A stretch of 53,425 nucleotides of DNA from Candidatus Peribacteraceae bacterium (GTDB taxonomy: Bacteria; Patescibacteriota; Gracilibacteria; Peribacterales; Peribacteraceae), in NCBI GenBank assembly GCA_028711445.1, contig JAQTSD010000006.1, positions 1-53,425 of the forward strand, read 5' to 3'. This document shows, piece by piece, positions 1 to 53,425 of the stretch. A program made the position numbers and the translations under genes. The notes beneath the pieces are model-generated. The model saw nothing but the letters and a program-made list of their open reading frames with translations, made no database searches and was not told the DNA's origin. The first letter of the stretch is position 1. Every line of letters starts with the position of its first letter.

Positions 1-178
1 GTTCGTCGGCCTCCGCCACTGCGGCAAAGCCCGGCATGCGCGCCCGAAAGATCATCCCATCACTGGAGAAATCAACAGGCATCACCATGTAGCACTTGCC
101 GGCATCGCCATCAATGAGCGGCATTGGCACGCCGTCTTCATCCAGGATCTGCCGTTGCTCGTCGGTGACGAGAATCAC
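1..178 (-). CDS. Partial small hypothetical protein (C-terminus runs off the window); GTG start at 178
   Basis: Minus-strand reading VILVTDEQRQILDEDGVPMPLIDGDAGKCYMVMPVDFSSDGMIFRARMPGF..., in-frame TAG just upstream of the GTG; truncated at window edge. Confidence 0.5.
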   Translation of the reverse strand, partial: MILVTDEQRQILDEDGVPMPLIDGDAGKCYMVMPVDFSSDGMIFRARMPGFAAVAEADE

Positions 179-285
179 CGGCGCAGTCTACACCGCCGAG
201 CCGCCGTACTGCGCATAATGGCGGCGCTTATCGGAGCTTGATATAATCATCGGCAGTAGCCAACACCACAACGGAGGAGGCGACA

Positions 286-738
286 ATGGGCGATGATTCT
301 GTGATTACGGAAAAAGCGGGATTGACGGCCGAAACGAAGTACAACCGAGTTTGGGACTTCTATCGTTACATGATCGACTGGCGGTATCGATGCCTGACCA
401 GAGTTGTCGGGACTTGGGCCGCCCTCGCTATAGCGTGTGGCTGGTTGTGGACGAATCGTCTCGAACACCTGGCATCTGTTCCTTGCCTTCTCGGCATAGC
501 AGCGTCGTTCGTGGCATGGTTCATGGAACGCCGTACGGTTGCAACCATCCACGACTGCGAGATGGAGGGTGATGAAATTGAGCGGCAGTCTGGTAGCCCC
601 GGATTATTTGCCAGGCTGGTGGATTCGACGGGCAAATCAACGCCCTACGATCTGATTATGCCTCGTCTCTACTTTGGCGGAATGGTCCTGTGGGTTCTGA
701 TTGCAGCACTAGTCGTGCTCCTTCGGTTCATGAAATAG
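286..738 (+). CDS. Small membrane protein (about 3 TM)
   Basis: ORF with GGAGGAGG Shine-Dalgarno upstream of ATG 286; hydrophobic segments WAALAIACGWLW, LLGIAASFVAWF, MVLWVLIAALVVLL. Confidence 0.6.
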   Translation: MGDDSVITEKAGLTAETKYNRVWDFYRYMIDWRYRCLTRVVGTWAALAIACGWLWTNRLEHLASVPCLLGIAASFVAWFMERRTVATIHDCEMEGDEIERQSGSPGLFARLVDSTGKSTPYDLIMPRLYFGGMVLWVLIAALVVLLRFMK

Positions 739-819
739 CGTGCAAGTGGCCAAAAGAAGCCCGCGGGAGGGGTCCAGCGGGCGAGTTGGACACCCTAAGG
801 TGCCCCAGCTCTCTCCGAG

Positions 820-1008
820 CTAATATGGCTTCTTCGGCATCATGAGTATTGCGATAAGCGCAAGCGGCCCGCCAATGAAACCCGCGACACGGTCGACCAA
901 GGCAGGAGGCGTCTTCGTCAATCCTCTGCTGATCCTGTTCGCAATGGCTCCGCACTGGATCCATAGGCAAGCCGCTACTGCCGCTAGTACGAGATAGACC
1001 CAAGCCAT
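820..1008 (-). CDS. Small membrane protein
   Basis: Internal ATG start MAWVYLVLAAVAACLWIQ... within ORF 820..1095; hydrophobic. Confidence 0.4.
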   Translation of the reverse strand: MAWVYLVLAAVAACLWIQCGAIANRISRGLTKTPPALVDRVAGFIGGPLALIAILMMPKKPY

Positions 1009-1066
1009 AAGAGTGTCTCCATGAGAGTCTCTGATCTGCACAAGGCAGGCTTGGACTCGGAATGTG

Positions 1067-1110
1067 AGCCCAGCCTTCCTGGCACCCACTGGCACCGAGA
1101 AGGCTGGGCT
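1067..1110. other. Perfect 12-bp inverted repeat (AGCCCAGCCTTC / GAAGGCTGGGCT)
   Basis: Read directly: 1067-1078 and 1099-1110 with a 20-nt loop. Confidence 0.7.
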
Positions 1111-1220
1111 TAATGGAGACGATTAGAAAGAGCAATGGTAATAGTAAACCAGATTCATATGGAAGTCCAGAACCTCCTCCAGGACTCATTGGAGGCTATT
1201 TCTGGTAGTGCGTCATTGTG

Positions 1221-1922
1221 TTACCCATCTCTCCCATCACGTACAACTGGTGAACCGACTCTTTCTTCAGGAAGAGGGCTGATCGGACGCCGCTTCACCG
1301 ATCTGTGAACCCAGATCGAATCGTTCTGGCCATCGCAGCACACGATCTCAAGGATCAAGTCGAATCCGTGTTCCCGGAGGAGACAGTACACCTCTTTCTG
1401 AAGCTTCTGTCCTCGAAAATACTCGATGGTTTCTGTTTCGATCTGGAGGACTTTGACGGCATCCAGCAGGGACCCGCAGCTGCTTAGGACATCGAACGTG
1501 GCGCCTTCGACGTCGATTTTCATGAGGTCAGGGGCAGGCAGGCGGTTACTCCTGACGAAGGTATCCAACCGGACGCACGGAACGGAGCGCTCCTCTTCTG
1601 TCGGAAGTTCTCTGCGCTCATAGATGCCATGCAGTCCCTGCATGTTCTTTTTGTAGAAGGAGGTCTGTCCGTCATGATCTGCGATCACAGCATGGAAGCC
1701 GTGAATGTTCCGCCGCTTCGCAAGGTAGGTGTCGAAGTTCTCCTTCAATCCTTCGATGGCATATACCTCGGCGTGCGGAAATAGCCTCTTCAATGCCATG
1801 GCGTCCTTTCCGTCCATTGCACCGACATCGTAAATCGTACGGATGCTCTGCAAATCGATCGCGGTCTCATCGCGCAAAAATGAAGCAAATTTCCCCATGG
1901 TTATTCTCTTGTAGGGAGCCAA
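1221..1922 (-). CDS. FkbM-family methyltransferase
   Basis: IYDVGAMDGKDAMALKRLFPHAEVYAIEGLKENFDTYL, LMKIDVEGATFDVLSSC typical of FkbM; likely start MGKF.. or MAPYK... Confidence 0.8.
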   Translation of the reverse strand: MAPYKRITMGKFASFLRDETAIDLQSIRTIYDVGAMDGKDAMALKRLFPHAEVYAIEGLKENFDTYLAKRRNIHGFHAVIADHDGQTSFYKKNMQGLHGIYERRELPTEEERSVPCVRLDTFVRSNRLPAPDLMKIDVEGATFDVLSSCGSLLDAVKVLQIETETIEYFRGQKLQKEVYCLLREHGFDLILEIVCCDGQNDSIWVHRSVKRRPISPLPEERVGSPVVRDGRDG

Positions 1923-2044
1923 AGGGGATGAGGGGAGTACGTTGCTGTAAAGGAAACTGTATCAGGTCGTCGGCAGATGTGCCATGAAGGTTGTCCCAGG
2001 GACTTCGTCGCGTATCTGTCTGGCATAGTGTTTTGTGCTACTGT

Positions 2045-2701
2045 ATGCCCATGGCGCGTCTCTTCTACACCCCTCTCCTCCTCACAGGTCTTTCCGTCTG
2101 TGCCCTTGCCGGTTGCAAAACTATCGCCCCCATGCCGGAGGATGTCGGATCGCCTCCCGCCTCCTCCAAAGCCACCGTTCCGCCGGCAGCGGATACGTCA
2201 GGTTGGCAAACCTATATCAATGACGTCTACCACTATCAGATCAAGATTCCGCAGGATGCCGTGATCGTCTTGGCTCCGAAAGATATGCTCACGGTTCCCG
2301 ATGATGAGCACGCGGCAGGTAAGACGATCGACGATGTGTTCGCGGAGGTGACGGGCAAAGTCTGCATCGCCGTCCGGACGGAGCTCTCTATCGTTTATAT
2401 CTCCGCGCCGATCAATGTGCAGGCGCGCTATTCCCCCTGCGGTCCGACGGGTGTGGGCTACCCTATCGAAGAGAAGACCGAACCGATAACAGTGGAGGGA
2501 GAGAAACACATTGCGTACGGATACGAAGCCAAAGGACCCGGCGAGCTTCTCACCGTGCATTCCGAATGGTTTTCCTTGAGCTTGCCCGACGGGACGAAGA
2601 TCAGCTACGGGTCCGCGCCGAACGATCGGATGACCTACGCCGATTACCTGGCAAAGAAAGCCGAACTGCGGGCGATCGTGGAGTCGTACAGGGGGGAATA
2701 A
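2045..2701 (+). CDS. Lipoprotein, hypothetical
   Basis: MPMARLFYTPLLLTGLSVCALAGCKT: signal peptide with lipobox LAGC. Confidence 0.7.
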   Translation: MPMARLFYTPLLLTGLSVCALAGCKTIAPMPEDVGSPPASSKATVPPAADTSGWQTYINDVYHYQIKIPQDAVIVLAPKDMLTVPDDEHAAGKTIDDVFAEVTGKVCIAVRTELSIVYISAPINVQARYSPCGPTGVGYPIEEKTEPITVEGEKHIAYGYEAKGPGELLTVHSEWFSLSLPDGTKISYGSAPNDRMTYADYLAKKAELRAIVESYRGE

Positions 2702-2735
2702 TTGAAAATTGCATTGAACAAACCATACATTCCAC

Positions 2736-2813
2736 ACCCAGAGCGGCCCTCCGTGGCCGCGGTCGGGAAGACATTGGTCGTATTGCCGCACCCACGGAGG
2801 GGTGCTGCTGGGT
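2736..2813. other. Large imperfect hairpin between convergent genes
   Basis: CACCCAGAGCGGCCCTCCGTGG ... CCCACGGAGGGGTGCTGCTGGGTG are near-complementary; inner GCGGCC CTCCGT GGCCGC. Confidence 0.55.
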
Positions 2814-2836
2814 GAAAAAGGAGCAATCGCGGGCGT

Positions 2837-5439
<2,603 letters not shown>

Positions 5440-5443
<4 letters not shown>

Positions 5444-5866
5444 CTCAAGGCCTCACCCCCTACCCCTTCTCCCTCCCCACTCCGCCTGCCTGCGTGGAGA
5501 GAGGGACGGCATGCTTGTTGAATGGTGCGCAGAACAGAGGGGAGGTCATGGAGAATTTGATCGTTGGTGAAGCGCAGGAGACGGCGTCCTTTTCGGTGAA
5601 GAATCTCCTCCCGTTCGCGGTCGTATCGTTGTTGTTGTACATGTATGTCTCCATCAATTTCAATGACCAGACTTTGATCAATACAGAGAAAATCCACGAC
5701 GAACCATTCCAGAGGAGCCTGTCTTCGAAATTTATAAACCAGCAAATTCACGGTTGCGCATGGCATTCCACAACACAGCTTCTGCCTGAGTCATTCGTTT
5801 GCGCGGACCCCGCGCGTACAGCATCTTCCGTTGATGTTGTTGCCGGGAGGTGTCTGCAACTTGCAT
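5440..5866 (-). pseudogene. DUF559 endonuclease-like gene, frameshifted
   Basis: Upstream frame MQVADTSRQQHQRKMLYARGPRKRMTQAEAVLWNAMRNREFAG then, after +1 nt near 5736-5738, YKFRRQAPLEWFVVDFLCIDQSLVIEIDGDIH...; joining both frames gives a contiguous DUF559 protein. Confidence 0.8.
5451..5505. repeat. Left imperfect inverted repeat flanking the DUF559 gene
   Basis: cctcaccccctaccccttctccctccccactccgcctgcctgcgtggagagaggg resembles the reverse complement of 5914-5968. Confidence 0.65.
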
Positions 5867-5913
5867 AAAGGAACTCAAGATAACGTGCGTTCGACAGAAG
5901 ACCAAGGATTTCC

Positions 5914-5968
5914 CCCTCTCCGGGTGGGCAGGCGGTGTGGATCGGAGAGGGGGATCAAGGGGGTGAGG
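5914..5968. repeat. Right imperfect inverted repeat flanking the DUF559 gene
   Basis: ccctctccgggtgggcaggcggtgtggatcggagagggggatcaagggggtgagg, inverted relative to 5451-5505. Confidence 0.65.
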
Positions 5969-6030
5969 CAGAAGGAAGGGGGGCTAGGCTTTTCCTTGAA
6001 TCTTCAGCCGAAAACCGCTATACTATCCCG

Positions 6031-7059
6031 ATGCCTCTCACACCCCAATCGATCTTCCAGAAGGCAAACGACGCCGGCGCATCTGACGTGCACCTCGTCG
6101 TCGGCAGTCCTGTCGTTTTCCGGATCGATGGCGCGCTCATCGAGCAAGGCAAGGAGAAGCTTACGGTCGGGGCTGTGGAGAGCTTCGTGAAGAGCGTGCT
6201 TGGAGCGAATACTTTCCAGAGGCTCAAAACCGAGCGCGAGATCGACGCATCCTACGAGCTTTGTAACGGCATCCGCCTGCGTGTGAATTGCCACTTCGAG
6301 CGCGGTCACCTCGGTCTCGCGGCACGCATCATCCCCAATGAAATTCCCGAACTTCAGCAGATCGGCTTCTCCGAGGAGATGCTCAAGCTCCTGAATCTGC
6401 CTGACGGCCTCTTGCTCGTCACTGGTCCCACAGGTGCCGGCAAATCCACGACGATGGCATCCATCATCAAGTATGTCCGTTCCACGCGTGCAGTGAATGT
6501 TGTGACGCTCGAGGATCCGATCGAGTTCATCCAATTGGCCGGCAAGGGCCTCATTCGCCAGCGCGAGCTCGGCGAGGATTTCCTGTCTTTCGGCGAGGCT
6601 CTCAAGCGCGTTCTGCGGCAGGATCCGAACATCATCATGATCGGCGAAATGCGTGATCTTGAAACGATTGCAGCAGCCCTCACCCTTGCGGAAACCGGCC
6701 ACCTCGTCATTGCCACGCTTCACACACCCAATTCCATCCAGACGGTGGATCGCATTATCGATGTCTTCCCGCCGCACCAGCAGCCTCAGATCCGCACACA
6801 GCTCTCCTTCTCGTTGCGGGCGATTCTTGCCCAGCGGCTCCTGCCCAAGGAAGGTGGGGGACGCGTTGCGCTGAGGGAATTACTCATCAATACGCCCGCC
6901 GTGGGCAACATTATCCGCGAGAGCCGCGTGCAGGAGATGAAGTCCGTCCTGCAGGCCGGCTGGTCGCTGGGGATGTTCACCTTCGAACAGGATGCCAAGC
7001 GCCTTCTCAAGGAAAAACTCATCTCCAAAGAGACCTACGAATGGGCCGTCGGCTCCTGA
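6031..7059 (+). CDS. pilT: PilT-like type IV pilus ATPase
   Basis: Walker A GPTGAGKST, VNVVTLEDPIEFIQ, GEMRDLETIAAALTLAETGHLVIATLHT; start MPLTPQSIFQKANDAGASDVHLVVGSP at 6031. Confidence 0.93.
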   Translation: MPLTPQSIFQKANDAGASDVHLVVGSPVVFRIDGALIEQGKEKLTVGAVESFVKSVLGANTFQRLKTEREIDASYELCNGIRLRVNCHFERGHLGLAARIIPNEIPELQQIGFSEEMLKLLNLPDGLLLVTGPTGAGKSTTMASIIKYVRSTRAVNVVTLEDPIEFIQLAGKGLIRQRELGEDFLSFGEALKRVLRQDPNIIMIGEMRDLETIAAALTLAETGHLVIATLHTPNSIQTVDRIIDVFPPHQQPQIRTQLSFSLRAILAQRLLPKEGGGRVALRELLINTPAVGNIIRESRVQEMKSVLQAGWSLGMFTFEQDAKRLLKEKLISKETYEWAVGS

Positions 7060-7074
7060 TCCCTTTTCTCCTCC

Positions 7075-8505
7075 ATGTACCCTTTCCGGTTCATCAGAGC
7101 GCACTATCAAACCATTTCTACGATTGCAGCTGCAGGTTTTCTGCTCGTGGTTGTCCTCTTCCTCGGTATTCTTTTCTATACACGAGGACGCTCTGCAATG
7201 GAGCTGAGACTCAAGGATCGCCTTCAGACGGTTGCGACGATCAGCGCGCAGCTCTTTACCGGAGAGGAACTCGACAGGATTCGTACGGAGGAGGACATGC
7301 AGAAATTGCAATTCGTCAGTATTGCTCACAAGTTGAAAGACGTGCTCGATGCGGATCCGAACATCAATTCCGTCTACCTTCTGCGGCAGACGGAAGACCC
7401 CTTGATCCTCCGATTCATCGTAGATGCCGACAGCCTCAAATCGTTCGCGGAGCTTGACGAGGACGGCAGCGGCGCACTCGATGCGTCCGAAGTGGTTCCC
7501 GTTCCGGGCGAACCGTACGATGTTACGGATATTCCGAAACTGCAGGGGGAAGCCTTCCTTCGACCGACGACCGATGATGCGGTTACGATGGATCAGTGGG
7601 GATTCGCCATTTCCGGTTATGCGCCGATCAGGCGTGCGGACAAGTCCGTGGCGGGCATCATCGGCATCGACATGTCGGCAGATCGCTACTACGAGCTTGC
7701 GACGAGCATCTTCTCCCCCGTGGCGCTCACGCTCTTCCTTCTGCTTGCAGCGTTGCTCTCCAGTCTCGTGTACATGATGCTATCCAATCGACGCATCGCT
7801 GCGCTTATGCAGCTCGAGAACGAACGCACGAGCTTGCTTCAGCTCATCATGCATCAGATCGGCACACCGCTGACCGCCTTCAAGTGGTACGAGGAAGACT
7901 TGCAGGAGACGGCGGGCAAGGACACATGCGATCCCGAGGAGGTGCGGGCGCACGGTCGCAACGTGCAGGAAGCCATCGAGATTCTCCAGAACATCTTCGA
8001 AGGTCTCGTGCAGGCTGATCAGATTCGTCACAGTTCCCAGTCGTACAAGAGGGGGCGTACAACACTGCGCTCCATACTCGATGATGTCACGAAAATCGAG
8101 CAAGCCGACCTCGCTCGTCGCTCTCAGACGCTCGCGGTCGATATCACCGAGAAAATCTTCGTGGAAGTGGACCGAAACGTCATCGTCGGCGTGCTCCGGG
8201 AACTCCTGCGCAATGCCATCACCTTCTCGCCTGAGAAGTCTGCGATTGCGCTGCGTGCTCACTGCAAAGGCTGTTGGGCGGTTGTAGAGGTGGAAGATCA
8301 CGGTTGTGGTATCCCGCCTGAAGACTTAAACCGCATCTTCGGCAAGTTCGTCCGTGGCTCCAACGCTGCCCGTTACAAGCCGACGGGTAACGGCCTCGGC
8401 CTCTTCGTGGTGAAGGAGATTATCGACAAGATAGGAGGCAAAGTTCACATCCGCTCCATCGAAGGGAAAGGGACGACCGTCGAGGTCTGGCTACCGGTGG
8501 AGTAG
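7075..8505 (+). CDS. Sensor histidine kinase with extracytoplasmic Cache/PDC-like domain carrying an EF-hand loop
   Basis: Two TM segments; LDEDGSGALDASE (7456-7491); H-box LIMHQIGTPLTAFKW; N/G boxes NAITFSPE, DHGCGIPPED, GNGLGLFVVKEI. Confidence 0.9.
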   Translation: MYPFRFIRAHYQTISTIAAAGFLLVVVLFLGILFYTRGRSAMELRLKDRLQTVATISAQLFTGEELDRIRTEEDMQKLQFVSIAHKLKDVLDADPNINSVYLLRQTEDPLILRFIVDADSLKSFAELDEDGSGALDASEVVPVPGEPYDVTDIPKLQGEAFLRPTTDDAVTMDQWGFAISGYAPIRRADKSVAGIIGIDMSADRYYELATSIFSPVALTLFLLLAALLSSLVYMMLSNRRIAALMQLENERTSLLQLIMHQIGTPLTAFKWYEEDLQETAGKDTCDPEEVRAHGRNVQEAIEILQNIFEGLVQADQIRHSSQSYKRGRTTLRSILDDVTKIEQADLARRSQTLAVDITEKIFVEVDRNVIVGVLRELLRNAITFSPEKSAIALRAHCKGCWAVVEVEDHGCGIPPEDLNRIFGKFVRGSNAARYKPTGNGLGLFVVKEIIDKIGGKVHIRSIEGKGTTVEVWLPVE

Positions 8506-8567
8506 GGATTTGTGGTTCGGACTTCGGGAATCGGACGTGAGACGGTTGCGACAATTTCTGCTCCTGA

Positions 8568-9926
8568 CTAGTCATGTAATTCGCACAATCCGTGGGGCTC
8601 AATCATGATCAATCTCAAATTCCCAAGGCTTGGGCTGCGCTCCGCATGACTCTCGACAGATGCATCATGTAACATCCTTGGGGTTGAGGAACAACTCTTG
8701 AAATGCTTACTGCCCAAAACAATAATTCCAACTTCTCCAACTGATAATGATTGCTCTAATAGACCTATGAGGATTGGATGAAGTCTGAGCAGATGCTCAC
8801 GAGTCATCTCATTATGTATCTGAACTATTTGAGCATATGGCGCTCCTTCTTCCTGACATAGTGCCACCACTTTCCTGAATGCTACTTTGAGTTGTGCTTG
8901 CTCGCCGCGTGAGAATGCCAAGCCATGAACAGTACGTGATAAATTATGTCCGGAGCGGAGTCCATCACGAATGGCCAAATCGCCGCCACAGAGAAGCTGG
9001 AATGCATCTCCAGCGCTATCAGTTAATCCCTGTTTAAGATTGTCATAACAGTTTTGAAACGCATTCTCACGCTCGTTGGCGTTACATTCTATTTTCCAAC
9101 GAAAGTCTATCATTCGTTGGAGTGAATTAATCGAGCGTAACTGAGCATGATGAGCAAGGGATTGGAGCAGTTCTTCTGGGCTTTGGGAATAATTTTCCAA
9201 GAAAAAGTGGGTATGCTCGTATCCAACCTGAGAGGCAATCATCATTTGAGCGCGATCAATGCTGTTTCTATGGCGGATAAATTGATATCCATAAGATGGG
9301 TCTTCTATCGCCTTTTCTAAAGTGGGTTCTGTAACCCCGTGATTTTGCATAAAACAAAAGCATAGCCTTTCAGCCTTCTCAGCATTGATGTCTGCCACTA
9401 CCGTGCCGTGCTCTTTCATTTGGTCGCACAGTCGATCTCCGAGCGCATGTACTTCTTGCTGTAGTTCGGTGTTAGCGCTTCGATTGAGCTCAGTATCGAC
9501 GATCCAGACGTCATGCAATTGAACCATCCCCCTTCTCTCTGGAAATAATTCTTGAATGGTCGTTTCATCGAGATGTACGCCAGTATCTTTTGCCCAAACC
9601 ATCAAAGCAGTACGTGACGCTCCTGTTGATACCACGGATACATTTGCGCCGCCATTCCCAAGTGGGGCATCGATTGCGTTTTCTTCGCGTCTTCTCAATA
9701 AAGTTCTTAGAAGACCAACTTGTTCATTTCGAAAGGAATGTATTCGTAGCGCAAGTGCCATAGCATTTCCAAGGTTAGTGGGTTGGGCATTGGCACGGAT
9801 GCTCATTCTCAACCATTGCGACTGCCGATCTCGCGATGGGATCCAGACATGCTCATTGTCATTCATGTCTGTTTCTCTCTTGGCCCATTCATCAATAATG
9901 AGATACTCGGGGAATTTTTTGCTCAT
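8568..9926 (-). CDS. Hypothetical protein, 452 aa, in an AT-richer island
   Basis: Long ORF in atypical composition; strong promoter TTGACA-N17-ATAATA just upstream (AATAATTGACAATTATGTATATTTATACATAATA). Confidence 0.65.
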   Translation of the reverse strand: MSKKFPEYLIIDEWAKRETDMNDNEHVWIPSRDRQSQWLRMSIRANAQPTNLGNAMALALRIHSFRNEQVGLLRTLLRRREENAIDAPLGNGGANVSVVSTGASRTALMVWAKDTGVHLDETTIQELFPERRGMVQLHDVWIVDTELNRSANTELQQEVHALGDRLCDQMKEHGTVVADINAEKAERLCFCFMQNHGVTEPTLEKAIEDPSYGYQFIRHRNSIDRAQMMIASQVGYEHTHFFLENYSQSPEELLQSLAHHAQLRSINSLQRMIDFRWKIECNANERENAFQNCYDNLKQGLTDSAGDAFQLLCGGDLAIRDGLRSGHNLSRTVHGLAFSRGEQAQLKVAFRKVVALCQEEGAPYAQIVQIHNEMTREHLLRLHPILIGLLEQSLSVGEVGIIVLGSKHFKSCSSTPRMLHDASVESHAERSPSLGNLRLIMIEPHGLCELHD

Positions 9927-10157
9927 AAATATATTATGTATAAATATACATAATTGTCAATTATTTGTGCACGCTTGCAGTAGCGTCCAAAGAAACTCCC
10001 GCTTGAGCTGATTTTCTGCGCTGGTCTCCCGTGAAATGGGACGGCATCGTAGGAGCGTCAATCCACTTCGGTTCCCCCTTTTTTGTGTACCCAATGCAAC
10101 CACCATCCTCCAGCAGTTGCTTTCTCTGTTGCCCGAAAACGCTTCGAATGCGAGAAC

Positions 10158-10186
10158 TTGAGGGGGAGGGGAACGTACGCTATAAT
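10158..10186 (+). promoter_or_regulatory. Promoter (TTGAGG-N17-TATAAT) with operator palindrome CGTACgctataatGTACG
   Basis: -35 at 10158-10163, -10 at 10181-10186; palindrome overlaps the -10; ATG at 10193. Confidence 0.7.
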
Positions 10187-10192
10187 GTACGC

Positions 10193-10480
10193 ATGGACAA
10201 GTGCATCACTGCCACGGAGGCTCGTAGGAGATTCTACGACGTCATCGACACGGCGGAGCACCCCGGGGTATCCGTGGTGATCACCCACGACGGGCTGCCG
10301 AAAGTCGTTGTCATGTCGTTCGAGGAGTATGAAGGCTGGCAGGAGACGATGGAGATCATGGCCGATCCCGACCCGACGCTGACGGGGGATATTCGCAGAG
10401 GCATCAGGGAGATGAAAGCAGGGAAGCGCCCCAAGGGTACTGTCGGTCTTGACGCTCTGAGGAAGCGGCTCACACTCTAA
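10193..10480 (+). CDS. Phd/YefM-family antitoxin
   Basis: CITATEARRRFYDVIDTAEHPGVSVVITHDGLPKVVVMSFEEYEGWQET; followed by RelE-like gene. Confidence 0.85.
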   Translation: MDKCITATEARRRFYDVIDTAEHPGVSVVITHDGLPKVVVMSFEEYEGWQETMEIMADPDPTLTGDIRRGIREMKAGKRPKGTVGLDALRKRLTL

Positions 10481-10482
10481 GT

Positions 10483-10737
10483 ATGTACGCGGTGGTTCTC
10501 AAGAAGCGGGCGGAGAAGGATATCGCTGCTCTGCGCAGGAAGGATCAGCAGCGTGTGCTGTCGGCTCTCGATGTCCTGCGGGAGAACCCTTTCGCGGGGA
10601 AGAGGTTACAGGGGGAGTACGAGGGAGCCTGGTCGCTGCGCATCTGGCCGTACCGCATCATCTATGTGATCCATCGGAGGGCTGTGACGGTCGTGGTCTT
10701 GCGTGTGGGACACAGGCAGGGGGTGTATGGGAAGTAG
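10483..10737 (+). CDS. RelE/ParE-family toxin
   Basis: YAVVLKKRAEKDIAALRRKDQQRVLSALDVLRENPFAGKRLQGEYEGAWSLRIWPYRIIYVIHRRAVTVVVLRVGHR. Confidence 0.88.
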   Translation: MYAVVLKKRAEKDIAALRRKDQQRVLSALDVLRENPFAGKRLQGEYEGAWSLRIWPYRIIYVIHRRAVTVVVLRVGHRQGVYGK

Positions 10738-10945
10738 GATGTCGGGATGTTGACTTTGGCCGCATGCGTGTGGCTTCATGATCGTCATGTGGTCGAGAGC
10801 GCGAAAATCCCTCACCCAAGCCCCGAAATCCGTTCCGCACCCCAGTAGAACGCCCCGGGAATGTCTGAGGAAATAGACACTCCCCGCCCTCCCCGTGCCA
10901 TGTGAACTTTACATGACATGAAATTCTGGTAGAGTGCAGGTTTGT

Positions 10946-12526
10946 ATGACCAGCCTCCCCGCAAGCGTCGAGGCTCACCTCACGGAGGCGGGCTTCGCAC
11001 CGACCGAGATCACAGCGCTCCGTAAGCTCCTCGAAGGAGAGGCGCTCACCCTGCGCGAGCTCGCAGCGAAGACGGGCAAATCCACGGGCGTCCTCGATCT
11101 GGCGGTCAGGAAGCTCATGGGCCGCGGCATCGTGACGCGCGAGATCTTCAATGACACGCCCAAGTACCTCGTGAAGTCGCTCGATGCGGTGCTCAAGTGG
11201 ATGCGCGACGACATGGAGGCCAAGCATAGTCTTCTCGCCCGCAAGGAGCGCGATTTCGAATCCTTCATCGCCTCGCTCGAGGCCGACAAGCGGCGCCCCG
11301 ACATGGAGTACTTCGAGGGGCGCGAGGGCGTCGAGCAGGCGTACGGCAAGCTCCTCGACTGTGTGGAAGGCAAACAGCTGCTGCGCTTCTACCCCGTCAC
11401 CTGCCGGGAGGAGGACGATCCGCTGCGGGACTTCCGCGTGCAGTACTTCCGCGAGCGTCACAAGCGCTCCATCTTCTCGCGCGTCATCGCGCAGGATACT
11501 CCATTAGGCCGCCGCTACCGCTCCCGCGACGCTTTCGAGTACCGCGAGACCGTGCTCGTGCCGGAGAGCGAGTTTCCGTATGACTTCGAGAAGATCATCG
11601 TGGGGAACGTCATCGCGTGCTTCACCGTGAGCGAGGAGCGGGCGTACTTCATCCACTCCCCCGAACTTGCGAAGTCTGAGCGGGAGCTCTTCGAGGTCAC
11701 ATGGCGCAAGGCGAAGGCTGCCGCAGGCGCGCCGGTCCAGTCTGTATCCTCTGTGCAGCAGACTGCGGCGATTCCTCTGGGGACCAAGACGATGTCGGTC
11801 ATGAGGGAGTTTTTCTTGAGCCGCAAGAGCCTCGTCCTCTTCGCCATCTGCGCCATCCTGGCGGCTGGTATTACCTTTGGCCTCTATCAGCATAACTACA
11901 ATCTCAACCTCCAACGGGTTCGTGAGAAAGCTATGGCCATTGCCGCGACTGCCGCACCGGAGTTCGATGCCAGTGATTTGGGCGAACTTCAAGGGATGGC
12001 CGATGTGAGGAAGCCTGTGTACAGAAAAGTGGTTGAACAATTACGGGATATCCGTCAGAGGAACACAGATGTCCGTTATGCATATGTCTTGCGTCCAACG
12101 GACGATCCCTATTTCTATCAGTTTGTTGCCGATGCCGATTCTCTCGATATCCACGCCGATATTGATCTTAATGAGGATGGATTGAGGAATGATATGGTGC
12201 CGCCTGGGTATGTCTTCTACGACAAAGACTATCCGGATTCGGCGCTTGCCCGGGGTCAGATAAGCCCTGCTGCTGATGAATTGCCATACGATAATCTGTG
12301 GGGAACGTGTATCGCAGGACATGCGCCAATTATGGACGAGGATGGAAAGAGCATTTCTGTGATAGGGGTAGACATTGATGCAAGTGAAGTTTCTCAACTC
12401 TCGCGTGAGACATTTAGTCCGCTGAGTTTCTTCATTGGACTATTCCTAGTCTTCGTTTTGCTGCGCCTTATGGCATTCAACTGGCCACTTCTTAGCAAGA
12501 ATCTGCATGTGAGGAGATCTTGTTGA
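10946..12526 (+). CDS. TrmB-like HTH regulator fused to a membrane-anchored Cache/PDC-like sensor domain (no kinase)
   Basis: N-terminal LTEAGFAPTEITALRKLLEGEALTLRELAAKTGKSTGVLDLAVRKLMGRGIV...; TM SLVLFAICAILAAGITFGLY; sensor paralogous to HKs at 7075 and 16882; second TM then stop. Confidence 0.75.
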   Translation: MTSLPASVEAHLTEAGFAPTEITALRKLLEGEALTLRELAAKTGKSTGVLDLAVRKLMGRGIVTREIFNDTPKYLVKSLDAVLKWMRDDMEAKHSLLARKERDFESFIASLEADKRRPDMEYFEGREGVEQAYGKLLDCVEGKQLLRFYPVTCREEDDPLRDFRVQYFRERHKRSIFSRVIAQDTPLGRRYRSRDAFEYRETVLVPESEFPYDFEKIIVGNVIACFTVSEERAYFIHSPELAKSERELFEVTWRKAKAAAGAPVQSVSSVQQTAAIPLGTKTMSVMREFFLSRKSLVLFAICAILAAGITFGLYQHNYNLNLQRVREKAMAIAATAAPEFDASDLGELQGMADVRKPVYRKVVEQLRDIRQRNTDVRYAYVLRPTDDPYFYQFVADADSLDIHADIDLNEDGLRNDMVPPGYVFYDKDYPDSALARGQISPAADELPYDNLWGTCIAGHAPIMDEDGKSISVIGVDIDASEVSQLSRETFSPLSFFIGLFLVFVLLRLMAFNWPLLSKNLHVRRSC

Positions 12527-12580
12527 GGCTGTGAAGTATCGGAACCATTTGGCATGGTGTTGGATGCTCAATCCCTCCCC

Positions 12581-13820
12581 CGTTCCACCCACCCACGGAA
12601 CGCCTTTCTTGGCTTGCAGCTGCGGATAGCCTAACTCCTCTTCTGTGAGATATCCCCGCACGCATTCCGGCGTCCCCCTCTCGGATGTTCAATGGTGGTG
12701 GCTTCCCCCGCCACCCCATGGCCTCCCCTGAACGCCATCTGCGCTACGAAGACCTCGAAGGACGGCGGATGATGAGTACGGTGACGCCCGCCGCCATCGA
12801 TCTGGAGCGGGACAGCGCTCAGTACCTCTCCATTCCCGATGCCAATCAGAGAGGCCTCGACCTCCAGGGGGACTTCACGGTGGAGTGCCGCTTCCGCCTC
12901 GAGAGTGCTCCGGGAACGGACGAGTACCGCCCCCTCCTCTCCAAGTGGACGGGCGGCGCCTCCGCAGGCCGCGCCTATACCTTCGTGTACATCAACCTCG
13001 GCGGGACCCCTAAGATCTGCGTGAATCTCTCTGCGGACGGAACGAATGTCACATCGAAGACCATTGATTACACTTTTCAGCCCGGGACATGGTACGACAT
13101 CGCTTTCTCTTTCAAGGCATCCTCCGGCACGGTGGACGTGTACGTAGACGGAGAGCAGATCGGATCGATGACGGGCTTCCCTACAACCATCAAGGACAGC
13201 GCCGCCGATGCTGCTCTTGGTAACTTCCTCGGTGAGACATTTGATGGGCAGATCGACGAGATGCGGGTGTGGGCTGTCACCCGCTCGGGAGAAGAGATCG
13301 CAGCCAATCGCAGGATGGATCTTCAGGGGGATGAAGCGGGGCTCGTCAGTGACTGGCGATTCAATGATAACGTCCTCACCGATGCCGCCTTGAGCGGCAA
13401 TACATTCGTCAATCGCGGAGGGGCGGTCTTCTCAAGCGACGTCCTCACCGTTCAACAGAGGGTGCAGGAGACCACTGCTGCCGTCGATGCGGTGATGGGG
13501 GAAGGCAACAATCCGGAAGGAGATCCTGAGCATGTCATCCTGAGCCCGTCGAAGGGCGACATGCTGACTCCCTCATCGGTGCAAGAACAACAGAACATCG
13601 AGGCTCGTGGTTCGACAGAGCTCACCATGACACAAGCTTGCCTCGACGCTTCCGAATCCCCCGAAACCCCCATCACCCCTACCATCCGTATCGCGGAGAT
13701 CGCGGGCAATACCGTCCTCGTGTCCCTCGCAAGCCCCGAGGATGCCAGTACCGTCGTCATCGGAGGCTGCGGCGGCATTCTCCAGCAGGAAACCCTCTCC
13801 CACGCGGGGGGCACGGAGCT
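12581..13820 (+). repeat. Copy 1 of long direct repeat (appears identical to 19412-20651)
   Basis: Same sequence by eye from cgttccacccacccacgg through ggggggcacggagct; constant offset 6831. Confidence 0.93.
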
Positions 13821-15618
13821 TGCCATGGCCAAAGTCACCCTCAACAAGGTGACTCCTCCCGGCCGCTATCCTCTCGCTCTCTTCGGTCCCTCCTCTTCGC
13901 AGGCCATCACTTCCATCGAGGTCGACTGGAACGGCCAGACCCTCTCCCTTGCATCCTCGGAAAACCAGTGGGATGCCCTCTCGCAGGCGGAGCAGACGAC
14001 ACAGCGGGGCCTCACCGGCATTGCACGCCTCAAGACGGACATTTCGACCGCCCAGGCTGCCGTCACGGTCTTCGGAAAGCAGATGGCCCTCACCTCGACG
14101 AATCTCGACGGCTTCCCTTCCCTCAAGCGCCTCCAGATTAACGATCTCTTCGAGCGCTGCGACCCCAAGTGGAAGCTGGAGATGAACGAGATCCCCGCCC
14201 TCGTGCGGGAGCGCCACCCCACTGCGGATGCCGCTACCGTGCGAGGGACATCCGACGCCCTCTGCGGCCAGCTGGACAGCTTCTCCATTGCCGTGGGGGA
14301 GATCCTCTTCGCGGCCGTGGAGGTGTACCGTCAGGTGGAGCACGGTGGGGATCAGGATCGTCTCCTCGAGAACCTCCGCACCACGATCGCACAGGTGAAC
14401 CTCCGGCGCGCGGTCATCGAGATCCGAGGCGACACGGGAAGGACGACGCCCACCTACGAGGAGGCTTTGGAGGAGGGTTTGCGGCTCTACAACGCGGAGA
14501 GCACCCTCAATGTCCTTGCCTACCGCCAGGCGGAGCAGGACAGGCTCCGGGCCATTGACAGAAGGATTGCGGATAATCCTGATTATCAGAAGGAATTCCT
14601 CGGACAGGCAGAGGCGGACACCGTCCTCTACGCCTCTGCCTCCAACGGCTATGCAGGCTACCTGGACGAATCCCAGATGCGCAGATTGGAGCGGATCGCA
14701 GGGCACACGGAAACGGTCCTCGCACTCGCTACTAATGCCCACGCACGGCTCGTCCTCGCCGTCGCAGGGCAATACAATGCGCAACGTGAATATGCCATCG
14801 CCATGGCGAACGGCACCTCCACAGGCACCACCGTTGCCACCACTCTGCCATCCGATGTCTCGCAGCCTCCTGCAAGCGGCACCTTCACGCGGGAAGGGCT
14901 TCTTGCATTGGGGGAGTGGGTGACCGAGGTGGGGGGAATCCAACAGGAAGCTGTGCGACGAGAGACGGTGCAGAATGCCATCAAAGAGCGTGTGACAGCT
15001 CGCCTAAATGAGCGTCTCCAATCCATGACGCCGGAGGAACGCGCCAATGCGCGCGGTCTTCTGCGACTACAAGAGGATGGAAGACTCGATGAATACTTCA
15101 TATCGTTGTTCTCCGGTGATACGCCGAGTGAGGTAGTGAACGCTGAAGTGGGCGAGGAGGGACAGTACAGCGTGTACTATTTGCTCGACTCAAATGTACT
15201 AGCTGGTGCAGGGCACGCAGCGATGATTATGGGTTCAGATGCTGAGGGGTGGTATTACTTTTCATTTGGCGTAGGGGCAACAGATCAAGGCTCAGGCAGA
15301 TACTTTACGGCGAGTGGCAATATGGATGTGAATTATTATTCCTCTCTCAACGAAGCTCACACAGCTCTGAGTCGTTACGGTTACTTTCTCCATTGGGATG
15401 TTGCCGATGCATCTTCCATCAGGTCAGCCTTTAAGGAAGCTAGTGGGCACCTCGTCACAAACTATAACTTTTTCGCCGAAAATTGTGATGATATTGCATC
15501 GAAAATTATTCGCGCTGCTGGGATAGAATTGGATGATAGATGGATGCCTGTTTACACATATTTGGACGAAATGGACTTTGCAGATGGAATAGGTATGTGG
15601 AATGGCACATCTCAGTAG
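12685..15618 (+). CDS. LamG/ConA-like N-terminal protein with variable C-terminal permuted papain-like domain (toxin-like)
   Basis: RYEDLEGRRMMS motif; LamG-like (GTWYDIAFSFKASSGTVDVYVDGEQIG, DGQIDEMRVWAVTRSGEEIAAN); C-terminus AGAGHAAMIMGSDAEGWYYFSFG ... YNFFAENCDDIASKIIRAAGIE. Start may be 12718 (MASPERHL). Confidence 0.8.
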   Translation: MFNGGGFPRHPMASPERHLRYEDLEGRRMMSTVTPAAIDLERDSAQYLSIPDANQRGLDLQGDFTVECRFRLESAPGTDEYRPLLSKWTGGASAGRAYTFVYINLGGTPKICVNLSADGTNVTSKTIDYTFQPGTWYDIAFSFKASSGTVDVYVDGEQIGSMTGFPTTIKDSAADAALGNFLGETFDGQIDEMRVWAVTRSGEEIAANRRMDLQGDEAGLVSDWRFNDNVLTDAALSGNTFVNRGGAVFSSDVLTVQQRVQETTAAVDAVMGEGNNPEGDPEHVILSPSKGDMLTPSSVQEQQNIEARGSTELTMTQACLDASESPETPITPTIRIAEIAGNTVLVSLASPEDASTVVIGGCGGILQQETLSHAGGTELAMAKVTLNKVTPPGRYPLALFGPSSSQAITSIEVDWNGQTLSLASSENQWDALSQAEQTTQRGLTGIARLKTDISTAQAAVTVFGKQMALTSTNLDGFPSLKRLQINDLFERCDPKWKLEMNEIPALVRERHPTADAATVRGTSDALCGQLDSFSIAVGEILFAAVEVYRQVEHGGDQDRLLENLRTTIAQVNLRRAVIEIRGDTGRTTPTYEEALEEGLRLYNAESTLNVLAYRQAEQDRLRAIDRRIADNPDYQKEFLGQAEADTVLYASASNGYAGYLDESQMRRLERIAGHTETVLALATNAHARLVLAVAGQYNAQREYAIAMANGTSTGTTVATTLPSDVSQPPASGTFTREGLLALGEWVTEVGGIQQEAVRRETVQNAIKERVTARLNERLQSMTPEERANARGLLRLQEDGRLDEYFISLFSGDTPSEVVNAEVGEEGQYSVYYLLDSNVLAGAGHAAMIMGSDAEGWYYFSFGVGATDQGSGRYFTASGNMDVNYYSSLNEAHTALSRYGYFLHWDVADASSIRSAFKEASGHLVTNYNFFAENCDDIASKIIRAAGIELDDRWMPVYTYLDEMDFADGIGMWNGTSQ

Positions 15619-15641
15619 CACCTTGAGGTATAATTCTTCAC

Positions 15642-16445
15642 ATGCATCCCAGCAGTTTCCAACTTAGGCACTCTGATAAACCGGTTCTCTGGCGAGTACT
15701 CGCAATTGTTGTTGTGGGGGTTCTGGTGAATTCCTACTTGCACATTTGCGAGACGACATGCTGGCTTTTTGTCTGGGGGTCGTTTGCGATTGTTTGGTTG
15801 CCTGTCTTGCTCGGTTATTTGGTTACTTACGGCAAGGAGGTACGCGTGACAACTTTGCAAAGATGCATGGCACATATTTTAGTCATCGTATTCACGATCA
15901 TTTTGAACGATATTTTTGGACCTCCTGATCCGGCGGATGAATTAATCCTATATTACCTTTTTCTTCTTCTTCCTGCCCAACTAATACTGATACTCTTTAT
16001 TGAGTTGATGTTGAAGGTTGTAGGGAATCGAGGGAATTTTCCGAAGATGGACAAGAAAAGACTCCTCGTTACTATTGGGACAATCATTGTTGCCATTGGA
16101 GTGGTGTTCAGTTCAATAATACTGTACGAAGATTTTGGCAGTGACGTGGTCACATTATCTGGAGCATTCGTATGGTTTCCGATCATGATGAATTATCTTT
16201 TCTTCTTCCTTATCAGGAAGCATGACAACAGTTTCACAATCGAGACCATGGAAAGAATATTCACCATGTTCTTCGCCACATTAGTGAGTTTAGGTTTTTT
16301 ATCATTTGTTCAAAATGCCGATTCCCGCAGTTATCTGACCGTTGCTTATCTATGCCTCAGCTTCTTAGCTCAATTGGTCATGATTCTTATAATCGAATCA
16401 TTGTTATCTCTAGCAAAAAAGGGCGAGGGGGATCTCGCCCATTAG
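15642..16445 (+). CDS. Polytopic membrane protein (candidate immunity protein for the upstream C-terminal domain)
   Basis: 267 aa, many hydrophobic segments; starts 24 nt after the LamG gene; TATAAT 15629-15634. Confidence 0.6.
   Translation: MHPSSFQLRHSDKPVLWRVLAIVVVGVLVNSYLHICETTCWLFVWGSFAIVWLPVLLGYLVTYGKEVRVTTLQRCMAHILVIVFTIILNDIFGPPDPADELILYYLFLLLPAQLILILFIELMLKVVGNRGNFPKMDKKRLLVTIGTIIVAIGVVFSSIILYEDFGSDVVTLSGAFVWFPIMMNYLFFFLIRKHDNSFTIETMERIFTMFFATLVSLGFLSFVQNADSRSYLTVAYLCLSFLAQLVMILIIESLLSLAKKGEGDLAH
16415..16440 (-). terminator. Rho-independent terminator reading minus strand
   Basis: Minus strand GGGCGAG ATCCCC CTCGCCC TTTTTT; overlaps the 3' end of ORF 15642-16445. Confidence 0.75.
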
Positions 16446-16464
16446 ATCTTGTTGAAAGGCCTCC

Positions 16465-16570
16465 TCACTTCCTCCCCGCTGCCAAGGCTTCTTTCAGCTC
16501 CTTCTTGGCCTTGGTGGCTTCCTTGAGGCCGGGGGATTTCAGATCCTCGGAGAGGAGCGTGACGGTTGGA
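16465..16570 (-). pseudogene. C-terminal remnant of a deoxyhypusine synthase-like gene
   Basis: Minus-strand PTVTLLSEDLKSPGLKEATKAKKELKEALAAGRK* parallels PTVMLLPEDMKSPGLKEATKAKKEMKEALAGGRK* of 23828..24949. Confidence 0.85.
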
Positions 16571-16571
16571 C

Positions 16572-16743
16572 TTACTTCTCTTTGGGGGTGGTCGGCTTCT
16601 GCCCCAGGGGGATCTTGACGAAGAACGTCGTCCCCTTATTCTCAGCACTCTCGAAGCGGATGGAGCCCCCCTGTGCCTCCACGGCACCCTTGGCCACGAA
16701 CATTCCTAGTTCGTTGCCTTCCTTGGTGTCGGATCCCTTGAGC
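16572..16743 (-). pseudogene. C-terminal remnant of a histidine kinase
   Basis: Minus-strand KGSDTKEGNELGMFVAKGAVEAQGGSIRFESAENKGTTFFVKIPLGQKPTTPKEK*, close to the C-terminus of the HK at 16882..18336. Confidence 0.85.
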
Positions 16744-16881
16744 ACTCATGGGTTTTCATGCACCAACCGGCAAGCTGGTAAAGTAAGTGAGCGCCGACGT
16801 TTGCGTTCCAGTCGCATGGTTTATTGAAAGATAATGCACTAAAATTCAGTTCTCAATCGAGCGGGAAACTGCTATAATGTA

Positions 16882-18336
16882 ATGATGTTTTTCAAAATCA
16901 AAACTGGGCAGCTTGCTGATTGGCTTAAGGCTCTACTGATAGTAACGGTTTGTGGGGGGATTGCCGTGCTCATCACATACATCCTTTATGGGTTTACTCA
17001 GGATCTATTAGTTGAGCGTCTTAGAGAGCGGTTGACGGCGATTGTTTCGACGGCATCTCTGAGATTTTCTGCGGAGGATATTGAGCAGGTATCTATATAC
17101 GAGGATAGTGAAAAATTAGCGTTTAAAAAAATAGTTAGCCAGCTTAATGAAATTCGGGAAGCAAACAAAAATCTTGAATATGCATACATTATGCGACGGA
17201 CGGACGATCCTAACACTTTTGAATTTGTGGCTGATGCAGACTCGCTTAGTTCCTTGGAAGATGTTGATGCGAATGAAAATGGTATCTTAGATGAAGATGA
17301 ACAGCCTCCTATGCCTGGGGATCCATATGACGTAAGTGAGTATCCAGTTTTAAGAGATGAAGCTTTCTTTTACCCAATTGCTGAGCACGAACTCGCATCG
17401 GATCAATGGGGCATGATGTTGGCTGCTTTTGCTCCAATTCGAGATAGTTCAGGTGAAACAATTGCGATATTGGGTGTCGATGTAATCGTTACAGATTTTA
17501 TGCAGGTTACACGTGCCACACTGATGCCATTTTTGCTTTTCGTTATATTTTTAATTCTTATGTTGGCTCTGTTGGCCCTGATGCTACTAAGAATTAATAG
17601 AGAGCGCATCAATGCATTACAAGAAATTGATCGCCAGAAAGATGAACTCATCAGTATCGTGAGCCACCAGCTCAATACACCGGTTTCCGCCGTGAAGTGG
17701 AATATCGAGATGTTCCTCGATGGGGACCTCGGAAAGATGTCAGACGAACAGACCAAACAGTTGAATCTGATGCAGTCGGAGCTGACCAATCTGGCCGATC
17801 TCGTGAGCATGCTTTTGGATGTTTCCCGCATTCAGTTGGGTCGCATGAAGGTGAGCCGCGCAGATCTCGATCTAGCCGCATTCTTCACAGAGGAGCTGGC
17901 AGTCATCGAGCCGAAGGCCAAGGAGAAGAAGGTGAAGTTCACCGCGCACATCCCGGCCAAGCTGCCCGTGGCGTACCTCGATAAGCGTCTCGTACGCATG
18001 ACGCTCGAGAACCTTCTCACGAATGCCGTGAAGTACACGCCGGAAGGAGGCCAGGCATCACTGACTGTCAAGCTTCAAGGCGACAAGATCATCTATGAGG
18101 TGAAGGATACGGGCTGCGGTATCCCGAAGGCAGAGCAGGGGAGGATGTTCGAGAAGCTCTTCCGCGCGAGCAACGTGGTGAATGCACAGGAAGGGAATGG
18201 TCTTGGTATGTTCGTTGCCAAGGGTGCTGTGGAAGCGCAAGGAGGGTCGATCCGGTTTGTGAGCGAAGAGGGCAAGGGGTCGACGTTCTATGTCGAGTTA
18301 CCTTTGATAAAGAAGCCGCAAACCAAGAACGAGTAA
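16882..18336 (+). CDS. Sensor histidine kinase with EF-hand-containing Cache/PDC-like sensor
   Basis: DVDANENGILDEDE (loop 17266-17301); H-box IVSHQLNTPVSAVKW; NAVKYTPEGG; KDTGCGIPKAEQGRMFEKLFRASN; GNGLGMFVAKG. Confidence 0.92.
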   Translation: MMFFKIKTGQLADWLKALLIVTVCGGIAVLITYILYGFTQDLLVERLRERLTAIVSTASLRFSAEDIEQVSIYEDSEKLAFKKIVSQLNEIREANKNLEYAYIMRRTDDPNTFEFVADADSLSSLEDVDANENGILDEDEQPPMPGDPYDVSEYPVLRDEAFFYPIAEHELASDQWGMMLAAFAPIRDSSGETIAILGVDVIVTDFMQVTRATLMPFLLFVIFLILMLALLALMLLRINRERINALQEIDRQKDELISIVSHQLNTPVSAVKWNIEMFLDGDLGKMSDEQTKQLNLMQSELTNLADLVSMLLDVSRIQLGRMKVSRADLDLAAFFTEELAVIEPKAKEKKVKFTAHIPAKLPVAYLDKRLVRMTLENLLTNAVKYTPEGGQASLTVKLQGDKIIYEVKDTGCGIPKAEQGRMFEKLFRASNVVNAQEGNGLGMFVAKGAVEAQGGSIRFVSEEGKGSTFYVELPLIKKPQTKNE

Positions 18337-18380
18337 GGCGACACTCAAGAGGTACGAATTCTTATGAAGGCTTGTTTCTG

Positions 18381-19274
18381 CTAAGACATTATCCAAACGC
18401 CAATTGTCATTGCAATGACGAGGCCAAGCTTGCGAAAGAAGCGGAAGAAGGTTCGCTCGTCTCCGAATTTAGGAATGAGTGGGACTAGTAATGCAGAGAG
18501 AAGAAAAGTAAATCCTGGCATCGTTGTTTCGAGAGCTGACACACGGGCAGGCTCGCCGATATCTATAGCTTTTTGGGACAAAATCAGAGCAGCCATATTG
18601 AAAATTTCGGCGGTCAGGAATAGTCGAACGATGGGGGCGATCCGTGGAACTTCTGCGACGACAATTTGTCGAATACTGGGAAGGGAAAGTGGCACTATAC
18701 CAGTCAGGATCATTCCAGCATGAATAAATACGAAACCAGTGAAGAATGGGACTTGCTCAAATGCGTACTCCTCCAATAAGAACATAATTGCGAGAAGGAG
18801 TGACGCAAATACCATCAGCACGAATGATCGAAGTTTGACCTCCAAATTGCTATCTATGACATAGAATAAGACTGACGAAACAATCAAAATGCCGATTCCA
18901 AGATACTGAACGAAGTGCAGTTGTTCACTAAAAATGAAATAACTTGCTAATGCCGTGACGGCTGGGGCTAAATTCCAATACGCAGAGACAATTCCTGCTT
19001 CGCTGTAAGACAATGCTTGGAAATACAGGACATTGCTGAGCTGCAGGCAGACTCCGGCTAACAAGCAAATAACAATGATTGAAGTGGGTGGCCAATCAAT
19101 GTGGATGAACGGCCAGAGGAGGGGAAGAGGAAGAGCGAGTACAACCAAAGAGGAGATGGCTGTTGCTATCGATCCCGCCCATGGATGCTCAAGAATGTCC
19201 CTCGCAAAGAACGAATCAAGGACGTTGACTATGGAAAAGGAAAGCATCGCCGTTAGCCCGAAAACCAACCACAT
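18381..19274 (-). CDS. EamA/DMT-type transporter
   Basis: 10-TM-like pattern; YFQALSYSEAGIVSAYWNLAPAVTALASYFIFSEQLHFVQYLGIGILIVSS. Confidence 0.8.
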   Translation of the reverse strand: MWLVFGLTAMLSFSIVNVLDSFFARDILEHPWAGSIATAISSLVVLALPLPLLWPFIHIDWPPTSIIVICLLAGVCLQLSNVLYFQALSYSEAGIVSAYWNLAPAVTALASYFIFSEQLHFVQYLGIGILIVSSVLFYVIDSNLEVKLRSFVLMVFASLLLAIMFLLEEYAFEQVPFFTGFVFIHAGMILTGIVPLSLPSIRQIVVAEVPRIAPIVRLFLTAEIFNMAALILSQKAIDIGEPARVSALETTMPGFTFLLSALLVPLIPKFGDERTFFRFFRKLGLVIAMTIGVWIMS

Positions 19275-19411
19275 GAGCCGACTGTAGCAGCAGTGGACAG
19301 AAAAGAAAAGTATTTTAGAATATTAAAAATGATCCAATAATGGCCTGCTGTTGCGAAAATCTCCCCCCAAGCGCACGGCGCTGCGGATAGCCGAATCGGC
19401 ATGAGTTCCGT

Positions 19412-20651
19412 CGTTCCACCCACCCACGGAACGCCTTTCTTGGCTTGCAGCTGCGGATAGCCTAACTCCTCTTCTGTGAGATATCCCCGCACGCATTCCG
19501 GCGTCCCCCTCTCGGATGTTCAATGGTGGTGGCTTCCCCCGCCACCCCATGGCCTCCCCTGAACGCCATCTGCGCTACGAAGACCTCGAAGGACGGCGGA
19601 TGATGAGTACGGTGACGCCCGCCGCCATCGATCTGGAGCGGGACAGCGCTCAGTACCTCTCCATTCCCGATGCCAATCAGAGAGGCCTCGACCTCCAGGG
19701 GGACTTCACGGTGGAGTGCCGCTTCCGCCTCGAGAGTGCTCCGGGAACGGACGAGTACCGCCCCCTCCTCTCCAAGTGGACGGGCGGCGCCTCCGCAGGC
19801 CGCGCCTATACCTTCGTGTACATCAACCTCGGCGGGACCCCTAAGATCTGCGTGAATCTCTCTGCGGACGGAACGAATGTCACATCGAAGACCATTGATT
19901 ACACTTTTCAGCCCGGGACATGGTACGACATCGCTTTCTCTTTCAAGGCATCCTCCGGCACGGTGGACGTGTACGTAGACGGAGAGCAGATCGGATCGAT
20001 GACGGGCTTCCCTACAACCATCAAGGACAGCGCCGCCGATGCTGCTCTTGGTAACTTCCTCGGTGAGACATTTGATGGGCAGATCGACGAGATGCGGGTG
20101 TGGGCTGTCACCCGCTCGGGAGAAGAGATCGCAGCCAATCGCAGGATGGATCTTCAGGGGGATGAAGCGGGGCTCGTCAGTGACTGGCGATTCAATGATA
20201 ACGTCCTCACCGATGCCGCCTTGAGCGGCAATACATTCGTCAATCGCGGAGGGGCGGTCTTCTCAAGCGACGTCCTCACCGTTCAACAGAGGGTGCAGGA
20301 GACCACTGCTGCCGTCGATGCGGTGATGGGGGAAGGCAACAATCCGGAAGGAGATCCTGAGCATGTCATCCTGAGCCCGTCGAAGGGCGACATGCTGACT
20401 CCCTCATCGGTGCAAGAACAACAGAACATCGAGGCTCGTGGTTCGACAGAGCTCACCATGACACAAGCTTGCCTCGACGCTTCCGAATCCCCCGAAACCC
20501 CCATCACCCCTACCATCCGTATCGCGGAGATCGCGGGCAATACCGTCCTCGTGTCCCTCGCAAGCCCCGAGGATGCCAGTACCGTCGTCATCGGAGGCTG
20601 CGGCGGCATTCTCCAGCAGGAAACCCTCTCCCACGCGGGGGGCACGGAGCT
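19412..20651 (+). repeat. Copy 2 of long direct repeat
   Basis: See 12581-13820. Confidence 0.93.
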
Positions 20652-23133
20652 CGCCATGGCCAAAGTGACCATGAACAGGGTGACTCCTCCCGGCCGCTAT
20701 CCTCTCGCTCTCTTCGGTCCTTCCTCCTCGCAGGCCATCACTTCCATCGAAGTCGATTGGAACGGCCAGACCCTCTCCCTCGTCCATGGAGAGGATCAGT
20801 GGGATGCCGTCTCACAGGCGGAGCAGACGGCGGGGCGGGGGATGGCCGGTGTGGAGCAGCTCAAGGGGGACCTCACGACCGCCCAGGCTGCCGTCACGGT
20901 CTTCGGAAAGCAGATGGCCCTCACCTCAACAAACCTCGATGGCTTCCCGGAACTTAAGCGCCTGCAGGTGGCCGATCTCTATGAGCGCTGCAATCCCGCA
21001 TGGAAGATTGAGGTGGGGGAGGTCCGCTCCCTCGTTGCCGCCCGCTATCCTACCGCGAGCGCGGACACGATCAGGTACACCGCCGATGCTCTCGAGAGCC
21101 AGATGTACGCCTACTACGACGGCATCGGCGAAGTCCTCGCCTCTGCCCTCGAGGTCTACCGGCAGGTGGAGCACGGAGGGGATCAGGATCGGCTCCTCGA
21201 GAATCTTCGCAGCACGATCACGCGAGTGAGCACCTCCCGCTACGTTATCGAGATCGTGGTGGGCTTAGGCAAGCGCTTCCCCACCGATGAGCAGGCGATC
21301 CTCGCAGATGCCCTGCGGCTCTACAACGCCGAGACCACCCTCAATGTCCTTGCCTACCGCCAATCGGAGCAGGATCGGCTCTATGGTATTAGTAACAAGA
21401 TCTCGGATAACCCTGCTTTCCAGATCGAAGTGCTTGGCCAGGCTCCGACACCCGACGTGGTGTATGCCTCCGCAGAGAACGGCTATCAAGGGTATCTGGA
21501 CGTTTCACAGGCGCGGATCTTCCAGAGGATTGCTACGAGGACGGCCGCCGTGCTTGCGCTCTCTCCCGATCCCCGTGCGCAGCTGGTCGCCTCCGCTTCG
21601 GGTCAATGGAACATGCAGCGCGAGCGTGCCATTGCCGCAGCGAATGAAATCTCCGCAGGCACGACTGTCGCCACCACACTACAGTCCGATGATTCACAGC
21701 CTCCCGCAAGCGGCACCTTCACGCGGGAAGGGCTCTATGCACTGGGGGAGTGGATAGGGGAGGTCTCGGGCATAGCGGTCAATCTTGGGAAGATCGATAG
21801 GGAGAAAATAGATACGGAGACGGTGCATCTTACCCCAGGGAAGACGGCCACCATCACGTTTGAATTGCAGGAGCCTTCCATGGTGAATCTGTGGATTGAT
21901 ATGGGCGAAGCAGACCCGGCAACACAAGTGGCACCGACAGACGGGACGCTTGATTCCCCCAATCTTTCGCTGACCTTAAAGGGGGGAGGAATCGAATATT
22001 CCTCAGATAATGAGAAGGAGGTTGCCAGCAACGTAACCTCGGCAGGTGAATCCGTCAGTTCTGTTCTTCCTGCAGGCACCTATACGCTCATGGTGCAGGA
22101 TCTGTCCGATTACTCCAATATCGGCACTCCCACTCCCGGGGTTTCGATCAGGGTTCCAGTGAATTATGAGATACGGCCCTACAAAACGCAGAATATCATC
22201 GGGCGTGTGAGTATACCTAACCGACCGGTGACGATGCCCGTGAGCATGGGGGTGGCGGCATTTGATGGGCAGGGAAGCAGGGTTACGAAGGATCCTGAAA
22301 CTGGAGAAGATTTGAAGCTCAACCCCTCCAAGCCTGTCTTTGTGGTAATCCATGGGAGGAAAGACAATGAAGGGAGCGCGAATATCGAATATCTGGCACA
22401 ACAATTGTACTCACAAGGATATCAAGTAGTGACAGTCAACTGGGAAGATGCTGCACGCGATAATGGCATGTTATTGGAGGCGCTCGCTGGCGCAGATTGG
22501 ATTCCCGCTGTGGGGGGATGGGTGGCTAACCAACTGCAGGCGGCTGGTTTCAAAGGAGAGAACGTAATCATACCGGGTCACAGTTGGGGATCCTTCGTGG
22601 CTTATGAGGTTGGGAAGCAATTCAAGGAAGGTAAGAACGGAAATGGTTTTGGCGTGCAGGCGATCGTGGCGTTGGACTCTCCCGTAGATCCGCTTCCGAA
22701 CCATTATCCAAGTTCGCAGGTCGCCTTCAGTGATGTCAGCAGGACATCGTGGGCGATCAAGAGCAGTGCATTCGGATGGGAGGGCAGGGCAAACACCGCA
22801 AGCGTGAACTTCGAGCTCCTCACTCCTTCGGAGATGTTGGAACGCCAGCTCGTGAGTTTGGACATTCTTTCCCCCAGTGGCAAAACAGCCCTCGACCTTG
22901 CAGAGGCTTACCTGCGAGAGCATGGCTATGCCGTTTCATACTTCGCAAATCTCATTCGTGGCGATGGTGATGTCTCGCTCAGCCCTCTCACGATTGATAA
23001 GCTCATGAGAGGAGAGTTGCCGAACTTGGCCATCGATCCTACGTGTCCTGAAGGCATCCTTCCCATCGCCGTGCGTGAAGTGGATGGCAAGTGGCAGGCA
23101 GTCCCCACAACTCTTCTTTCCCCTGCCATCTGA
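19516..23133 (+). CDS. LamG/ConA-like N-terminal protein with variable C-terminal alpha/beta hydrolase (lipase-like) domain
   Basis: Same N-terminus as 12685 gene; C-terminus KPVFVVIHGRKDNEGSANIEYLAQQLYSQGYQVVTVNWED ... VIIPGHSWGSFVAYEVG ... IVALDSPVDP. Confidence 0.85.
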   Translation: MFNGGGFPRHPMASPERHLRYEDLEGRRMMSTVTPAAIDLERDSAQYLSIPDANQRGLDLQGDFTVECRFRLESAPGTDEYRPLLSKWTGGASAGRAYTFVYINLGGTPKICVNLSADGTNVTSKTIDYTFQPGTWYDIAFSFKASSGTVDVYVDGEQIGSMTGFPTTIKDSAADAALGNFLGETFDGQIDEMRVWAVTRSGEEIAANRRMDLQGDEAGLVSDWRFNDNVLTDAALSGNTFVNRGGAVFSSDVLTVQQRVQETTAAVDAVMGEGNNPEGDPEHVILSPSKGDMLTPSSVQEQQNIEARGSTELTMTQACLDASESPETPITPTIRIAEIAGNTVLVSLASPEDASTVVIGGCGGILQQETLSHAGGTELAMAKVTMNRVTPPGRYPLALFGPSSSQAITSIEVDWNGQTLSLVHGEDQWDAVSQAEQTAGRGMAGVEQLKGDLTTAQAAVTVFGKQMALTSTNLDGFPELKRLQVADLYERCNPAWKIEVGEVRSLVAARYPTASADTIRYTADALESQMYAYYDGIGEVLASALEVYRQVEHGGDQDRLLENLRSTITRVSTSRYVIEIVVGLGKRFPTDEQAILADALRLYNAETTLNVLAYRQSEQDRLYGISNKISDNPAFQIEVLGQAPTPDVVYASAENGYQGYLDVSQARIFQRIATRTAAVLALSPDPRAQLVASASGQWNMQRERAIAAANEISAGTTVATTLQSDDSQPPASGTFTREGLYALGEWIGEVSGIAVNLGKIDREKIDTETVHLTPGKTATITFELQEPSMVNLWIDMGEADPATQVAPTDGTLDSPNLSLTLKGGGIEYSSDNEKEVASNVTSAGESVSSVLPAGTYTLMVQDLSDYSNIGTPTPGVSIRVPVNYEIRPYKTQNIIGRVSIPNRPVTMPVSMGVAAFDGQGSRVTKDPETGEDLKLNPSKPVFVVIHGRKDNEGSANIEYLAQQLYSQGYQVVTVNWEDAARDNGMLLEALAGADWIPAVGGWVANQLQAAGFKGENVIIPGHSWGSFVAYEVGKQFKEGKNGNGFGVQAIVALDSPVDPLPNHYPSSQVAFSDVSRTSWAIKSSAFGWEGRANTASVNFELLTPSEMLERQLVSLDILSPSGKTALDLAEAYLREHGYAVSYFANLIRGDGDVSLSPLTIDKLMRGELPNLAIDPTCPEGILPIAVREVDGKWQAVPTTLLSPAI

Positions 23134-23153
23134 ACCGCCTATCATGACCCACA

Positions 23154-23762
23154 ATGCGTAAAGTGCCTGCCATCATCCTTGGCATTCTGTTTGCTCCACT
23201 GATCATCTACTTCAGCCTCTATGGCATCCTGTGGTTGCTTGGCTATGAGTTTGCCGAGGGGCCGGACGTACTTGCCGAACGATTAATAGCCGAAGAGAGG
23301 TCGGCCAAGGATTGTTATCGCTACGTTACACTAGATCCTTGGTTTCGTCCCACGACGCGGGAATTGAGGGAACAATGTGTGCGAGAGTATGCCAAGCTCA
23401 CCTCCGATCCCACTGCCTGCGAGCTGCTACTGCCGAGCGATTATGGTTTAAGTTGTATCGGAGACATTTGGGGGAAGCTCATCGATGAGAATAACTGTCA
23501 CTGGTATAAGAATGATTCTGTGCGTTGTTTCGAAGGAGTGGCACTCACACCCCATATTTATAATTGCCAAGAAGAAGCAGCTGCATCCTCACTTCCAGAT
23601 GAATGTCGACATCGCATTGCTTTCAAGGAGAAGAAAGCGGATCTGTGCGATGCAATCACACAACCGACCCTGCGGACAATCTGTAAAGTACGTATCGGTG
23701 CCTGGGAGAAGTATCCGAATCTCCGAGGCTCGTTCTACTTCGGGCAGTCTGATTCTCGTTAA
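23154..23762 (+). CDS. Membrane-anchored Cys-rich protein (candidate immunity/partner)
   Basis: N-terminal TM AIILGILFAPLIIYFSLYGILWLL followed by regularly spaced cysteines; starts 21 nt after the lipase-like gene. Confidence 0.6.
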   Translation: MRKVPAIILGILFAPLIIYFSLYGILWLLGYEFAEGPDVLAERLIAEERSAKDCYRYVTLDPWFRPTTRELREQCVREYAKLTSDPTACELLLPSDYGLSCIGDIWGKLIDENNCHWYKNDSVRCFEGVALTPHIYNCQEEAAASSLPDECRHRIAFKEKKADLCDAITQPTLRTICKVRIGAWEKYPNLRGSFYFGQSDSR

Positions 23763-23827
23763 ATCTCTCTTCCAAGTCTGCCTGTATTCCTGCTGCTCGG
23801 ATACATATAAGCACCCATATTCGATCT

Positions 23828-24949
23828 TCACTTCCTCCCCCCTGCCAGAGCCTCTTTCATCTCCTTCTTGGCCTTGGTCGCTTCCTTGAGGCCCGGAGAC
23901 TTCATATCCTCCGGCAGGAGCATGACGGTCGGGAAGGAACGATTGAGCCTGCGCTCCTTGCGAGCCTTCCACGCATCCTTGTGGTACGCATAGCTCACGA
24001 GCAGCGGCATGGAGAGCGTGGCCTCTGAGAAGACCATCTGCTCCGCTCCCTGGTCCACCTTGCCCCAGGAGTGCGCTTCCTTGAGGGTGGACCCGGAGAG
24101 CGCCCCGTCGCGCTCATCGGCGACGGTGATCTGGATGGCATACTTGTGCATCTTGATGGGCAAGCCGAGCGTTTCGGCGCAGACGACGGTGTCCGCCGTG
24201 AAATTCTTCGGCACGCCGCCGCCGACCATGAAGATGCCCGTGGTCTTGGCGTCGGAGACGAGCTTGGTGAGCTCGGAGAAGTCATGGACGGAGTCGTGCG
24301 TCATGTACGCGTTCGGCCGTTTCTGCTGGTGGAACGTGAGGCCGAAGCCGGCGGAGCAGTCGGAGAGCGAGGGGACGAAGATGGGGACCTGCTTCTCGTA
24401 GCAGAGCCGCAGGAGTGAGTCCTTGCCAAGATCTTGCTCAGAGAGGTAGGCGCCGAGGGCCGCCATGAACTCGCGCGAGGAGTGTGGCTTGGGCGGCAGA
24501 CGGTCTGCCACGAGCGAAACGGTCGCGTCGCAAACTCGTAGTTCGTACTCGGAGATGTAGGTGTCGTAGATGCGGTCGATGAAGCGCTGCTGCAGATCGT
24601 GGTCATTTGCCTTCGGATCGCCGATGTAGTGGCGGAAGCCGAGCCCCTCGAAGAAATCCATGTCCACCATGTTTGCGCCCGTAGAGACGATGCAGTCGAT
24701 CATGTTCGACTCGATGAGCGTCGTGAGAACTTTCTTCAGGCCCGCGGAGATGAGGGAACCCGCGAGTGTGAGGATGTTCATGCAGTCCTTCTCCATCACC
24801 ATCTGATTGAAGATCTTACTGGCGCGCGCAAGGTTCCGAGCCTGAAAGGCCATCTTCTCCATGGATTCGATGATCGGCACCGCGTTGAAAGCGGTGGGAT
24901 CGATGTGATCGATGGTGTCCTTCAGGTAGTCGGATTGCGGAAGGTGCAT
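23828..24949 (-). CDS. Deoxyhypusine synthase family protein
   Basis: MVDMDFFEGLGFRHYIGD, TLAGSLISAGLKKVLTTLIESNMIDCIVSTGANMVD, GIFMVGGGVPKNF typical of the DHS family. Confidence 0.9.
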   Translation of the reverse strand: MHLPQSDYLKDTIDHIDPTAFNAVPIIESMEKMAFQARNLARASKIFNQMVMEKDCMNILTLAGSLISAGLKKVLTTLIESNMIDCIVSTGANMVDMDFFEGLGFRHYIGDPKANDHDLQQRFIDRIYDTYISEYELRVCDATVSLVADRLPPKPHSSREFMAALGAYLSEQDLGKDSLLRLCYEKQVPIFVPSLSDCSAGFGLTFHQQKRPNAYMTHDSVHDFSELTKLVSDAKTTGIFMVGGGVPKNFTADTVVCAETLGLPIKMHKYAIQITVADERDGALSGSTLKEAHSWGKVDQGAEQMVFSEATLSMPLLVSYAYHKDAWKARKERRLNRSFPTVMLLPEDMKSPGLKEATKAKKEMKEALAGGRK

Positions 24950-24976
24950 ACAGTGATGGGGAAGAAGGAGGGTGCG

Positions 24977-25492
24977 TCACGCGCTCGTTGGAGTGGAGCG
25001 CTTAGAGCCATAAAGTGAGCTATTCTGCACTGATAGCTTTTGTTCGTCAAGTACCTCTGCCCCATTCCCGTGAATGTCAAGGATAAGCCGTTCCTGACTT
25101 GTATCATCGATTTGGCGATCAATAAACGTCGCTCGCCACTCCCCAAGTACCAAATGTTTGTGGAGGGTATCTATGGCTTTGTGCCACTGTACCGTTGTGC
25201 AGCTGTAGATGTCGATGCGGATGTGGGGAGAGCTGTCTTCGGAGTCGAAGTAGTGCCCGCTGATGTGGCTGGTGGTGATGGCTTGCAGGAAAGACCAGCC
25301 CGGTGCCCGTGGATCGGTGGCGGGGTAGATCTGCAGAGGGCCGAGCTCCTGCATGTGGAGAGTTTTGAGCAGATCGGAGACAAGCGAACGGACGAGTTTG
25401 TCTGCACTTGCAGCGGGGATCCGCCGTTTGAGATAAGCGTCGAGGACGAATACCTGATGTAGGAGCGCGAAAGCGGACGGGATGGGCGTCAT
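24977..25492 (-). CDS. SpeD (S-adenosylmethionine decarboxylase)-like pyruvoyl enzyme family protein
   Basis: FLQAITTSHISGHYFDSEDSSPHIRIDIYSC resembles the SpeD processing region and following strand. Confidence 0.6.
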   Translation of the reverse strand: MTPIPSAFALLHQVFVLDAYLKRRIPAASADKLVRSLVSDLLKTLHMQELGPLQIYPATDPRAPGWSFLQAITTSHISGHYFDSEDSSPHIRIDIYSCTTVQWHKAIDTLHKHLVLGEWRATFIDRQIDDTSQERLILDIHGNGAEVLDEQKLSVQNSSLYGSKRSTPTSA

Positions 25493-25598
25493 AGGATCAA
25501 CTTCACATTGTCCCCGCGTGATGACTGTTCGTCAAAATCCTACGTATATATGGATGTATGTGCGAATGGCAGTGATTTTAGTTGTAGACCGGCAGCGC

Positions 25599-26264
25599 TT
25601 ATAGCGTCCTGTCAAGGTGAGGTTTCCGCATGGGGGGAAGGTCCTCCACGATTGCAAGCGACCGTACGAGACGTTTGAAGAGCAGCTCGTACGCGCCGGC
25701 CAGAGGGAAGTCCGGACGGTAGGCCTGTGCCTCGAAGAGCGGAACGTAGAGATCGCGCGTAATTTTCAGGAGCTGATCGCGACGGTCGGTAGGGAGGAAG
25801 TGGCACGTCTCGATGTTGTGGATGCGGTCGGCGAGCTTGATGAGCAGCGCGTAAGGATAGAGCTCGTTTGTGCGTGTGAGCTGAAGGAGATACCCGTGTT
25901 CCTCCTCCAGGGAGGGAGTGTCTGTGTGATGTTTTCTGGTGAGGGCTTCTACGACATCCGCCACTTCCTGTCCGAATTGTGATTCGAGCTGTCGTCGCCC
26001 TATGCCTGACTTCTCCATCGCATCGTGGAGCAGCGCCGCGATAGAGGCTGCAGCAGGCAACATGGCTGCGGCGCTCATGAGCAGCTGGAAAACCGCCAGA
26101 GGATGTCCGATGAAGGAGCTACCGTCGAGACGACGCTGTCCGCCATGTGCGCGATGCGCGAGCACGAGGGCATGCTGGAGACTGGCAAAGCGGTTTGGTG
26201 CAGCGTCCTGCGTAAGAGGATCTGTAACGGCCGAAAGAGGGAGGCGGCGGAAGTAGAGAGCCAT
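25599..26264 (-). CDS. HD-domain (RelA/SpoT hydrolase-like) protein
   Basis: AHRAHGGQRRLDGSSFIGHPLAVFQLL ... AALLHDAMEKSG ... ALLIKLADRIHNIET. Confidence 0.85.
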   Translation of the reverse strand: MALYFRRLPLSAVTDPLTQDAAPNRFASLQHALVLAHRAHGGQRRLDGSSFIGHPLAVFQLLMSAAAMLPAAASIAALLHDAMEKSGIGRRQLESQFGQEVADVVEALTRKHHTDTPSLEEEHGYLLQLTRTNELYPYALLIKLADRIHNIETCHFLPTDRRDQLLKITRDLYVPLFEAQAYRPDFPLAGAYELLFKRLVRSLAIVEDLPPMRKPHLDRTL

Positions 26265-26419
26265 GGAGGCTTATTTTTGAAGATTCATCGGAGCAGGCAT
26301 AGTAACGGGTCGGGATATGAACGAAAGCAAATCTGGTTTACAGCTTGTCAAAGCCCTCAAACACGTTCTATGAAAGCGTGGAACGGAGCCAAAAAAACAG
26401 GTTGTTTCTTTCAGATTAT

Positions 26420-26623
26420 TCAGTGTGTCGCTTTCCACCACGCCGTGAGCAGCCCTACGCCGACGACGATGAGGAAGACGGCGACGAGGTAGGCGAGGAG
26501 CTCCGGAGCTGCGAGGATGCCCAAGCCGAAAACCACGCAAAGCAGACCGTTGAAGAGCAGGCCGTTACGGATGCCTGAGCCTATGCCTTTCGTGCCGGTG
26601 GAATTGCGCAGGAAGAAGAACAT
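26420..26623 (-). CDS. Small membrane protein
   Basis: 67 aa, two hydrophobic segments LLFNGLLCVVFGLGILAA and LLAYLVAVFLIVVGVGLL. Confidence 0.5.
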   Translation of the reverse strand: MFFFLRNSTGTKGIGSGIRNGLLFNGLLCVVFGLGILAAPELLAYLVAVFLIVVGVGLLTAWWKATH

Positions 26624-26678
26624 GGTGGGAGTATAGCAGGGTTAGGGTGAAGGTCAGAGTTAGGGTTAGGATGAAATC

Positions 26679-27155
26679 ATGCCGAGTGCCGAGGCGGTTA
26701 CCACTCCCATCGGGGTCCTACAGATCACCGGATCATCGTCCGGCATTGAGCGCATTGCGTTTGTCCGCAAGGGCGCCGCTGGTGGCGATGTACCGTCCCG
26801 CGTACGGGCGTGCGCGCGTCAGCTCAGGGAGTATTTCCAAGGAGAGCGGACGGAGTTTCGCGGCATGAAGCTCAAGAGGGCCGGAACGGCGTTTCAGCGG
26901 AAGGTCTGGAGGGAACTCAAGCGCGTTCCCTACGGGCGGACCGTGACGTACGGCGAGATCGCCCGGCGGATCGGGCACCCCCGCGCAGCACAAGCGGTGG
27001 GCAGTGCTGTGCGGGCGAATCCGCTCGCCATCCTCATCCCCTGTCATCGCGTCATTCCTGCGCGGGGAGGGGTGGGGGAGTATGCAGGGGGGAAGTTGAG
27101 GAAGAGATGGTTAGTGAAGTGGGAAGAACATTCGTCCCGCTATGTGTCATCCTGA
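26679..27155 (+). CDS. ogt: Methylated-DNA--protein-cysteine methyltransferase
   Basis: VPYGRTVTYGEIARRIGHPRAAQAVGSAVRANPLAILIPCHRVIPARGGVGEYAGG. Confidence 0.93.
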   Translation: MPSAEAVTTPIGVLQITGSSSGIERIAFVRKGAAGGDVPSRVRACARQLREYFQGERTEFRGMKLKRAGTAFQRKVWRELKRVPYGRTVTYGEIARRIGHPRAAQAVGSAVRANPLAILIPCHRVIPARGGVGEYAGGKLRKRWLVKWEEHSSRYVSS

Positions 27156-27213
27156 GCTTGTCGAAGGATGGGGAAGAGGGGGTATGGTTCGAGATGATTG
27201 TTCGCTCTCCTTC

Positions 27214-27381
27214 CTTCTTTCTTTGTCAGGGCGACAAAGAAAGAAGCAAAGAAAGCGCTCCGCCGCCAGAGCTCCTCCACCCGGCCCCGTGCCTCCTCGT
27301 CGACCCCTCCAAGGATTCGGGGTCGACTCGTCGGCGAGCTGCTACGCAGCAGGGCCTTCCCCTTCACCCCCCGTGGCGGCG
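27214..27381 (+). repeat. Structured intergenic element IE copy 1
   Basis: 14-bp perfect hairpin CTTCTTTCTTTGTC/GACAAAGAAAGAAG, then CGCCGCCA...TGGCGGCG terminal pairing around hairpins. Confidence 0.85.
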
Positions 27382-29276
27382 GTGCCCACCTGTTGTGGTG
27401 TCTCATCCAAAGTCTCTGCCGCAGCCGGAGGCGGCTGATCCAGTCCCCGCACGATCGCTTCCAGATCGATGTCGAGCAAGTCGGAGAGCAGGTCGCCGAG
27501 AGCGGGGTTGTCGCTGAGCGCGCAGTCGCCGCCCTGCAGTGCTGCGGTGACGGCCGTCTCGATGCGTTTTAGGAGCGCGCAGACGTGGGCGAATGCTGAC
27601 GTATAGGACTCCACGACGATGTCCGGCCGGACCTGGAGTGTCTCGAAGAGCGCGCGCACGCCCGCGACGGACTCCCGGACGCGGGACAGGAGCACGCGCT
27701 CGGGGGTCAGAAGCTCGATGCGCAGATTCTCGAGGCATCGCGAGACTTCCTGGATCTTCCCGACGACGTGCATCTTCACGAGGGTTTCGTTGAACCGTTG
27801 CCCGTCGCGCGACTCGAGCGCTTGGGGCAGCTCTGCATGGAGAGAGAGGATCTTGCGTGCAAACGTGGAGAAGGGGGCGACGAGAAGCGTCTCGAGTTCC
27901 TTCGGATCGATGAGTTCTTTCATGCGCCGCTCGACGCCGGTGACATTGCGGTCGGGGAAGAGGGGCTCCCCCGCGCGAGGGGGATGGAAGACCGCTGCCT
28001 TGGCGAGGCGCATGAGCGGCTCGGCCCTCGCCTGCAGCTGGGTGCGGTAGGACTCCATGACCGCTTCGCCGTGCTCAATCTGCTGATGGATGAGCTGGCG
28101 ATCATCCGTATTGGCCGTGTTCTTCGGGCGTGTCCGCTCGAATCTGCGCTGGAGGTCGTTGATCGCTCCCACCATGCTCGCCATGGCGGCGGAGATATTG
28201 GGGATGCGTCTGCCCCGTACCTCGGCGCAGAGATCGCTGTGACGGTCGATGCGCACGCATGCCATGCGTTTGCAGATGTCGATGGATGTCTGGAGCTCTT
28301 TCGCAACTGTAGCGAGCTCCGTCTTCGCCTCCTCTTCGATGGTTCTGCGGTTGTCCGGCGGAGTGTCCCGCGTCAGGGTATTGAGTCTGCGGTTTTGGAG
28401 TCCAAGGCGCTGCTTCAAGCGTTCGAGTTTCGCGACTTCGCTCTCGTAGCATGCTTCCTCATGGCGCGTCTTGCGATAGACGCCGTAGGCGTCGAGAACT
28501 TGCATGCGCTGCTTACGTTGGCCGTTTGCCTGCGTCCCTGCCACGTCCTCGGCGAAGAGGAGGATCTTCCCGATCGCTTCCGGTCGTGGGCCTGTTTTCC
28601 CGTACGAAGCCTCCCCCGGCCGCGGAGCGACGACGACATGGAGGCGGCCGACATTCGGGTCGATCTGCCGGGTCGATGCGAGGGTTTCTTTGAACGTAGG
28701 GATTGCATCGTGTTTGCGTCTGAGGCGCTCGATCGCCGTCATCCGGGGCTCGAACGTCTCGATGCCGAGCGTCTCGAGCATATGTTCATTGAGCAGGTCC
28801 GCACTCACGAGGCACGGACCGGGGCCGATGCGGTCGAACTGCGGACGCGGGTCGAAGTGGATGCGATCATCTTTGACGGAGCGATAGGAGGGGACGACGT
28901 AGTCTCGGCAGACTGCCTCCTGTATGCGTTTGAAGAGTGAGTCGGGGATGAGCTTCCACAACTTCTCCCGCAGCCTGGGGTCATCGATTGCGCTGAACCG
29001 CCGGAACCACCGCTCGAAGCGTTCACGGTCGAATGCTTCGATCTGATCATCCGGGGAGGCGAGCTCCTGCACTTCCAGTAATTGTCTTGCATGATTCTGC
29101 AGGTGTGCACTGTGTGTCCGTATGTGGCCGCGGATGGAGGCTTCTTTGATCCGGGTCGTCTCCTCACACTCTCCTTCCAGGCCGCGGACTTCGTGCTCGC
29201 CATCGGCGATGGCGGCTTCGGTGCGGGTGCGTTTTCGCCGGATACGTTCTTCGAGGGCGGGGAAGGCGAGCGACAT
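27342..29276 (-). CDS. Hypothetical protein, 644 aa, helical/coiled-coil-rich
   Basis: Long ORF with good codon structure; last residues (GGEGEGPAA) are encoded inside IE copy 1. Confidence 0.7.
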   Translation of the reverse strand: MSLAFPALEERIRRKRTRTEAAIADGEHEVRGLEGECEETTRIKEASIRGHIRTHSAHLQNHARQLLEVQELASPDDQIEAFDRERFERWFRRFSAIDDPRLREKLWKLIPDSLFKRIQEAVCRDYVVPSYRSVKDDRIHFDPRPQFDRIGPGPCLVSADLLNEHMLETLGIETFEPRMTAIERLRRKHDAIPTFKETLASTRQIDPNVGRLHVVVAPRPGEASYGKTGPRPEAIGKILLFAEDVAGTQANGQRKQRMQVLDAYGVYRKTRHEEACYESEVAKLERLKQRLGLQNRRLNTLTRDTPPDNRRTIEEEAKTELATVAKELQTSIDICKRMACVRIDRHSDLCAEVRGRRIPNISAAMASMVGAINDLQRRFERTRPKNTANTDDRQLIHQQIEHGEAVMESYRTQLQARAEPLMRLAKAAVFHPPRAGEPLFPDRNVTGVERRMKELIDPKELETLLVAPFSTFARKILSLHAELPQALESRDGQRFNETLVKMHVVGKIQEVSRCLENLRIELLTPERVLLSRVRESVAGVRALFETLQVRPDIVVESYTSAFAHVCALLKRIETAVTAALQGGDCALSDNPALGDLLSDLLDIDLEAIVRGLDQPPPAAAETLDETPQQVGTAATGGEGEGPAA

Positions 29277-29412
29277 AAGTGCGATACTGTAGCACTGGTT
29301 TTCATGTATGGAGAATTATTTGCGTGATCTCTGTGGTATGTCTGTTCCCTCTCCCAACGGGAGAGGGCGAGGGAGAGGGGGTCTGATTTCAGTACATCGA
29401 CATCGCTCCTTC

Positions 29413-29580
29413 CTTCTTTCTTTGTCAGGGCGACAAAGAAAGAAGCAAAGAAAGCGCTCCGCCGCCAGTGCCTCTCCGCCCGGCCCTGCGCCTCCTCGTC
29501 GACCCCTCCAGGGATTCGGGGTCGACTCGTCGGCGAGCTGCTACGCAGCAGGGCCTTCCCCCTCACCCCCCGTGGCGGCG
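29413..29580 (+). repeat. Structured intergenic element IE copy 2
   Basis: Nearly the same as 27214-27381, same orientation. Confidence 0.85.
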
Positions 29581-29636
29581 GAGGCCCACCAACGATAAAA
29601 ATACCTATGATTTTCAGCTATTGATCCCTTTGACCA

Positions 29637-30338
29637 TTATCTCACTCCTGCCAGCAAACGCTTGCCGGGCTTGAGAACCGGAGCACTCGGACGCGCGACC
29701 ACGGTGGATTCCTCGGTGACCCGGTCGCCGGTGCCGGCGAGCTGGAGCATGGAACGAGGGTCGGTTTCATCAATGGCACGATTGATGAATGTGCCACGCC
29801 ACGCTCCCAACGCAAGTTCTTGATGAACGATACGGATAATCTTGCGCCAGTCGACGGAATTACAACTGTACGCGTCGATGCGAACGTGCGGGTGTTTTCC
29901 CGGTTTTTCGAAGTAGTGCCCGCTGATGTGGCTGGTGGTGATGGGTTGGATGAATGACCAGCCTGGTGCGCGCAGGTCGGAGGCGGGATAGATGCTCAAA
30001 GGCCCTAGCATCTTCATACCGAGGGCGGCCAGGAGGTGATTGACGAGGGTGTGTGTGATCAGTTCGTAACGTGAGGCATCGAGAGGGCGTTCCAGGTACG
30101 CATCGAGGATGAAATGCTCGTGTGTGAGTTCGAGGCCGGGGTCTGGAGGGCGGGAGTGCAACACCTGTAGAAACGGGAGAGGAGGGCTCACTGTTTCCTG
30201 ATTTCTCAGGACAAGAGGGGATTTTGGGGTTTTCCGCAGCCGGATGCAAGGAAAAACCCATGGATTATTCGGAGGTTGGTGTTGCGGAGTACGGAGCGGG
30301 CATTGCCTCGAAGGCGTGTAAAAAAGAGCATAGAACAA
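29637..30338 (-). CDS. SpeD-like protein, paralog of 24977..25492 (true start probably internal)
   Basis: FILDAYLERPLD ... GWSFIQPITTSHISGHYFEKPGKHPHVRIDAYSC parallels 24977 ORF. Confidence 0.6.
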   Translation of the reverse strand: MFYALFYTPSRQCPLRTPQHQPPNNPWVFPCIRLRKTPKSPLVLRNQETVSPPLPFLQVLHSRPPDPGLELTHEHFILDAYLERPLDASRYELITHTLVNHLLAALGMKMLGPLSIYPASDLRAPGWSFIQPITTSHISGHYFEKPGKHPHVRIDAYSCNSVDWRKIIRIVHQELALGAWRGTFINRAIDETDPRSMLQLAGTGDRVTEESTVVARPSAPVLKPGKRLLAGVR

Positions 30339-30393
30339 GAGTTGTGAACAGAGTGATGTGCTTTTAGAAGGGCTCGAGAGAAAATTGACGTAA

Positions 30394-30418
30394 AGAGACC
30401 CGTCATCAGCGGGTCTCT
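30394..30418. terminator. Hairpin terminator downstream of H+-PPase
   Basis: AGAGACCCG TCATCAG CGGGTCTCT. Confidence 0.6.
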
Positions 30419-30440
30419 TGAAAACGAACTGATTATTTTC

Positions 30441-32564
30441 TCAGATGAACAGCGCTGCAAGGGCGAGCGTCAGTGTGGAGAACAGCTTGATGAGCACGTG
30501 GAGGCTCGGGCCGGCGGTGTCCTTGAACGGATCGCCCACGGTATCGCCCGTGACTGCCGCTTGATGGGCCGGACTGCGCTTGCCGCCGAGGTGGCCCGTC
30601 TCGATGAATTTCTTCGCATTGTCCCACGCGCCGCCGGCATTGTTCAGGTAGGCAGCGAGCACGACGCCCGTGATGGTGCCCACCATAAGCAGGCCCGCGA
30701 CGGCTTCCGCGCGGAAGAGGACACCCACGACGATCGGGGCAGCGACTGCCACGATGCCCGGGAGGATCATTTCCTTGAGCGCGGCCTTCGTCGCGATGTC
30801 CACGGCTGCCGCGTAATCCGGCTCGGTCGTCCCTTCCATGATGCCTTTCTTCTCCCTGAACTGCTTGCGCACCTCCTCCACGATGACGCCTGCCGCGCGC
30901 CCGACGGCGCGGATGGTGAGCGAAGTGAAGAAGAAAACGACCATCGCGCCGAGGAAGGCGCCGACGAAGACGGGGACCTTGGCAAGGTCCACTACCGTCA
31001 GGTGCGCCTCCTCCAGGAATGCGGAGAAGAGCAGGAAGGCTGCGAGAGCCGCGGAGCCCACGGCGTAGCCCTTCGTGAGAGCTTTGGTCGTGTTGCCTGT
31101 GGCGTCAAGCTCATCGGTCACGCGGCGCATCTCCTCCGGGGCCTTACTCATCTCCACGATGCCTCCGGCGTTGTCCGTGATCGGGCCGAACATGTCCATG
31201 GCGAGCACGTAGCCCACCATTGCGAGCATACCCATCGTCGCGACTGCCGTGCCGTAGAGACCACCGGCGGGCAGGCCGGACTGCGTGCCGAACCAGTAGG
31301 AGGCGAAGAGGGCCACACAGACCGTCAGTACGGAAAGCCCCGTGGACTCCATGCCGATGGCCGTTCCTGAGATGATGTTCGTCGCATGGCCTGTCGTGGA
31401 GGCCTGTGCGATGGATTGCACGGGGCGGTACTGCTTGCCGGTGTAGTAATCCGTGATGTAGACGAAGGCGACACTTGTCAGAATGCCGACGACACCGCAG
31501 AAGAAGAACCAGGGGGCAGAATTCTGCAGATTGAAGAACGTCGTGAAGGCCTCCGGGATCGTCTGGAATCCGGAGGTGGAGAGCATGAGGGCTGCGCAAA
31601 CGAAGAGCGCAAAAGTCGTCATGACCGTGGTGATCCAGTAGCCGCGCACCATAGCTTGCATGGGTGGTTCGCCTTCTTTTGCGTGCACGGTATAGACACC
31701 GAGGATGGTGGCGATGAGCCCCAGCGAGCGCAGCACCAGCGGGAACAGGATTCCCTTGAGACCGAAGGTCGGGTAGAGCCCGACGCCGAGGATCATTGCA
31801 CCGATGTTTTCCGCAGAGATGGATTCGAAGAGGTCCGCGCCGCGGCCCGCGCAGTCGCCGACGTTGTCGCCGACGAGGTCCGCTACGACGGCCGGGTTGC
31901 GCGGATCATCCTCCGGGATGCCCGCTTCGATCTTGCCGACGAGGTCCGCGCCGACGTCTGCCGCTTTCGTGTAGATCCCTCCGCCGAGCTGGGCGAAGAG
32001 TGCCACGAAGCTCGCGCCGAACCCGTAACCGACGATGAGAGCCGGGATGCGAACGACTTCGAGATGCATGATGAAGCGATAGAAGAGGTACAGGCCGCTG
32101 ATACCAAGAAGGCTCAAGGCCGTGATGACGAGCGCCGAGACCGTCCCGCCTCTGAGTGCCATCTTCAGAGCACTGTCTACGCCACCTCGCGAAGCATCGG
32201 CCGTTTTTAAGTTCGCTTTCGTCGCGACGACCATGCTCACGACCCCCGCTACCCCTGAGAGGAGCGACCCTAAGAGGAAGGAAACACCTACCTCCAAGCC
32301 GCGCTGCCAGCCTTCACCGGGAGCGCCGGTAAAGCCGTAGGCTGCGATCATGGCAACGGCGACGACGACCGTGAGGATGACAATCGTGCGGTACTGTCGG
32401 CGGATGAATGCGCGTGCGCCGACCGAGATGGCATGCGCCACCTTTTGCATGGCGGCTGTGCCGTCACCGGCGGCCGTCACGCCGCGCCAGAAGACGAGGC
32501 TGTAGAGGAGCCCGGCGATCGCGACGACGGGCGCGAAGATCTCTAAAGTGAGAGAGGTGTCCAT
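30441..32564 (-). CDS. hppA: Membrane-bound proton/sodium-translocating pyrophosphatase
   Basis: ADVGADLVGKIEAGIPEDDPRNPAVVADLVGDNVGDCAGRGADLFES; TVGDPFKDTAGPSLHVLIKL. Confidence 0.97.
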   Translation of the reverse strand: MDTSLTLEIFAPVVAIAGLLYSLVFWRGVTAAGDGTAAMQKVAHAISVGARAFIRRQYRTIVILTVVVAVAMIAAYGFTGAPGEGWQRGLEVGVSFLLGSLLSGVAGVVSMVVATKANLKTADASRGGVDSALKMALRGGTVSALVITALSLLGISGLYLFYRFIMHLEVVRIPALIVGYGFGASFVALFAQLGGGIYTKAADVGADLVGKIEAGIPEDDPRNPAVVADLVGDNVGDCAGRGADLFESISAENIGAMILGVGLYPTFGLKGILFPLVLRSLGLIATILGVYTVHAKEGEPPMQAMVRGYWITTVMTTFALFVCAALMLSTSGFQTIPEAFTTFFNLQNSAPWFFFCGVVGILTSVAFVYITDYYTGKQYRPVQSIAQASTTGHATNIISGTAIGMESTGLSVLTVCVALFASYWFGTQSGLPAGGLYGTAVATMGMLAMVGYVLAMDMFGPITDNAGGIVEMSKAPEEMRRVTDELDATGNTTKALTKGYAVGSAALAAFLLFSAFLEEAHLTVVDLAKVPVFVGAFLGAMVVFFFTSLTIRAVGRAAGVIVEEVRKQFREKKGIMEGTTEPDYAAAVDIATKAALKEMILPGIVAVAAPIVVGVLFRAEAVAGLLMVGTITGVVLAAYLNNAGGAWDNAKKFIETGHLGGKRSPAHQAAVTGDTVGDPFKDTAGPSLHVLIKLFSTLTLALAALFI

Positions 32565-32790
32565 GGTGATGAGGGAAAAGGGCAGGAAGAAGGGGCTTCC
32601 GGGCAGGACGCCTGGAAGGTTACTGAGAGGGTAAGGGAATGGGGAGAAAAGTCAACTTTCTACCCAGCAGCGGCCGTCCCTGGCCGCGGCACTACGATGC
32701 ATCTTTTCCACCTTTGTCCGGGCGGCTTGGGGTGGTTTTGGGCAGGTCGTGAATCGCGCGGACGTCCTTTCATGGTTTTCGATTTTTCTC

Positions 32791-32836
32791 TGTCGGGGGA
32801 CCAGGGAACCTTGTCCGGTTCCCTAGACCCCCCGAC
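32791..32836. other. Long hairpin TGTCGGGGGACCAGGGAACC / GGTTCCCTAGACCCCCCGACA
   Basis: Read directly. Confidence 0.7.
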
Positions 32837-32864
32837 ACCCCCCTTACCTTCCTGACTCCAAGCT

Positions 32865-32892
32865 GGGAGGGAAACCATACGGTTTCCCTCCC
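32865..32892. other. Hairpin GGGAGGGAAACC ATAC GGTTTCCCTCCC
   Basis: Perfect 12-bp stem, 4-nt loop. Confidence 0.8.
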
Positions 32893-33033
32893 TCCCATCC
32901 CACCTTTCCCTTTTGTAAAAATGCACGAAGCGTGGGTCATAGCTGTCCCGAGAAATTCAGGCGGGCAGTGGCGCGCCTACCCGCCATATGTCGTACAACG
33001 GCGGCTCGCAGGGCGCCGAAGGTTTCATCTGAA

Positions 33034-33065
33034 CCGCAGCTGGGACTCGCGAGTCCCAGCTGCGG
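33034..33065. other. Perfect 32-bp palindrome CCGCAGCTGGGACTCGCGAGTCCCAGCTGCGG
   Basis: Self-complementary over its full length with no spacer. Confidence 0.9.
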
Positions 33066-33088
33066 GAAGGAAGCAGTGGAATGAGGCC

Positions 33089-33688
33089 TCACCGTGCCAT
33101 CCACCTATACAGCCAGCAGGCAACGACGGCGCCGATGAGGGGACCTGAGAGGTACGCCCACGAGACGGAACCGATGCCGATGGCGACGGCGGGATTCAAA
33201 ACTCCGTTCGAAGTTGCCATGGCCAGCAGAATGCCGAGCAGGAGCGAGCCGCCAATCGTGAGGCCCGAAGCACCCGAGGACACTTTGTTATGGACGACTG
33301 CGCAGATGCCGAGCAATAGCAGGAAGGCACCGAGTGCTTCGGCGAACAAGATCAACCCCGATGCGTCGACAGTGATGATGGGGAGATCACCGAGAATGTA
33401 AGGGGCCGCTTTGAGCACAATCACAGCGCCGAGCACTTGCGCGACGACATATTTGAGCGCTTCCCACGCGTCCATTTTGCGAATGCTCCAGAGGCCGATG
33501 GTGACGGCGGGATTCACGTGTGCGCCACTGATCTGACCGATGATGTACACCAGAAGTCCGAGGGTGAGACCTGCGACAACGGGAACGCTCAAGGGCAGCG
33601 AGTACTTGAGTGCGGTGAGCACGGCGAACGTGAGGATGGCCGTACCGAGCAGTTCCGCCGTGTACTTGCGCCAATACATCTTTTGCAT
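33089..33688 (-). CDS. MIP family channel (aquaporin-like)
   Basis: Two NPA boxes: GAHVNPAVTIG and GVLNPAVAIG. Confidence 0.93.
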   Translation of the reverse strand: MQKMYWRKYTAELLGTAILTFAVLTALKYSLPLSVPVVAGLTLGLLVYIIGQISGAHVNPAVTIGLWSIRKMDAWEALKYVVAQVLGAVIVLKAAPYILGDLPIITVDASGLILFAEALGAFLLLLGICAVVHNKVSSGASGLTIGGSLLLGILLAMATSNGVLNPAVAIGIGSVSWAYLSGPLIGAVVACWLYRWMAR

Positions 33689-33853
33689 GGAAATAAGGGG
33701 GAAAGAATGCTTTTCAGTGTACCACTGTCTTGAGCATAATTGCGTCTGCTTGCAACATGTGCGGGGAGGGAAGCGGCCGCACTTCTTGACTTTGACCTAC
33801 GGGGAACGGACACTGCCCTCCTTTTGCACCATTTCGCTCCCGTTTGTTCTCTC

Positions 33854-35242
33854 ATGGACTACGAAGATAAAATCTTTCACCCGGATTTCCATTCTCAATC
33901 CGAAATGGACGAGTACCTCCGGGCAGTGCATGCCTGCGAACCGGGTGTTCGCTCTCCCATCGAAATCGCCGGAATGTCTTCCGGCATCACCGGATTGAAT
34001 ATGGTCTTGGCAGCCACTCGCAGGCGCATGAGTGTGATCTTTGGAGGAACGGCCATCGGGTACGTTGAACACGAGAAACAGATTCAGGCGCAATCCAGCC
34101 AGGAATCCCGGGTGAAGTGCTATCAAGACGGAAATGTCGAAACGATGCTGAGAGTTGCGGCCGAGGCGCGGGAACAACGCCCCTTCGGGATCATCGGTGC
34201 CAATTTCTTGGCGGCGGCGCCGGATTCCATGAAACTCATTGAAGCGGTATGCAAACAAGGAAAGATCAACGAAATCGTGGTGGGAGCGGGGATCCTCCGG
34301 AAGCTTCCGGAGCTGATGGCACGGTATCCAAAGATTTACTACACTGTCATTTCGTCTTCCATGCGGGTGACGGATCTGCTCTGGGGTTTGGGAGGTGAGA
34401 ACGGACGGAAGCCCTCCCGGTGCTACTATGAAAGTCCCGTCGGGCTCTTCCAAGGAGAAGGTGCAGGCGGCCATATCGGTGCACGAGACAAGTGGGAAGG
34501 AATGGGTAGGCCGCGTCCCGTTCCGACATCAGAGGAGTTGCAAGCTCTCGGCTCCTCCATCGATTGGGGGGCAGTATTGATGCAAATTAGAAAAGATCAG
34601 GAGCACTTTGATCCGCACAAGTACGATCCGGAGCGGTTTTTGGAGGAATTCAAAACACTCCACCCGCGCACTCCGCTCGGATTCGGAGGGGGCGTTGATT
34701 TCAAAAGGGATATCGATCTCCTTCTCGCAATGGGTTATGACTATGCAGCCATTGGCTCCGTCGCTCTCCTTTCGCGTGCATCCGGGATGCCGCTCCATCT
34801 GAAGGAGGAATGCTATTTGGACAGGAGCGGGCGATATGCCGTGGAAGTCGTGGACTCGAGTCCGTCCGGCATCACCTCAAGACGTCTGCGAACTCCTGAA
34901 GATGAACGGCGGCCCGTGACCGAGGAGATTGCTGAGAGGACGCGTGGACAGTGCGTGAAATGCATCGGTGAGCGTTGCAGGTTCAACAGGCCGGGAGGGG
35001 AGAATCAATACTACTGCATAAAAGAACATCTCATCGCAACGCAAAAAGGAGAGAGGGGTGGAGTGATGTTTGTCGGCAGCGTGCAGAGAATTCGCGACGA
35101 TTCAAATTTTGAACAAGTCTATGTGGACGAGCAGGGCAACCCCCGCAGTCCAGAATTCGATACTTCTATTGATTATCATGTACTTGGAAAACTCCCGGTG
35201 AAAAAAGGATCTCAGCAGTTGGAATTCGCTCCGAAGGATTGA
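33854..35242 (+). CDS. Nitronate monooxygenase-like (FMN TIM-barrel) protein with C-terminal Cys cluster
   Basis: IAGMSSGITGLNMVLAATRRRMSVIFGGTAIGYV, GIIGANFLAAAPDS, LGFGGGVDFKRDIDLLLAMGYDYAAIGS; C-terminal CVKCIGERCRFNRPGGENQYYC. Confidence 0.7.
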   Translation: MDYEDKIFHPDFHSQSEMDEYLRAVHACEPGVRSPIEIAGMSSGITGLNMVLAATRRRMSVIFGGTAIGYVEHEKQIQAQSSQESRVKCYQDGNVETMLRVAAEAREQRPFGIIGANFLAAAPDSMKLIEAVCKQGKINEIVVGAGILRKLPELMARYPKIYYTVISSSMRVTDLLWGLGGENGRKPSRCYYESPVGLFQGEGAGGHIGARDKWEGMGRPRPVPTSEELQALGSSIDWGAVLMQIRKDQEHFDPHKYDPERFLEEFKTLHPRTPLGFGGGVDFKRDIDLLLAMGYDYAAIGSVALLSRASGMPLHLKEECYLDRSGRYAVEVVDSSPSGITSRRLRTPEDERRPVTEEIAERTRGQCVKCIGERCRFNRPGGENQYYCIKEHLIATQKGERGGVMFVGSVQRIRDDSNFEQVYVDEQGNPRSPEFDTSIDYHVLGKLPVKKGSQQLEFAPKD

Positions 35243-35278
35243 CGAAAATCGCGATGGTCTTCGATGCGTGCTTGATCT

Positions 35279-35479
35279 CTAGAACCTGCGCCGTTGGCTC
35301 TCGCTCGGGATGAAGAAGGCGAACCACAGGAACCAGATCAGCCAGATGGCTTCGATGTAATCGCCCTGCACGAGACCGACGATGCCCCGGAATCCGAGGA
35401 TCCCCAGGAGCCCGAAGAGTTTGTTTTTTCGCATGGAAGGAGGGGAATGCTTCCTTGCATCATACCACTTCGCATCCAA
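35279..35479 (-). CDS. Small membrane protein
   Basis: 66 aa, KLFGLLGILGFRGIVGL...IWLIWFLWFAFFIP. Confidence 0.5.
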   Translation of the reverse strand: MDAKWYDARKHSPPSMRKNKLFGLLGILGFRGIVGLVQGDYIEAIWLIWFLWFAFFIPSESQRRRF

Positions 35480-35522
35480 AGTGCTATCGCAGTCCCAAGA
35501 GAAGACTCTTCATTTCTTCCCC

Positions 35523-36917
35523 TTATGCCTGTTTCAGGTTCCTGAGCAGGTCATCGATGTTATCGTAGGTTCTGTGGGCCTGATGTGCATCGATGACAAC
35601 GCGCTCCATCTTCGCCATCGTCACCCCGTCGAGAGCATTTAAGCTAGGCGGCTGGATCTTCAGGGTTGCGAGGAGCTGGCCGACTTGCACGGCGTTGCAC
35701 GCGTCCCAGATGCCGAATGTCCCATTTCGCCACTTCTCGGCTCTGTGGGCGGCGTACAGGCGCTGACCTGCATAGCGGGTGTCCCCCGCGCCTTTCTTGC
35801 TGTCTGCGGGGATGCCGGCGAATGGCGAGGGAAGATAGGCATTGTAGGATGTAGAAAGGCTTTGGAAGACGAGCAGACAACCGCCCGCATCCGTCACAGT
35901 CGCCATGCGAGTGCGGCCTCCGTTCTTGCGCATGTAGTGTTCGCGCAGAGCAGAGGGGAGCCTTCTCCACAAATCCTCCTTCTGTTCCGGAGTCATCTTG
36001 TCCTCATCTCCGGGGTCCTTGCCAAGGAAGACGGTTGCCATTTCCTGAAGGTTTCCGTTGACCATATCGAGGAACGGGAGAGCCTTCTCGATGTGGGGCA
36101 TCCGCGTCGGACTATGGAGATCCGTTGCCACGATCGGACAGAAGCCGGACAGATGCTCGGCAAACCACGCGAAGCGCTCGCCGTCTGTCGTATCCATGCC
36201 GTCCTCCCACTGCCAGAGGCCGGGGTAGTAGGCTGCCACGCAATCCGGCTCCGTGCAGGCGATCTCAAAGAGATCTTCCTTATCCGCCATCGCCGAGCCG
36301 CCTGCGCCGGGGCGGAAGTAGATGGCCCTGTTCCCCTGCGCGACGACGCCTTTGACGGCAGCCTGCTGTGTTCTGACGAGTGATAGACCGCTCGTCTTCC
36401 CCTGACATCGCCGTGCCCACTGTTCGATGTTTGCGGGGATCTTCTTTTGGTAGATATCTCCAACGACGTCTCCTTCTCCGCCCAGTCGCATCGAGATGAT
36501 CCATCTCATAGTCGCCTGCATATCCGCGATACGCGCGCCGGGGGCCAATCGTTCCGCCTCTTCGTTTGCCAGAATGAGAGACATGATTTGTGCCGGGTTA
36601 CCGATACCCCCCGTTGTCCCGTGTTCGAGCGCCTCTCGCGATGGCATTGCGAAGATGCTCCCCGCCGATCCGTCTCGCAACGTGATCTTCCCTGCGCTAT
36701 CGACGGTTGCGAGATTCCCCATGGCGGGGTCCTCTGAAAAATCCCCCTTCTCTTCGCAGTCGAGTGCCGGTATGCCCCAGTCGATGACGGTCGTACCCTG
36801 CTTGCGTGATGGGGAGATTTCCAGTTGGGCGATTTCGTCGTCGGTGTATCCCCATGCCCTCAAGCGCTCGGGGGTGAGGATGGGATGGGGAGAGGGAGAG
36901 AGGTGTTCGAGAGACAT
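35523..36917 (-). CDS. PfkB-like carbohydrate kinase-fold protein (tentative)
   Basis: VAAYYPGLWQWEDG, DMVNGNLQEMATVFLG, VTDAGGCLLVF, IWDACNAVQVGQLLATL: PfkB-like order of motifs but divergent. Confidence 0.45.
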   Translation of the reverse strand: MSLEHLSPSPHPILTPERLRAWGYTDDEIAQLEISPSRKQGTTVIDWGIPALDCEEKGDFSEDPAMGNLATVDSAGKITLRDGSAGSIFAMPSREALEHGTTGGIGNPAQIMSLILANEEAERLAPGARIADMQATMRWIISMRLGGEGDVVGDIYQKKIPANIEQWARRCQGKTSGLSLVRTQQAAVKGVVAQGNRAIYFRPGAGGSAMADKEDLFEIACTEPDCVAAYYPGLWQWEDGMDTTDGERFAWFAEHLSGFCPIVATDLHSPTRMPHIEKALPFLDMVNGNLQEMATVFLGKDPGDEDKMTPEQKEDLWRRLPSALREHYMRKNGGRTRMATVTDAGGCLLVFQSLSTSYNAYLPSPFAGIPADSKKGAGDTRYAGQRLYAAHRAEKWRNGTFGIWDACNAVQVGQLLATLKIQPPSLNALDGVTMAKMERVVIDAHQAHRTYDNIDDLLRNLKQA

Positions 36918-37127
36918 AGGAGGGAAGGGATAGTGGAAGCCTCGGATCCTGTCAAGGTTTCACGGAATGCGTCACCAAGAAAATGCATGCAAAAAGCGTG
37001 AAGTCGCTTTTCCTTGAGGAAATGCTGACGAAGGAGAAGATTCGACGGAGAAATTTTGCCTCCGAAGATCCTGGATATTCTTCGTGGAGAAGTGTGCATA
37101 TAGGACTACGATGCTCTCATTCACCCA

Positions 37128-38375
37128 ATGTCAGATACTCTCCATTCCTCAGGTTCGAGCTTCCTCACGCTCGGGATCGCTCCGCAGATCCTCCAGATCC
37201 TTGAGAGCCGGCACCTCGTGACACCCACTCCCATCCAGCAGCAGTCGATCCCGCCTGCGATCGAGGGGAAAGATATCGTCGGCATCGCGCAGACGGGGAC
37301 GGGCAAGACCTTCGCGTTCGGCATTCCCATGCTCCAGCGGCTCGCGCAAGGGTTGGGGCGTGGACTCATCATCGTGCCGACCCGTGAGCTTGCCACGCAG
37401 GTGGATGATGCGCTCCGTATCTTCGCTCCGGCGCTCGGCATCCGCACGGCCGTGCTCATCGGAGGAGCGTCCATGTATCTCCAGAAGGAGATGATCCGTC
37501 GGAATCCCCGCATCGTCATCGCAACACCCGGACGCCTCAATGATCACCTGAAGCAGGGGACCATCACCTTGAGAGAAGTGAATATTCTTGTCCTCGACGA
37601 AGCGGATCGCATGCTCGACATGGGTTTCCGTCCGCAGATCGAGGAAATCTTCCGACACGTGCCACGCGAGAGACAGACGATGCTTTTCTCCGCCACCATG
37701 CCACCTGAGATCATGAAGCTGGCCCAGGCGCACATGAAGCTACCCATTCGCATCGAAGTAGCTCCATCCGGGACAACGGCGAAGGGAATCCAGCAGGAAC
37801 TCTTCATCGTTCAGAAGATGGAGAAGTTGCCACTACTCGAGACGTTGCTCGCAGAACACCGTGGATCGATCCTGGTCTTCTCCCGCACGAAGCACGGAGC
37901 AAAAAAGATCACAAAAGCTCTCAGAGATACGGGCAACAGTGCCGCGGAGATTCATGCCAATCGCTCGCTCGGTCAGCGGCGAGAGGCACTTCAGGGATTC
38001 AAGACGGGTAGGTATCGCATCCTCGTCGCCACGGACATCGCGGCGCGCGGCATCGATGTCACGGGGATCGAAGTCGTGATCAATTTCGATCTGCCCGATG
38101 ATCCGCATGACTACGTCCACCGTATCGGTCGCACGGCGAGAGCCGGCAGGGAAGGTCGTGCGATCTCCTTCGCCACTGCGGAACAGCGGGCCACAGTTCG
38201 CGATATCGAGCGGCTCGTTCGTTCGACACTGCAGCGCAGGTCCACACCCGCCCTTCCGAAGCGTGCGCCGCTGCCCGTGGATCATGAGCCTCATCGCGCC
38301 CAGCCGACTGCACGCGCGGCACAGCAGCGTCCGCACAGGCACTTCGGGTCGTCGAGGCGGCATGGGCGCAGATGA
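37128..38375 (+). CDS. DEAD-box RNA helicase
   Basis: GIAQTGTGKTFAFGIPML, PTRELATQV, LDEADRMLDMGF, SATMP, HRIGRTARAGREG. Confidence 0.97.
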   Translation: MSDTLHSSGSSFLTLGIAPQILQILESRHLVTPTPIQQQSIPPAIEGKDIVGIAQTGTGKTFAFGIPMLQRLAQGLGRGLIIVPTRELATQVDDALRIFAPALGIRTAVLIGGASMYLQKEMIRRNPRIVIATPGRLNDHLKQGTITLREVNILVLDEADRMLDMGFRPQIEEIFRHVPRERQTMLFSATMPPEIMKLAQAHMKLPIRIEVAPSGTTAKGIQQELFIVQKMEKLPLLETLLAEHRGSILVFSRTKHGAKKITKALRDTGNSAAEIHANRSLGQRREALQGFKTGRYRILVATDIAARGIDVTGIEVVINFDLPDDPHDYVHRIGRTARAGREGRAISFATAEQRATVRDIERLVRSTLQRRSTPALPKRAPLPVDHEPHRAQPTARAAQQRPHRHFGSSRRHGRR

Positions 38376-38479
38376 GAGGCTTCAATTCCTATATAAGAAT
38401 AACGGGAATTGGCTCCCTGGGTTGGTTGTTTCTAGGACTGAAGATGATTGACGTGGCCCTGAAGCAGTACCTCACCATG

Positions 38480-38764
38480 TCACTCATCTCCGCCTTCGCC
38501 ACACAGCTCTCTCACGAGAGCCACCACGCCATCATCTTCAAGAAACTGAACGGGCTGATCTCCCACTTGGATGGCATAGCAATCGTCCCCGGCCTCTTCG
38601 TCAGAATTATCTTCATACGCGCCCCCGGATACTGCGAGAGCCATGATCTGAGTGGCTGTTAACTGCTGTAGTGATTCCAATTGGCTTGGATCAATTCTCA
38701 CCGCGCTTTTGACCGGCCCTTCGCCTTCGTGTGGAACGATGCTCAGACCTCGAATGCTGTTCAT
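38480..38764 (-). CDS. Hypothetical protein
   Basis: Start MNSIRGLSIVPHEG at 38764; AT-rich upstream promoter TTGACATATATTAAATATACTT. Confidence 0.5.
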   Translation of the reverse strand: MNSIRGLSIVPHEGEGPVKSAVRIDPSQLESLQQLTATQIMALAVSGGAYEDNSDEEAGDDCYAIQVGDQPVQFLEDDGVVALVRELCGEGGDE

Positions 38765-38965
38765 GGGTGGAAAGGAAATTGTGAATACTTTACAAGTATA
38801 TTTAATATATGTCAACCCAGTCTGTTGTTTTCAGAACGTCACATCCCTCTGGTTATCCGAGGCAGAATCCCGCACCGCTGCTTGCCTGTCCGCTGACGCG
38901 CATGAGCGATTGAATCTCAAAGTAGCCGATCGGTTGTCCGATCGGCGACTTTGGAGATGATGGTT

Positions 38966-40162
38966 TCAGTCTTGTGTCTCGATTTTCGCAAGAAGGACTT
39001 CGATCTTTGTGAGATCCTCTTGGAGACGCTGCAGATTCACCTCGACGGTGTCCCTTCTGCCGATCTCAAAATCCACGGTTTCCGGAAGCTTTCCGGGAAG
39101 GGAGTCGATGGCATTCATATCGATGCCATGGGATGCGAGGATCGAACAGATCTCCTCTAAGAGGCCCCTTCTGTCATGCAGTGCGGTCAGCCGCAGAGAG
39201 CGCTTCCGGATGTTCGCGAGGCGGACGACGATGGTCGTCGTTTTGGCCTCCATGCGTTTCCGCCACTGCCGTGTCGGGTCCAATTTTTCGCGCGCAGCTT
39301 CGATGAATGCGGGGAGCCGCCGCTGCGCCGCGGGACGGTGGATGTCGTGCGTCGCCAGGTCCAGGATGTGCTGCAACTGCGCAATCGTTCGCTTTAGATC
39401 GCTCAATCCTTCGGGGGAGGAGGCCATGCTCGTGATGAGGTCCGCCTGCAGCGGGGCGGGGAGCGTGGCCCCGCGGCCGACGGAGAGCATGAAGAGTTCG
39501 AAATTCGGGGAGCCGATCCTCTCCAAACTCTCTACTGTTCCCGTCTCCGGCAAGCCCTCACCCATCGCCGCACAGGCTCCCACTTGCAGGAAATGGGGTT
39601 TGCTTTGTATCTGATGCATCATGCGGTCGTGCTCTTCGAGGCGCATCTTGTGGATGAACATTTGTTGCTGCGTGAACAGTGCCACGCACAGATCCTCGGC
39701 ATCCCGCGACCGTTCGCTGATCGTGCAGACGATGCCGTTCTGACCGCGCCAGGAAGGGATTTCCGGAGGGGGTTTTGCCATCGCATGAATCGCCCCCGCC
39801 TGAGCCGATCCCGATGCATCGATGCTGCGCAAGAGATCGACGTAGTCACGCTTCGAAGAGCCGGTATCGATGATGATCTGTCGCTCTTGGAGCTGTGCAC
39901 GGACGTGGAGGAGTACGCCTCGGATTTCCGGGAGATCGGTTGCGATGAAAATGATCGCCGCCTTTTCCGTAAGTTCCGGGAGCGGGATGTGTGGAAAATC
40001 AGGCTCTCTTTTTGCGCGGCCGGGATCCGATTGCATGATCGGATGCGGCGTATGCGGTTGCAGCGTGCGTACGAGATGGCTGCCGCACCTGCCGACGCCG
40101 ATGACGCCTATGGGTTTGTCGCCGATGATGTGAGCGAGCGTTCGCTCGGATGAGTGTTCCAT
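38966..40162 (-). CDS. tyrA: Prephenate dehydrogenase (TyrA-like) with C-terminal ACT domain
   Basis: PIGVIGVGRCGSHLVRTLQPH; TGSSKRDYVDLL; GAIHAMAKPPPEIPSWRGQNGIVC; ACT-like RSLRLTALHDRRGLLEEICSILASHGIDMNAIDS. Start at 40162 or upstream. Confidence 0.8.
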   Translation of the reverse strand: MEHSSERTLAHIIGDKPIGVIGVGRCGSHLVRTLQPHTPHPIMQSDPGRAKREPDFPHIPLPELTEKAAIIFIATDLPEIRGVLLHVRAQLQERQIIIDTGSSKRDYVDLLRSIDASGSAQAGAIHAMAKPPPEIPSWRGQNGIVCTISERSRDAEDLCVALFTQQQMFIHKMRLEEHDRMMHQIQSKPHFLQVGACAAMGEGLPETGTVESLERIGSPNFELFMLSVGRGATLPAPLQADLITSMASSPEGLSDLKRTIAQLQHILDLATHDIHRPAAQRRLPAFIEAAREKLDPTRQWRKRMEAKTTTIVVRLANIRKRSLRLTALHDRRGLLEEICSILASHGIDMNAIDSLPGKLPETVDFEIGRRDTVEVNLQRLQEDLTKIEVLLAKIETQD

Positions 40163-40279
40163 AATGAAGTCGAAGGAAGGGGGTGGGAAGTTCCTCGGGT
40201 CGATAGCGCAGTCCAGCCGCATCACTGACGAGTTCGTAGTACGAGAGCGGGCCGAGGATGAGAAATGCATTGCACATAC

Positions 40280-40305
40280 AAAAAACCCCGCGGATGCGAG
40301 GGGTT
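40280..40305 (-). terminator. Attenuator terminator in tyrA leader
   Basis: Minus strand AACCCC TCGCATCCGC GGGGTT TTTT. Confidence 0.8.
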
Positions 40306-40329
40306 GAAAACAGGTTCAGAAACAACCGC

Positions 40330-40389
40330 TCACATCCGCATGCAGCAGTTGCCGTAATAGTGTTGATCCTTGAAATGCGAGGTACGCAT
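40330..40389 (-). CDS. Leader peptide MRTSHFKDQHYYGNCCMRM with tandem Tyr codons
   Basis: 19-codon ORF directly upstream of the attenuator; Tyr codons at 40354-40359; stop within the antiterminator segment. Confidence 0.75.
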   Translation of the reverse strand: MRTSHFKDQHYYGNCCMRM

Positions 40390-40447
40390 GACGGGAAAAG
40401 TATACCCTGAGCGTTTCGGAAGGGGCAAGGTTTCCTTTTGTGAAAAA

Positions 40448-40475
40448 TGGCTCGGCGTGCTGGACGGGATTCGAA
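40448..40475 (-). repeat. tRNA-3'-end-like repeat T0
   Basis: Minus strand TTCGAATCCCGTCCAGCACGCCGAGCCA. Confidence 0.85.
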
Positions 40476-40525
40476 CGAGCGTTGTGATAACCGGCACGTG
40501 AACCCTACCCACTTCTGCTGTGAAG

Positions 40526-41008
40526 CTAGTTGAGCTGCCAAAGGGTGTAGTTAAGGTACGTGGCGAAAGACACCCATGCCACATACGGCAGGAGCAGGAT
40601 GCCAGCCCAAGCGTTTATTCTCCAGAACAGAACAGTGGTTAGGATGATCAGTGCGAGCAGGGGAATGATCTCTGCGAAAGCGAGGCCCGGATTCTTGAGT
40701 CCGAAAAACAGAATGGACCAGATAGCATTGAGCGCGAGCTGTGTACCATAGACCCAGAGCGCAAGCTTGGCGCCGGGGCGATCTCTGAGATTCCAGACCA
40801 AAGATGCTGCGATGCCCATGAGTGCGTAGAGCGTTGTCCACACTGGTCCGAATATCCACGAGGGCGGATTCCAGGTGGGTTTCATTAGCGTTGGATACCA
40901 GCTCTTCACGCCTGAATACGTAAACACTGAGCCGAGAATGCCGGCTGCTTCGGCGATCAGGATGGAACAGATCGTGATGATCAATGACATAGGGTCAGTG
41001 TACTCCAT
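40526..41008 (-). CDS. tspO: TspO/MBR family protein
   Basis: YPTLMKPTWNPPSWIFGPVWTTLYALMGIAASLVW; WRINAWAGILLLPYVAWVSFATYLNYTLWQLN. Confidence 0.95.
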   Translation of the reverse strand: MEYTDPMSLIITICSILIAEAAGILGSVFTYSGVKSWYPTLMKPTWNPPSWIFGPVWTTLYALMGIAASLVWNLRDRPGAKLALWVYGTQLALNAIWSILFFGLKNPGLAFAEIIPLLALIILTTVLFWRINAWAGILLLPYVAWVSFATYLNYTLWQLN

Positions 41009-41073
41009 CTTGATACGTGTTCGATTATCCAGTTTGCTGCAAATTTCGTTGGCTTAGATAAGCCAAAAATTAA

Positions 41074-41103
41074 TGGCTCCGCAGACTGGGTGTTTTCAGA
41101 ACT
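41074..41103 (-). repeat. 30-bp repeat R4
   Basis: TGGCTCCGCAGACTGGGTGTTTTCAGAACT. Confidence 0.95.
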
Positions 41104-41207
41104 GGCTCATGTCTTTGGACTGCTGAAGCAGTACCCCACATCGCTACTCACTATTTCTACGTAGTGCTGGACAAATTCAAATGCATGTATTTGTAGATAT
41201 GAAAAAA

Positions 41208-41236
41208 GCCATCATGTCCGCGAGTGACATGATGGC
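41208..41236 (-). terminator. Rho-independent terminator for 41276..41659 gene
   Basis: Minus strand GCCATCATGTC ACTCGCG GACATGATGGC TTTTTT. Confidence 0.88.
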
Positions 41237-41275
41237 CGTCCTTTGTGAGAGCATCGGATCGAAGCCACTCGCCAC

Positions 41276-41659
41276 TCACGACACTTCTTGCAGCTCCGGC
41301 TCACCTTCATCCTGCAGCTCGCGCAGACGCCCCTGGGGATCTTCCTTGTCCCACTCATAGGTCAGCAATCCCGACTCTCTGCTGACATACCGGCAGAACG
41401 GTCGATACTCCACGACGGTCGCGAATGCTTCCACCAGACTCAGGTCCTCGGCGCTCATGCTCAGCATCAGGAGCCGATTTGGTACCCAAGTGATGTTGAA
41501 CAACGTTCCCGTCGCCGCCGTACCGGCGCAACCGCGAGGAACTACACTGGTAGGATCGATAATTGTTTCGACCCCTCCTTGTGTTCTCAGATCCTCCATC
41601 ACGTTGTACCAGTGCCATCTCCCATCGACAATCGTCTCGGCCATGAGCCCATCCTCCAC
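41276..41659 (-). CDS. Hypothetical protein (cassette gene)
   Basis: ORF 127 aa with upstream TTGACATATATGTATTTTATATTAAAT and terminator downstream. Confidence 0.6.
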   Translation of the reverse strand: MEDGLMAETIVDGRWHWYNVMEDLRTQGGVETIIDPTSVVPRGCAGTAATGTLFNITWVPNRLLMLSMSAEDLSLVEAFATVVEYRPFCRYVSRESGLLTYEWDKEDPQGRLRELQDEGEPELQEVS

Positions 41660-41799
41660 TTATTGTTGTTGAGACTTATGCTCTGAAAGGACAGTGCTAG
41701 CAACAAGCCAGCATATATAATTTAATATAAAATACATATATGTCAATTTTATTCATTGCGATATTTCCTTGGAAACAGCTTCCATATGCCAATTAAAGG

Positions 41800-41827
41800 T
41801 GGCTCGGCATGCTGGACGGGATTCGAA
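41800..41827 (-). repeat. tRNA-3'-end-like repeat T2
   Basis: One mismatch to T0/T1; followed by degenerate tRNA-like sequence to about 41870. Confidence 0.85.
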
Positions 41828-41873
41828 TATCTCCTACCACTAGGAGGTTCTGTCTCTGAGCTACAAAAAAATG

Positions 41874-42101
41874 TCACAGGTCAGGTCGCACACTTCCTAC
41901 GGGCCTCTCTCCTGTCAGCATCTGGTATGCCTTGTTAACCATTCCACCCTGAAGATAGCTTGTCGCCCATCCTTCCGCTTTGGCACCAAGAGCATCTTCG
42001 ATAGCAGCTCTTATTCCAGGATCGAGGTCACCCTTTAGTGCCTCTCGTAACTGCTTGGCCTGCTCAGGAACACCAATAAATGCTTCAACCATCAGTTCCA
42101 T
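41874..42101 (-). CDS. Small hypothetical protein (cassette gene)
   Basis: 75 aa MELMVEAFIGVPEQAKQLREALKGDLDPGIRAAIEDALG...; promoter TTGACA upstream. Confidence 0.5.
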   Translation of the reverse strand: MELMVEAFIGVPEQAKQLREALKGDLDPGIRAAIEDALGAKAEGWATSYLQGGMVNKAYQMLTGERPVGSVRPDL

Positions 42102-42139
42102 TGTGGCCCTACGCCCAAAAAGGTGTCAATTATTTGTAT

Positions 42140-42167
42140 TGGCTCGGCGTGCTGGACGGGATTCGAA
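42140..42167 (-). repeat. tRNA-3'-end-like repeat T1
   Basis: Identical to T0. Confidence 0.85.
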
Positions 42168-42179
42168 TGGCCGATGTGA

Positions 42180-44318
42180 CTAGGAGTTTGTGTCCATGAT
42201 GTCTTTACAGAGCGCAAGTATCTCTTGTTCAGAATAAAGTAATTCTTTTGTGCATCTTCCCTGATGGGTTTTACAAGGAATGCCTTGAAGTTTACGCTGC
42301 TCAATTCTGCTTCGAAGTAATTCGTAATCAATTTCCAATTTCGCGCTCCATGCTTTCTTCGTTCCCAGAAGACCCGATTGACTGGAATAAAAGCCTTTCT
42401 CGTCTGCTTGTGGACGTTGCAGTACATCCTCACAGACTTTTTGAATCACACTTTCTGAGAAGAATGCATCGCTCATTAGGGGGCCCCGCTTTGTTCTACC
42501 CGTGATACCTTTGATGCCGGTGAGCCTCCTTTTCAGAATGACATGAGGCATTCCCAGATCGCGTGCCCACGTTTCGATATTCGCATATCGCGTATCATCT
42601 AATATGAAGTATCCGGATGAATCAGCTTGAGGACAAAGAGAGTCATCTTGTTCTGGTCCCCATAGGACGGATGATGCTTCTCGTAATGTTTCAATTCGTA
42701 CTGATCTTAGTGTTCTTCCTACGATCCTTCCCATGAAAGCTCTACCCCCTCCGAAAGACCCAAATTGTGTTTCAGTAAAAGTTTGAGGGGAAGCTTGTAC
42801 TAAGCTCTCTCTACTTGGATACCCACAAGTAGCAAGGGCAGTTATGTATTGCTGCTTGAGTAAAGCCCTTTCTTCTTCAACTGACAACGGCCATAGGACT
42901 TGTGCCACTTCTTGTAGTACTTCCTTTGTCACCCTTGCTTGAGGCAGATATCTACCGAGAACATGAGCGCAGAAAGCCCCGGCTTTTCCAAAAATGCCAA
43001 AATCCTTCACAGTTAATTCTCTGGATCGGGCTCGAAGTAAACTCTCGCGTGTTGGGTATCCCGCAGCTGCCAGTGCCTGAATATAGCCCTGTCTCGCATG
43101 TTCTTTTTCATCTCCTGAAATTGGCCAATAAATATCTGCCATCTCTCTCAATATACTGCGCGAGACGCCTGTAACTTTGTGTTTGAGAAGCCTGTTTGCA
43201 TATGCAATTCCTTGTCCAAAATCTCCGAAACGATGCTGTTCAAATTTTGCGCAAACTGCATGCAGTAGCTGGTTTCTATTGCTATAGCCGGCTTTCATCA
43301 TTTCATCGAACATCATCTGCCGTTCATCCTGTTCCCGATGAGTTGAAGGAAAATATTTCTCCGCAATTGCATGAAGTGAAGTACTCGTAACGTGAGTAGT
43401 TTTCCCAAAGATAAGACTGCAAAAGTGGCTTCCCTTACCAAATGATCCAAATTGTTTTCTCTTGAATTCTGCAGGACTGGCTTGTTCCAGGCTTTTCCTA
43501 TCTGGATACCCAGCCTCAATTAATGCAACCCGATATTGATTATTTAGAAGCTCTTCCGAAGCTTGTTCGGACACAGGCCACACTTTGTCAGCAACTCGCC
43601 TTAGAATAATTGTAGTTGGATATGTTGATTCTCCTAATACATGTGAACAGAATCCATGTCCCCGCCCAAATCTTCCAAAAGTTTGCTTTGCGAAATGTGT
43701 TGGCATTGCATGGATGAGACTCAAGCGATCCGGATAACTATTTTCAGTAAGCACATGCAAGTACTCCCTTCGGAGTACATCATCTTCCGCTTCGGCATCT
43801 GGCCAGAGGGCAGTACCCACTTCGCTCAGAACCTCGGAAGTGACAGCCACGCTTCGACGAAGAATTTTACTGCATAAACCTGCTCCCTTTCCAAACGGTC
43901 CAAAATCGGTCTTCACAAATTCAGATGGTGAGGCAGAAATTAGACTGTGCTTCGTGGGATATCCAGCTTCGCCAAGAATTTTTCTTGCAAGCTCAAAATC
44001 TGCCTCAGCCCTCTCTCTTGTACGTACAGTCCCAAGGAGATCGTGACATATGCGACGAACTTCATCTTCCTCATAAGCTAATACAATTTTTCCCTTGGCC
44101 GTCACACCCTCTACCCCTTCGGCCTCTTTCAGCCTCTTTCCCATCGTTGTTGGACTCATACCTAGTTCTTTAGCCCAAGCGTAGACATGCCCGTAACGAA
44201 CTGTTTCTTTCTCCGAATTGTCATTCGGCATCTGGTGGCTCTCGTTTGACATATCGGCGGGGGATACGGAAGAAGCCATCTTCGTCGAATTGCGGACGGT
44301 CTTTTCTAATTTGCTCAA
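42180..44318 (-). CDS. Modular protein with six ~75-aa repeats flanked by HTH-like modules
   Basis: Repeats of form AGYPxRxSLxxAxPxxF...FGxFGKGxxFCxxILG...LWP; start probably downstream of 44318 (overlaps helicase ORF end). Confidence 0.75.
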   Translation of the reverse strand: MSKLEKTVRNSTKMASSVSPADMSNESHQMPNDNSEKETVRYGHVYAWAKELGMSPTTMGKRLKEAEGVEGVTAKGKIVLAYEEDEVRRICHDLLGTVRTRERAEADFELARKILGEAGYPTKHSLISASPSEFVKTDFGPFGKGAGLCSKILRRSVAVTSEVLSEVGTALWPDAEAEDDVLRREYLHVLTENSYPDRLSLIHAMPTHFAKQTFGRFGRGHGFCSHVLGESTYPTTIILRRVADKVWPVSEQASEELLNNQYRVALIEAGYPDRKSLEQASPAEFKRKQFGSFGKGSHFCSLIFGKTTHVTSTSLHAIAEKYFPSTHREQDERQMMFDEMMKAGYSNRNQLLHAVCAKFEQHRFGDFGQGIAYANRLLKHKVTGVSRSILREMADIYWPISGDEKEHARQGYIQALAAAGYPTRESLLRARSRELTVKDFGIFGKAGAFCAHVLGRYLPQARVTKEVLQEVAQVLWPLSVEEERALLKQQYITALATCGYPSRESLVQASPQTFTETQFGSFGGGRAFMGRIVGRTLRSVRIETLREASSVLWGPEQDDSLCPQADSSGYFILDDTRYANIETWARDLGMPHVILKRRLTGIKGITGRTKRGPLMSDAFFSESVIQKVCEDVLQRPQADEKGFYSSQSGLLGTKKAWSAKLEIDYELLRSRIEQRKLQGIPCKTHQGRCTKELLYSEQEILALCKDIMDTNS

Positions 44319-45705
44319 GAATATCTACTCGACGCACGAGAGAGACATGTGCAGGTGGCCTCTTTGATTCGATTTGTGCTCGAACTTGTGCAATAAGATT
44401 TTCTTCGGGGGCACCGCCACCACCTTCTCTATCTCGTGCACCCCGTACTCTCTGAAATTCTTCCCAGCCTCCAATGATGTCGGTGAATAGAGCAGGACGA
44501 AAGGTGCCGGCCTTTGGAGCGATTTGAGCGATAATAGCTCCATTTTTTCTCCAGCCTTTTTGCCATAGTGCACTACCAGGCCGAATTTTCCTTAGGACGC
44601 GCCCGTGGCGTTGCTCTAATTTATTGAGAGATTTTGTGGGATATGCATCGATAAGAAGCATTGCATTTTCAAGATCCATTCCTCGTTTGCCCATTTCGCA
44701 CAGGACAATGATCTGTACTTCACCATTGCGAAATCCTTCCATTGCTTCCTCGACTTCATCTGTTTCATCTTTTCCGGTAAGCCCTGCGATTGCGATTTCG
44801 GGATACTGTTCTCTTAGGGATTCAGCGGTTGCATGAACCATGTCTCGGCTTGGGACATATACTAATGTTGGAAAAGCCCTTCGAAGGTTTTCAGATAAGA
44901 GATGGCCATACACTTCGGGGATGGCTTTGTGGAGTTCTGCATGCTTCCAAGCTGCTTGGAGAACAGCAGGGTCGTAATCATCCTTTTTAAGTCTTAAATC
45001 ATCTTCCTTAATGGCGGATTCGTAGATGTATAAATCTGGAACCACATTAATCTTTTGCTTCATCGCCTCGACGAGATTTAATCGGTCAACAACGGGGCCA
45101 AATTGGTCCGAAATATGACGACCATCAGGCCATTTTTCTGTTGCGGTGAAGCCCGTCACAATTCGAGGATTAAGTGACTCGATCGTTTTGATGCGTCGCT
45201 GGGTGAGGTAGCAATCCGCTTCATCGAGGACGCAGAGATCAATTGTCCCCGGGGGGAGGATCTTTGTTAACTCTCGACGGCTTCTCGCTGCTTGCAGAGC
45301 ATGAATACCAGCAATGATCACAGGTTGCTCAAGTTCTTTTCTGCCACCCGTCCAAATACCTGTTTCAATCCCGAGTCGAGCAAACTGACGACGAATACCA
45401 GCAACAATTGCTCTCTCTTCTGTGATCACAAGATCTTTTCTATCACCATTGATTCCCAGCTGTTCCTTGGCAGCTTGGGAGGCAGAAATGGCAGCAATTT
45501 CAACAAGCGTTTTTCCTGAACCGCAGCTCGCAACAGCGCACATGCGATCTCTATTGAGCAACAAGCCATTATAAATTGCTTCCAGAGCTATGTGCTGATG
45601 GTCCTCAAGTTTGATGCCTTTCTTCGATGGATCCGAATGAGGAACTTCTTCAAATCGAGCAGCTAATTTCTCCTGAAATGCCGATTGGTATTTCGATAAT
45701 GGCAT
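44221..45705 (-). CDS. SF2 DEAD/DEAH-type helicase
   Basis: ASCGSGKTLVEIAA, LDEADCYLTQ, GFTATEKWPDGR, VYVPSRDMV, QIIVLCEMGKRGMDL, KLEQRHGRVLR. Confidence 0.88.
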   Translation of the reverse strand: MPLSKYQSAFQEKLAARFEEVPHSDPSKKGIKLEDHQHIALEAIYNGLLLNRDRMCAVASCGSGKTLVEIAAISASQAAKEQLGINGDRKDLVITEERAIVAGIRRQFARLGIETGIWTGGRKELEQPVIIAGIHALQAARSRRELTKILPPGTIDLCVLDEADCYLTQRRIKTIESLNPRIVTGFTATEKWPDGRHISDQFGPVVDRLNLVEAMKQKINVVPDLYIYESAIKEDDLRLKKDDYDPAVLQAAWKHAELHKAIPEVYGHLLSENLRRAFPTLVYVPSRDMVHATAESLREQYPEIAIAGLTGKDETDEVEEAMEGFRNGEVQIIVLCEMGKRGMDLENAMLLIDAYPTKSLNKLEQRHGRVLRKIRPGSALWQKGWRKNGAIIAQIAPKAGTFRPALFTDIIGGWEEFQRVRGARDREGGGGAPEENLIAQVRAQIESKRPPAHVSLVRRVDILEQIRKDRPQFDEDGFFRIPRRYVKREPPDAE

Positions 45706-45762
45706 GACCGTAGTATTTCATTTGTTTGTACGAAATGCAACAAAAATTATCACAGTCAATAG

Positions 45763-45792
45763 TGGCTCCGCAGACTGGGTGTTTTCAGAACT
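45763..45792 (-). repeat. 30-bp repeat R3
   Basis: TGGCTCCGCAGACTGGGTGTTTTCAGAACT. Confidence 0.95.
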
Positions 45793-45869
45793 GGAGATAC
45801 TATTCTGTGCTCTTCTGGCATCAGGTATTTCAAAGTTGAATTTCGAGCAATGAATTTAGTTATTGACGG

Positions 45870-47642
45870 CTATTCAATTGTTCGCCGTTCAATATCGGCT
45901 CCAGTGTAGCCGTGCCTGCTCAATGGGAAATCCGTTTCCATTGTCTGATACAGAGTCATGTCTTTAAGAAGAGTATCTAGAGGAATGCTCGCAACATGGA
46001 ATTGCCTATTCCCCTCTAGAACAGTCACCTTCAAGTGTCCCCCCAATGCTATTGGGAATTTTCGAGACCTTTTACTTATCGCATCACGTGTGACCTCTCT
46101 TGCACATGCCAATGCAAAATGTGTCGATTGTTGTTGTTCTTTATAGCGTGCGCGTGGCAATTCAATTACTGCTAGGTCAGTTAAGTATGGGCTTGGAGTC
46201 TCGCCAACACGGCTAAGGTATTTGTATCGCTCGAGAGCGACAATTTTTTTCCCGCCGGTTGCGGCACATCCTGCCATATCAATGAGGGGGGCAATGGTAT
46301 CCCACATTGAACGAAGCTCGGGATGCAGACCACAAGCGGCCATTCTGAATTGTCCTAGTATTCCGAACTCAAGCCTTTCGAGTGATTTATGAAGACTCTT
46401 TGTACGAATGAAATTCGGATCTAGGTCCCTCTTGAATGCCTTTCGAACTTCGTCAGGCCCGAAAAGCAGCGGGAGCTTTCCGATCATATTTGGAAGTGAC
46501 CAATTATCTGGTCTCGCGATTCCAACTTCGTGGAGGAGTGTGTGCATCAATGCTCCTCGCACCTCATCATTAACCACAATATCCCTTTGCTTAATTGCAG
46601 CACTTGATTCTCGCAATGCCTGCCCCCAGATGCGGGTGAAGCGTGAGTGACGCTGTGCTGGATTGAGCATGAGGCGAGATTCTGTGGCTTCTGCTTCACG
46701 GTAAAGTTCCGCCATTCTTTGTTCGGCTGTATCAGTAAATAGATGTGCAGCAGATTCTTGAACTCCGTTCATTGCATCTTGCACAGCTTTTCTCTCGCGT
46801 TTCCCACCCATATTTAGAGCAATCATCGCCTTGTCGGCGATGGGAAGTTGATAGATTACTTCTTGATGTGCGAGGCAGTACTGCCCAAGGAAATCGAGCA
46901 GCACAACATCGAATTTTGTATTGATATTTGGAAGAACATTTCGAAGATCCCCGTATCGTGGACGAATACCGCAGGCAACACAATTCTGTTCAAACTCATT
47001 CCATGCGCCGTCCTCGCGCTCAACTGCCAAAATGTTTTCCGGCCTAATGCCTCTCCGCAATAAGTGTTGCACTTCGAGATAACATTTTATTCCTGGAGTG
47101 CAGAGCACCTTTAATTCCTCCGGTTTCTTGCCGAGTGTATCGAGGTGTCTGTCGAGAAAGTCCATTTCAACTGCTCTCCACTGCTCTTTCACCTGACTAT
47201 GTTCATAGTCGGTCCACGCGCCACTCTTTGGGTGTACTCGGATTGTACGAGTTGAATCAGGCGCATCTTTCCATTGATCATTGGCGCTCAGAGGCACTCT
47301 ATGTTCTTGTTCTGCTAACTGTACGCCCCCCAAATCAACGTTTGGGGAATGTTGATCTTGTACAGATTCTCCTTTCTGTTCAGCAGCTGAGGCTGTGGGT
47401 GTCACGGTGTCTGCAGCATCGGGAGTGGGCAATTCAAGTGGTTCCAATGTGAGCTTCTCCTCTTCTTCGTGTCTCTTCCAGGCAACAGCCCCAACCACTT
47501 GAGGAAGTGTACAACCAAATAATTTCGCGAGCTCTCTCCGCCGTGCGGCAATCTGTTTCTCTGTTTCCCCGCGATCTACACCCTCTTGGATGTAGTCACG
47601 CATAAAATCAGTATCCGAGCGTTCAAGCTTTCGAATGGTCAT
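45870..47642 (-). CDS. Large protein with Rossmann methyltransferase-like region
   Basis: LKVLCTPGIKCYLEVQHLLRRGIRPENILAVERED...YGDLRNVLPNINTKFDVVLLDFLGQY; N-terminal HTH-like segment. Confidence 0.55.
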   Translation of the reverse strand: MTIRKLERSDTDFMRDYIQEGVDRGETEKQIAARRRELAKLFGCTLPQVVGAVAWKRHEEEEKLTLEPLELPTPDAADTVTPTASAAEQKGESVQDQHSPNVDLGGVQLAEQEHRVPLSANDQWKDAPDSTRTIRVHPKSGAWTDYEHSQVKEQWRAVEMDFLDRHLDTLGKKPEELKVLCTPGIKCYLEVQHLLRRGIRPENILAVEREDGAWNEFEQNCVACGIRPRYGDLRNVLPNINTKFDVVLLDFLGQYCLAHQEVIYQLPIADKAMIALNMGGKRERKAVQDAMNGVQESAAHLFTDTAEQRMAELYREAEATESRLMLNPAQRHSRFTRIWGQALRESSAAIKQRDIVVNDEVRGALMHTLLHEVGIARPDNWSLPNMIGKLPLLFGPDEVRKAFKRDLDPNFIRTKSLHKSLERLEFGILGQFRMAACGLHPELRSMWDTIAPLIDMAGCAATGGKKIVALERYKYLSRVGETPSPYLTDLAVIELPRARYKEQQQSTHFALACAREVTRDAISKRSRKFPIALGGHLKVTVLEGNRQFHVASIPLDTLLKDMTLYQTMETDFPLSRHGYTGADIERRTIE

Positions 47643-47680
47643 GGGTTAAGCAGTCTAGAATTTATTATTTAAATGTCAAG

Positions 47681-47710
47681 TGGCTCCGCAGACTGGGTGT
47701 TTTCAGAACT
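47681..47710 (-). repeat. 30-bp repeat R2
   Basis: TGGCTCCGCAGACTGGGTGTTTTCAGAACT. Confidence 0.95.
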
Positions 47711-47753
47711 TAAGAAGCTATTTGTCATATTGAGGGGAGTTGCCTCCATCAAT

Positions 47754-48365
47754 TCAAAACTTTGTTAGTAAATTCCATCCAGAATTGTCATCACCTTCGA
47801 GCTTCAAGTTTGAATTGCCCATATTATTTCGAAGAAGACTCAGTTGTTGTCTCACGGTGGTCAGTGGATATCCCGTATTTTCAACAAGCCAAGATAGGCT
47901 TGTAGGTGTGGAACGTTCATATAAATGCCCTGCGATAACAAAAAGAGCTCGGGTAAGAGTGAGCGAGCTTCTTTTCCATTCTTTGTGAATTCGCGCCAAT
48001 GCAACAAGGGTGGTTGTGTGGAAAGTAGGAATTGGTCGGCGAATCTCCCCTCTATAGTTCCTTTGAACTAGCTTATATTTGATGGTCCCTATTGTTTCTC
48101 TCAACTTTCCATGTTGGCTCATTGTGGCCTCTTCTTGTACATCGCCTGCCATAGGTGTGCATGTCACTGATTCAATTTTTTCGTGTAGCAACGCGCGCTC
48201 TGTTTCTACTGTATCTTGAAGTACGCGTAGTTGATTTTGCACATCGCGTATGGCATCGACTATTTTTCCAAAGCTTTCTTCCGCCGCGGCATGGAGGGCA
48301 ATCTTGTCCGCAGATGAGGTAGTCTCAATTGGCATAGAAAACTCTATAGCTGGCTCTTCAGTCAT
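47754..48365 (-). CDS. Hypothetical protein, possible C-terminal winged-helix
   Basis: 203 aa; TSLSWLVENTGYPLTTVRQQLSLLRNNMG HTH-like. Confidence 0.55.
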   Translation of the reverse strand: MTEEPAIEFSMPIETTSSADKIALHAAAEESFGKIVDAIRDVQNQLRVLQDTVETERALLHEKIESVTCTPMAGDVQEEATMSQHGKLRETIGTIKYKLVQRNYRGEIRRPIPTFHTTTLVALARIHKEWKRSSLTLTRALFVIAGHLYERSTPTSLSWLVENTGYPLTTVRQQLSLLRNNMGNSNLKLEGDDNSGWNLLTKF

Positions 48366-48402
48366 ATTGAATAAATTAAATCAAATATATGTTTTTGTCA
48401 AT

Positions 48403-48432
48403 TGGCTCCGCAGACTGGGTGTTTTCAGAACT
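48403..48432 (-). repeat. 30-bp repeat R1
   Basis: TGGCTCCGCAGACTGGGTGTTTTCAGAACT. Confidence 0.95.
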
Positions 48433-48441
48433 GAGATGTAT

Positions 48442-48723
48442 TTATCTTTCTCTGGACATCCTAAGATCACTACCCTTCGATATGAGGATTTCATCAATTT
48501 TGTCATCCACCGTGTCTGCTGGTACACCACACAGCAAAAGTGCCATTCTACATTTAATTGCAATCAACGAAAGACGCTGGCCAGTCAGTTCCTGAATGGA
48601 CTGTCCCAATCCTTTCCAGGCAGGGACTTGAGCTTCTTCGAGTTTTTCTGCTTGCACCAGTCTAAATGCTTCTTGATAGAAGGTTTCCGCAGATTTTTCG
48701 GATGTAGGAGCTTCAGATGTCAT
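48442..48723 (-). CDS. Small hypothetical protein (first gene after tRNA-Asn)
   Basis: 93 aa; TTGACA promoter 3 nt downstream of the tRNA CCA. Confidence 0.5.
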   Translation of the reverse strand: MTSEAPTSEKSAETFYQEAFRLVQAEKLEEAQVPAWKGLGQSIQELTGQRLSLIAIKCRMALLLCGVPADTVDDKIDEILISKGSDLRMSRER

Positions 48724-48761
48724 GATTTTATTTTAGATATAAATCTATTGAATGTCAAGTA

Positions 48762-48836
48762 TGGCTCCCCGGGCTGGATTCGAACCAGCAACCAATCGGT
48801 TAACAGCCGATTGCTCTACCATTGAGCTACCGGGGA
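48762..48836 (-). tRNA. tRNA-Asn (GTT), CCA encoded
   Basis: TCCCCGGTAGCTCAATGGTAGAGCAATCGGCTGTTAACCGATTGGTTGCTGGTTCGAATCCAGCCCGGGGAGCCA folds as a full cloverleaf. Confidence 0.97.
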
Positions 48837-49002
48837 CCGATGAAAGAAAAGAGCGCGAGAACATTATACGGAGAACAGTGAAGGAGGGTAGGGGAAACTG
48901 AGCGAAAGCTAAATGAGTCGCGGCACGTCGCTCTTCATGGTTCGTCCTTCGACGAGCTCAGGATGACATGGCTCACCATGACATAGCTCAGGGTGACACC
49001 GT

Positions 49003-50250
49003 TCACTTCTTCTTCCGCGGTTTGAGCAGGACGATCTCCCGTCCGATGAACTGGTCCGGACGACGATAGAAGAGCGACACGCGGCCGGGGATTTCCGGCT
49101 CGATGCCGGGCGGGAGCGAAGCCTGGTAGCCCATCTTCCCGAGCGCATCCCACACCTTCTCGAGCCGCACCCACCCCTCGCGTTGCTTCCACACGGGCCA
49201 GATGCACACGATGGGCACGCCGGGGAGCGTCTTGGCTGCATTCTCGAGAAATGCCGCCTGCATGCGCTCATTTTCATTGCGCAATTTGCTCACTTCCTTG
49301 ATGGGCGCCCGGTCCGTGAAGGCGGGACCGAGGCTCCCCTCCGTCACCACGGCATCTGGCAGTTCTTTGAGCTCGAAGGGTTGCGTGGCGTCCTGCTTCC
49401 AGACGGTGGAATCCGTGTCCTTCTTGAAGATCTTCTCCTCCTTGCGAAGCCACTCGATGTTTTTGCTGCAGCCGTTCACCGCCTTGATGGAGACGTCCGA
49501 TGCGAGGATCGGCCATCCTCGATGAAGGGACTCGAGCGGGATGACACCCGTGCCGCAGAAAGGATCGTAGATCGTGAAGATTTCTTTCTTCTTGCGCTTC
49601 GGTGCTTCCTGCTCGGAAGGTGCTCCCTTGAGATCGCGAATGAGCGAGACAGCGAAATTCAGTAGCACCTGCGCGAGCTTGGGTGGCAGAAGCCCCACCG
49701 TCGTGTCGCGCACGGGCTTGTCCATGTCGCGCTTCGTGTAAGCGTCCACGTCCTGTGCGGCGAGCGTCCGGCCGACCCAGAGGGTTTCCTCTTTCTGCAG
49801 GAGGACAAGCTCGCAGCCGTGCTTACTGTCGAGCAATCCCGCGTCCCGCAGGAGCACGGGCACCGCCGGCTTGAATTCATTGCCGACGTACCGGCAGGCG
49901 ACCCCCTTCGATCGCAGCATCTGCTTGCAGGACTTGAAGAGCGTGCGCAGCATCCCGCGCGGGACGCCCACGCCTCTTAGGGAGAAGACGGCCTTGCGGT
50001 GCACAGTGGCAAGTTCGTTCCCCAGGAGCTGCGGAATATCCTGCAGCGTTACCGGGGCTTCCGTGATCTGTCGCGCGAGGATGACGGTCCCGCCGAGCGA
50101 ATCGAGAAATGCTTGGTCGAGCTCAGATGCAGTCTCGAAGACTGCGACATTTTCGAACGTTTCTGTGTGCGAGAAGTCCGGGAGGACGGAGGCAAGTTCT
50201 GCGAGACTGATTGCTGGTTGGTGTCCGAGGACTGCGGCGTACGTGGGCAT
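49003..50250 (-). CDS. RNA methyltransferase of the UPF0020/Trm11-TrmG10-like family
   Basis: MPTYAAVLGHQPAISLAELASVLP; TIYDPFCGTGVIPLESLHRGWPILASDVS; start at 50250. Confidence 0.75.
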   Translation of the reverse strand: MPTYAAVLGHQPAISLAELASVLPDFSHTETFENVAVFETASELDQAFLDSLGGTVILARQITEAPVTLQDIPQLLGNELATVHRKAVFSLRGVGVPRGMLRTLFKSCKQMLRSKGVACRYVGNEFKPAVPVLLRDAGLLDSKHGCELVLLQKEETLWVGRTLAAQDVDAYTKRDMDKPVRDTTVGLLPPKLAQVLLNFAVSLIRDLKGAPSEQEAPKRKKKEIFTIYDPFCGTGVIPLESLHRGWPILASDVSIKAVNGCSKNIEWLRKEEKIFKKDTDSTVWKQDATQPFELKELPDAVVTEGSLGPAFTDRAPIKEVSKLRNENERMQAAFLENAAKTLPGVPIVCIWPVWKQREGWVRLEKVWDALGKMGYQASLPPGIEPEIPGRVSLFYRRPDQFIGREIVLLKPRKKK

Positions 50251-50304
50251 GGTGGGAAGCATAGCGGGAAGAAGTGGAAAATGGAAAATTGAATGTGCGT
50301 ACTT

Positions 50305-50513
50305 GCCACCTTTGTCCGGCGACAAAGGTGGCGCCCCGCCCGTACCGAACGTCGGTACGTTCGGGCGGGCAAAACGCCGGCGCGCCAAAGCCCCTCCACC
50401 CGGCCCTGCGCCTCCTCGTCGACCCCTCCAAGGATTCGGTATCGACTCGTCGGCAATGCTGTCCCGCAGCCGCGGGACAGCAGGGCCTTCCCCTTCACCC
50501 CCCGTGGCGCGCC
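50305..50513 (+). repeat. Structured intergenic element IE copy 3
   Basis: GCCACCTTTGTC CGGC GACAAAGGTGGC; GGCGCGCCA...TGGCGCGCC terminal pairing; CTGTCCCGC/GCGGGACAG hairpin. Confidence 0.85.
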
Positions 50514-50572
50514 AACCAACCCACATTCGTCGCGTCGTACCACGGCGGCTCGCAGGGTATCGAGAATGAGAC

Positions 50573-51991
50573 CTACGTCTCCTTTCTCAAATCTTCATTC
50601 CATGCCAAGAGCAAGGTGACGATCGTCACGATGATGGGGGCGAGCTGGATCAGACCGCGCGCGTAGCCCGTTTGATAGACGGCTTCCGTTGAGAGGAATG
50701 TGAACAAGTACAATGTCAGCTGGCCAGTGTAGAGGATGAGAAAGAAGATACTGAAGAGCAAGATTGGTGAACGGAATGCCTCCGTGCGGCGCCACAGCAG
50801 AAGACCGATGAAGATCGGGAAGAGGAAGATCCAATTTCCTTCGAAGAACGTGTTGATCCAGACGGCGGTGGGGACGCCTTCCTGCCAGGCGATCTGAAGG
50901 CCGCTTATGGCATGGGCATTGCCGAACGTGAGGCCGTTTGCCCATTTGAAACCGATCCATGGGAAGGCGATCAGTGCGAACCACAGGAGGTGCCACAGCG
51001 CGCCGCGAATGGCGTTCGGGAAGGAGAGTCTCCCGGTTCTGACAAGCCAGAAAAGCACGGCGGCAGTGAGGACGATGAGGAGCGGGATGAACAGCAGCAG
51101 GGCTTCGTTCTTCGTGAAGACGAGCAGCGCGAGTGCGACGCCGCTTAAGCGAAGCCAACTCAAACGCTTGGCGGATGATGGAGCGAGAGTCGCGAGGAAG
51201 AGCAGCCCGATGGCTGCGAAGAGGTGAACCGAGAGGAAGATATCGGCGTAGGGACTCGTCGCCTGAATGAGCTCCAGCGGGAGGCTTGCGAGCAGGTACG
51301 TCCCGATGAGCGCCCAGAGCGTTCCCGCCGCGCGCCTCAGGAGTGCGAAGACGAGGAGGAGCACCGCCACGTACCAAAGTAAATGTACGCCGTTCACGAG
51401 AGCCTCATTCCACGTCCCTGCGAGCGAGGCGACCATGGTTTTCACCATCGACACGGTTGGCGGGTAGGACCCGATTCCCTCCGCGCCGGTGTGGTCGCCC
51501 GAAAAGTCGATGACGAATTTTTTCAGGACGAAGAAAACCTTCCCGCGGAAGTTCCAGTTGTCGACAACGTCGTCGAATGCGGGAGGGGTGAGCAGGAGGA
51601 AGGTGGCGGCTGCGAAGGCGGTTTTGAGGAGGGTCCACAGGCCGAGTCCGCCGAAGCAGTACAGAGCCCAACGTGGCAGGCGGATGCCCGATGGAGGAGG
51701 AGTGAGAGGAGGAGGGGATGGCCAGTGGCGGCGCAGCACCAGCCAGGGGATTCCGAGGACGGTGACAAGACCCAGTTGCACCGCGAGGAATCCTGCCCGC
51801 CTAAAAGAGATTGTATGCAGGAGGTGAACGCAGAAGGTGACGAACATCGTTCCCGTGAGGCCGAAGACGAAGCCCAACATCCAACGCTCCAGTGGCGTGA
51901 GCACCGGAGTGTTTCCTTCAACGAGGCGTACCAACAGCCACCCAACGAGGGTGGGGAGCCCTATCCCGATGGCGAACCACAGCAGTATCAT
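50573..51991 (-). CDS. Polytopic membrane protein, glycosyltransferase (GT-C)-like
   Basis: About 11 hydrophobic segments, large loop ...DDVVDNWNFRGKVFFVLKKF...; overlaps upstream gene by 4 nt. Confidence 0.6.
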   Translation of the reverse strand: MILLWFAIGIGLPTLVGWLLVRLVEGNTPVLTPLERWMLGFVFGLTGTMFVTFCVHLLHTISFRRAGFLAVQLGLVTVLGIPWLVLRRHWPSPPPLTPPPSGIRLPRWALYCFGGLGLWTLLKTAFAAATFLLLTPPAFDDVVDNWNFRGKVFFVLKKFVIDFSGDHTGAEGIGSYPPTVSMVKTMVASLAGTWNEALVNGVHLLWYVAVLLLVFALLRRAAGTLWALIGTYLLASLPLELIQATSPYADIFLSVHLFAAIGLLFLATLAPSSAKRLSWLRLSGVALALLVFTKNEALLLFIPLLIVLTAAVLFWLVRTGRLSFPNAIRGALWHLLWFALIAFPWIGFKWANGLTFGNAHAISGLQIAWQEGVPTAVWINTFFEGNWIFLFPIFIGLLLWRRTEAFRSPILLFSIFFLILYTGQLTLYLFTFLSTEAVYQTGYARGLIQLAPIIVTIVTLLLAWNEDLRKET

Positions 51992-53151
51992 GGCTTGAGC
52001 TCAAGAAGGAGGCCAAAATTGGGGAAGGTGCGGATCACGGAGGCTGAACCGGCGACGATCTTCCCATCCACGACGAAATGGCCCTCTTCGTCGATACCCG
52101 CATCCGGTCGTCCGTATACGAGAGCGAGCGAGGATTCAGTGATGGGTTCCTGTGGCAGAGGCTGAGGGAGCGATGGATAGGTTTCATAACGTGCGGTGGC
52201 AAGGAAGAAGTTCTCGCCTCTCGGTCCGACGAACAGGTACGAAGGTGTTTTCTGAAGGTCCGGGCGCACAGTCTCGAGCACATCGTAGAAGTTCTGGAAG
52301 ATGCGGAATGAGCGATTGCCTGGTTTGGCCATGACGTATGACTGCCAATCTGTTCGTGCGTAAGAGAGGATCTCTGCTCCCATACGCAGGTCATAGAAGA
52401 CCCAGAGTCCTGCTACAATGAGGAAGAAGAGAACGAGAGGCCGCGGGCGCATCGTCGTCCCGCGGCGTGCGAGCAGGAAGCAACACAGCGCTGCGAAAGC
52501 GGCGAGGACATAGAAGACCGCGTTCGCGGAGTAGGCGATGGGCGGATCGGTATTGGCCATCTGCATGCGTGCGATCGGCGTGAAGGTGAGGAGCGGTCCC
52601 CACACGAAGTTCACGCTGTGCACGTTCAAAGTGTCGAACGTCCAGAACGACTTGATCGCCTCCAGGAGTTTCTCGAACGGGTTCCAGTGGAGGAACTCCA
52701 CTCTTCGGATGAGCAAATCCGTTCCTTTGGGGAAGGCGAACCCCAGGCGTTGCGATCGCCCCGGCCATTCCGAGATCGTCGTCAGGTCTACGGAGGTGGT
52801 GCGCGGCATCGAATCCGCTTTGATGAGGAATGGGAGCTGTAGATAGGAGTTCTGTGCTATGGAGGGGTTCAGCCACGCGAAGACGATTTCCATATCATTC
52901 GCCGTGAGTGTTTCGATGCGCAGCGCATCGATAGGGAAGGAGATCGTGTTTGGGCGTGCGATTAATCCTTCGCTGGTCGTCAGGATGCGGAGCCCCTCCG
53001 TCGTCGGGATCGGTTGCTGACTCAAGTCGCGCACTTCCCAATCGCCTGGGCCGGATCCTCCAATGAAGTTCCACACTTCCGACTGCATCGCCGCAGCAGG
53101 CAGCGGGAGCGTGAGGAGGAAGAGGAGGAGAAGGAGGGTTTTGAGTCTCAC
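51988..53151 (-). CDS. Exported/membrane hypothetical protein, coupled to 50573..51991
   Basis: Signal peptide MRLKTLLLLLFLLTLPLPAAAM; C-terminal TMs; 4-nt overlap. Confidence 0.6.
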   Translation of the reverse strand: MRLKTLLLLLFLLTLPLPAAAMQSEVWNFIGGSGPGDWEVRDLSQQPIPTTEGLRILTTSEGLIARPNTISFPIDALRIETLTANDMEIVFAWLNPSIAQNSYLQLPFLIKADSMPRTTSVDLTTISEWPGRSQRLGFAFPKGTDLLIRRVEFLHWNPFEKLLEAIKSFWTFDTLNVHSVNFVWGPLLTFTPIARMQMANTDPPIAYSANAVFYVLAAFAALCCFLLARRGTTMRPRPLVLFFLIVAGLWVFYDLRMGAEILSYARTDWQSYVMAKPGNRSFRIFQNFYDVLETVRPDLQKTPSYLFVGPRGENFFLATARYETYPSLPQPLPQEPITESSLALVYGRPDAGIDEEGHFVVDGKIVAGSASVIRTFPNFGLLLELKP

Positions 53152-53186
53152 GGGAAATAGTATATCAGCAAGCTCTTAAAATCTTT

Positions 53187-53360
53187 GCCACCTTTGGTAG
53201 GCGACTTTGGTGGCGCCAAAACGCCGGCGCGCCAAAGCCCCTCCACCCGGCCCCGTGCCTCCTCGTCGACCCCTCCAAGGATTCGGTATCGACTCGTCGG
53301 CAATGCTGTCCCGCAGCCGCGGGACAGCAGGGCATTCCCCTTCACCCCCCGTGGCGCGCC
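53187..53360 (+). repeat. Structured intergenic element IE copy 4
   Basis: Close match to IE copy 3, same orientation. Confidence 0.85.
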
Positions 53361-53425
53361 ATCCCTCCTCAATTACGCTGCCAGCGTCGCCACTGCGATG
53401 TCCGCTGGGCCGCCCGAGGGCGTCG

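What the first reader, a model, noticed from the sequence alone, without database searches (positions are those of the whole stretch)
40280..40389. Tyrosine-codon transcription attenuator upstream of prephenate dehydrogenase
Minus strand: 19-aa leader MRTSHFKDQHYYGNCCMRM with tandem Tyr codons (40354-40359), antiterminator segment GCGGATGTGAG (40329-40339) that pairs over 11 nt (one G.U) with CTCGCATCCGC (40290-40300), and that latter segment is also the loop/stem of a terminator AACCCC...GGGGTTTTTT (40280-40305). The leader stop codon lies inside the antiterminator segment, so a completing ribosome would block it. Downstream gene is TyrA-like. This is a complete classical attenuation layout with Tyr as the likely sensed amino acid.
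Basis: partly seen in the sequence, partly recalled or inferred. Interest (0 to 1): 0.68.

Follow-up and report, generated by a model that had tools for sequence, protein, structure and literature searches.

The report
Tyrosine-sensing attenuator before tyrA
In an uncultured ultrasmall bacterium (Candidatus Peribacteria), the gene for a tyrosine-making enzyme is preceded by a tiny decoy gene with two tyrosine codons and a stop-transcription switch, so the enzyme is probably made only when tyrosine runs short; the trick is classical, but I found no earlier report of it in this group and it is very rarely known for tyrosine.

Summary
The window is a Candidatus Peribacteria genome. Upstream of a divergent tyrA lies a promoter, a 19-codon leader ORF starting only 9 nt after the -10 box (so probably leaderless), tandem Tyr codons, an 11-bp antiterminator containing the leader stop codon, and an intrinsic terminator. 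Decisive evidence: five tyrA loci (the window and four relatives, TyrA 93, 56, 56 and 29% identical) all keep Tyr-Tyr, hairpin and terminator, although the leader peptides differ almost everywhere else and the most distant has entirely different stems. In the same lineage prephenate dehydratase has Phe-rich leaders, trpE has Trp-Trp leaders and hisG is preceded by His codon runs, so the sensed codon follows the gene. Three of 380 phylum genomes match the stem pattern, all at tyrA. A second conserved Tyr-Tyr ORF follows the terminator; its role is open. Verdict: a new member of a known kind (classical ribosome-mediated attenuation), in a phylum where I found no earlier report. No experiment exists.

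The parts
40399..40428 (-). sigma-70-like promoter TTGCCC-18-TATACT; the -10 box ends 9 nt before the leader ATG
   Evidence: conserved in G001, and all five tyrA and three pheA leaders of the family have the -10 box 7-10 nt before the start codon
40330..40389 (-). leader ORF MRTSHFKDQHYYGNCCMRM*, no Shine-Dalgarno, probably leaderless
   Evidence: all five tyrA loci have a 19-25 aa leader ORF with YY
40354..40359 (-). tandem Tyr codons TAT TAC (the sensor)
   Evidence: invariant Tyr-Tyr in all five tyrA leaders with TAT/TAC exchanges
40322..40352 (-). 1:2 hairpin that starts one base after the Tyr codons and sequesters the antiterminator segment
   Evidence: -15.7 kcal/mol; an equivalent hairpin folds in all five tyrA loci
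40329..40339 (-). antiterminator 5' arm (segment 2) GCGGATGTGAG, contains the leader stop TGA
40290..40300 (-). segment 3 CTCGCATCCGC, pairs with segment 2 (antiterminator) or forms part of the terminator
   Evidence: 2:3 helix about -25.7 kcal/mol
40280..40305 (-). intrinsic terminator AACCCC...GGGGTTTTTT
   Evidence: one A-U stem pair is G-C in G037
39999..40277 (-). second ORF (uORF2, MCNAFLILGPLSYYELVSDAAGLRYR...) starting just after the terminator, with conserved Tyr-Tyr; overlaps the tyrA start out of frame
   Evidence: TACTACGA(A/G)CTC invariant and frame conserved in four loci; modest synonymous excess in this frame in the closest pairs; 35 aa and non-overlapping in G037; absent in G051
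38966..40162 (-). tyrA: prephenate dehydrogenase-like protein with a possible ACT domain (398 aa)
   Evidence: sub-threshold NCBIfam prephenate dehydrogenase hits, Pfam PDH_N above cut-off in the G024 and G051 homologues, best PDB hits are prephenate dehydrogenases

Best explanation
This is a classical ribosome-mediated transcription attenuator that lets Tyr-tRNA supply control tyrA. Transcription starts within a few bases of the leader ATG and a ribosome begins on the near-leaderless transcript. If charged Tyr-tRNA is plentiful the ribosome reaches the TGA, covers segment 2, segment 3 folds into the terminator and transcription stops before tyrA. If charged Tyr-tRNA is scarce the ribosome stalls at TAT TAC, its leading edge opens segment 1, freed segment 2 pairs with segment 3, the terminator cannot form and tyrA is transcribed. 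Without translation the 1:2 hairpin forms first and termination results. Shown here: sequence elements, conservation, compatible folds, codon-gene matching in relatives. Inferred: transcription start, termination, stalling and Tyr response.
For: Exact layout. Five tyrA leaders with YY: G000 MRTSHFKDQHYYGNCCMRM, G001 MRTSHFKDQHYYGNCCTWM, G024 MKKSCCIIISSYYTRSTRM, G037 MKSLPRHQCASYYTRSTRM, G051 VFLMHLISGAYYTVPSSEERTATVA. G051 uses unrelated stem sequences (UGAGGAG:CUCCUCA) in the same geometry. Folding the RNA 3' of a ribosome stalled at Tyr gives 2:3 in four of five; folding 3' of a ribosome at the stop gives the terminator (or, in G001, its core) in five of five. Same-lineage leaders match their genes: Phe before prephenate dehydratase (own genome MSARTFAFGFTSFSFSAGKEPMCLS; G037; G016), Trp-Trp before trpE, His runs before hisG. 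Stem pattern specific to tyrA in 380 genomes. Chance control.
Against: No RNA or expression data; start site and termination are predicted. In G037 the lowest-energy fold after a Tyr stall keeps a local hairpin plus terminator rather than 2:3. The core 9 bp of 2:3 are invariant in the four closest genomes, so covariation rests on few changes and on the G051 replacement. In G051 the leader stop lies beyond the antiterminator arm rather than inside it. The window leader also has Cys-Cys codons, though these are not kept in place in relatives. More distant TyrA homologues (G034, G047, G012, G028) showed no such leader. The tyrA assignment in the window itself is below family cut-offs. Completeness of the pathway is unclear: no chorismate synthase was found.
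Confidence: 0.9

Rival explanations
1. The terminator simply ends an upstream transcript or a short RNA, and the short ORF and the complementarity are incidental.
For: An intrinsic terminator alone is common between genes.
Against: Upstream genes differ between the window and G001 (TspO versus tRNA-Asn) while promoter, leader and terminator are kept. Tyr-Tyr and alternative helices are kept in five loci, including one with unrelated stems. No shuffle reproduced the combination.
Confidence: 0.04
2. Termination is controlled by an uncharged-tRNA T-box or a ligand riboswitch rather than by leader translation.
For: Tyrosine genes in other bacteria are T-box controlled (PMC1262725).
Against: No Rfam family matches the region; the leader is only about 110 nt; the conserved feature is a translated frame with Tyr-Tyr, while the RNA sequence is not conserved in G051.
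Confidence: 0.02
3. A leader-peptide attenuator that senses something else, such as cysteine (tandem Cys codons) or general translation slow-down, rather than Tyr.
For: Window and G001 have Cys-Cys two codons after Tyr-Tyr; uORF attenuators that sense general translation stress are known (e.g. PMC12121999).
Against: Only Tyr-Tyr is conserved in place; G037 has a single Cys and G051 none. Other pathway genes in the lineage have matching Phe, Trp and His leaders.
Confidence: 0.04

Closest known systems
E. coli trpL and pheL (pheA) transcription attenuators
   Same: Leader peptide with codons of the product amino acid, alternative 1:2, 2:3 and 3:4 helices and an intrinsic terminator (general knowledge and PMC11802643).
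   Different: Tyr rather than Trp or Phe; no Shine-Dalgarno before the leader ORF and a start 9 nt after the -10 box; different phylum; no sequence homology claimed.
Corynebacterium glutamicum AroR leader (aroF)
   Same: Aromatic leader peptide with Phe-Tyr-Phe in a ribosome-mediated attenuator (PMC11802643, citing Neshat et al. 2014).
   Different: There Phe, not Tyr, limitation is reported to act; here the only repeated codons conserved are Tyr and the gene is tyrA.
Leaderless short-ORF attenuators of Actinobacteria (for example cysteine leaders of mycobacteria)
   Same: Leader ORFs translated from transcripts with little or no 5' UTR (general knowledge; Cys leader ORFs are described in PMC1262725).
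   Different: Those Cys cases lack an obvious intrinsic terminator (PMC1262725); here there is a clear one.
Tyr T-box leaders of Firmicutes
   Same: Control Tyr genes by charged Tyr-tRNA supply.
   Different: Direct tRNA binding, no leader peptide; no T-box match here.

Membership tests
Classical ribosome-mediated transcription attenuator | Short leader ORF rich in, or with tandem, codons of the cognate amino acid | tested here: met
   YY in five of five tyrA leaders; matching codons at pheA, trpE and hisG
Classical ribosome-mediated transcription attenuator | Intrinsic terminator between leader and gene | tested here: met
   present in five of five
Classical ribosome-mediated transcription attenuator | Mutually exclusive antiterminator positioned so that a stalled or a completing ribosome chooses the fold | tested here: met
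   the G037 stall fold is ambiguous
Classical ribosome-mediated transcription attenuator | Regulated gene belongs to the pathway of the sensed amino acid | tested here: met
   prephenate dehydrogenase-like by NCBIfam (sub-threshold), Pfam in homologues, and PDB
Classical ribosome-mediated transcription attenuator | Read-through rises on starvation for the cognate amino acid and depends on leader translation | not testable with these tools
   needs reporter or in vitro assay
T-box riboswitch | Match to the T-box covariance model | tested here: not met
   Rfam scan of the window gives only tRNA-Asn
Leaderless leader ORF | Transcript begins at or within a few bases of the start codon | tested here: inconclusive
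   -10 box 7-10 nt before the start in five tyrA and three family pheA leaders and no SD-like motif, but no mapped transcript ends

The most novel reading that the evidence does not exclude
tyrA is controlled by two Tyr-sensing leader ORFs in series: the leaderless attenuator ORF before the terminator, and a second conserved Tyr-Tyr ORF after it that overlaps or abuts the tyrA start and adds translational control; and this belongs to a lineage-wide use of leader-peptide attenuation for Tyr, Phe, Trp and His in Patescibacteria, including a His leader encoded by the tail of the HisR-like repressor gene itself.
Probability: 0.3. Interest if true: 0.75.

Novelty: new member of a known kind. Interest (0 to 1): 0.55.

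Why it matters
Gene regulation in Patescibacteria is almost unexplored (PMC11665869), and leader-peptide attenuation had been documented in Proteobacteria, Actinobacteria and some Firmicutes (PMC2965389, PMC9413887). A coherent set of Tyr, Phe, Trp and His leaders here would show that these reduced, host-dependent bacteria still meter amino-acid enzymes by tRNA charging, and would extend attenuation to a deep-branching lineage. A Tyr-specific classical attenuator is itself unusual: the closest aromatic leader, AroR, is reported not to respond to Tyr (PMC11802643). It also gives a cheap way to identify amino-acid genes in these genomes.

Tried and rejected
Rfam scan for T-box or known leaders: nothing but tRNA-Asn. 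Nucleotide pattern search beyond the close relatives: three hits only, so distant members have to be found through the gene. TyrA homologues of about 30% identity or less in G034, G047, G012, G028: no leader by eye. Prephenate dehydratase genes of ten family loci: no leader directly upstream except in G016, most lying inside operons. TyrS/TrpS genes in the five tyrA-leader genomes: no YY or WW leader. MAFFT alignment of the five leaders misaligns G051, so no covariance model was built. Pairing of the region after uORF2's Tyr codons with segment 3 was considered and set aside: changes in G001 that are synonymous in the uORF2 frame break it. The AlphaFold model of TyrA is of moderate quality (pLDDT 68), so its fold match is supporting only. 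The genome-contig scan gave one relative, the G001 contig.

Full report
Observation. The leader ORF runs from ATG 40389 to TGA 40332-40330 and encodes MRTSHFKDQHYYGNCCMRM. Its Tyr codons are 40359-40354. GCGGATGTGAG (40339-40329) is complementary to CTCGCATCCGC (40300-40290) over 11 nt with one G.U, and the terminator AACCCC...GGGGTTTTTT occupies 40305-40280. A sigma-70-like promoter, TTGCCC-18-TATACT, ends 9 nt before the ATG. The scan of the window returns only this site; 30 shuffles gave none with an antiterminator of nine or more pairs.

Directly after the Tyr codons lies a strong hairpin (40352-40322, -15.7 kcal/mol) between segment 1 (GCAACTGCTGCAT) and a stretch that includes most of segment 2. 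With it the layout is a full three-way switch: 1:2, 2:3 and 3:4. A ribosome held at the Tyr codons covers the outer part of segment 1; a ribosome at the stop codon covers segment 2. Folding the RNA downstream of each ribosome position gives 2:3 (antiterminator) after a Tyr stall and the terminator after completion. The ribosome footprint (15 nt from the P site) is an assumption taken from general knowledge.

Relatives. The window lies in a 1.25 Mb Candidatus Peribacteria genome; the nearest named record is UBA11694. Of 353 genomes of the class searched with a TyrA profile, five (the window's included) carry this type of tyrA with its upstream region; a sixth (G033) is cut by a contig end. All five have a leader with Tyr-Tyr and a terminator. 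Between the window, G024 and G037 the peptides differ apart from YY and the end of the ORF, where the RNA constraint lies. In G051 (TyrA 29% identical) the peptide and every stem sequence are different, yet Tyr-Tyr, the 1:2 hairpin, a 2:3 helix and the terminator recur in the same order. That replacement is the best evidence that the alternative pairing, not a primary sequence, is selected. A stem pattern from the close relatives hit 3 of 380 phylum genomes, all at tyrA.

Codon matches gene. In the same family the leaders of other genes carry the expected codons: prephenate dehydratase in the own genome (MSARTFAFGFTSFSFSAGKEPMCLS), in G037 (MSRQTFIFGTFQFSYFMEGKELMRLSY) and in G016 (MTTQIFSFGFSFFPFSAGKKPMRLK); trpE in eight genomes with Trp-Trp followed by a terminator, for example MHQYNTPRRLGWWQALTQSAVR; hisG with His runs. 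Outside the family, a fused tyrA-pheA gene in G070 has MKTIRSFIQAFFFYFFWASAEKVPVM and a prephenate dehydratase in G642 has ...NYWFYYYYFYRSW.... This gene-to-codon agreement is hard to explain by anything but attenuation.

Probable leaderless start. In all five tyrA and three family pheA leaders the -10 box ends 7-10 nt before the start codon, and no SD-like motif is present. If transcription starts at the usual distance, the leader ORFs are leaderless or nearly so. This is inferred, not mapped.

The gene. The window protein scores below family cut-offs (NCBIfam prephenate dehydrogenase 3.7e-12; Pfam PDH_N 0.0021), but its G024 and G051 homologues pass the PDH_N cut-off, and both profile search and fold search put prephenate dehydrogenases first in the PDB. 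The likely start is ATG 40162. The genome also has prephenate dehydratase but no detectable chorismate synthase or shikimate dehydrogenase, so how prephenate is supplied is unknown.

Second Tyr-Tyr ORF. Immediately after the terminator T-run an ATG (40277) opens a frame whose 'YYEL' is invariant in four loci. The frame shows more synonymous changes than the other two in the closest pairs, and G001 changes that are synonymous there break a possible RNA pairing, which favours translation. In the window, G001 and G024 it overlaps the tyrA start out of frame; in G037 it ends before it; G051 lacks it. It may add a translational layer; this is a hypothesis.

Comparison with what is known. It works like E. 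coli trpL or pheL. Membership as a classical attenuator is met on every feature testable by sequence; the response to starvation is untested. I found no open-access report of leader-peptide attenuation in Patescibacteria nor of a Tyr-specific one, with the limit that most subscription papers are not in the library. PMC2965389 stated in 2010 that leader-peptide systems were known only from Proteobacteria and Actinobacteria before its own Firmicutes case; PMC1262725 lists Tyr genes as T-box controlled; PMC11802643 reports that Tyr availability does not affect the operon behind the AroR leader.

Verdict. The finding is real, correctly interpreted, and part of a larger pattern in this lineage for which I found no report. 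It is a new member of a known kind.

Noticed in passing
L149:907-1400 (own genome G000), also L151, L154, L157, L152, L156, L153: The gene upstream of hisG encodes a YerC/TrpR-family (HisR-like) repressor whose C-terminal tail holds a His codon run (e.g. KHGHHSHARERG, NHHHTTH), followed by a terminator with a possible antiterminator: the repressor gene's own 3' end may serve as the His leader of hisG. G048 (L150) has a stand-alone His leader instead. (family identity checked for L149 and L157 only).
   Followed up: partly
L058:1281-1420 (own genome) and L059, L131: Phe-codon leader with terminator upstream of prephenate dehydratase.
   Followed up: yes
L090, L091, L092, L093, L096, L097, L098, L101 upstream of trpE: Trp-Trp leader ORFs with terminators; a recurring GTACC.TTGTACCG just before the leader start looks like an operator (TrpR-like) near the promoter.
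   Followed up: partly
window 39999-40277 (-): Second conserved Tyr-Tyr ORF between terminator and tyrA, overlapping the tyrA start out of frame.
   Followed up: partly
window 48762-48836 and 40442-40485: In G001 tRNA-Asn sits directly upstream of the tyrA leader; in the window the tRNA-Asn lies 8 kb away, and a tRNA 3'-end-like remnant (GTTCGAATCC...GAGCCAT) sits next to the leader, as if an island (helicase-like gene, TspO and others) had integrated at the tRNA.
   Followed up: partly
whole genomes G000, G001, G024, G037, G051: tyrA is present in all five (with prephenate dehydratase in G000 and G037), but chorismate synthase is not detectable in any of them although the search rings in all 14 control genomes.
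   Followed up: partly
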